Below are positions 1-64,000 of a stretch of 64,000 nt of DNA, piece by piece; position 1 is the stretch's first letter, and each line of letters opens with the position of its first letter. A model generated the notes under the pieces. It saw only the letters and a list, made by a program, of their open reading frames with translations. It searched no databases and was not told the DNA's origin. Origin of the DNA: Odontesthes bonariensis (taxonomy: Eukaryota; Chordata; Actinopteri; Atheriniformes; Atherinopsidae); NCBI RefSeq assembly GCF_027942865.1, contig NC_134524.1:4512036-4576035 (forward strand). Reading direction: 5' to 3'. A program made the translations under genes and the position numbers.

Positions 1-384
1 AAAGAAATGGTGGCTGACAAGTTGATCAGGTAAATGTTTGGTTGGTCTGATTGGTTGGAGCTCACTTAGGACTTTGACGGGCAGGTGCTTCGTCCAATCA
101 CAGGTTCAGTGTTTTATGAAAGTGCCTGACCTTTTAAGATGGTTTTATGAAACAAACTACTTAGGCCCACCAGTGTTTGATATACAAAGCTGCCCACTCG
201 CTACTTTCAGACGTTTTCTAACCCCCAGCCGGTCGCCTCGTGCACGCTCAGGTCAGCAGAGCGGATCAGAGAGAAGTCCGGATAAAATCTGTTGGTTTCC
301 TTAGCCCCGAAACGTTTATTTAAAATTTGTTTTTTTTTAAATTGGACCTATCAACTGAGAAACTAATGACTCGTGCCACAGTCA

Positions 385-1810
385 GTGGGGTTAGATGGCA
401 CTGAAAGGATCGGATTAAGGGCTAAATTACAATGAGACTGAGTTATTAAGGTCATGTAGACACCTAATCTGACAAGAAATTGAATCGGATCGGATTAAGA
501 CCCCGAGATAACTCGGTTGACACACTAAACCTGCTTGTAATCCAGGGGTGTCAAACTCATTTTCACAGAGGGCCACATCAGCATAATCGTTGCCCTCAAA
601 GGGCCAGATGTAACTTATAAATGTAACTACTCCTTAATGTTAAATTACTCTGAATTTATTACTTATTCAAGTTACATATATTACACATATATTTGCATAG
701 ATGTAAAAAAAAAAACATGTTTGCTTGTTGCTCTGTTGTTATATCATAAATCCTTTTAATTTGTCAGGTTATGAAACCCACATCAACTCCATCAATCAAC
801 GATCAAACTATCCAAGTGAATAAAGAAAAATAACATCAAACACAAGTTATGACATTTACTTTGTTCCAAACTTGAACTATCAAACAAAGCTCGCTTTTAC
901 TGCCGCATTGTTTTCTTCAGAATGCGGACGTAGATCGTACGCTTTGACAACCGCCTCATAACACAAAAGACGTACCGTTTTTTCTCCTTGAAGCACAAAC
1001 ACGTGTTCGCCTTCCCATCTTTCTTGAAACAGAAAAATCGATGCAGATGGAAGGGCATCTGCATCAACTTTTATCTTCCTGGACATTTTGGGGTCATTAT
1101 TTGTATTTCTCAATTCCACTTGTTGGGAAAATTCGCATTGATTTGGAAACACTGCACTCTAGTGGCGGGATGCCGTCACTTCACGCATAACATAATCGCC
1201 ATGCATTGTGGGAAATGTAGTTTTTGGTCACTGCACGTATTTGACATTTATTTTTAGACAATCAGACCTTTTAGGCTCTCGCGGGCCACATAAAATGACG
1301 TGCCGGGCCACATTTGGCCCGCGGGCCTTGAGTTTGACACATATGTTGCAGATGCTGAAGCACGTGGTGAATCAGACTTTGCGTTCTGCGCATGCTCCAG
1401 ATGTTTTCCCGGGGTCATGACCCGGAAGTCAAAGGAGACGATATTCCTGTTGTTGTCGCCGTCAGAAAGAAACAAACAACGCGATGGAGAATGCTCCGTT
1501 GGCCATCGAGTTTGTGCAACAAGCAGCTTGTCACAGACCAAATGTAGAGGGACGTAGCTTCATCTGGCTCTGCGTTCTCCATCTTTCTCCAATGCCTGAG
1601 TTTGTTGTTGTTGTTGGTGGTGAAGAGGTCAACAGGAAGTGGCTCTATTAGCAACAGTTGGAATGGGTACAGCGCCACCTATCACACCGGGGTATGACAC
1701 GCTTTGTGCCTCTGATCCCATTCATTACCCTTGCTCAGCTCATTCTTATCGTAATTTAGCCAATAATCCGATCCTTTCAGAATCATGTGACACCACTGAG
1801 TGTCTCACGG
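385..1810. mobile_element. Possible MITE shell with inverted ends, interrupted by a hAT element
   Basis: Bases near 393-445 and the reverse complement of about 1735-1797 are similar: both contain the core GAAAGGATCGGATTA followed by GGCTAAATTAC. This suggests terminal inverted repeats of one older element into which the hAT copy at 541-1335 inserted. Part of the interior (about 1605-1730, with the motif GGTGAAGAGGTCAACAGGAAG) recurs in reverse orientation near 33.2-33.35 kb, so it is dispersed repeat DNA. Exact ends and target-site duplication were not resolved, and no coding potential was recognised. Confidence 0.4.
541..1335 (-). mobile_element. hAT-type element with BED zinc-finger remnant
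   Basis: The element opens with CAGGGGTGTCAAACTCA and closes with TTGAGTTTGACACATATG, inverted ends typical of a large vertebrate hAT family. On the minus strand around 1152-880 there is a decayed reading frame with ERWEGEHVFVLQGEKTV, a cysteine and AYDLRPHSEEN, which resembles the BED zinc finger at the start of GTF2IRD2/ZBED-like hAT transposases. The catalytic region is absent, so it is non-autonomous. A second copy lies in the opposite orientation at about 3203-4046, within intron 8 of TLR2a. Confidence 0.7.
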
Positions 1811-2550
1811 ATCAGTCAAATTAAATGACTGATCTGAAGGTCTGGGCCAGACCGGGAAGAAGTCTCGAGTCTCGGTGGAATCGGTGTGATGGTGGGTTTC
1901 TGGAAATAGCTTAAAAAACCCTCGAGCCTGTTTTCTGCCATTGTTTTCACACAATTTCTCCATTGGCTGACTTACCAACAAAACAAACTGCGTCGATGTA
2001 CCCAGCAACACAACGGCAACATGGCGGCAAGCCAGAGCAAAAACGCAATTTTGTTCCCATCAGAAATCTTTAATGGAACGATTACTAGTTGAATTATATC
2101 TAGAACTTTCCCCAGTTGTGTTACGCAAACTTGCATTACATACATTACACTAGACAGTTGAGTTATCTGACAACGCCTGTCTGAGGCGAGCTTTAATGTT
2201 GGGCTGTTTTTTATGGAGAGGTTGTGATAAACACGATAGCTGGCACTAAAATGACTTAAAAACTTTCTTTAGGTGCTCGCAGGAGTCTGTGGACTCCTGT
2301 TCTTACAGGCTTTTAAATGCTGATGCGTGCCGAAGCTGCTGAGAAAGCAATTGTTTGTTCATTTTTTTGTGCATTTCCTCTTTTTCTTGAATCTCTGAGG
2401 AAAAATTAGCTGAACACATGTTTGAAACAAGTTTGATGTGCATCAGATCATTTAAGGATTCGAGATGAAAAGGTGCTGGATGTAACCCGCAGCTAATGTA
2501 AAGTTCCATCTGTGTGAGTTTCCTCAGTCAATGATGACCTTTACCTTCAG

Positions 2551-5500
2551 GTGTTTGTGATGCCCTGCCAGACGTCCCAACTGTTGGTGAACCTGCAGTA
2601 CCTGGACCTGTCTGACAACCTGCTGACTGACCTCACTGTGGCGGAAACACTCTGCGAACGAAACAAAACGCTGGAGGAGCTCAGAGTTCTGAACATGAGC
2701 GGAAATGCCCTGCAGGTGTCACTTGGAAACACAAAGTAAAATCATTGTTCCATGCTGGCATTCTTGCCTTGTGAAAGTTTGACGGTTTCTCTTCCTCTGT
2801 TCAGTCTTTGTCCACGCTGAGCCGACTCGTAGCCAAGCTCACCAAACTGACCCACCTGGACATCAGCAGAAACGGCTACAGCTTCATGCCCTCCAGCTGC
2901 TCCTGGCCCTCCACCCTGCGATTCCTCAACATCTCCAGGACAAAGCTTACCAACATCTCTCCCTGCCTACCCACATCCCTGGAGGTAGATAGATTAGACC
3001 AGTGTTTCTCAATTCCGGTCCTCAAGTACCACTGCCCTGCATGTTTTCGATGTTTCCCTCCTCCAGCACACCTGATTCAAATGATCAACTCAGTGCAGTG
3101 GCCTGATCAGGAGCCACTCATTTGAATCAGGTGTGCTGGAAGAGGGAAACATCGAAAACATGCAGGGCAGTGGTACTTGAGGACCGGAATTGAGAAACAC
3201 TGGATTATGTGTCAAACTCAAGGCCCGCGGGCCAAATGTGGCCCGCCACGTCATTTTATGTGGCCCGCAAGAGCTTAAAAGGTCTGAAATAAATAAGTCA
3301 AATACATGCAGTGACCAAAATAATAATACTAATAATAATAATAATAACTTGGACTTATATAGCGCCTTTCAGGGTACCCAAGGTTGCTTAACAAGAGAAA
3401 AGAAGGGGGGAAGGGTAGGGCGGGGGGGGGGGGGGGGGGGGTGTAAGAAGAGTAGGACATGGAGAAGAGATGTGTTTTTAGATTCTTTTTGAAAAAAACT
3501 AAAAAAAAAAATAACACAATGAAAAACTACATTTCCCACAATGCATGTCGATTATGTTATGCGTGAAGTGACGGCATCCCGCCACTAGACTGCAGTGTTT
3601 CCACATCGATGCGATTTTCCCAACAAGTGGAATTGAGAGATGCAAATAAAGATCCCAAAATGTCCAGGAAGAGAAAAACTGATGCAGATGCCCTTCCATC
3701 AGTTTTTCTGTTTCAGAAAAGTTTAACAGAGTAAATGTCATAACTTGTGTTTGATGTTATTTTTCTTTATTCACTCGGATAGTTTGATCGTTGATTGATG
3801 GAGTTGATGTGGGTTTCATAACCTGACAAATTAAAAGGATTTATGATATAACAACAGAGCAACAAGCAAACATGTTTTTTTTTTACATCTATGCAAATAT
3901 ATGTGTAATATATGTAACTTGAATAAGTAATAAATTCAGAGTAATTTAACATTAAGGAGTAGTTACATTTATAAGTTACATCTGGCCCTTTGAGGGCAAC
4001 GATTATGCTGATGTGGCCCTCGGTGAAAATGAGTTTGACACCCCTGGATTAGACCATGAAGAAATCAGCCCAACATTCCCGACACCATCACATGGGAAGG
4101 ATTCACTCTGTGCTTCATTGCTTTCAGGTGTTGGATCTAAACAACAACGACCTCAGTGCCTTCACTCTGCCCCTGCCCGCTCTCAGAGAGCTCTACCTCT
4201 CCGGGAACAAGTTTCTGAGGTTGCCCTCAGGACAACTCTTCCCCAATCTACAGACATTGACGATACAGGTCAGAAACAGTCACGTCTAATGCTTCTGCTT
4301 CCAGCCTTCTCTGTGTTCCACAGTGTGACTCCCACTGTTTGTTTCACAGTCAAACACCCTGAACACATTCGGCCGTTCGGACCTCAAGTCATACAGGCGC
4401 CTCCAGACTCTCCAGGCAGGTCAGAACAAGTTCATCTGCTCCTGCGACTTCGTCCCCTTCCTCCAGTCTCAACTTAAAGGAGATGGAGACGTGAAGCTGA
4501 CAGATGGCGAGGACGGCTACGTCTGCGACTCCCCTCTCTACCTGCAGGGGGAGCCCGTGGGTCGAGTTCGCCTTACCGTCGTTGTGTGCCAGCGGGTTTT
4601 GTTCGTGTCTGTGAGCTGTGGGTTGGCGCTGTTTGCCTGTGCTGTGGTGTGTGTTCTGCTGTGGAGACTCCACGTCTTCTGGTACCTAAAGATGACCTGG
4701 GCATGGCTCAATGCCAAGCGTAGCACCCGGCACCGGCAACGACGCAACGATGTTGAGGAATCAGAGGCGTTGCTGCCTTTTGACGCCTTTGTTTCCTACA
4801 GCGAAAGAGACGCTGGCTGGGTGGAAAACTTTTTGGTCCCTGAGCTGGAGGAGCCAAGGTTAGTGTGTTTGTGTGACACTCACTTACCGACTGAGCAGCA
4901 GTTTCATTAGTGTAGATAGTTTTCAGTATAATCGACTAAAAGCATCATGGAGGGTACCACCACGATGCTTTTCCAAGTTACTTTAGACTTTACAAAGATC
5001 CTCAACCTAGGGGTCTCCTAAATTAACTTTAAAAGTCAGCACTGGCACTTCATGTGTATTGTATACAGGACAACACCAGGGGAAGGGGGAAAGCTCGATG
5101 GGTAAATTCCTTGAAGGACACCACAGTTGTTCTCCCTGGACCCTAACCCCATTTCCTAGGTGCATCCCTTACAGAGTTTAGGTTCTCGTGCCGAATTACT
5201 TTAGACTTTACATTCAGCAATGATGTAAAACATATTTTAATGTGAAGCTATTAAAAGACAAGGGAAAAAGCTTTGTGTAAAGGGGATGATTGTTTCTTTT
5301 TCATGATGAAAGAAGCTTACATGGCAACCCCCAAAGGGCCTCGAAGTCCCCTTTAGCAATTCAAAAAGGTTAATCATTAAAACCTGGAGATGCTTTGTGA
5401 TGTGGTTCTACAGAGAGTCTGTGAAAGCTGCTACTTCATACTGCAGATTAAACTGCATATCTCATCACAAAATCAACATAACCGACAATGTCTGGCTAGA

Positions 5501-6175
5501 CATGTTGAAGTATCCTTGGGAAAGATCCTCAACCTAGGGGTCTCCTAAATTAACTTTAAAAGTCAGCAGCTGAAAATGTGCACTGGCACTTCATGTGTGT
5601 TGTATACAGGACAACACCAAGGGAAGGGGGAAAGCTTGATGGGTAAATTCCTTGAAGGACACCACACTTGTTCTCCCTGGACCCTAACCCCATTTCCTAG
5701 GTGCATCCCTTAAAGAGTTTAGGTTCTTGTGCCGAGTTACTTTAAGGACGAAGAGGCAGACATGTGACACACTGAACTGAACTGCTTATTCTTTCGCAGA
5801 GAAACCGGCTCCCGGCCTTTAACCCTTTGCCTCCACAAGCGGGACTTCCTTCCTGGACAATGGATTGTGGACAACATCATGAGCGCCATCGAGCGCAGCC
5901 GGCGGACCGTCTTTGTCCTCTCTGAGAACTTTGTCCAGTCCGACTGGTGCCGCTACGAGCTGGACTTCTCCCACTTCTGGCTCTTCGACGCCGGGGGAGA
6001 CGCGGCCATCTTGATCCTGCTGGAGCCGCTGTCCAAGGACGACGTCCCCAAACGCTTCTGCAAGCTGCGCAAACTCATGAGCTCCACCACCTACCTGGAG
6101 TGGCCTCAGGAGGACGAGGGGAAGGAGGAGTTCTGGAGGAGTCTTCGCAATGCTTTGAAAGGAGAGGGCAACTGA
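2551..6175 (+). CDS. tlr2: Toll-like receptor 2-like, copy A (3' half: last LRRs, membrane helix, TIR domain)
   Basis: Five exons join in frame: 2551-2715, 2805-2984, 4128-4268, 4350-4858 and 5800-6175 (457 codons including stop). They correspond to exons 7-11 of the complete copy at 18.1-31.4 kb, with identical lengths for exons 7-10. In order they encode leucine-rich repeats ([34 protein letters not shown]), a cysteine-rich C-terminal cap, a membrane helix near 4600-4670 and a TIR domain with box 1 FDAFVSYS, box 2 RDFLPGQW and box 3 FW. The family senses bacterial lipopeptides and signals via MyD88. The protein ends KGEGN, unlike copy B. No exons for the signal peptide and first LRRs were found between 30 and 2550; they either lie left of the window or are lost. 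Intron 8 carries a nested transposon absent from copy B. No in-frame stop or frameshift was seen. Confidence 0.85.
3000..4046. mobile_element. Composite hAT insertion in intron 8 of TLR2a
   Basis: The insertion is bounded by perfect 8-bp direct repeats GATTAGAC (2992-2999 and 4047-4054). The empty intron in copy B (27069-27156) carries that sequence once and reads straight through. The left part (3000-3202) is a palindromic MITE: CAGTGTTTCTCAATTCC at one end, its reverse complement at the other. The right part (about 3203-4046) is a reverse-oriented copy of the hAT element at 541-1335, ending TGAGTTTGACACCCCTG. An internal (TAA)n run near 3320 and a poly-G tract at about 3421-3441 belong to the insert. 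Confidence 0.8.
4994..5745 (+). repeat. Duplicated block inside TLR2a intron 10
   Basis: A block of about 210-225 bp beginning AAAGATCCTCAACCTAGGGG occurs at about 4994-5205 and again at 5521-5745. The second copy carries about 13 extra bases. Its central part also appears once in intron 10 of TLR2b (about 30728-30916). In both genes the last copy runs into the conserved sequence before the TIR exon, so the block belongs to the ancestral intron and was duplicated in copy A only. Confidence 0.75.
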
Positions 6176-7467
6176 AACTGAGAGAGAAGGAGGCGATCGA
6201 GGAGAACAAAGGGAAACAAAGACGAGGAAAAAAAAGGACTTTTAGATTTGTTCATTTGGAGGTTTCGGTTTGCCTCACAATGCAGCTGCAACAAGATAAA
6301 GTTTTCTCACTTTCACGTTGAATAATTCCAGATATATTACATACTTTTTGGTTGTAATGTGGTAAAATGAAATCTCTTCTTTTTTACGTCAGTTTGAGGA
6401 AGTGGTTTGAGCCAAACTTGTGACTCAGGAATGGCTTCACTGAAGTTTATTTCCTCATACGCGGCAGGAAAAGTTATTAGCTTTGTATTATACTTCCAAT
6501 TTAAATCCAATGTTTGATTCTATGGGTTCTTGTTTAAGACTTTATGAAAAGAAAATTCCACCCATTATGTACTCCCAGCACACGTCATAAACACGAGATT
6601 GCAGGAAAATGGTACCATTAGTGACACCATTGGTGAAGTGTCCAGTCACTCTATTTGGTGTCTTTTTTCCATGATGTAATGATGTAATTTTTGCTGTTTA
6701 TTCTTTAAGCTTGTAATGTTTTTTTTAGCAGCTATTGTGGTGCATATTGTGTATTTTCTGTGTAACTGTAAGTATTGTAATGACGGCGTGTTGTGGTGAA
6801 ATGTAGGTTTTCAGGTTGAATTGTTGAAAAGAGCACTTTAGGTGCCAGTGACTGTTTCCAGGACTCTGTTTCCGGAAGACTTTTCCGGAACTGAGTTAAA
6901 CTTATTTGTTTGTCTGCTCCTCCATAATCAATATGACATCAGGGTCAACTTACCTCCTCTTAATGGTTGATTTTGAAGACTGAATTTTATCACAGCAGTA
7001 GAATCACCGCAGCGAAAACTGTCGTGAGCTTAAGATAAAAAGAATTCATCGAAATGCTCTTCCTCCTGAGCCAAAGCCGCCGGCCAATCAGATCAGTGGT
7101 TAGACTCACGGCTTCTCTGAGCCACAATTAAAAGCGTTTTTGGGCAAGACACCGAACCCCAAGTTGCCAACTGACACATCAATCGGTTGGTAACTTTTAA
7201 AGTGGCCAAAATTCATCACCCTTACCCTTATGGTACAGTCCATTTAAAATCTAACAAAGTACTAACCTCTTCTTTTAACATCCTGTAAATCCGGCAGCTT
7301 CTTCCGATGCGAGGGATCAGGTGCGCCCCCTTGTGTAATCATCCGGTAACACGCACACTACACAGGAAGTTTGTGGGCAGTTACGCTGAGGATGGAGACG
7401 GCTGCTTATGTGAATGCGATGTGAAACAACAGGTAGATCCCCACCTTTACAGACTCTGCCTCTCTAA
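6176..7467. other. Intergenic DNA after TLR2a
   Basis: This stretch should include the 3' untranslated region of TLR2a. It differs from the region after TLR2b straight after the stop codon. No canonical AATAAA was found close to the stop, and no gene, RNA or clear transposon end was recognised. Confidence 0.5.
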
Positions 7468-8256
7468 AGCCCCGTTTCCACTATGCAGTGCGGTACGGGT
7501 CGGTTCAGAACGGTTCGTTTATATCAGTGTTTCCACTACCACGAAAGCGTACCGGTCCCATGGAACCCGTTACCATGGAACCCGTTACCATGTCTGTAAC
7601 CCTTCTGCTTGGGGTACCGAGCACACAGAACCGGTTCCCTTGGGGAGGAGCCAAAGCACTGCGAGCTGGTGATTGGTCGAGCATATGACGTCATTGCGCA
7701 GGGCAACGGATATCTGAAGAACAACCCAGCACAAAAATAAAAAAAATTGGATTATTTTATAAATAATTATGATTACAATTAATTGAATTCCAATTGGCTT
7801 GAATTGGACTTTATTATTTAAGTGCCTTGAGATGACATTTGTTGTATTTGGCGCTATATAAATAAAAATGAATTGAATTGAAATGAATTAAACAAACACA
7901 CCCGCGCCGTTTAAGAAATGTCTGCTTGCAACGGAGTCTGGAGTGCTGAGGAGGTCCAGGCTCTGCTCTCCGGTGTTGGTGAGGAGGCTTTGCAGCGGGA
8001 GCTCGATGGCGCTGTGCCAAACCAAAAAGTTTTCCAGCTGATGGCCGCAAAAATGGCAGAGAGTGGTTTCAACCGGACCGCGAGCCGAGATAATAAACCG
8101 TCACGTCTTTACGTAAATCGACGTAGTGACGCTTCGGCATGCACTCCGCCCACCCCTGAGGGTCCCCATTGTACAGCAAGCTGACCCCAAAGCGACCCGA
8201 CCCGTACCGTACCGATACGAAGTGACCCGACCCGTACTGACAGTGGAAACGAGGCT
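7468..8256 (+). mobile_element. Harbinger-type non-autonomous element carrying a Myb/SANT-like frame
   Basis: The ends are AGCCCCGTTTCCACT and, at the other side, the reverse complement of AGCCTCGTTTCCACTG. They are flanked by TAA on both sides (7465-7467 and 8257-8259), the 3-bp target duplication of PIF/Harbinger elements. Inside, 7918-8087 encodes a segment with WSAEEVQALLSGVGEE followed by LQRELDGAVPNQKVFQLMA. This resembles the Myb/SANT-like DNA-binding domain that accompanies Harbinger transposases. No nuclease domain remains. A retroposon tail ending in repeated GAATT sits at about 7795-7885. Related sequence occurs at 42602 onward. Confidence 0.75.
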
Positions 8257-8574
8257 TAAGGTGCTCTTTTTATACTCAGTCATGTTACAGACCTGTTGCC
8301 AACCAGCCTCATTGGTTTGAACATGTCCCTCCAGCTGTTTCTTTTTAGTACCGCTAAGATGAGCGAACGTTTTTCATGAAATAGTAAAATATCTCACTGT
8401 CAACATTTTATATTTTTTCTATGTTCCATTGAGAATAAAACATTTGTGCATTAGATCTGAAAAATGACTTTATTGTGTTCGGGGCAGAGTGATTGGACCT
8501 AAAGAAACCACTGTTGGTGTCATCCACAGTTGCCTCTCACCAGGAGGAATAGTTTAATTTACTCATTCATTTAT

Positions 8575-8700
8575 ATCTTATCTTATACCTTATTATACCT
8601 CAGGGTCGCTGGGTTAGGCTCCAGGCCCCCCGCGACCCGACCGACGGATTCAGCGGGTATAGAAAATGGATGGATGGATGGATGGATGGATGGATGGATG
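8575..8700 (+). repeat. Retroposon 3' end with (ATGG)n tail
   Basis: A short segment containing CAGGGTCGCTGGGTTAGGCT and GGATTCAGCGGGTATAGAAA runs into a pure ATGG tandem run at about 8667-8700. This is a common teleost retroposon terminus. Only the 3' end is visible. Confidence 0.6.
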
Positions 8701-8744
8701 CTTTATTTTCCGCTTTCTTAGAAAGGCTTTTAATGGAGAATTAA

Positions 8745-9336
8745 AGGTAGGGTAGGAGATCCTGGACTTTGAGTCCAGCGAAGCTGCATTTTGAAAATAC
8801 ACAGGTAAAAAGTCCCAACCCTTTTCTTCACTTTCCCCCCGAAGCCACGCCTCTAGAGTACATGAACGCGCACGAGCACGAAGGTGCACGAGCACTGTTC
8901 TGACAGCAAGCATCGATTGGTTTGGCTAACTTTTGCTAACGTTTTCTCATGGCGGATTCACAGGTAAGAAAATACCTTTCAACATCATAATGAACCGTTT
9001 AATAATGCTAGGTGCTAGCCAAGCTGGCTCTAGTTTAGCTTCCTGCCAAGCTTCTGGACGCGTAATTCGTTCACGATGAAGGGTACGCGCACAGGGGGGG
9101 GAGGGGGAGGGAGGAGCAGATTGCAGTTTGATAGACGCATCAGAATCCAATCATCATTAACGGTCCGTTCAGTATGATTGGATAGTGTTTTTCCTGGATT
9201 GTACGTTCTAGAGGCCACTAAAACTTTTCATTTTTGTGTCAAAACTTTTAATTAATTGGTTGCAATGGGGGTATGAAGAGTATTTCAAGCAATATATAAA
9301 AAAAAATGCTCCAGAAAAAGAACCCCTAGACCACCT
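8745..9336. mobile_element. Probable piggyBac-type MITE (TTAA flanks)
   Basis: TTAA (8741-8744) precedes AGGTAGGGTAGGAG, and CTAGACCACCT precedes TTAA (9337-9340). The short inverted ends and TTAA duplications fit a piggyBac-derived MITE. The inside is non-coding and includes a G-rich run near 9096-9115. Confidence 0.5.
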
Positions 9337-9340
9337 TTAA

Positions 9341-10698
9341 GTGTGTTTTCCAAACCTCCAAAATTCTAGATGAAGCCTTCAACTGCTCGACTGCGCCATC
9401 AAGTGGACAATAAATGTAAAGCAGCCGGTGATTGAAATGACAACATGGCTTCACTATGTCGTCCACCATTATAATGATTCATATAATTTTATTTATAATA
9501 TTTAACATATATATATGCAGTTAATTCTATGTTCTTGTCGCTTTGCTATGGAATTAATAAAGTATTTCTAATAAGTTTCACACGATTATTAATGTTTTCC
9601 TGCCTTATTAGGAGAGATCAGCTCAAAATGTTGTCAGACAGCAGAAAATCTCCTCTCTCTCGCTGGCTCCATGAACAATAAGTCTGCACCATCAGGTTCT
9701 ACATCCGCGCAAAGCCGTGAACTCTTCGTGAACCGGTCACGTGGTACGGCTGGTTTGCGAGGCCTCAAACGTCGCCACAAAACTCCTCCTGAATTACTCG
9801 ACACAGATCACCACTTATAGTCATATCAGCATACAGCCAGCAATGAATTTGCATAAATACTACCTCTTTTCAAACAGACAGTTGTCTTCCAGGGTCACTG
9901 ATTTCTTAGTTCCTCTCTTAGAAGTTAGAAATCCCTCCTTAAGTCAGCTTACGGTCTTTCTCAGTTCTGTTATCTCCGTCATCAGGCTTCAGCTCGGCTA
10001 AAAGTAAGGTAAGACAACAGACCTGTGAAAACAACTAGGGATAAAAGGGCAACTTATCGGCTTTTTATGTGTCATTTTGCTTCATTTCAATCTGTATTTA
10101 ACAGCACAGTAATAACACCTGGAGGTGTTAATTTGTCTCACAAAACTAGAGAAAAACATGTACAAATGAGGGCTACAACACGAGGGAATCGGTTGAGATA
10201 CCTGGACAGAGTTTTGGTTCATGTCTCGTTACTTTAAGGGCACTTATTCTGTTTGCAGACTCAAAAGATTTGTGATTCCATCAACATTTTACCAAAGATT
10301 TTGCACATTTTGATGTGCACGAGAAAAGGTTAATGAAAGCTCAGTTTCAGGGCACTTTATTCACTCCAATCCGAGTCAGCAACACAAGCCACAGGAACGA
10401 TTTCTGCAGAGCTGAGCTTTGTGGACGCGAACGTTTAATCTGGATTTAAGGGTCAGTAAACTTCACCTCTGTCTCTCTCAGGTGCTTCCCAAAGGCATCG
10501 TGGCTAAATCTTCAGGCAAACAATAATACAGTTTGTTGCCTTCTGTGCTTGAGGCTTTGTTTCTGTGTCGCCTTCTCTTGCTTCGCGCCTCCGAGCTCCA
10601 CCGACAGCAGCTCTTAAGGCTTCAGTGTCGCGCCCGTGGGACTCATGTTTTAAGTTTGATGTTTTTTGTGTTCAGTTCATGTCCAGGTTTGGAGTTTA
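9341..10698. other. Intergenic, nothing recognised
   Basis: AT-rich sequence without splice-consistent exons, RNA genes or well-bounded repeats. Short open frames here lack homology that I recognise. Confidence 0.5.
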
Positions 10699-11254
10699 AG
10701 GCCCCGTTTACACGATAGGAAGACGCAGATATTTTCCTGCGGTTTGGCCTCTCATTTACACCAAAACCCCGTTTTTAATCACAGAAAACGATTATTTCTA
10801 AAACCTCCGGCCAAAGTGGAGATTTCTGATAACGCCGGTTATGTGTTGCCGTGTCAACTGGGAGAAACGACGTTTTAGGTTCTTAAACGTCACATTATGC
10901 GCCAGAAAATGCTTAACGTCATGCGAGCGCCTTATGTTTACAGTTTGTTTGGCTACTGATCAGGATTATCATGGATGATGTTAAAGTTCTACTCATTTTT
11001 ACGTTTGTGCAAACGATTCTGGCCTTTTTGCATTTGCAACAACTGCTCTACATGGATGAGCAGAGGCGAAGGATTGCACGCAGGTCAGCCGCCAACAGGT
11101 TTGGCATAGTTATTATGTCGCTTGACGGCGTATTTATGCGGGTTGATGTAAAAGTTTTTTGAAAACGATGTTGTGTGCACGATGTTATTATTGAAAACGG
11201 AGGGGGGGGAAATATTCGTTTCTCTAAATACCCGGCTATGTGTAAATGTGGCCT
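10699..11254. mobile_element. MITE with GTTTACAC-type inverted ends
   Basis: The left end GGCCCCGTTTACACGAT and right end ATGTGTAAATGTGGCC are inverted repeats, with TTA/TAA bases outside, as in Harbinger-type elements. It belongs to the same family as 16481-17243. No protein remnant was recognised. Confidence 0.6.
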
Positions 11255-12715
11255 TAGTCTCGTGTCTCCCCCGTCTGTTTGTCGGTTCTTTGTTCGTTTC
11301 TTGCCCCACATGCCTTACCTGCCTTGTTACCCATGTGCCACGTGACCTACCAAGTTAAGTATTTATTCATCCATGCCATGTTAAGCTCTTTGTTTTGTTT
11401 TCCTAGTATGGATCCACAGTTAAGTTTTTGAAATCCGCCTCAGCCGCGCCTTTTGTTCTTTGTTTTTGCTTTGATGAACCAAGCTTTCTTTTTGAAGTCC
11501 GCATCCGTGTCCTACCTTCCCCAGCCCTACGTGACATTCAGCACGTGCTGAGATTGCAGAACAAACTGGTGCCTAAAGTTTCAACCAAAGATGAAAGCTT
11601 TGTGGTCTGAAACGTGCAACATGACATTTACATTTAGTTAACCATTGAAACTAAGAACAGATGGGTGCAAAGAAATCTCATTTTCAAAGCCTGAGAGCCA
11701 AATTCCCACACTCTCTAATGCAAATGAGCAAATCTGCTCTGCTTCAGTTGGTGTTTCAGCCCCCAGATTGAGTCCTTCTCCTTCCACTCATGCTTCTCCT
11801 GCTGCTTGCACGGCTCAAAAAACTACCAAGTGAGTTCATGTGTCATCCAAACGGTTCATCTGCTGACAGGATGGATTTCAACATGTTTTAAATGAAACTG
11901 ATGCAAGTCCCCAGAGTCTGCTTTGGTTAAAGAACAAAAAAACAACACAGAGACAGTACAGCAGCTCCTTACTCTTCCTTTAATTTAAATCTCTGCTCAA
12001 GAGGATCATTTTACACTCTTTACCTCAGACTCTGCCTCTTGCTTTAGACTTAATAACTCTTAAATATCCTGAGAACATCCTGAGCAGTTTTATTTTTATT
12101 CTAAAACGCTTACATTTCCCCGACCTGGACCATAAACAGCTGGTGGGCTCGTCAGGTGTTGAACAGCTGCTGGAAGATTAATAAAACCACTGGAAACTCC
12201 CTCTGTTCTTTGTGTTTTACTGGTGCTGGTGTTGCATTGAAATTACAACTGGGAAATTAGAATTTCTCAGTACTGTCCAAGAATTAGAGTTTCTTTGACA
12301 GGATATAAATCATAAAAAAAGTACTGGTAGAGCATGCTGTTTTATAAGCTCTTTTATTGCTGATGTTAATTAAACCATGAAATTAATGATGAAATTTGAT
12401 GTAAATATCAAAGCAAAATAAGTTTAAGCTTCCCATTTCTGAGGTACAGGGAAAGCTGCATCAAATGAAGGACATAATGGGCTGTATAACCTCGTAAAGT
12501 GACATAAATTCCCCCGTGCACGTCTGAACGGCTTACTGAATGAGACATTTTCAGATATATAAGGCCCAAAACAAAAAGTATGTGAGGAAACGCAATGATT
12601 TAAGGCAAACACAAGAAACTTGTGCTAAAGAAAATAAATAGATAAATGGACTCAGTGAATAATTCCCTTTACTCCCTGTAATATAGATCAGTGAGCAGTG
12701 CTGACCAACATGTCA
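11255..12715. other. Intergenic with degraded repeat DNA
   Basis: The part near 11255-11530 resembles 17250-17480; both share a segment with CCGCATCCGTGTCCT. The remainder shows no exon, RNA or element boundary that I can support. Confidence 0.45.
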
Positions 12716-12717
12716 TT

Positions 12718-12915
12718 GGGGTCATCAGGTGGGAACCTCCTTTCATCAACCTCCAGGAGGCTAAACGGTGATCACTGGTGTCCCAGAGTCACTCCCCTAA
12801 TGCCAGCCAACACTGCTTCTTTTTTTTCCACAGCCACAGGCTACCTCAGCCTCTCACCAACTGAACATCAGTCACAGCGGGGTGGGGATACAAACCCTGG
12901 TTCGGGTAGGGGGTA
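12718..12915 (+). repeat. Dispersed repeat with an empty hAT site
   Basis: This segment matches 37915-38070 plus 39179-39262: both contain TCCCAGAGTCACTCCCCTAA and CAGTCACAGCGGGGTGGGGA. Here GCCACAGGCTACC is continuous, whereas the other copy is split by a hAT element at this point. It therefore documents the pre-insertion site. The parent family was not identified. Confidence 0.7.
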
Positions 12916-12944
12916 ATGAAAGCATGGAGGGTGCCAGAGGTGGA

Positions 12945-13580
12945 GGCAAGACAAGACTTGCATACTACATACTACATACTTGCAAATGGCATACTCATCG
13001 ATCAGACAGTATGCACAGCGTTTACCCACAATGCATTTCGCTCCTGCCCGAGCCGAAATCAGCCGGCCTGAAGCTGATTTCCCTTAAGCTCTAAACTCTG
13101 TAAACTTTAGCAACATTTGAAACATTTTCAGGTGAGAAAGTAGTCGTTTAGATCCCCAATGTGTTGAAAACCTGACAAAATAGCGGCTATTTACAATTTT
13201 GTTCCCACGAATTCAGCGCTACTAAAGCTAGCCGAAGTGAGCAACGCACTTCCGGTTATTTTCACAAAATAAAATACCCGTTGCCTTTTATCATAGGGAA
13301 AGCCATTACCATACAATTGGTGCTTTTGTTTTGAAAACAGGAAGTGAACGTACCCCCGTTGTAGCTAGCTTGAAACTGCCGTTTTGACAGGAAATGACGA
13401 TCGGCGACGTTACGTTGCATCTTGGGTAGTTTGAGTATGAGTAGTAACCTCATGATGCATACCCAACATTTCAGAGAATCTAGTATGCATCCGGGAACTT
13501 CTCGCACACTCAAAGTCGCATACTAACTCAAAAAGTTAGTAGGAATAGTAGGAGAAGTATGCGGTTTCGAACACAGCCAA
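12945..13580 (-). mobile_element. DNA transposon family with GGCTGTGTTCG ends, copy 1
   Basis: The right end is the reverse complement of GGCTGTGTTCGAAACCGC. The left end is a short run of CATACTACATACT repeats, and the interior matches copies at 18684-19320 and 44425-46243. The interior is conserved between copies but no transposase domain was recognised. Family assignment is open. Confidence 0.65.
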
Positions 13581-14193
13581 GGCCATACAGGCCAACTCAC
13601 CTAGAATGACCGCCTGGTTTCAAAAGGCTCACATGGGCCACACCCTCCACTTAAATATCCTGAATTTCTTCTTTGCTTCTTCAAAGAGTCTGTTTTCCCT
13701 AAGTGCTCCCCCTGCTGGGCCCCCAGCTGCTATTGCTTCTTCTTATCCAAATCCACTGACTGGACTTTACTGCCTCATCGGACACTTCCTTCACTATTTT
13801 CCTCACACTCTGTCCACTTACACCCAGCTCCCTCAACAATGTGAGGAAACGCAGTGAAGTAAAAGTGATGTCGGCGACATATCTGGCCCTCTACTGGCTG
13901 CGACTTTAGTTTCACAGCAGTCTGAGCGTGAAAAGTAAAAATGTCCAGAAGGACTCAAACTGGAGAGCTGAACAGAAGTATGGAAAAGCGTCTGGGTCAA
14001 ACTCACGTGGATCAATAGATTTTTGGCTAGAGATGCACAAAACTATGGCCAATCATTGCCCCCCTTAAAGAAACCCAGCCACCTACACAACGTGGGCCAG
14101 TGATCACACAGCTTGATAAGGTCAGAAAGCAGTCGATTTCACACTGCATTATCTTTTCTTCCTTATTCCAACACTACGTTGTTTAGCGACCTA

Positions 14194-15025
14194 ATTCAGA
14201 ATCAGAATCAGAATCAGCTTTATTGGCCAGGTTTGACAAAACAAACAAGGAATTTGACTCCGGTAACTTCACTCACAAAGTACAACACTCAACAATAACA
14301 TGAAATAATAAAAATTAGAAATGCAGAACAGTAAGAGTTGAATTGATTATAAATATGAATAAATAGAAACTATGGGTGGGAATGCTATTCCTGGGTGTTC
14401 AACAGAGTGACTGCTTGGGGGAAGAAGCTGTCTTTGTGTCGTCTGGTTTTGGCAAGCAGTGCCCTGTATCGTCTACCAGAGGGGAGGGGATTGAACAGTT
14501 TGTGACCAGGATGTGAGGGGTCTGCAGAGATTTTTACTGCCCTTTTTCTGGCCCTGGACCGGTACAGGTCCTGTATGGAAGGGAGGTCAGTTCCAATAAT
14601 CCTCTCTGCAGCCCTAATTGTCCGTTGCAATTTGGCCCTGTCACGTTTGGTGGCTGACCCAAACCAGACAGTGATGGAGGTGCAGATGACAGACTGGATG
14701 ATCGCCGAGTAGAAGGTGGTCAGCAGCTCCTTAGGCAGATTAAACTTCCTTAGCTGTCTCAGGAAGTATAACCTCTGCTGGGCCTTTTTCTGGATAGTTA
14801 CAATGTGGGGAGACCATTTTAGGTCCTGTGAGATGGTTGATCCCAGGAACCTAAAGGAATCCACATTGGACACTGTTTCGTTCTGAATGGTGAGTGGGGC
14901 GAGTTGGGGGGGGCTTCTCCTAAAGTCCATTTTCATCTCCACAGTCTTCTTGGGGTTAAGCTCCAGATGGTTCTGACTGCACCACTGGACCAGCTGCTCC
15001 ACCTCCTGTCTGTAGTCAGACTCAT
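14194..15025 (-). mobile_element. Non-LTR retrotransposon, 3' part of reverse-transcriptase ORF and tail
   Basis: On the minus strand a 205-codon frame (15002-14385) carries SFRFLGSTISQDLKWSPHI, QRLYFLRQLRKFNLP, SITVWFGSAT and LPSGRRYRALLAKTRRHKDS. These are typical of the C-terminal part of fish LINE reverse transcriptases. The 3' end is a (TTCTGA)n-type tail at about 14196-14216 of the plus strand. It is 5'-truncated, as usual for LINEs. The exact clade was not settled. Confidence 0.85.
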
Positions 15026-15109
15026 CTCATTGTTCATCGGCCCACCTGGAAAACTCGCCGGTCGGCCTCGGGGGGACTCGGTTTGGCTTAAACAAGCTTC
15101 CTGCTTACA

Positions 15110-15660
15110 CTGTTGAGTTTTAACCCGGACCAAGAGATCTGAACACATCACAGCAGCTTTAAAATCTTTACTCTGGCTTCCAGTCAGTCACAGAATAGAT
15201 TTTAAAAGCCTGCTGATGGTTTACAATCTGTGATATGTTCAGAGAATATAAAGCCAGCAGAGCTCTTAGATCCAAGGACTCAGGTCAGCCGGTCCAGTCC
15301 AGAGTCCAGATTAAACATGGAGAAGCAGCATTTAGCTGTTATGCTGCAAACAAGTGGAACAAACTGCCAGAGGAGATTAAACTTTCACCAAATGGAGACA
15401 TTTTTAAATCCAGGTTAAAAACATTTCTGTTCTCATGTGTCTATGCATGAAATCTGCACGATATCTTTGAACTTATCTGGACTGTTGCTGGTTTTTAATC
15501 AATTTAAACTATTTTATTAGTTTCTCTTTATATTCTTTTATGTATTTTAATGCTTTTTGCACTCCCTGCTGCAATGCTTTTATTTTATGTGAAGCACTTT
15601 GAATTGTTTGTACATGAAATGTGCTATACAAATAAACTTGATTTGATTTGATTTGATTTG
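15110..15660 (+). mobile_element. LINE 3' fragment (L2-like) with (TTTGA)n tail
   Basis: The plus strand encodes pieces with LLWLPVSHRIDFKSL-like sequence and WNKLPEEIKLSPNGDIFKSR and ends in GCTATACAAATAAACTTGA repeated TTTGA units. A second copy lies at 54.34-55.9 kb. This copy keeps the uninterrupted site GAGCTCTTAGATCC that is split by a MITE in the other copy. Confidence 0.75.
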
Positions 15661-15934
15661 TTGTGTCAGCCCACTCTGCTTGCACCACTCTTCCTTCCTG
15701 CTTTCACTTCTGTGTCACACAGCGTTCACTAGCACGTACAAGCTGACTCACTTCCCTGTTTCAGTGCATCCACCCAAACTCTTCTTGTTGGGTTTTTTCA
15801 TGCATTTGGCAGACGCTTGTATCCAAAGGACATACACTCATATCCCAGGTGGGCAGGTAGCGTAAGGGGGGTCTTGTCTAAGGACTCAAAACTCCAATCG
15901 CCCAACATAAAAGGCGGTAATCTTACCTCTACAC

Positions 15935-18018
15935 CAGGGGTGGCCAACCAGTCAGTGAATAAGAGACGCATTTTTTACCGTGTTACCACAAAGAGCCACA
16001 TCATACACATGGGCACACATGAACATCACCCCATCCCTTCCTCTCTCACACACACCTGTGGTCAGCCAGATTTTTTTAAATGTCACACACCAACATGATT
16101 GTAGCAACTAATATCAAAAAACAAAATAGTCGCTGAGAGGCTGAGGGGTTTGCTGATTGTCCGACACGCTGTACAAACAAAGACATTTTGCTGAGATCAA
16201 AATGCGTTTTACTGGTTTTTATTCAAGAAGTAGCACAACTTATTATATTGTCCTCAAAGTATGAAACAAAATCACAGCATGTAATGCCATGGACTCATGT
16301 CATGAGTTTTAGGTCATGTTTTGGTTTATAGTTCATGTCTTAGTTTAGTTTTTTTCTCATGTTTTAGGTTCAGGTCTTGTTTAGTTTTCATGTCACACCA
16401 CCCTCTCCTTCCCTGCCATCAGCCTCACGTCCCTCACCTGTGTTTTCCCCATCAGCTGCACTCAATCACCACAGTATTTAGGCGCCGTTTACACATACCC
16501 GGGTATTTTGAAAAACGCATATTTTCTAACCTTCGTTTGCAAAAAAAACTAGGTGCACACAGCCCCGTTTTTAAAAAAAAACACGTTTACATTGATCCGG
16601 AGAAATACGCTATCAGGAGCTGTTAAATTATGCCAAGCCTGACGGTGGCAATGTTAGAACAATGAGAATTCCACACAAGCCAATCAGAAGCCTAATAGAG
16701 AACCGCTGACAGGAAGAACTTCCGGATCCTTTTCAAGAAGAAAATATTGTGCCAGGCTCATGTGTGTGGACTGATAGCGAGACTGAGCTACTTTTACACG
16801 TTGCGCTGGACTATAAAACTGCTAAAGCCGTGAAAAATGTCTTTGTTGTTCAATACATTGTATGACTGTGATTTTCAAAATCACACAAGCGAGTATAGCT
16901 CTCAACAACAGAAATGCTGCTAGTACCTCCATGCTTGCTAGATAAACAATGGACGGAGAGAATGTTGGTCTCACGCTAGCATCCTGCCAACATGACGGAT
17001 AGGGGCGGGTCTCTGTACTATGACGACAACTCCGCATTCCAATCTGAAAACTCCGTTTTCGTCTCTTTCAACCAGTTTACACACAAACGCTAAACGGAGT
17101 TTTTAAAAAATCTCCACTTTTGCCGGAGTTTTTTTTTAGCTTCGTTTTCGGAGGAAAAAACTCCGTTTGTGTATAAACGAAAAGCACAAACGAAGGGAAA
17201 GGTCTTCGTTTTTCAAAATACCCGGGTATGTGTAAACGGCACCTTAGTCCCCAGGTCTTTTCATGCTCCATGTGAGATTCTTTTAAGCCAAGCCAAGCCA
17301 AGCCAAGCCAAGAAGTTAAGTCCTTTTTTCCATGGTATGCCAAGTGTTTTGTTTTACTTTTTCCACAGTTCAGGTTTTTCTATCCGGCTCAGTCGCGCTT
17401 TCTTTTTGATACTTTGTTTTTGTTAAATAAATCAAGTTTTACTTTTGGAATATCCGCATCCGTGTCCTCCCTTAAAACCCACATCCCTTTACACAGCAAT
17501 CCAAATCAATCAAAACGAATATAACAACTGAGTGCTTCGTACATTTTTGGAAAACCTGTACCTGCTTTTCTGCTTGACTTTTCAAAGTGACCAACTTGTG
17601 CTTGCGAAAATCAGTCCCTTTCGGAAATTGAAATTGGAGTGAGCTGAAGTGGCGCTGAAGATTTGAAGCTTTGAAATGCGCTAATGACGCCTGACATATA
17701 AGGTAGAATGGCTTGCCATTACGTTCAACAAAAAAATATAAACTCTCCCACTCTGTTAAAAACGTCCTGTGTTCATCTTCATATTTTCGTTTAGCTGTGC
17801 ATTTTTTCATTGCCATTTTGAGAGCGAAATTGACACAAATTGTTTACTCAAATGGTTTTACCTATACTGGAAAACTTGGCGGTATTGAACTCAAACGAAG
17901 CGAACACGCACATTTAAAAAAAAAAACACAATCACAAATTTTGATATGAACGTAAGAGCTGCATGAAACCAGACAAAGAGCAACATGCGGGCTGGGAGCC
18001 GCGGGTGGGCCACCCCTG
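15935..18018 (-). mobile_element. hAT transposon ending 74 bp upstream of the TLR2b start codon
   Basis: The ends are CAGGGGTGGCC and its reverse complement GGCCACCCCTG, flanked by a perfect 8-bp duplication CTCTACAC (15927-15934 and 18019-18026). On the minus strand about 17816-17472 encodes a BED-like finger region with KRKYEDEHRTFLTEWESLYF and SNLQRHFSS, as in GTF2IRD2-type hAT transposases. The catalytic core is missing or broken. A second element (16481-17243) is nested inside. Its position means part of the TLR2b upstream region or first intron is transposon-derived. Confidence 0.85.
16481..17243. mobile_element. Nested Harbinger-like MITE
   Basis: The ends are GGCGCCGTTTACACATACCC and the reverse complement of GGTGCCGTTTACACATACCC, flanked by TTA on both sides (16478-16480 and 17244-17246). 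It shares its end sequence with 10699-11254. It sits inside the hAT element 15935-18018 and is therefore younger than it. Confidence 0.75.
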
Positions 18019-18092
18019 CTCTACACGATCCAGTGTCCTTTTTTTCGTGCCACCTCTCTCTCATCCAGTTCTGCTCATCTTTTGTCTACAGT

Positions 18093-21000
18093 ATGAGACA
18101 ACCAAGCTGCTGCACCTTCCTCCCCCTCCTCCTCCTCTCCGCCACCCTGTGCCGGAGGTTAGACGCAGATGATGGCAGGTCATCCTGCCGCCGCTGCGAC
18201 CTGCAGCTCTTCTGTAACTGCTCCCACAGCAGATTCATCCATGTTCCCCTGGTAACGGGTCACGCCCTGGCTCTCGACCTCTCCTCCAACAACATCACCG
18301 TGGTGACCGATGACGACCTGACAGGTCACAGAGTGCTGAGGGTTCTGGATCTCCATGGTAACACCAGTGGGACTTACCGCCTCACCGCTGTTTCGTGCAG
18401 GACGTGCTCAAACGTCAGTTTTACTCTCCTCCAGGTAACCGGTTGTCCACAATCCATCCGTCGGCGTTCGACTCTCTGTGGAGTCTGGAGGAGCTGGACC
18501 TGTCTGACAACCAGCTGGCTGCTCTCAGCCACAACTGGTTCAGGAAGCTGGCAGCTCTGCAGCGCCTCAACCTGCTCAACAACCCGTACAGGTGAGGAGC
18601 CCAGTTGGACTGTGGGAACTCTGAGCACCCATCCATTATCGGGTCGCGGTGGCAACGAGTCCAGCAAGGGCACCAAGGCAGTGTTAGAAACCGCATACTT
18701 CTCCTACTACTCATACTAACTTTTTGAGTTAGTATGCGAGTTTGAGTAAGCGAGAAGTTCCCGGATGCATACTAGATTCTCTGAAATGTTGGGTATGCAT
18801 CATGAGGTTACTGCTCATACTCAAACTACCCAAGATGCAACGTAACGTGACGTCGCCGATCGTCATTTACTGTCCAAACGGCAGTTTCAAGCTAGCTACA
18901 ATGAGGGTAGGTTCACTTCCTGTTTTCAAAACAAAAGCACCAATTGTATCGTAATGGCTTTCCCTATGATAAAAGGCAACGGGTATTTTATTTTGTGAAA
19001 ATAACCGGAAGTGCGTTGCTCACTGCGGCTAGCTTTAGTAGCGCCGCATTCGTGGGAACAAAATTGTAAATAGTCGGTATTTTGTCAGGTTTTCAATACG
19101 TTGGGGATCTAAACGACTACTTTCTCGCTTGAAAATGTTTCAAATGTTGCTAAAGTTTACAAAGTTTAGAGCTTAAGGGAAATCAGCTTCAGGCCGGCTG
19201 ATTTCAGCTCGGGCAGGAGCGAAATGCATTGTGGGTAAACGCTCTGCATACTGTCTGATCGATGAGTATGTAGTATGTAGTATGTAGTATGTAGTATGTA
19301 GTATGCAGTATATACTGCATATAATCCCTCCAGCATGCCCTGAGGCCCATCCTAACCAGATGTCCTGTAATTCAGGCAGAGACAATTCAAATTAAACCTG
19401 AAGTTCAGGTGTGTCTCAGTACACGGTGTTCTCACCGGCTCTCCTGCAGGTATCTGGGCTCTCCATCGGTGTTTTACGGGCTCATCAGGCTGAGGAGGCT
19501 GGCGTTTGGAGGTCCTGCCCTGGAGGAGCTGAGGAGGGGAGATCTGTGTGGAGTCACCCAGCTGGAGGAGCTCACAGTGCACGCCAGCAACCTGTCCAGG
19601 TTTTCACCCGTTTCTGTTTATTTGAATGGTGGCAGTGTATAAAACAATTTGTGTTTTCTCTGACTTTCATTTTCTCTGCAGTTACGAGTCTGGAGCTTTG
19701 GCTGACATCTGGCCGCTGGGTCGGGTCACTTTAAGCATTCAAGGTCCTTTTATAACTAACGTGACTTTGGCCTCGGCTGTGCTCGCTGACGTGTCGTACC
19801 CTGAAACGTCTATTATTCTGAAAGACCTCCATCTGATTCGGAAGCAGTCCCTTCTACCAATCAAAGAGTCAACTAGGAGGAGAGTCAGGTCGTACCACAA
19901 ATCTCCTTTTCTGTCGTTGAATTTCATATTCCAAAACATCTTTTTTGAAAGAGAAACCAACTAATCATTTTCCTGTGGTGCAACTCTTCAGGTATTTATC
20001 CCTCCAAAACATTTCTCTATCTGACGAAGCAGTGATTGGCTTCCTGATGGTGACGGATGGAATGCCGCTGACCATCCTTTCTGTAGAAGGTCTAACTCTG
20101 ACAGGCGAAGGCAGGTGGGAAACCAACGCGTCGGTGTGATCCTCTGAAAGCCTAACAGTTGCTCTTATAACACAGCTTTCTGTCATCGCGGGAAAAAACT
20201 TAAGCACCTCCAGAACCAGCATTAAGCTGTGTTCATTTCAAGTAAAATATATAGAGGACTCAGTCAGGGATGGGGGGTAACCAGCTATTGATTCATTTCT
20301 GACGCTTCTTGATCGCAACACTTTGTCTTACATATATAAACACTTGCAGGGTAGGTATATGCTGAACGAGTTAGCTGTTTTTGGTTCAGTACATGTGATT
20401 AACATCTGTCTCTGCAACACTGACATAAAAGTTGGCAAATCTATGCACGTCTTTTCTTGTTCTGTATGTATCCGCCCACAGAAGCATGGACAGCAAACTG
20501 TTACTGCACGATAAGAGCAGCTTTTAAACTGTTTTTAGAGCCCGTGTTATAGCTAACATACAAATGTTTTAAAAACAAGCCACATTACAATGTGTAGTTT
20601 ACAGTTTAGACAGTTCAGTTAGAATCTAAATTTCAATTTCTAAAACCTGGTGACTCGAACAGAGGAGGGAAAGAAAGCAATGAGCTGGGGATGACGGTTA
20701 CATGCTGCCATTCCAACATACCGACATTCCGACATTGACGTTCAATTGTCGGAATGGTGACATTTTTCTAAGAAATTAAACGTCCCGTCATTCCGAATTT
20801 AATTTTTTCTTTTGTCGGAATGGCGGTTTGATTTTTTCTTTTCAACATACCACCATTCCGACTTCGCGATTTCAGCACCACACGCGTGGACAGCTCGCCA
20901 TGCAATAATAGGGCTGCACATGCCCGAGAGAGAGACATTCCAGCACGCAAGTCAAGCAAGACTGATCGCACCCACTCAGAAATTTACTGATGATGAGGGC

Positions 21001-24000
21001 TGACGAGGGGCTCGTTGTGTAGCCAATATTTCATTTGGCAGTGTAAAACGGATGCTATTTGTTTTTGTGACAGTTGCCTCAATTTATTTTACCTTAAACC
21101 ACTGAGAATGCTGTCAAAGTGAAGCGGAGATGCGCATCGCAAAGACAGCACAGCACCAGAAAACCAGCAAATGCAATGTTTAGCCTATGTTACCGTGGGA
21201 GTTGAGATGCAAAAAAAGATCAAATCTTGTGCAAGTTTTTCGATATTAGGCCTATACAAATAAAATGTAATTCAACGAAAAGCTTCATGACGTATTTCAG
21301 TCATTAACAAGATCGCGGCCCACACAGAATCGGAGATGACTTCAATTAATTCATGCATGCCTTGTGCTTGTGGAGGGGACAGCAGGTTAGATAAATGCAC
21401 GTGGCTGCAAAAGGAATACCAAATTTAAATGTTGGTTTCAGTTTTCAATTGGGGTGCGCAGAGTTACAATCTTCATCGCGCATTCAAGGCTGTGACAACT
21501 GTCGGAAGACACGCAACCTGCTGTTGTTAAAAATATTGCCCGTCGACATCTCTACAAAGGAAGGTGAGCCCCGATCTTAAGGGATAAACTCACACAGAAC
21601 TTCCTCCCTACTCGTAAAAAGAGCAACGGTTAAATAAACCAGTGGGCACCTTTAAGTGCAATCCTCATACAATCACTATGCAAACAAACAAGACAACAAC
21701 AAGATCCACATCAACAACAGCATTTTATTAACTTTTCATTCAAAATGAGGTAAATACAACTAAAATTAGCAACAAAAAAACAATAATAATAATTAATTTC
21801 GCCTAAACTGTAGGCTTTCTTTTGTCCCTATATAAACATCTATTAACATCTACAAACATCAGGGACACAAAACCCAACGATTTTAAAACAAGGCCTACTA
21901 TTCCAAATTTACGATGCAGCGCTGGGCAGCGCTCCAGTCCTGCTCCAGCGTCCTGCCTCCCCGCCTGTACTGTCTGCGCAGCCGCTGAAGGCGCTCCTCC
22001 AGCTGCCTCCACTTGCGCCGCTGTGGTGGAGGTGGGTCCCCACCGGCCGCCCTGTGGCACTGGGACTCCACCAGCTGCTGTTCGTCTTTAAGGCGGCGGA
22101 TGAATACCCATAGCCGTTTTTATTTTTATTTAATTAATTAATTAATTTAATTAGATTGGAGATACTAATTAATACTGGGGGGGGGGGGGGGCGATTTTTT
22201 TTCCCAGTCCGACCCTGACAGCTCCCAACAAGTGTCGGAATGGTGGTATCAAAGTGTCGGAATGGCGGGATGTCGCAGTGGCGTCATGTCTGAGTGACGG
22301 GATGTCGGAATGCCGGTTGCATACCGGGGATGACAGCAGTTAGCATGCTAGCTGCTGTCTCATGCTAGCTGCTGACTACACTGACAATGCATGATGGTAT
22401 AGTTAATTCTATTAGCAGCTTCTGAACACCATCATTGTGCTATGTGACCAGTTTTTTTGTGCAGTCTATAGTGGATAAAAGGTTACAGTTAAAAATTCAG
22501 ACACCAAATGGCTGATTCTTTCCATGGTAGATGTACTGAACAAGCGGACAATTCGAACACTACCAGGTGGGAGGTCAGGACTACAAAATAATTACTTCAG
22601 TTCCACAATTATTTAATTATTTTGTTTTCCTAAGAGCTGAAAAATCCATGTTTTGGTCTTCTATAACAGTCAAGAGTTTCATGAGCAAACAGCAGCAACA
22701 GCAGTAAGACGACTTGGACGTAGACTGTGGGTATAAACCCAAAGTACAAGCCTTTACATATGAGACAAAACAAAATCAGGTGTTGTGGGTCTCAAAATTA
22801 ATGGAATACAACCTCAGATGAACATCACCAAATGACATATTACATTGGACTCGAATTACCACCCCACTCAGAATGAAAAGTTTAATTTACAGCAAGGGGT
22901 AATGTGCAAACTGATCTCCTGGGTCTCGTCTTCGGGCTCCGTGGTTCAACCACAGCTGTGGGTGTGACTTCAAAGGTAATGATTTCCAGCGGTGGGAGAG
23001 GCGGGTGTGAGATGAGGACTAGACGAATTTGGAAAGACTAGGGGTCAGATTGCTTTCACTGAAGGTAAACGGAGAGGGAGGGTTAGGCAAGACGTCGACA
23101 GGATGATTGACATACCCCGATATCCTGAGTCTGCAACCAGGTAGTCCATAAACAATCATCCGATCTGTGGTCCCAAAAAAAGGGGAAACAAAGGTGCCAA
23201 TGGTCAGTATCTCTTCAGGTGGAAAACAGGAATCTGAACTTACAACAGTGGGCAAGGTAAGGAGGCAAGGTCCAAAGACCAAGGCTGGAGAAAACAAGGT
23301 CATACACTCTGAGGTTAGATGGATCGCTGAGCAGTGTAATATGTCACGTTTTGTTCTACTCATCTGAGGTTGTTTTTACCTGATTTTTATGTCCCGAAAC
23401 ATAAAACCATAGAGTTAAAAGAGGGTTTAGTTTCTTTATCACATTTCTAAAAATCTCTTTGGGAGTGATGACTGATGTTTTATCCAGCAGGTACACAACT
23501 GTTCCTTAAATTAATGACTGCACGATTATTTTCCCTGTGTTTTCTTTTTTGGTTCTATTAGGTTGGAACCTGCCACACGGACCGATCACAGCAGCATGGA
23601 CGAGTTCTTCGTCAGGAAATTGGTGGTGATCGATATGTTTAAGTTTGCCATGACTGGAAACTTGGGTTTTTTGTTGCAATACCAAAGGAAACTGTCCTTA
23701 ATTGACTCACAGGTAAAAATCAAGACATTAGTGGTGGCCGATTTGTTGGTCCATTCCAAAGCTACAGCAAAAGAATTGCTCCAATGCGCGGAGATTAGAT
23801 TAAATATTGTTGGTAAGGTATATTATTTCCATTGGTTGGTGAAGGTTGTCGATAACTTTCTTAAAATAAGGGTTTAGCGTCTAAAAATGAGGAACTTTCT
23901 CAATAACCTGGTTCTGTATGTCAAATGATGGAGAACGTCCACATATTGGAAAATAATGAGAAACTTTCTCAAAAATAATTACTTTTATAATAAACTAAAG

Positions 24001-27000
24001 TGAGACTTTGTCAACACTTTGACTTGGTATACTAAATTATTTGTTTCAACATGATTAAAACCTTCTTCAGCACTCTGGGTTTGTCACCCAAATAATCGGA
24101 ATATTTCGAAAATAGTGACTCGGTAACTTTATCAATATTCTGACTGGATATTAAATAGATATTAAATATTAATATGCAGATATTTCAGTATCTTCACATA
24201 GCATCTAAAACCTATTATTAACAGTCTTTTTTTTATCTCCAACTATAGAGAACATTTCTCACAATCATTACTAAATATCTCAAAACAAAGGTAACCTTGA
24301 TGAATTAATGATTAATTTTTGTGTCAATATTTAATTTTGACACTTCAAAAAGATAACTATAGTTTCTTATATTTGGGAGGTATCTTTATAAGCCTTTTTT
24401 GGCTTCCAACTTCTCCAGCACAATGTTTAATTGTATTATTATTATGATGTTTTATATGTAAAATGTGCAAATAAATAAAAAAAATTAAAATTGGTAAAAA
24501 AAATAAAAAAATGATGAGGAAGTGTCTCAAATGTGCCCTTATAACGAAGTCTTTCAGCAACTAATTAAACTTTTAAATAAATAACTAGACATGTAATTAC
24601 TTTAAACCTCCAAGTCAACGTTTTGATAAAGTTTTTCCTCATTTTAGTCCCGCCCATTGGCCCAACTCTTCAATTTTTCATCCTGCCTCTCTTCTTTTGG
24701 GCATTGAGGAGTAGTGGCCAACTCACCATCCTACTGGCAGAAATAGGTTCTCAATTAAAGGCAAAGTTATAAATGATTTTATCTTATTTTGGGAGGAAGT
24801 GAACGATGATTTTGAACGTTTAGTTTGGTCACGGTATAAGGTCTGTTAGCAATCCGTTGTCTAAAATAATTCGATGCCCTGCTAACACCATGCTACTAAC
24901 AACTGATCATCATCAACATATCCATGAACAAGATTTCTCAAGTCTGGCCCCAACAGGTCCCACGGATGTCTTCCTGCCTCAGCCATCATCCACCACTCTG
25001 CACACTTTCATTTTATTCACCTCTTCGCTTTAGACTCCTGTTCACACAAGTCTGATCGACCAGTGAACCGAAATGACTCCTAACCGTATTTGTAATGCTC
25101 CGAGGAGTATTAGTGTTTTTCAATCAAAGCAATAGAAACACAGAGTGGGGAAAATGCTTCAAACCCTATTTAACAAAACTTGTCTAACTTTGTGACTTCT
25201 GCCCTCAGTTGTTTTTGATGTCCTGTCAGACGATGCAACTCATGATGTCTGTGCAATACCTGGACCTGTCTGACAACCTGCTGACCGACCTGACTCTGGG
25301 CTACATGCTGTGTGACGAAGATGAACCACTGAAGGACCTCCGAGTTTTAAACATGAGTGGAAACATTTTAAAGGTGCAAGCATGGGACTTGAAAAGTAAA
25401 ATTAGTGGGCCTAAGAGCTTGAATAAGGGCCACTGGACTCATTCTTGGTTCTTGAAGATGTTTACAGACCACCCAGTTTGCCTAAAGATAATCTTTATGC
25501 GGAGGAAGTAGAAAGCAAAGGACAACACACCAAGCCACAGGTTCAGGTATGTGGACGACACCTGGGTCAAGATCAAAACTCAAGAAGTGGAGGCTTTCAT
25601 GGAGCATCTACTTGGCGGACAGCAACATCAAGCAGAGGACGGAAGTCTTAAAGGGATAGTTCGCCTCTTCTGACATGAAGCTGTATGACATCCCATATCA
25701 GCAACATCATTTATGAACATCTTCTTACCCCCTGCTGCGTCCTGTGAGCAGAGTTTCAGCCTCGTTTTGGCGTTGACGAAAGTAGTCCGGCTAGTTGGCT
25801 GGGGTTTAAAATATAAAGCGTTTTGCTTCTCAAAAAAATATGCATTAAACAGAGTAATACATTTCCATCACAAAATCGTCCCTCCAGAAAAAGTCAGACC
25901 TCACAATCGCTTGGCGCTATTTTCTCTCCCTTCATGTCAATGCGTTCAGCCACCTAGCGATAGCTGCACATGTTACGGTGTTTGCTGCTCGGTCTGCACA
26001 GTTTACACAGCAGGCAGTGATATGAAGTGAGAGAAAATAGGGCCAAGCGATTGTGAGGTCTGACTTTTTCCTGGAGAACCATTTTGTGATGCAAATGTAT
26101 TACTCTGTTGAACGCATATTGTTTTGAGAAGTAAAACACTTTATTTTTTAAACCCCAGCCAACTAGCCAGACTACTTTCGTCAACGCCAAAACGAGGCTG
26201 GAACTCTGCTCACAGGACGCAGCAGGGGGTAAGAAGATGTTCAGAAATGATGTTGCTAATACGGGATGTCACACAGCTTCATGTCAAAAGAGGCGAACTA
26301 TCCCTTTAACACTGAGGTTTACAGGAAACCCAAACATACGGACCAGAACCTGCTTTTCGACTCGCATCGTCCACGAGAACCCAAACTGCCTGTAAGCAGA
26401 ACTCTACATGACGGGGCTGAGAGTGGACCTACCAAGGCTGAGGGAAAACAAAAGGAACATCAGCAGTGGATACCCAAACTGGGCCTTTGTCAAATCAGCA
26501 GAGACAAATGGACCAAACCACACTGGTGGAGAAGCTAAGAAGAACAGGTGCAAACATACTGTAATTCCATATGTGCCAGGAGTCTGGGAGAAACTGTGAA
26601 GGATCTTCTCCAAACACTTCAAACCCAAGACCAGAACTCGGTTCACCCAAAGCACCCAAACACAAACTGAGTGGCGTTGTGTATGCAGTGCAGCGAGGAG
26701 TGCTCACAAGCCCATACTCACCAGCATCTAGTTTAGAACTGAAGAAGCCTTTCAGATGAGAGCTGAAACCTCTTCAAGAACCAAGTCCAGTGTCCCTTAT
26801 TTAAGCTCTTAGGATGACTGAGAAAATTAGTGTTACATACTCGTTATTAAAAGTATTAAAGTTTGACGGTTTCTCTTCCTCTGTTCAGTCTTTGTCCACG
26901 CTGAGCCGACTCGTAGCCAGGCTCACCAAACTGACCCACCTGGACATCAGCAGAAACGGCTACAGCTTCATGCCCTCCAGCTGCTCCTGGCCCTCCACCC

Positions 27001-30000
27001 TGCGGTTCCTCAACATCTCCAGGGCAAAGCTTACCACCATCTCTCCCTGCCTACCCACATCCCTGGAGGTAGATAGATTAGACCATGAAGAAATCAGCCC
27101 AACATTCCCGACACCATCACATGGGAAGGATTCACTCTGTGCTTCATTGTTTTCAGGTGTTGGATCTGAACAACAACGACCTCAGTGCCTTCACTCTGCC
27201 CCTGCCCGCTCTCAGAGAGCTCTACCTCTCTGGGAACAAGTTTCTGAGGCTGCCCTCAGGACAACTCTTCCCCAATCTGCAGACATTGACGATACAGGTC
27301 AGAAACAGTCACGTCTAACGGTGCGTTCACACCGTTACTCGCGCGAGTTTTGCCGCGGGTGTAATTGAATTTACTCGCGCTATTTGCGCGAGTAAAAAAT
27401 GAGCGAATAGCTCAAGGGGCTATCCATTTCATCCTCTCATCAACCATGGCTGATATAAGAACCATCGCGTCCTTGTACCTGCAGTGGCAGTCCGAGATTC
27501 GTCGGAAACGCACACGCCATCGTGTCTGGGTCAGTGACATCATCCGGAGGTGCACTCAGCTCGGATAATTTCGCCGCCTTCTCCAGGAGTTGCGTCTGGA
27601 TGACGTCCGCCTCCAGCGGCACCCCAGGCCCACCAGGACCCAGTTTGATGACCTGCTCGGGAGGACACCAACTACAGGCGCTCCATTTTCAGCTGCGGAG
27701 CGCCTGTCCATCTGTCTCCACGTCACTGTCGTCCAGAATCTCAACGCTGATAGGCTGTCGTGACGCGAATATTTCACCAAAGTTGGATTTTCTGAACTCG
27801 CGCGAATTCACATCTTTTCACTCGCGCGGCGGCATTCGCCTCATTCGCGCCGCCGGCCCGAATCCGCGTCTATTCGCATCTTTGCATTGACTTTGTATGT
27901 AATCACGTCGCACGAACGATTCCGGTGTGAACGCACCGTTATGCTTCTGCTTCCAGCCTTCTCTGTGTTCCACAGTGTGACTCCCACTGTTTGTTTTACA
28001 GTCAAACACCCTGAACACATTCGGCCGTTCGGACCTCATGTCATACAGGCGCCTCCAGACTCTCCAGGCAGGTCAGAACAAGTTCATCTGCTCCTGCGAC
28101 TTCGTCGCCTTCCTCCGGTCTCAACTTAAAGGAGATGGAGACGTGAAGCTGACAGATGGAGAGGACGGCTACGTCTGCGACTCCCCTCTCTACCTGCAGG
28201 GGGGGCCCGTGGGTCGAGTTCGCCTTTCTGTCGTTGTGTGCCAGCGGGTTTTGTTCGTGTCTGTGAGCTGTGGGTTGGCGCTGTTCGTGTGGATCCTTAT
28301 ATGTGTTCTGCTGTGGAAACTTCACACCTTTTGGTACTTAAAGATGACTTGGGCATGGCTCAAGGCCAAGCGTAGCTCCAAGGTCCGCCAGCGGCGAAAA
28401 GCGAAAGAAAGTTCGGAGGCGCTGCTGCCTTTTGACGCCTTTGTTTCCTACAGCGAAAGAGACGCTGGCTGGGTGGAAAACTTCTTGGTCCCTGAGCTGG
28501 AGGAGCCAAGGTTAGTGTGTTTGTGCAGATTATTTTTATTCTTTAACATTTTCTTCTTACAAAGAAAATGCTTTTTCACAATTTCCTTGAAAGCTTTGGA
28601 TTCCATCCATCCATTTTCTATACCCGTTTAATCCAGTTAAGGGTCGCTCTCGCTCCCTGTGAACTAATTCTAAAGTATTGGGACGTAGGAGAGCTAATCT
28701 AGAGGTACTCAACATAACCATTCACAGTCCAACCTACCATATTTGAACACTTGCGTACACTTAAAAAATGAAATCACTGCACGCCATGACAATAGTAGAA
28801 AGTCATGTGACTTTCTCTAGCCAATCAGCAAGGATCAGACGACTTCACAAAAGGTGATGTCATTGACTCCGACCAATCAAGAATGAGCCAGAAACAGTCA
28901 GACTTTCTCTAGGGTTAGGGTTTGTGTCATTTTGTGTTCTCGAGTTCTTTTTGTTAATTTGAACATCTGAAATGTTGATATGAGTTTATAATTGTATTTC
29001 TATCCATACATTTTTTGGAACTTTTTCTTTAGACGGTTATAGAATCACTTCTTTGGTCTTGATTTGCAGCCTGAACCGGAAACTATTTAAAAAAAGTATT
29101 TTTAAAGCCTCTAATAACACTCAAGGGTTGAAACGTTAAATTTCAGTGATTGCCCATTAAAGGGTTAAGAGTAATGACTGAAAACGGTTGTACCGTGTCT
29201 ACTTTACGCTGACCAAGCACTTTGTTGCCAAAAGTTAACTAAAAAGTGGGTGAAAATCAAAGTTCAACTTAAAGGGAATTAACCAGATTTTTTGGTAAAG
29301 GTCGAGAATGTCATTCCATCTTCACCTTAACTGATTCAAACTCCAAATGCCCCGAATAAATCTAAACTACTGTGAACTATAAAACTTTGTCTTTAAAGCC
29401 AGTGTAGTAAATATGAGGGATGGTCGCCGAGCCGATGAAGAGATGAGTGATGAAGAACTCTGCTGACACGGACTTAGTCGAACATAGAAATCTTTATTTC
29501 TGTCATCAGGTCCGTCTCGAATTTACAGAAAAGATGCATCTTAATCTGGAGAATGTGCGTCTCAATTAGCCGATGGAAGACACACTCTGCCTTTTCAGGG
29601 GGGGAACATGTTTTTTTCATCTCAAGGCTTGTGTCTTGTCCAGGCATCTAGCCAAGACATAGTGTATACATACGGTATAACTTTGGAATGTCTTTTCATT
29701 CAAATCTTTCCTTATTTGGCCATATGTTAACTTACTACTTGAAACCTCTGCACTCTGTGACTGGTACGGGGACGCACCCAGCGGATATGTACTCAATGAA
29801 CTCACGAGCAGGCCTTTTCTCCATTTTCTCCTCTGAGTCTCAGACACCTCACCAGTTTAAGTTCCAACTCGAAGCTTTGAGGAACTATAAAAAACAAAGT
29901 CTATTTGTGATTATACAATCTTCTTAATGCATTTATGCTCTAGCTTTAAAGTGATGGTTCGGAGTAGATTCACCCTGGGGTCATTTGAACCGTGACATCC

Positions 30001-31360
30001 AGCCAAGTAGCCCACCCGAAGTTTTTCCGATATTGGCTGAACATCAGCTGAGTTACCGAGTTATCCCGAATAGCTTAGTACAAGGGTTAATGGACCCTGG
30101 CAGTATCTCCAAAATTACCACACTAAAATCACATGCCAACAAAGCAAGGCTGCTCAATTTCTCCATTGATAAAATAAATTCACAACTCTACAACATAAAA
30201 ATTCATAAAAATTCATGTAGAATATAGCATATACTTTGTTGTCTACAGTAGTAGATCAACCCTCATCTTACTTTGAAGCTCCCAGTTCAAGGAAGTGACG
30301 TCGACGCAGCTTTAGCTGCAGAGAAGCTATCAGGCTTGTGTTGATAATAATAAACTCCTGGACTATGTACAAACTTCCAAATGCATCGTTTTGTGAGTAC
30401 AGACCATATTTGTACTACTGTAGAAGTTTGGTGTCATGGCATGTGATTTTATTGTGGTAATTTTGGAGATACTGCCAGGTTCCATTAGCGCTTGTACGAA
30501 GCTATTCGGGATAACTCAGTAACTCAGCTGATGTTCAGCCAATATCGGAAAAACTTCGGGTGGGCTACTTGGCTGGATATCACGGTTCAAATGACCCCAG
30601 GTGAATCTACCCCGAACCATCACTTTAAGTCAATTCTATGACCCATGACAGAAAGAACCCTAATATGCGTTCTTCTTTATTCTCTGACAGGGGGACAGAC
30701 TCTGATAATAAGAGATCCCCTAAGAAAGAGTCTCCTAAATTAACTTTAAAAGTCAGCACTGGCACTTCATGTGTGTTGTATACAGGACAACACCAGGGGA
30801 AGGGGGAAAGCTCGATGGGTAAATACCTTGAAGGACACCACAGTTGTTCTCCCTGGACCCTAACCCCATTTCCTAGGTGCATCCCTTACAGAGTTTAGGT
30901 TCTCGTGCCGAGTTATTTTAAGGACGAAGAGGCAGACATGTGACACACTGAACTGAACTGTTTATTCTTTCGCAGAGAAACCGGCTCCCAGCCTTTAACC
31001 CTTTGCCTCCACAAGCGGGACTTCCTTCCAGGACAATGGATAATGGACAACATCATGAGCGCCATCGAGCGCAGCCGGCGGACCGTCTTTGTCCTCTCTG
31101 AGAACTTTGTCCAGTCCGACTGGTGCCGCTACGAGCTGGACTTCTCCCACTTCTGGCTCTTCGACGCCGGGGGAGACGCGGCCATCTTGATCCTGCTGGA
31201 GCCGCTGTCCAAGGACGACGTCCCCAAACGCTTCTGCAAGCTGCGCAAACTCATGAGCTCCACCACCTACCTGGAGTGGCCTCAGGAGGACGAGGGGAAG
31301 GAGGAGTTCTGGAGGAGTCTTCGCAATGCTTTGAAAGGAGAGGATGAGGAGGATGATTGA
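18093..31360 (+). CDS. tlr2: Toll-like receptor 2, copy B (complete)
   Basis: Eleven coding exons with GT-AG introns close in frame to 810 codons plus stop: 18093-18357, 18435-18591, 19450-19599, 19682-19888, 19992-20114, 23562-23712, 25209-25373, 26889-27068, 27157-27297, 28002-28510, 30976-31360. The product is a type I membrane receptor for bacterial lipopeptides, usually paired with TLR1/6-type partners. Visible parts are a signal peptide ([20 protein letters not shown]), leucine-rich repeats such as [13 protein letters not shown], a C-terminal cap near residues 536-573, a membrane helix about 596-617, and a TIR domain from about 655 with FDAFVSYS, the BB-loop RDFLPGQW (proline 701) and FW. 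A CTACAG acceptor just before the ATG suggests an upstream non-coding exon. Length and exon count fit teleost TLR2. It is intact, although introns 2, 5, 7, 9 and 10 carry transposons. Confidence 0.93.
18684..19320 (+). mobile_element. DNA transposon family with GGCTGTGTTCG-type ends, copy 2 (TLR2b intron 2)
   Basis: It starts near GAAACCGCATACTTCTCC and ends in GTATGTAGTATGTAGTATG repeats. The interior matches copies at 12945-13580 and 44425-46243. This copy retains the uninterrupted sequence GAGCTTAAGGGAAATCAGC, which is split by a Harbinger element in the third copy. Confidence 0.7.
20690..22330. mobile_element. Element with repeated GTCGGAATGG motifs (TLR2b intron 5)
   Basis: The left side reads CATGCTGCCATTCCAACATA and CCGACATTCCGACATTGACG; the right side carries GTGTCGGAATGGTGG, GTGTCGGAATGGCGGGATG and GATGTCGGAATGCCGGTTGC. 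The two sides form loose inverted, internally repeated ends. A minus-strand segment near 22100-21905 could encode [18 protein letters not shown], a basic coiled-coil-like stretch that may be a transposase remnant. A poly-G run lies at about 22179-22191. The family was not identified. Confidence 0.5.
22331..23561. other. Rest of TLR2b intron 5, nothing recognised
   Basis: No exon-like frame with splice sites, RNA gene or bounded repeat was seen before the acceptor at 23560-23561. Confidence 0.5.
25409..26813 (+). mobile_element. Penelope-like element fragment (TLR2b intron 7)
   Basis: Near 25540-25610 the plus strand encodes a segment with [20 protein letters not shown]-like residues, and near 26308-26500 one with [18 protein letters not shown] and [10 protein letters not shown]. 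Both are typical of the reverse-transcriptase ORF of teleost Penelope-like elements. About 45 bp near 25409-25460 and 26768-26813 are inverted copies of each other, as in Penelope terminal structures. The ORF is interrupted by a TTAA-flanked MITE (25652-26305) and degraded by stops. Confidence 0.75.
25652..26305. mobile_element. piggyBac-type MITE inside the Penelope element
   Basis: The ends AGGGATAGTTCGCCTCTT and its reverse complement are flanked by TTAA on both sides (25648-25651, 26306-26309). Long inverted arms include CTTACCCCCTGCTGCGTCCT. Reading across one TTAA restores the Penelope frame locally (a DGSL residue run joined to TEVYRKP). A sister copy lies at 46991-47701. Confidence 0.85.
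27319..27938 (+). mobile_element. Harbinger element with transposase N-terminal remnant (TLR2b intron 9)
   Basis: The inverted ends CGGTGCGTTCACACCG lie inside a TAA / TTA target pair (27316-27318, 27939-27941). The corresponding intron of TLR2a lacks the element. The plus strand encodes a broken frame with [20 protein letters not shown], then [20 protein letters not shown] and [11 protein letters not shown], which match the start of Harbinger nucleases. The catalytic region is deleted. A diverged copy lies at 44904-45507. Confidence 0.8.
29950..30624. mobile_element. TTAA-flanked MITE (TLR2b intron 10)
   Basis: The ends AGTGATGGTTCGGAGTAGAT and a close inverted copy are bounded by TTAA (29946-29949, 30625-30628). 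Arms of more than 150 bp pair with each other (for example GGAGATACTGCCAGG against CCTGGCAGTATCTCC). There is no coding content. TLR2a intron 10 lacks it. Confidence 0.75.
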
Positions 31361-31582
31361 TTTTTGTTCGTGCTCTGTTGAAGCATGATTGAAATCACTT
31401 TGTAAAGCTCTGATGGATGTACTACAATCCGTCTCTAATCACTTTGATACTGAAGGAAATTTAAACAATTGATCGTTACCATGTTTTTTCATGTTCTTCC
31501 ACACATTTATTGGAATCTTTGGAGGTGTAAGCGTCCTTATACGTACTTTGGTCTCCATGGATGACCTTTATCATTGATTACC

Positions 31583-31588
31583 AATAAA
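31583..31588 (+). terminator. Polyadenylation signal of TLR2b
   Basis: AATAAA lies about 223 bases after the TLR2b stop codon, the first canonical signal seen there. It would give a short 3' untranslated region. Confidence 0.55.
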
Positions 31589-31599
31589 TGCCATTAATA

Positions 31600-32411
31600 A
31601 CCTTGGACATGGCAGCTATTGTGTGAAAGAAAGAGTCAATATATCTTTAAATCATACTGTTGCACAGTTTCTCATCAGAAACTGTCATTGGTTTACATCA
31701 TTTCCAGCTAAAATTCAGACTGAATGAGAATGAGTGTAAATATGATCGCCTTGTCTCGTGTTGAACTGACCAACTGAGGGAGGTGTTGCTTCGTCCTCAT
31801 TAGGGTTAGAGTTTCTTCCTTTTATTCTACTTTGGGTGTCATTCTGTTTGATTGTGTTTTGACCTTAAATGAATTGACATTAATAACATTTCTGTTGCTT
31901 TTCTGAATTCATGTTTTATCTAATTACTTTTCCGAAGAAATAATATTTTAATCATGGGGAAAATTTAAACACTGTAAATAATTGAGTTTGTCCGTCCAAC
32001 TATGATCATGTAAGTATTACATTAAATTTCAAGCTGTGTGGTGTTGAAATTGTTAAAATCTGAACAAAACCACCAAAATTGTACTGTTTTGATTTGTTTG
32101 TGATTGGACAATCCTTGATTTGTGGGTGGAGACACCATGAGTCAGTGTCCCTGCATGCCTTCTGCTTCATAAGCTTGGCACAATGGTAATAAGTAGTGAG
32201 ATACCTCATCTGGTGCCAACTGCTGTTCATTACGTTTCACATGTGAAGAGAAACACTCCGTGTTTTCCATGGTTCCCTGCTCCAGCAGACCTGATTCAAA
32301 TAAATCTGAAGAGTTGACAGAGCTTCCGTTGCTTTGCATTGTTAAACATAAGAAAGATCAGGCCCTACCTAACCCAACACGCCCCCAAACTCCTGGTGTT
32401 TGGTCTAGTTT
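31600..32411. other. Intergenic, mostly unrecognised
   Basis: No gene was seen. A short piece near 32262-32300 (CTCCAGCAGACCTGATTCAA) resembles the end of the palindromic MITE family at 3000-3202 and 57.8 kb. Confidence 0.45.
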
Positions 32412-32419
32412 GTATGGTC

Positions 32420-32948
32420 TAGTGATGGGAAGTTCGGCTCTTTTGACTCGGCTCCCAAAGAAGAGCCGGCTGTTTCGACTCCCAAACGGCTCCTTATTTA
32501 GGATCTTTTGTAGCCTATATTTTACCTTAACTTTGCAAAAAAAAGAATCATGGTTTATGTGTTGAAAACCCTTTTGCTTTCAGTGTTTTTATGAGAGACC
32601 TTGTAATTGCCTAATTCTTTGCATTTATTCTGTGACAAAACCACTTTTACATTTGTTTATTTCAATTAAACTTTTTTATTGCACAAATTAACAATAAACT
32701 TCAAACAAATCCACAGAACAGAACCAAAACCAGAACCAAACTCCTTAATTCTCACGTGAATACCGCATGCTGGTCGCCATGCTGGCCAATCATAACAAAG
32801 CTCTGTCGTAACCAGAGCTGGGACTGAGCACTGAAAGTGTAACCTAAGCAGCGAATGGAAAAAAACTTGGAGTCGGCTCTCACTTGATGCGAGCCGGCTC
32901 TTCTGATTCACTACAAAGAGCCGATGCTTGTGCGCATGACCATCACTA
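32420..32948. mobile_element. hAT-type MITE (TAGTGATGG ends)
   Basis: TAGTGATGGGAAGTTCGGCTC-type left end and CCATCACTA right end are flanked by 8-bp repeats differing at one base (GTATGGTC at 32412-32419, CTATGGTC at 32949-32956). Subterminal repeats contain GAGCCGGCTC. It is non-coding. Confidence 0.75.
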
Positions 32949-32956
32949 CTATGGTC

Positions 32957-33140
32957 GTCTCCCTCCTTAACTGCTGCAACGCCCTCCTAACTGGTCTCCC
33001 AGCCTGTGCTGTGAAACCTCTGCAGATGGTCCAGAAATGCCTTGCCACGTCTGGTCTTCGGTCAGCCTAAAAGTGCACACATCACCCCTCTGTTCATTGA
33101 GCTCCACTGGCTACCCTTAGCCGCCCGCATCAAGACACTC
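32957..33140 (+). mobile_element. LINE reverse-transcriptase fragment
   Basis: Conceptual translation gives CNALLTGLPACAVKPLQMVQ and, after a frameshift, residues like PLFIELHWLPLAARIK. These are standard in the C-terminal part of fish L2/CR1-like LINEs. It is short and frame-broken. Confidence 0.6.
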
Positions 33141-33219
33141 AGTGGGTCTCCATGATGAGATTAATTCAATTACAGCTATAGTTGCTCCTTATTTGAGCAA
33201 GGGTAATTCTCCTTGGATA

Positions 33220-33350
33220 TATGGCGGTGAATGAATCGAATCATTGGCACAAAGCGTGTCATACGTATGATAGGTGGCGCTGTATCCATTCCAACTATTG
33301 CTAATAGAGCCACTTCCTGTTGACCTCTTCACCACCAACAACAACAACAT
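33220..33350 (-). repeat. Inverted copy of dispersed repeat from about 1605-1730
   Basis: Contains GCACAAAGCGTGTCATAC, GGCGCTGTATCCATTCCAAC and GTTGACCTCTTCACCACCAA, the reverse complement of the segment near 1605-1730. The family was not identified. Confidence 0.65.
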
Positions 33351-34100
33351 TGTGCCAATGATTCCATTTTTTTTATCTTTCTGTACTTCCCTCTATGCCT
33401 GCACTCTATCTCTACCCTGTCACCTCTAACAGAGTCTGACTGGTGGTTTCCTTCTATGTAGCTTATCGTTAGCTTCGATGTTAGCTGTAATATTATATCC
33501 TCATTTGTAAGTCGCTTTAAAAAAGCGTCTGCTAAATGCATAAACATAAACAAACCTTTGCATTAGAAATGAACATGAACTTTACTTGTCCGGTCGTTTT
33601 CCTGCTTTGTACATGCACATTTAGTGACATTTTGGATGCTAAATGACCTCGAGGCTCAGAACGTTGGTTCTTGATGATGAAAAGTCGATATGAAAATGTT
33701 CAGCACTTTGAATTCTAAAGATATCTTGGCTGAAGCTGTGAAAAATAAGAACATTTGGAAGCCAGAAACAATTTAATAGAGAATAATGTTTCAATAAAGG
33801 TTTAAGCCTTTCAAAGTATATTTCTAAACTTGGACACATTGAAAAGAACAAGCTTTTTCATTACATTACAAGACTTAAAATTCACTTTCAACTAACATTT
33901 TAATTTCGTAAATCAAGGCTATAATTTTCTTGCTTTATGTGTTTAGTGCCATTCTTTTTTTTCGTTTTATTTTCCTTGTCCTGTCCAGCATTATGGCAGC
34001 AGAATTGTAATCTGAATACCGTTTATACTAAACACATTTGCTATGCCAAGGGAAGCTTTATGAATGTAAAGCTCCCCTTGACGCCCATCAACTCCTCATT
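33351..34100. other. Intergenic, nothing recognised
   Basis: AT-rich sequence between repeat DNA and the 3' end of the FAM111-like gene. No feature can be supported. Confidence 0.5.
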
Positions 34101-34106
34101 TTTATT
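34101..34106 (-). terminator. Candidate polyadenylation signal of the FAM111-like gene
   Basis: TTTATT on the plus strand gives AATAAA on the minus strand about 205 bases after the stop codon of the protease gene. It is the nearest good signal seen. Confidence 0.45.
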
Positions 34107-34310
34107 TATCTATTTTTGTTACAATATTTAACATGATATGCTAATAGTGCCGAACCTATAAAAGAACAGGCATTAACCCTCTTCTTTTCAAACTCCTTTT
34201 AAATAAGAAAACAACATGTATGAACAACATGTAAGCAGGTGGAGCTTCAGACTAAATATAAAGGGTTTCTGTTTGGTTGAATCATTCTGAACTCACTTTT
34301 CTGTCCAAAC

Positions 34311-37300
34311 CTAATGTGTGTCCATCAGTTCCTCAGAATCTGATGACTCCCCCTCTCTAGAGGATTCATCCTTCGCGCCAGCCACAACTTCAATGATATT
34401 TTCTAGGTATGGATTTCCCTTTGCTTCCTCGCAAACTCTCGCCAACACCGCTGTGCTTCCGGCTTTCTTCAGAGAACTCACAAGCTCTTTAAATATACTG
34501 AGCAGAGGATAGCAGTACTCAATCACACTGTGATCTGGCTTCGGAAAGCCGAAGAAAAAGCCACCAGAGTGCAAACCGAAAACCTGACCGTGAGCATCAA
34601 ACACCGGGGAGCCTGAGGAGCCATGATACATGGAAATGGAATTCTTGTAGGTCACAACAACATCTGCCAGCTGCTCCTTTTCGATCGCTTGCTTGACCGA
34701 GCAGACCGTAAATAAGTAATCCTGGTAGTCCTCTAAACTCTTGTCGACAGCCTGATCCCTCTCATCTTTTCTGATGATACATGTGGGATCCATTTTCTTC
34801 ACCTCACCTGCTGGGTGACCAACAACACAGGCCTCCCCATCCCCAGGCAGGGGACCAAACCTCTTCAGGAGCCCTGGTGGTACATCAGATGTCTCAGGGA
34901 TGAGCTCAAGCAGGACACAATCTAGTTGATCACTGCCAACAGGTGCTGGGATGTTTTGTCGGGACCCTGAAGTTATTGTAGAAAATGGATGGACGGAGGG
35001 ATTGTCAATAAACACTTTGGCATCAAGCTTTTTCGATCCAACAGCATGACTTTCAAAGTGGAACTCAGCAGTGATTTTAATATATTCCCACCACTTTTCT
35101 ATTCCCCGGTTTGCAAAGTCTTTGCATAAGTGGGCATTCGTCAGGATGAAGTTGTCAAACAGCACAAAGCCTGTGCCCTGAAATGACTTAGAGGAGCTGG
35201 TGTCACTTATCCTCAACAGACAAACTGACTCACTGAGCTTCACCAGCTCCCTCACTGTGGAAACTTTACTAAAAGACTGCTGGATCTTTCCAAAGTTCTC
35301 CTTGCTCACCTTCAGTGCTTTCTTAAAGGACTGACCAGGAAACCTGTTCTCCATCCATCCTTTCAGGCCCTGGAACTGCTCACGCAGAAGGTCATAGATC
35401 TCCTGCATGTTGACATTGGTGCCTGTCTCTCTAATAGCTTCTTTTACACTGATACCCTTCTCCTGTGCTCGCTCTAGGACTGATATTGTTTCGCTCTTGC
35501 TTTGTGAATCATTTGATGCACACTGGGTTTTCTGCTGTTCCTGTTTTACATGACTGGCCGGTTGTTTTCCATTACTGGCCGGTTGTTTTGTGCCTTTTGT
35601 TTTGAATCTTTTGTCCTTTGGAAGTTGAATCCTGAAACACCTTTTGTTCATCTTTCCACTGACAGATGCTGTGCACTTGGTGATGTCTTTGTTTTTGTTA
35701 TCGCACAGAGCGAAGTCGCTGAGATCGTCCACAAAGCGGCCATCTTGTTTCAGAGCCTGCTCCACGGTCATCTCACTCTTCTCTCCATAAACACAGAAAT
35801 ACTTAAACTCTTCACGAATATCTGTGCATCTAAAGATCTGCTTTGCCTTGGATTTACTGTCTTTCCCTCCCACATTTTCAATATAGAATACACAGTAATG
35901 TTCTTTCTCTTGGACCTGGTACCTTGTTTGGTTTTGGGCCTCCATAACCCTTTTTGATGTACTAACGGTCAGACATTCATCTTCCTCAACACAAGAACAA
36001 GGAAAATTTGTTGCAAGAAGAGACGCATCGGCCCCTTCACCCAACCTAATGATAATGTTCTCATCTGCTCCATTTATCTTTTGATTGAACTCATCTGCTA
36101 GATGGGATTTTATGGCCTCCAGCAATGTTTGTGGTTGATGACAGTCAATGGTGTATTTCTGGTCATCTGAACCGAATTTCACTTTGAAGCAATGTTCATG
36201 TTTTCCCTGCAGGGAATCAGAAGAGAAAATGAAGGTTAGAGTACAATAAAAGCACAGCTTATGCAGCATTTATAACAGTGAGTGCACTCACCGATGAAAC
36301 AGCATCCTTTGTGGACTCCTCCTTTACTTTCTTTTGAGCCTTCTGCAAAGCAAGAGAGAGATTTAGATTTTGAGAAAGTTCAAATAAACTGCCTGTTCAA
36401 AACAAAAAGTCACACGATCTAATATTGTGTTGGACCTCCAGCTCTGATTACAGCACACATTCGCTGTGGCATTGTTTCGATAAGATTCTGCAGATTCTGT
36501 TGTCATAACATTTATTTCCGTCCAGAGTTGCATTCATTTTCTGCCAAGATCTTGTAGTGACGATGGAAGAGACGGATTCTCAAATGGATTAAGGACTCTG
36601 TGGGGGCCAATCCATGTGTGAAAATTATGTCTCATGCTCCCTGAACCACTTCCACAATTTGAGCCCCATGAATCCTGGCATTGTCATCTTGGAATATACC
36701 TGAGCCATCAGGGAAGTGAAAATCCACTGATGGACCCTCACCAAGGGCGATGAGACTCACTACAGGAAGGAGGTCGACCTTCTGACCACGTGGTGCAGAA
36801 GTAACAACCTCCTGCTGAATGTCAGCAAGACCAAGGACCAAGACCAATTGTTAGCGATGCAAGCCACCCTGCTCACAATTTGTTCAGCCTCCTGTCATCC
36901 GGGAAAAGGTATAGGAGCCTCCGCTCCCAAACCACCAGACTCACCAACAGCTTCACCAACAGCTTCATCCACCAGGCTGTTAGGATGTTAAACTCTCTCC
37001 CCTCACCACCCTCAATCACCAGGCTGGATGGAAGATGAGAACCCCCCCCCCATGACTGTCTTTGGACTATTATTCTGCCACTTGCACACTTAAGGCTCTA
37101 GCATGGTTGCCGCGTCTGCTAGCGCGAGCGGTGTTGATGACGTCACGATTTCGTGCCCGCAATATATAGTGGCGCAAGTCGTTGCGCCAGTAGTTGCAAT
37201 TTTCTCCGTCACAGAGGTGGCGCTGCTACGTTAAGGTTACCGCTACTCTACAACCACGAAAGTGGAGAAGAAAACAATGCCTCTGTCAAGAGCAGGAATA

Positions 37301-39785
37301 CTGTAATTAATGATACTGCTGCAGTTTTCGGATCATTTTAATTTTTTAATTCAGTTAATAGAGGTGAAGGTTTGAAGCCCCCGGCATCAACTGCCCTCTT
37401 CTCTGCCTTCACGTATCTGTCCCGTAGCTTCTTCCACACATTCTTACAGAACTCTCCCTCTTTCCCCAAAGTTCTGCCCATCTCTGTGCACCAGTTTTGG
37501 GAGTTTACGTGCTCCCTGTGCTGTTTCACTGCAGTTTCGCTCATCAGTTTCGCCCATCACGCTGTGTTTAAAATCATATTAACTAAAAAATTATACTTTT
37601 ACTTCCAAGAATGGAAATGTAAGGAGTGGCATATAACATATGTACAATGTATTATTCTTAATATTCACGGTAGATTTTGGTAGGTATGTTGGGTAGGCTT
37701 ATTGCTGTAAAGCCTCAGCTGCTTGTGCCATCTAATGCGCTCCTGCACTATGTGCCCCACATGAAGGATCGGACAGTGGTGTGCGCAGCTAAGATCATGT
37801 TTCTTTCCTCAAGCCAATGACAAGAACTTCCGTGAGAAGTAACGCGAACGTCTGAATCATGCGGGAATTGCGGGCGGGAGCGGGACTGTAAATTCTGTCC
37901 CGCGCAGGCCTCTAGTGGGAACCTCCTTTCATCAGTGTTTTGTCTAGTTGGGCCCACGACACCTCCAGGAGGCTAGACAATGACCACTGGCGTCCCAGAG
38001 TCACTCCCCTAATGCCAGCCAACACTGCCCCTCACAACAACCATCTTTTTTCTTTTTTTACAGCCACAAGCAGTGGCGGTTGGTCAATAGAGGGCGCTAG
38101 AGCGCCGCCCCTCCCGTGAATCAACCATAACAAATATGAAATTAATTATACATTTGTACATTGCGTTTTTACTCGTGCAGTGGTGTGATAGACTCTGCTG
38201 TAGGCTACATGCCACTGCCAGCAACCATTAAATGCTTTCGACTTTAAGATAGGCTTGCTATTTGCTATTGGATATAAAGCCTTCCTCCAGGTGGTCGCCG
38301 GTAACACTGGAGTCTATGAGAGCTAGCAAACTTTTTTACCGCGAACAAGCAGAGGCAGCTTTTCATTGGCGCATGAAAAATGTATTCTAGTTCACAGCTC
38401 TGTGCGCCCAGACCAATGGCAGAGTTTTCCTTATTTTTAATCTTAACGTGATTGGACAATTCATCGAATCAATCACGTCCATCAAGCAAGCATCCGAGGA
38501 AGCGCCGGGCTCTCGGGGAAGAAGACCACAGACAGTAGGATTGCTGCAGAGGTGAGTCTCTGTTGTAGAAATTAGTTGTTGTCCATTTTTCAGTGCAGTC
38601 AAATCAAGTCAGCTTTATTTATATTGCACATTTAAAAACATCAGAATTGATCCAGTCTTCTATATTAGTCCTCAAAACATTAGACACACCTACCTTTTAA
38701 TGTGGTCTTTGTTTTTCCTGAATATTTGTACATTTTGCAATAGAATAGGAAATTCAGAACCATCATCCCTCCCTACTATTATGTTGTGGTTATGGTATAA
38801 CATATGGTCTATTTTCATTAAAGTAGCCTACTTTCTGAATCTATTCTGCCCCAAAACTCTTCATTTTTGATCAACCCAATGTCTGTCTCTAACTGTATTG
38901 ATAGTTTAACAATGATCTAGTTGACTGGTGTTTAGATGGTGTAACATGTGGTCTATTCTAATTACAGTAGCCTATATTTCTTTATCTATTCTGTCCCAAA
39001 ACTCTTTATTTAAGGTCAACAATATCCAAAGTATCTCTCTAATTGTATTAATACTTGAACAATGGTCTAGTTTAGGTGGTTTTTAGAATTTGTGTGTTGT
39101 GTTCTGATTGTGAGGTGCTATTTGACCCGTCACGCGCAACTGCGCCCCCCCAACAAATTGAATCACCAGCCGCCACTGGCCACAAGCTACCTCGGCCTCT
39201 CACCAACTGCACACCAGTCACAGCGGGGTGGGGATGCAAACCCTGGGTTCGGGTAGGGGGAAAAATAAAAGAGGTAAAGATAAGTAGGAATGGGATTCAA
39301 ACCCTGGTTCTAAGAAATAAGAAAAGTAGATCTTGGGTCAAAAAAGGTTGGGCACCCCTGCTTTAGTCGATGGAGTGCCACCTAGCGTAGCGTAGCTCGA
39401 CCCACTAGCCACCCCCCAGCAGAACCCAAGCAACAGGGACTCCAGGCTGGCTGGCTGGGCGATATTCAGGAAGAGGAGGTACAGCCCTAAAGTCAAGCCC
39501 GTGTTTCACCATCAACCTGTTCACGTTGAAAACTCACCGGATAGTCTGAAATCCTCGACTTTTTTGTCGGTGGGCTTTTAACGCCAGGAGAGTCCTGAAA
39601 ACAGGATGCACACAACTCAGCTGGGGATGCAGTCCACGCAATAAAAAAAAGTTAAGATGACGAGTTTTAAGCAATGATGACAGAAAACTGTGATAAACCA
39701 AGCTGTTACTTACATTTGCCTTCTCCAAAAAGTTCCTGATATCCGGTAATTTCTCCTTCCCAGCATTTTTCCTTTTGGGATCCAT
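34311..39785 (-). CDS. FAM111-like serine protease
   Basis: Three coding exons, all phase 0, join to 672 codons: 39785-39714 ([20 protein letters not shown]...), 36342-36292 ([15 protein letters not shown]...) and 36206-34311. The last exon holds two ubiquitin-like stretches (about residues 42-125 and 140-212), a charged linker, and a trypsin-like domain from about residue 360. The triad is visible: His400 in LTNAHL, Asp470 in [10 protein letters not shown] and Ser572 in [10 protein letters not shown]. Known FAM111 proteins cleave DNA-bound proteins at replication forks and restrict some viruses. The usual length (about 600-730) fits. I see no clear PCNA-binding motif at the N terminus. The start codon is the first ATG after a good acceptor (GTGCTGGCAG), so a 5' non-coding exon is likely. 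The large first intron is full of transposons. No disabling change was seen. Confidence 0.85.
36740..37065 (+). mobile_element. Internally deleted LINE fragment
   Basis: The plus strand reads [20 protein letters not shown], then jumps to [20 protein letters not shown] and [13 protein letters not shown]. Both parts belong to the C-terminal half of the same kind of fish LINE reverse transcriptase as at 14.4-15.0 kb. The middle is deleted. It lies within FAM111-like intron 1. Confidence 0.65.
37340..37544 (-). mobile_element. MADF-like domain remnant of a DNA transposon
   Basis: A 68-codon minus-strand frame reads [20 protein letters not shown] and DRYVKAEKR, resembling the MADF DNA-binding domain found as second protein in Harbinger-type elements. 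The surrounding segment (about 37.1-37.9 kb) is repeat-like but its ends were not resolved. Confidence 0.45.
38071..39178. mobile_element. hAT-type element with perfect 8-bp target duplication
   Basis: The ends CAGTGGCGGTTGG and CAGCCGCCACTG are flanked by GCCACAAG on both sides (38063-38070, 39179-39186). The host repeat exists unsplit at 12718-12915, which supplies the empty site. No transposase domain was recognised. It lies within FAM111-like intron 1. Confidence 0.85.
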
Positions 39786-40045
39786 TTTCACCTGCCAGCA
39801 CAGAGATAAAGTTGGAGAACAATTGGTTCAGGCTGTGTGAAAACCTCTCTATAAACCGCTGCCTCTATTTCCTGTTTTCCATAGTGGAATCAGGGACAGC
39901 TCAACACTTTACTGTCGTTCTGTAGAATGGAGCAACAAGTTAAAGGATTTTAATGATAGTTTGCCTTGGCATATTGTAGAAATTGACATGACAAAAGCAC
40001 ACAGCCAAAGCTGTATAAACAGTATCTGTGTTTTACAGTAAAAAT

Positions 40046-40529
40046 TAGGGCTGGGACTTTAGCGCGTTAATTTCGATTAATTAACTACACACATATAAGC
40101 ACGTTAAAAAAAATAACGCATTTTAATCGCACACTATAATTATTATTATTATTTTATTTTTTTAAATACAGACGGATGGAAGCGTCGACAAGAGCGTGGT
40201 TATGTGCAGATTATGCAACAAGGAATTCGCGTATCACCGCAGCGTATCAAGCCTCAAATATCACCTCAACGCTAAACATGTAGCAGCTAGCGTGGAAGCT
40301 AACGGGGGCCCAACGCAGCTTAACATCCAAGATTCTATATACTGTGTTTTCATGCATGCTACATTCAGATTTCAAATAGGGATATGTTCTGTGTTTGTTG
40401 AAATATTGTTGAAAATGTTAATTTTCTAAAGGATAAAGTATATGCGATTAAAATGCGATTAATTTCGATTAATTAATTTCAAAGCCTGTAGTTAACTCGA
40501 TTAAAAATTTTAATCGAGTCACAGCCCTA
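40046..40529 (+). mobile_element. Short hAT element with BED zinc finger (TAGGGCTGGG ends)
   Basis: TAGGGCTGGGACTTTAGCGC and a right end reading CACAGCCCTA are bounded by perfect 8-bp repeats GTAAAAAT (40038-40045, 40530-40537). Inside, 40196-40300 encodes MCRLCNKEFAYHRSVSSLKY followed by HLNAKH, a C-x2-C...H-x4-H BED finger as in hAT transposases. The rest of the transposase is gone. The same family occurs at 62595-63274. Confidence 0.85.
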
Positions 40530-41579
40530 GTAAAAATGTTTAAAAAAAAAAGCTCATTTTTTAAGATTACACATCCAGTTTACTGTTCACATTGGCATAA
40601 ATCTAAATTCCTCTTCTTCTTTCGGCCTTTCCCTTTTATCAGAGCCCGCCCCAGCGAGTGGATCTCGCTGATTTGGCGCTCGTTTTACTCCGGCTGCCCT
40701 TCCTGACCCAACCCTCACCATTTTGGCACCGATCTAAATTCTGAAATAAAATTCTGCATAAAGCCGACTCAGCTCCAGTGTTTCTGGGGTTTCAGCTCAA
40801 CAATGACAGCATTTCTCTGCAACTACAAAACTCTGTGTAAACCTTATCGGCATGAAAATAAAGCACGTCCATGTTAAGTAACACCTGGAGTTACATCACA
40901 TGACACCAGATCTTCCCCTCCCCCACAGGGTTGGAGCGAATAAACATTCTTTCTGCGACTATCAATCTTTGAACTCTGCCATAAACTGTCTGCAAAAACA
41001 TGAACACACACGCACACATTTCTTTATAAGCCTGTGGTAAGCGCTCATTTATGACTCACCGAGTTTTCCTGACTGGAAAGTCACTGCCAACTTGAAAACA
41101 AGCGGTGAGAAATGAGGAAATGATTCAGAGGTGGAAGAACGGAGCTGAATCTGACGGATTCAAAAGATCTCACTTGTGGATAAAACACCGCTGGCGAGCA
41201 CCTGGTTCTGCCGTCGGTCCGTCTTCTGTCCTCCGCTGATAAAGACTGCGTCAGCAGAGGTTAGAGGCTCTTCGTATAATGGCGCGACTTTAGTGGGAAC
41301 CAATCAGCGAGCAGAACGTCATTATGGACATGTTGAATTCACGGCAGCTGGGAACTCCGAGCTTTAAGAGAACTTTCTAGAAACTTTAGGTTTCCAACTT
41401 GGTAAAAAAAACACTTCTTTCTTTTGAGTTCTGGGCCTCTTCTAAGCCGTCCTCTTGCTGGTTTCCCTGCCTCACAGCGCCACATTAAAACAACACCAGA
41501 AAAGTTTGTGAACCTTAAAAAAAAAGCTGTGCTTCTGACTCATTTGTCTGCATGAATTTAAAAACTTCATGATCACGTA

Positions 41580-42890
41580 GTGTTGTCACGATACGGTGCC
41601 AACAAGTACTTTGATACTTTTCCAAATAAAAAGAAAACACAATAGAATTCTATTCCTTTCAATAGAAACTCTCAGAACTATAACTGTGTATCAGTAAATA
41701 AAATAAAATACCACAAAGACCGGCTTTTCTAATGGTAGCTAAATGGCGTCACTGTGCTCATTTGTTTTAAAGCCGGAGTAATTCCACATAGCACTTTGCG
41801 CACCTGGTTTATCTACGAGTTGTGGCGTGTTGAGGGTTGCAGCAGCTGACATTCTCTCCCTTCTCCTGTCTCTCCTTTATCTCTATCACTGCACGCTAAA
41901 AAAGAAAGGAAAAAGAGAAAAAGCACCGGTCTCATCCAACCTAGTGTAGTTTACCCTATTAGTGTAACACTATTTCTAGTCTCTACCAGCCTGTTGTGAA
42001 ACCTGCTGTACTTAGTATCTAATACTTAATACTAATACTGTACTTAGTATCTAATACTTAATACTACTACTGTACTTAGTATTTTAGTATCTGCTGTCTA
42101 ATATCCTGAAAATATGCTTTTACTAAGTTAACAACTACTCCAGGGACTCTAAAATAAGGCTATGTGGCACTGAACCAAATTCATTTGCTAGATCCAGAAA
42201 TATAACATGCAAGTCTTTTTTCTCACTCTTGGCTGTCTGAATCTGATGCCAAATCATGCTAGTGTGCTCTAAACACCCTGTGAAACCTGGTATTCCTGCC
42301 TTCTGCACAGTAGTATCTATTAAGCTATTCTTTTCTCAATAACTAGCTAATCTCTGTGCAACTAAACTAAAGAAAAGCTTCCCCTCTACATTTAGGAGAG
42401 AGATCATCCGACTCTTTCTCCTTTGGAACAAGAAAGCCTCCTGCCCTACACCATTCTCTAGGAATAACCCGTTTCTCCCAAAGCACTCGCCGTGCTGCTC
42501 GGGTCCCCCCTCCCCCCCAGCAGAACCCGAGCAGCCGGGACCCCAGGCTGACTGGGTGACGGTCACAAAGAGGAGGCTGTAATGGTAAATTCTGTCTCTT
42601 AAGCCCCGTTTCCACTACGCAGTCTTATTTCAGTGTTTCCACTACCACGAAAATGTCCCGGTCCCATGGAACCCGTTACCATGTCTGTAACCCTTCTGCT
42701 TGGGGTACCTAGCACACAGGACCGGTTCCAGGCTCTGCTCAGTACGGTACCACCTCTATCGCTGCACGCGAAAAAAGAAAAGAGAAAAGGAAAACGTACC
42801 GGTCTCATTCAAGCGCAGTATAGTACCGTTTTAAATGCCTAGGTACCGCGGTACCAATTTAGTACCGGTATATCGGACAAGCCTACAATC
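41580..42890. repeat. Mosaic of degraded DNA-transposon sequence
   Basis: TGTTGTCACGATACGGTGCC near 41583 and TAGTACCGGTATATCGGACA near 42861 look like ends of one degraded element. From 42602 there is a piece of the AGCCCCGTTTCCACT Harbinger family seen at 7468-8256. A (TAATACT)n-like stretch lies near 42020-42075. Boundaries are uncertain. Confidence 0.35.
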
Positions 42891-43121
42891 ACATAAAACT
42901 GACAAAAAACTGATAAAAACTTATCTTTTCTCATCACATTCTGGTTCTTTTAAACAACTAAATAGTCTTTTATTTAGTTTGTCAAAGCAATAACAAATGC
43001 ATCGACATGAGAGCATCAGTTAAGCAAAAACAATCCAGCAAAATAAAAAATCTTCCCACTGCTTCACTGAAGCATCACTACACCAGACCACCACTGAAAC
43101 TTTGATAAGGTTTTATAAATA

Positions 43122-43127
43122 TTTATT
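43122..43127 (-). terminator. Candidate polyadenylation signal of RNF175
   Basis: TTTATT on the plus strand is AATAAA on the minus strand, about 560 bases after the RNF175 stop codon. It is plausible but not unique in this AT-rich 3' region. Confidence 0.35.
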
Positions 43128-43685
43128 AAAGTCATCACCAGCACTCGTCTCCATAAGGAAACCGACCAAACTCGACCTGCCGAATGTTTTGAGGGCGATT
43201 CTGCTGTAATACGTTGACTTTTACGGTCAATAAATGTTAAATAAGCTGCACAATGGACATCGTATAAAACACAACAAAAGACATTTCAAATCAAGCTTTT
43301 GTAACAAAGCTAAATTAAATATAAAACAGCGGCTTAGGCAAAACTGTCTCTTTCTGTGATCAATGTGCAAAGAGTTGCAGCGTTAGAAAAAACAGGAACT
43401 TGTTAGTGGTGTCGAATAGTCCGGCGGGCGGGAGTGTGCACATAAAACCTAATTTCTACGTCATGCTACAAAGGAAAGCGGCACTTTGTCTTAACGGAAA
43501 AGGCATGCATGGGACGCGACTTTCAAATACTGGATCTGTGCTTAAGGTTTCCGGAGATGGCAGGATCCCAGGACCGTGTGGGTTCACCAGCGTTCAGTCC
43601 GTGAACTCAAAGAGCAGAATGAGTCAGGTCCACAAACTGCTGACTTTAAGGGCTTCTGTGATGCACGGCGGCATTCCTCAGGGAT

Positions 43686-56354
<12,669 letters not shown>

Positions 56355-56486
56355 CCTCTCTTTTCTGCCCTCCACTTGTGCAGTCCAGCCGGTGACAGGG
56401 GCAGTTAGCCACTGAGATACCGGTATGGCAACCCAAGAGGGTCACAACTGCCAGAGCGCTCATCGCTGTGTTTGGATCGTCCACAC

Positions 56487-57067
56487 CAGGGGCGTTGCTG
56501 GGCATACAGCTGTACGGGGGCCCAGGCCCCCAGCCAGAACACCACTGCCTTACTGTCAAGAGGTGTGACCAGAATGGCATGTGTGGGTGGGCAGTTAGCT
56601 CATCTGGGGGGGCAGAAAACAATTAAAAAAAAAAAAAATCGGTGGAAAACCACTACTACAACCTCAAGCATAATAATAATAATAATAATAATAAAAATAA
56701 AAATAATAATAGTAATAATTCAATTCGGTAGTGAAAATATGGTCACACTGGCATAAATCATGACCGTCAATTTTGTTAACCGTGTGGAATTTTTTTTTTT
56801 TTTTGAGGGTTTAAATTCAAGTAGATACTTTGGGCACGACATCCAGCCAACTCCAGCTTTTTATTACCTTCATTAAGTCTACATTTCAGATCATTATATA
56901 CAACAAAAAAATCCTAAAATGTGATAACAAAAAAATAAATAAAGCTATAAACTTTGCAGATATATACTTTTTTTTTCTGGCCATTTTTTTAGATGGACAG
57001 GGCATTTCTTAGGTGGGCAGGACTTGTTCCTGGATGGGCACTGCCCCCCCCCCCAGCCACGCCCCTG
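56487..57067. mobile_element. hAT-like element with CAGGGGCGT ends, next to the RNF175 promoter
   Basis: The left end CAGGGGCGTTGCTGGG and the inverted right end CAGGGGCGTGGCTGGGG differ by about one base over 16. No matching 8-bp flanks were found. The interior is AT-rich with a (TAA)n run near 56670-56720. It starts about 130 bp upstream of the RNF175 start codon. Confidence 0.6.
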
Positions 57068-57069
57068 CT

Positions 57070-58450
57070 TACTGTAGACAGAAAATTAGCCTTTACTGGA
57101 TGTATAAGAACATTTATTCAAATTTGCATGAACCTCAACAGGTTTAACAGAGCTATAGGCTACCTAAGCAAATAAAAAACACTTTTGAGTTCAGTCATTT
57201 AGCTTTTTAATTCCTTCTCCTCTTCCAATACTCTGCTCCTCATTCTGTTACAGCAACATGAAAAAAAAAAAAAAAAAAAAAAAAAAAAACACAATTTACT
57301 CTGCATGCATCCATTATGTATACAGGTACATTATGTATGTTGATGTATTCCATTCTCGTATAACCTTTTCAGTCTTTAAAAAGTTTTCCTGTTTCAATTT
57401 CCTCATGCCTAAGATAGTTTAGTAAATAGGCAAATAAATCAGACGTTACTCAACAGTTACTCAGTACTTGAGCACTTTTTTACTCTCACTCAAGTAATTA
57501 TTTGGATGACTACTTTTTACTTGAGTCACATTATTCTAAAGTAACAGTACTTTTACTCGAGTACAATTTTTGGCCACTCTACCCACCTCTGGTTGTGCCT
57601 CACTGGTGAAATGTAAACGTCACACATGCCAAATAGAGGCATTGCAGAATTGTGAGTGATGACGGTGTCACGGAATAGAGTAGCACGAGTATCGAAGCCA
57701 GCTTGTCGTCACATAAGGCCTTTCAAGTCAGGACTAATGCACCTCTGTTGTGCTTTCTTCCAAAGATTGTTAAGCTCTGCAGCAGCCTGCTGATGATGCA
57801 TTGATCTGAATCAGGTTTGTTGAAGCAGGGAAACATCCAAAACCCGCAGGACAGCGGCCCCTTGAGGACCGACTTTGGACATCCCTGCTCTGTACAGGCA
57901 TTTTTCACCTGGGTAATCCAATATTAACACTCAGACTGCTTCAATGCAGAAAGCTGTGCAATGTCAAGGTTACCCCAAAAGGTGGTGCTGTTCACTCTAG
58001 AAAGCTCATAAATTAAGTCAGACAAGTAGGTCCAAGCTTTTGAAATGAATCTTTGGTTTGTTACAAATGAGAGTTTAGCATTACTAGCTTATTAAGTTTA
58101 ATATCTTACTAGAGTAGAATCTTGCAGTTTACTTTGTTTAGAAGTACATGAGAATAAAACAGGTTAACGTAGAACAATTGTAGAATTAAGCATTTAAAAA
58201 CAGCGCTTTAGTATTTTCTTACCATGGCCTCTTTGAATGTGTATCAATATTAAACTTGTGTTTAAAGTGTGAGGTCATTCAGTTCTGAGAAATTATCCCA
58301 AAGCAGCGTTTCAACATGGTACATTTATTTTTAAAGTCCTCTACATCCCTCAGCGGGGAGGGATTATGTTGTGTTTAGTGCTAAATAATTAGCATGTTGA
58401 GCTTTAGTTGAAATTGCAAAGGGCACAACAATAAGGCCGACTCAAACCAC
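57070..58450. other. Intergenic with repeat fragments
   Basis: A long poly-A run lies at about 57260-57289. Near 57440-57590 is the end of a common fish repeat with AGTAACAGTACTTTTACTC, and near 57800-57895 a relative of the MITE at 3000-3202. No gene was seen. Confidence 0.5.
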
Positions 58451-58652
58451 TTAGTTTCACTTTGCATCAGATGGATTTATTTCTTCAACACAAATCACAC
58501 GAATCCAACTTTATAATGATGCGACAGAAGAAAAGAAGAAGTCCCATCATGTGAAATCGGCACCTTCTTTTCAACAGTGGACCTGTGGGAAGAAGGAAAT
58601 TCAGTCACCAAAAAACACAACTCCAAGCTAATATTCACCACTAAAATTAAAG

Positions 58653-58745
58653 TCGCTCAGACATCCAAGGAAGGTTTGGGCCATCTTTGGTCGTGAGACC
58701 TCTGGTGGAAACTACGAATGGCAGGGAAAAGCATCATCACAGCGA
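58653..58745 (-). ncRNA. SNORD14: C/D-box snoRNA U14 (SNORD14), copy 5 of 5
   Basis: Minus-strand 93-mer with C box GTGATGA (58740-58734), D box CTGA (58660-58657) and a terminal GTCGCT/AGCGAC stem. It contains CATTCGTAGTTTCCACCAGA, matching the conserved U14 18S-rRNA-pairing domain. Its 3' end is 71 nt from the exon 7 acceptor side. U14 is required for early 18S rRNA processing and guides one 2'-O-methylation. Confidence 0.9.
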
Positions 58746-58931
58746 CTAGACCAACAAAAATAATGCCAACCTAAACATACACACCAGTTTCTCAATCATT
58801 GGTCAGCAATGTTAGGACTCTTCTGCTCTGTCATCGGTCCAAACAGCCCAGGGGAAAGATGATCAGCCTAAAATAACACGATAAGAGTTAGTTCTGAAAG
58901 AGAAGAACGGGAAGTTTACAACATCTACTGT

Positions 58932-59024
58932 TCGCTCAGACATCCAAGGAAGGTTTGGGCCATCTTTGGTCGTTAGACCTCTGGTGGAAACTACGAATGG
59001 CAGGGAAAAGCATCATCACAGCAA
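58932..59024 (-). ncRNA. SNORD14: C/D-box snoRNA U14 (SNORD14), copy 4 of 5
   Basis: Same organisation as the other copies; it differs at a base in the middle (GTCTAACGACC instead of GTCTCACGACC). The terminal stem has one wobble pair (TTGCT/AGCGA). Its 3' end lies 65 nt from exon 6. Confidence 0.88.
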
Positions 59025-59221
59025 CTAGAACAAAAAAATAATGCCAACCTAAACATACATACCAGTTTCTCAATCATTGGTCAGCAATGTTAGGACTCTG
59101 CTGCTTTGTCATCGGTCCAAACAGCCCCGGGGAAAGATGTTCAGCCTAAAATGAAACAACAAGTTTGCTTTGAAATGGGAAAACTCAAATAGAAAAAGAA
59201 ATAAAAATGTAAATCTATTGT

Positions 59222-59314
59222 TCGCTCAGACATCCAAGGAAGGTTTGGGCCATCTTTGGTCGTGAGACCTCTGGTGGAAACTACGAATGGCAGGGAAAAG
59301 CATCATCACAGCGA
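59222..59314 (-). ncRNA. SNORD14: C/D-box snoRNA U14 (SNORD14), copy 3 of 5
   Basis: C box GTGATGA, D box CTGA, TCGCT/AGCGA stem and the CATTCGTAGTTTCCACC domain are all intact. It lies in intron 4 of the host, 77 nt from exon 5. Confidence 0.9.
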
Positions 59315-59526
59315 CCAGTGAGTACAGCTGGACTTCTAAAATTCCATATACTCCATCACTGCTGGATACCAACCTGGAACCAACCGCTGATGCAGGAGCT
59401 TCCTTCCACTGGAGACCAGCTAACGTAGCCCTCAGCAGAGACCGTGTACCTGAAACAAACATGTAGGATGTTAAGTTCTGGAGCACATGGGATGGGGCAG
59501 ATGATATGGTCTACGTTTATATTATG

Positions 59527-59619
59527 TCGCTCAGACATCCAAGGAAGGTTTGGGCCATCTTTGGTCGTGAGACCTCTGGTGGAAACTACGAATGGCAGGG
59601 AAAAGCATCATCACAGCGA
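59527..59619 (-). ncRNA. SNORD14: C/D-box snoRNA U14 (SNORD14), copy 2 of 5
   Basis: Intact boxes and stem. It lies in intron 3 of the host, 78 nt from exon 4. A pyrimidine tract with CCAG just upstream mimics a splice acceptor but belongs to the intron. Confidence 0.9.
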
Positions 59620-59816
59620 CTGGAAGAAAAAGAATAATGTAACCTAAACACACATACCAGTTTCTGAATCATTGGTCAGCATTGTTGGGACTCTGCTGCT
59701 CCGTTATCTGTCCAAACAGCCCCGGGGAAAGATGTTCAGCCTAAAATGATACAACAAGTTTGCTTTGAAATGGAAGAACTCGATTAGGAAAAAATAAATA
59801 AATGCAAATCTATTGT

Positions 59817-59909
59817 TCGCTCAGACATCCAAGGAAGGTTTGGGCCATCTTTGGTCGTTAGACCTCTGGTGGAAACTACGAATGGCAGGGAAAAGCATCA
59901 TCACAGCGA
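59817..59909 (-). ncRNA. SNORD14: C/D-box snoRNA U14 (SNORD14), copy 1 of 5
   Basis: Intact boxes and stem, with the same mid-sequence variant as copy 4 (GTCTAACGACC). It lies in intron 2 of the host, 77 nt from exon 3. The flank upstream of it differs from the other units, so it marks the 5' edge of the duplicated array. Confidence 0.9.
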
Positions 59910-60751
59910 GAAGCAGACCAGATCAGAGCTGGTTAAGTCAATAACTGAACTATAGGTTTTATCCAGCTGGTGTCACAACCGTACAACTTCATAGAGATAT
60001 TACGGATCTTAACCATAACTCCCTTTTAAGTATGGTGTGAATTTTCTAAATCCTTCCACAGTGGATGTTGCCGTATGGGACAAAATTAAGCCATCAAAGA
60101 AAGATGATCTCTTTGAATCTCAAAGTTTTTTTTCAGTCCATCCTCAGTTTATTGTTTACATTAAAACCAGTATCAGTGTAAGAGTAAAGTAGAACATGTC
60201 CAGGGTTTATTGGAAGGTAAAAAAAAAAAAATCTTTAGCCGACACCAGCTGTTAATGGCAGAGGAAACTAAGATTAAAATAAAAGTTGAAGCTCACCTGT
60301 CCACAGGTTTCTTTCTGCCTCTCGTGCTGAAAGAATAACCAGAATCCTCCATGTTGGCACAGCTTGGCATCCTCGCTGTGGTGTCCCTGAAGGTCGTGTT
60401 CCACAAACAACAAAGCAGCCCAACTTTTAGGGAGTCGCTGCAGACGTCCACAGAACAAGCAGGAACATTTAAAACCTGGAAAGAGAAGACGGAAATTAAT
60501 GGATTCATTTAGATGCCAAATGAACAAAAGCGCATTTTTCTATGAAGATTTAACTCAATTATGGTCAGTTCAAGTCAAATATACAGAGACATTTAAGTCA
60601 AATTATACAGATAACACAATCAGTTTAAATTAAATACTATAGCTCACTGTTTATACTGACATATTAGTACTGTTAATTCAGTTAGTACTGCTCCACTTGC
60701 CACATTAATACAGATCTGCCACTGCCTTTTCAGCAACCATCTTTTAGCTTG

Positions 60752-60752
<1 letters not shown>

Positions 60753-60785
<33 letters not shown>
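60753..60785. repeat. (TA)n microsatellite in host-gene intron 1
   Basis: About 16 TA dinucleotides in a row. It lies outside all snoRNA units. Confidence 0.9.
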
Positions 60786-60786
<1 letters not shown>

Positions 60787-61470
60787 TCCTCTATATTTTA
60801 TTTTCATATTTATTGCGGTTTGCACCAGGGATAAGAAGGAAACGCCATTTCAATTCTCAGTGTGTCCTGTACATATGGCAGCATTGGTAATAAAGTTGAC
60901 TTGACTAATCCCCATGTAGCTGTAACATGATTACCGTTTATAAAGCTTGAAAAACAACTTTTATTCCAGCTAACTAGCTCTCCATGTTTACATACTCGGA
61001 CCATAATGCTTTCAGGATAAATAATCTAGTAAAACAAGACTTTAAAAATACTGAAACTAACTAAAAGTAGTGAAAAACAAAAAGATTTGATATATAAAAA
61101 CAATCTTAGCACCATTTCCGCTAAAGATAACCCCCATGCTTCCACCACGTGGTACGCTGCTAAAGTGCAGTTTTAAATAAAGTTTTTTTAAACAAACTGC
61201 CCGTTATCGTCATAGAAACGCGGCTCGATTAAAGAAAAAAAAAAAAGCTAGAGTCCTTTAGAGTTACATTATCTTTACAACAGGAGACATCCACCGCCAT
61301 CCGCTGCATTTACTCCTCATATCATGTAAATATCACCATCTAACAGCTAAATATAACCTATTTAAAAGGGATAATGTTTTTATTTAAGGTATAAAGACAA
61401 TATTTAGGCCATATTTACCGTCATTGTCCGACCAGTCTCCGACTCCCCCACTGCTCCTGTTCAACTGACC

Positions 61471-61498
61471 GAAGGCGCGCTGCTCCGCCTTTTAAATA
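61471..61498 (-). promoter_or_regulatory. Core promoter of the U14 host gene
   Basis: Minus-strand TATTTAAAAG at 61498-61489 is followed about 14-18 bases later by CGCCTTCGG, a candidate oligopyrimidine start. This is a typical arrangement for snoRNA host and ribosomal-protein genes. The exact start site is inferred, not seen. Confidence 0.5.
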
Positions 61499-61499
61499 C

Positions 61500-62594
61500 A
61501 TCATGGAGGCTTCTAAATCTGGTTTGATGCGGTTTAGCGCCGCCTGCTGGTCCGGAGGCTGAAGTGAAACAGCTACAAGAGGTCGCCTAGCATGCTTTTC
61601 TGTGTTTTCTGGCTCGTCTCCAGCGTTAAAAATATAAATTATCACCTTAAATGTCACCAAAAGCTTTAAAAAAAGAGATACACATTTGTTTTAGTATGTT
61701 TATACAGAACTAATTTTATCCAATTCAATTCAAAGTCAAATCACAACAGATGTCATCTGTTCAAAGATGCAGTCCAATTCAAGCCACTTATTATCAGATT
61801 CTTAGGGATACAATCATAATCCAATCAAGTCAAATTAATTGAATTCCAAATTAGCCCAATTGAAATAATACCAATTTGAAAAAAAGTTGCCTAGCTAAGG
61901 AAGCCAACAGATTGAATTGAATCTTCTCTTCGATTCAATCCTGAGTGAAAAAAAACTCCCTTAATTAATTTAGGGTAAAGAATGTAAAGAAAGCTTCACA
62001 TCTCAAACGGCTGCAGCTTTAAAATGGCCAGAGATAAAGACCCAAAGTTTCTGAAAGTAGTCGATTTAATCACCTAATTTGCATGTGATGACATCACCGA
62101 TGACATCATTGCGTGGCGGCGTCTTGGATTCCACAACTTCCACCGACTTTCTTGTGGATTTTGAACACATTTACAAAGTTTTCTCTGAATTCATCAACAC
62201 AACGACGAACAACGATAAACCAAATTATGATCTTTTTCATGTTTTAAAAAAAAATCATTTTACCCACATTAAAAACAACAGAAAATCAGTAAAATATCTT
62301 TCAATCGGATCCTGATTTATCAGCGTTTGAGTGGCCAATAACTGGTGTTTGTATCTGTTGGTTTCATTTGTTCTCAGACTCCAGAAATCACGAGTTAGAA
62401 TAGAATAATTTTTATTGTCACTGTAGAACATTTTGAAACAGCGAGATGAGGTTGGGCAACAAAAGGCGATGACTAAATAAAGATAAACCACGACTGCCAG
62501 AAATAAATCTGTTAATGGTTCCTCGGCTGAAGCTGTCAGACAGGCTCAAAGCCTAGCAGAGGATGAGGAGCAGAAATAATCGTTAAATAAAAAC
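61500..62594. other. Intergenic, nothing recognised
   Basis: Region upstream of the U14 host gene. Short open frames are unsupported. Degraded AATTCAATT-rich retroposon sequence lies near 61715-61930. Confidence 0.5.
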
Positions 62595-63274
62595 TAGGGC
62601 TGGGCAACCATTAAAATATTTAATCTAATTAATCTCATGATTTTCCTGATTAATCATGATTAATCGCATTTGTACGCAAAATCCAAAATTGAATCCAAAA
62701 GTAGCGTATAGCTTTTAGCATTTAGTTTTATTTTAAATGTGCTGCCATATGAATGAAAGTGCCATAACATTTGTTGTGCAAACACACTTTTAACATCAGC
62801 ATCTTTCTGTAGTTTTTATGTAGAAGCCTCGCTCCACTGTCTGTTTCCTTGAATGACTTGCTGCTATCAGTTGTGTGTTTTGCCTTTAAGTGATATTTTA
62901 GACTGGAACTACTACGCTGAGAAGACAATTCAACTTGGCAGTGTTTACAGATGACTTTGGTTCTGTCGACTCCGCCGTCTGGAAGAACTTTAAAATGAAA
63001 ATGGCCGAGTAAAAGTTCCGTACCCTTCTCCATGTTTGGTGGATCCGCCGATTACTTTCTTTTCCTGTTCCACAGCAGACAGCAGCAGACTTTTACAAAA
63101 TAAAAGCCTGTGAGCAGCAGACTTTTACAAAATAAAATAAATAATAAAACTTTATTTGATTTTAAACAGACTTTTACAATAATAAAAGCCTGCGTTAATG
63201 CGCGATTAAATATTTATCGCGTTAAATAATCAATGCGTTAACGCGATTATAACGAGTGAACTCGCCCAGCCCTA
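62595..63274 (-). mobile_element. hAT element with BED zinc finger (TAGGGCTGGG ends), second copy
   Basis: TAGGGCTGGGC and GCCCAGCCCTA are flanked by perfect 8-bp repeats ATAAAAAC (62587-62594, 63275-63282). The minus strand (63033-62728) encodes VICKHCQVELSSQRSSSSLK followed by YHLKAKH, a BED finger with intact C-x2-C and H-x4-H. The remaining transposase is missing. It is the same family as 40046-40529. Confidence 0.87.
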
Positions 63275-63559
63275 ATAAAAACGATTCAGTCAGTGGCTTA
63301 TAAACGCTCATGTTCTTATGTTTGATTGTATTACTGATATAATCTTTATCATTATTATTCTAACAAGTTGTCATGATCCCATTTCTACTCTGTAAATTAG
63401 ATTTCTACTGAATTAATTCGTATCATTCTTGTTTTACTGTTTAACCAAAAGTCTGATTTTCTTTTTTTCTTTTTTTTCCGACTTTTTATTTCTCATTATT
63501 ACCTCATCAATCCTTCCGGAAACATCTGATTTGTTCACACAAAGTCAAAAGACCCGAGT

Positions 63560-63777
63560 GTTGTCAGACTCCCAAACGCCACCTCACGACTGACAGATGC
63601 ATGAACCAATCAGCTCGCTGCCCCCGTCTTGCACCCGATTGGTTGCCGCACGGCTATCTATGACGCTCCACCCTCCCCCCTGTTCTCAGCTCTTCCTGCT
63701 CATGGTGCTGCTGGTGCTGCTGCTGCAAGCTGCTGGTGTTGCCGTGACGATGAAATCCTCCCCCCTCCCACATGCTT

Positions 63778-63810
<33 letters not shown>

Positions 63811-63842
63811 AGAGGCAGCAAACAAGACGGTATCATGACGCG
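63560..63842 (+). promoter_or_regulatory. Promoter-like region before a possible new gene
   Basis: A forward CCAAT box (AACCAATCAGC near 63605) and an inverted one (CGATTGGTTG near 63638) lie upstream of a GC-richer stretch and a candidate first exon. A (CA)n microsatellite (63779-63808) lies between them. Confidence 0.4.
63779..63808. repeat. (CA)n microsatellite
   Basis: Fifteen CA dinucleotides between the CCAAT boxes and the candidate first exon. Confidence 0.9.
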
Positions 63843-63887
63843 ATGGCTTCAGGCTGGAAAACAGACACTGATCATCCAGAAAATATG
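63843..63887 (+). CDS. Possible first coding exon of a gene leaving the window
   Basis: ATG at 63843 opens 15 codons ([15 protein letters not shown]) that end at a strong GTGAGT donor (63888). Upstream CCAAT boxes support a gene start. A second ATG eight bases earlier is in another frame. I do not recognise the peptide, and without the next exon this stays a candidate. Confidence 0.4.
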
Positions 63888-63929
63888 GTGAGTGCAGGCT
63901 TTATTTTCTGGGATGAGAGGACAGGAAGA

Positions 63930-64000
63930 TGGGTGGATGGATGGATGGATGGATGGATGGATGGATGGATGGATGGATGGATGGGTGGGTGGGTGGATGG
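63930..64000. repeat. (GGAT)n microsatellite at the window end
   Basis: Uninterrupted GGAT units passing into GGGT variants, continuing beyond the window. Confidence 0.9.

Follow-up and report, generated by a model that had tools for sequence, protein, structure and literature searches.

U14 is a snoRNA required for 18S rRNA maturation, and three copies of it are carried by hsc70 of human, mouse and rat, as stated in the part of PMC7277114 drawn on here. The standard arrangement, according to the relevant part of the review PMC11028025, is one snoRNA per intron and several per host gene, and hosts may be non-coding. The same source describes arrays in which C/D snoRNAs of one family stand in tandem, namely rat Bsr, SNORD113/114 and SNORD115/116; the host of the Bsr snoRNAs is a non-coding gene with tandemly repeated introns, and more such same-family arrays are expected in understudied genomes. 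For zebrafish snoRNA host genes, both kinds of start (TOP/TCT and initiator) were reported within one promoter (PMC6954239, in part). Changes in SNORD14 expression have been reported in medaka and zebrafish in passages that give no host gene, and among the matches listed for open-access full texts none described a fish host gene dedicated to several U14 copies.

The window, which is the whole stretch of DNA analysed here, comprised 64,000 nucleotides of the Odontesthes bonariensis genome. It contains, with high probability, a snoRNA host gene that is transcribed by RNA polymerase II, non-coding, present in a single copy, devoted to U14 and enlarged by tandem duplication. The coordinates of its features and of neighbouring exons are as in Table 1.

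Table 1. Features of the U14 locus, in the order of its predicted transcript, and of neighbouring genes in the window.
Feature	Position	Strand	Remarks
TATA-like box TATTTAAAA	61490-61498	-	read from the sequence; putative function
Predicted exon 1	61419-61475	-	CCTTCGG start, ends ATGACG then gtaaat; presumed start site
Predicted exon 2	60297-60475	-	179 nt; splice consensus
U14 copy s5	59817-59909	-	RF00016 70.3 bits; intron 2, first in transcript order
Predicted exon 3	59658-59740	-	83 nt, repeated unit; stop codon of first-ATG frame
U14 copy s4	59527-59619	-	RF00016 70.5 bits; intron 3
Predicted exon 4	59370-59449	-	donor GT at 59373 or 59369
U14 copy s3	59222-59314	-	RF00016 70.5 bits; intron 4
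Predicted exon 5	59063-59145	-	83 nt, repeated unit
U14 copy s2	58932-59024	-	RF00016 68.1 bits; intron 5
Predicted exon 6	58785-58867	-	83 nt, repeated unit
U14 copy s1	58653-58745	-	RF00016 70.5 bits; intron 6
Predicted last exon	58455-58582	-	AATAAA at 58481-58476; presumed 3' end
RING exons, RNF121/RNF175 type	46305-46394 and 46541-46636	-	located with a query fragment
TIR-domain exons, TLR-type	5768-6172 and 30944-31357	+	74.3 bits each

A search of the window with the Rfam model SNORD14 (RF00016) produced five minus-strand matches of 93 nt each with scores of 68.1 to 70.5 bits, all of them above the gathering score of 64 bits that served as cut-off. Pairwise differences among the five copies amounted to 0-2 of 93 positions and three copies were identical, which confirmed the original prediction of five nearly identical 93-bp U14 blocks on the minus strand. 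The 20-base U14 core occurred five times with zero mismatches, and 0 occurrences were expected from 100 shuffles. The C box GTGATGA, the D box CTGA and the closing stem were intact in all five copies; a single stem substitution in s2 retained a G-U pair. The variants of the host type had 5'-TCGCT or TTGCT at their start and TCTC or TCTA at nt 48-51. No other snoRNA family in Rfam scored above its own cut-off in the window or the host locus. Matches to SNORD53/92 in the host were faint echoes of the five U14 blocks below the family cut-off, and one mir-297 match there was at chance level; both were discarded. C/D RNAs usually fold weakly, and the three of five copies that were folded did so no better than shuffles (z 0.46, 0.27 and -0.11).

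Splice consensus allowed a predicted gene of seven exons with GT-AG borders to be drawn on the minus strand from ~61475 to 58455. By eye, a TCAGTT initiator was found with its A at 61466, 32 nt downstream of the TATA-like TATTTAAAA, and a TOP/TCT-like CCTTCGG begins 9 nt ahead of this A, at the presumed start of ~61475, where the TOP-like run is short (CCTTC). The two candidate donors of exon 4 are not strong, and no similarity of exon 4 to exons 3, 5 and 6 was found; in the frame and unit comparisons this exon was cut at 59371, which is 1-3 nt off the candidate ends and leaves the conclusions on exons 1-3 unaffected. Introns 2-6 hold one U14 each, in line with the proposal that every copy stands alone in an intron, while intron 1 is free of U14 and holds an interspersed repeat. 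This repeat (60638-60906, minus strand) adjoins an AT microsatellite and had at least 39 other genomic copies, with 40 of 121 candidates scored. Because it swamped the search with the whole locus, exon 1 and most of intron 1 were left out when the search for further host copies was rerun. This rerun found the host, from exon 2 to its end, nowhere else: the three candidates, all scored, were the locus itself and the two U14s of hspa8.

The distances from the 3' end of U14 to the predicted end of the intron were 76, 77, 76, 64 and 70 nt for introns 2 to 6, and the originally given spacing of 65-78 nt to the 3' splice site differs from these values by one base of counting. A distance of ~50 nt to the branch point is favourable for box C/D assembly according to part of a review (PMC8162545), and the spacing of 64-77 nt fits this rule. 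A YTNAY scan produced good branch-point candidates in three of the five introns, at 33 (s5), 56 (s4) and 44 nt (s2) from the snoRNA, and no well-placed candidate in the introns of s3 and s1. In addition, a polypyrimidine-AG tract adjoins the 5' end of U14 in three of the five introns (minus strand: 59620-59629, TTTCTTCCAG; 59025-59034, TTTGTTCTAG; 58746-58755, GTTGGTCTAG). These tracts resemble decoy 3' splice sites 38-39 nt from the donor and were treated as unused because their use would give introns of only 38-39 nt.

The assembly searched for U14 outside the locus had 945 Mb in 187 contigs. SNORD14 was found with Rfam in at least seven places, five at the host locus and one in each of two hspa8 copies; the count is a lower bound, with 121 of 26602 first-look candidates scored. 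A genome-wide search for the box-B pattern, one mismatch being allowed, recovered the same seven places. The two hspa8 copies lie on C21, 19.5 kb apart and inverted on opposite strands, and their U14s are identical. A 195-aa exon of one of these genes best matched heat shock cognate 71 kDa protein (E 1.8e-116), and the other gene, its paralogue, is 96% identical to it along 1634 bp and 77% along a further stretch. The spacing between U14 and the 3' splice site, read by eye for one of the two hspa8 copies (L009), is 76 nt. The rps13 gene of human and frog also carries U14. Here, rps13 had one match that covered the whole gene (seven of seven candidates scored), in which U14 was not found and SNORA19 (108 bits) occupies the last intron (L018, 7202-7332, plus strand). 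Thus, of the usual locations named in the original prediction, introns of HSC70 and of a ribosomal protein gene, the former still carry U14 with one copy per paralogue and rps13 does not.

Compared with the hspa8 U14, the host U14 showed 11 (s5) or 12 differences per 93 positions. The positions regarded as constrained were 48 chosen by the analysts (stem 1-4/90-93, C 6-12, A 24-38, B 72-85 and D 86-89); none of them was changed in four copies, and one was changed in s2, in the stem with G-U kept. For s1, 0 of 12 differences fell in these positions (hypergeometric p 7e-5). Boxes A and B were identical across all five copies. Box A of s1 formed 15 bp with 18S including one G-U, and box B formed 14 Watson-Crick bp that end directly at box D. 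The pairing target was an 18S piece within a transposon copy (L032), used because rDNA was not found in the assembly: two patterns of the 18S 3' part had no match to genuine 18S rDNA there. One stretch of at least 14 bp (G-U allowed) was reached by 15 of 300 mononucleotide shuffles of U14, so the pairing length alone is not decisive; what decides is that both stretches fall at the U14 boxes. For human U14, part of PMC12645875 reports contacts suited to guiding at 18S-83 and 18S-462.

A 26-base 18S rRNA pattern had 124 exact copies in the genome (68 plus, 56 minus), and the 100 of 124 that were listed are dispersed over many chromosomes. All six places examined hold an element that starts with TAGGGGTGGGCGATATG or nearly so (e.g., L031, 3116-4071), and five of the six elements have an inverted end, a length of 928-956 bp and a perfect 8-bp target duplication, the size of duplication that hAT elements generate. 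The U14 box-B target was present in all six, and the box-A target was exact in five and had one change in the remaining one. No report of an 18S-carrying hAT element was found among the matches listed for open-access full texts. More speculatively, transcripts of such elements, if made, could sequester U14 and in this way favour extra U14 copies. Within the window, a hAT-like relic of 680 bp (62595-63274, minus strand) with the ends TAGGGCTGGGC/GCCCAGCCCTA and the 8-bp target duplication GTTTTTAT holds a BED zinc-finger frame (62728-63048, 3.7e-8) and lies ~1.1 kb upstream of the presumed start of the host.

Elsewhere in the window, the two TIR exons probably belong to two TLR-type genes in tandem; matches to leucine-rich repeats between them were weak and below the cut-off. 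The RING exons at 46305-46394 and 46541-46636, located with a query fragment, are of the RNF121/RNF175 type, and an array of AGTATGT units (45599-46224) ends 80 bp from a RING exon. A tandem array of 3.9 kb with periods of 21, 42 and 63 (48279-52159) has long open frames on both strands, which were taken for repeat artefacts and not for genes. A 651-aa frame at 34311-36269 on the minus strand matched a trypsin-like domain (Trypsin_2, 5.4e-14) and is possibly FAM111-like.

Exons 3, 5 and 6 are duplicates of 83 nt each, blocks of U14-exon-U14 are repeated, and Tandem Repeats Finder reported a period of 290 with 4.3 copies. Between units, the snoRNAs were 98-100% alike and the exons 89-95%; the upstream flanks were 79-95% and the downstream flanks 73-91% alike at aligned positions, with indels besides. 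Growth by tandem duplication of exon-intron (U14-exon) units is the best reading of this pattern, and the differences between the units make an assembly duplicate an unlikely explanation of the array. Either selection or local gene conversion would suffice to keep the snoRNAs while the flanks drifted. A stronger constraint on the exons than on the flanks was seen in one of three unit pairs (4/83 vs 17/62 differences, p 2e-4), was marginal in the second (p 0.07) and absent in the third (p 1), and is not claimed.

Duplicated units and a U14 retained in hspa8 are also compatible with a recent and mostly silent tandem repeat, which arose from a single U14 insertion by unequal crossing-over while hspa8 makes all U14. 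However, neutral copies should decay along with their flanks, and here the flanks have diverged at up to 27% of aligned positions, apart from indels, yet all five snoRNAs keep every box, which counts against silence; the 3' splice sites and their spacing are likewise kept in all five introns. Gene conversion limited to the snoRNA could mimic the retention of the boxes, and overall a silent repeat is considered unlikely. The spacing and the 3' splice sites kept in five of five introns also argue against U14 copies that are made independently of host splicing from a promoter before each copy, as do the promoter-like elements read by eye ahead of exon 1. A few vertebrate snoRNAs are made in that way, U14 not being among those named in the part of PMC3349704 considered, and such a mode of production is highly improbable for this locus.

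Coding potential bears on whether the host instead encodes a small unrecognised protein, with U14 intronic as in hspa8. In the predicted transcript, a frame of 73 aa starts at the first ATG and spans exons 1-3; a first-ATG frame reached this length in 31 of 1000 Markov shuffles, and as the longest frame this length is ordinary (254 of 1000). A second frame is open for 101 codons, though without ATG. Neither of these two longest host frames matched a Pfam family, with E values of up to 1 allowed. The first frame stops in exon 3 with four exons remaining, and with four exon junctions beyond the stop the transcript is predicted to undergo nonsense-mediated decay. In addition, the length of the repeated exons is not a multiple of three, so that their duplication shifts, and would break, any reading frame. 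A small protein is therefore quite unlikely, and the host is likely non-coding and likely a target of decay. Of the original prediction, a separate host is supported, as a predicted gene with no protein domain recognisable in Pfam.

The reading of the five-copy locus as a real U14 host gene is therefore retained, and judged from its sequence the gene is probably working. Transcription would start from the TATA/TOP-like promoter near 61475, and the transcript would be spliced through seven exons. Each U14 in introns 2-6 would assemble with box C/D proteins, aided by the fixed distance to the 3' splice site, and would then be trimmed out of the debranched intron. The mature U14 would pair with 18S at two sites, acting in 18S maturation and in 2'-O-methylation next to box D, and the spliced exons would be a by-product removed by nonsense-mediated decay. 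The array would add U14 to that from the two hspa8 genes, and with five of at least seven genomic U14 copies the locus is plausibly a major source. That a so far unrecognised teleost gene has taken over most U14 production, as five copies in a TOP host against two in hspa8 and none in rps13 may suggest, is a tentative and rather doubtful idea; if true, placement in a growth-regulated (TOP) host would make U14 dose track ribosome demand and not the hspa8 promoter. The 11-12 positions that differ between host-type and hspa8-type U14 mean that small-RNA reads could quantify each source. With U14 in five of its introns, the gene is a clean natural test bed for the control of snoRNA dose, lets one ask how intronic snoRNA arrays grow yet stay uniform, and bears on how housekeeping snoRNAs move between hosts such as hspa8, rps13 and a dedicated host.

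Compared with known systems, the U14 of mammalian hsc70/HSPA8 belongs to the same RNA family and is intronic like the five host copies, and the hspa8 U14 of O. bonariensis has the same length of 93 nt. However, each hspa8 gene here carries one copy and not the three of mammalian hsc70, and the five further copies have a gene of their own, with no recognisable protein. Like hosts of the UHG/SNHG type such as GAS5, this locus has single snoRNAs in its predicted introns and an early stop codon, and its exons are probably non-coding, with a putative TOP-like start. GAS5 is described as carrying several snoRNAs, and these are of different kinds, whereas the host found here carries five copies of one RNA. 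In this it resembles the same-family C/D tandem arrays of rat Bsr, SNORD113/114 and SNORD115/116. The mammalian arrays are large, and SNORD113-116 are tied to imprinting; the snoRNA repeated five times here is an ancient one that serves ribosome production. Overall, the locus combines known parts in an unusual arrangement around a single RNA, and its novelty is modest.
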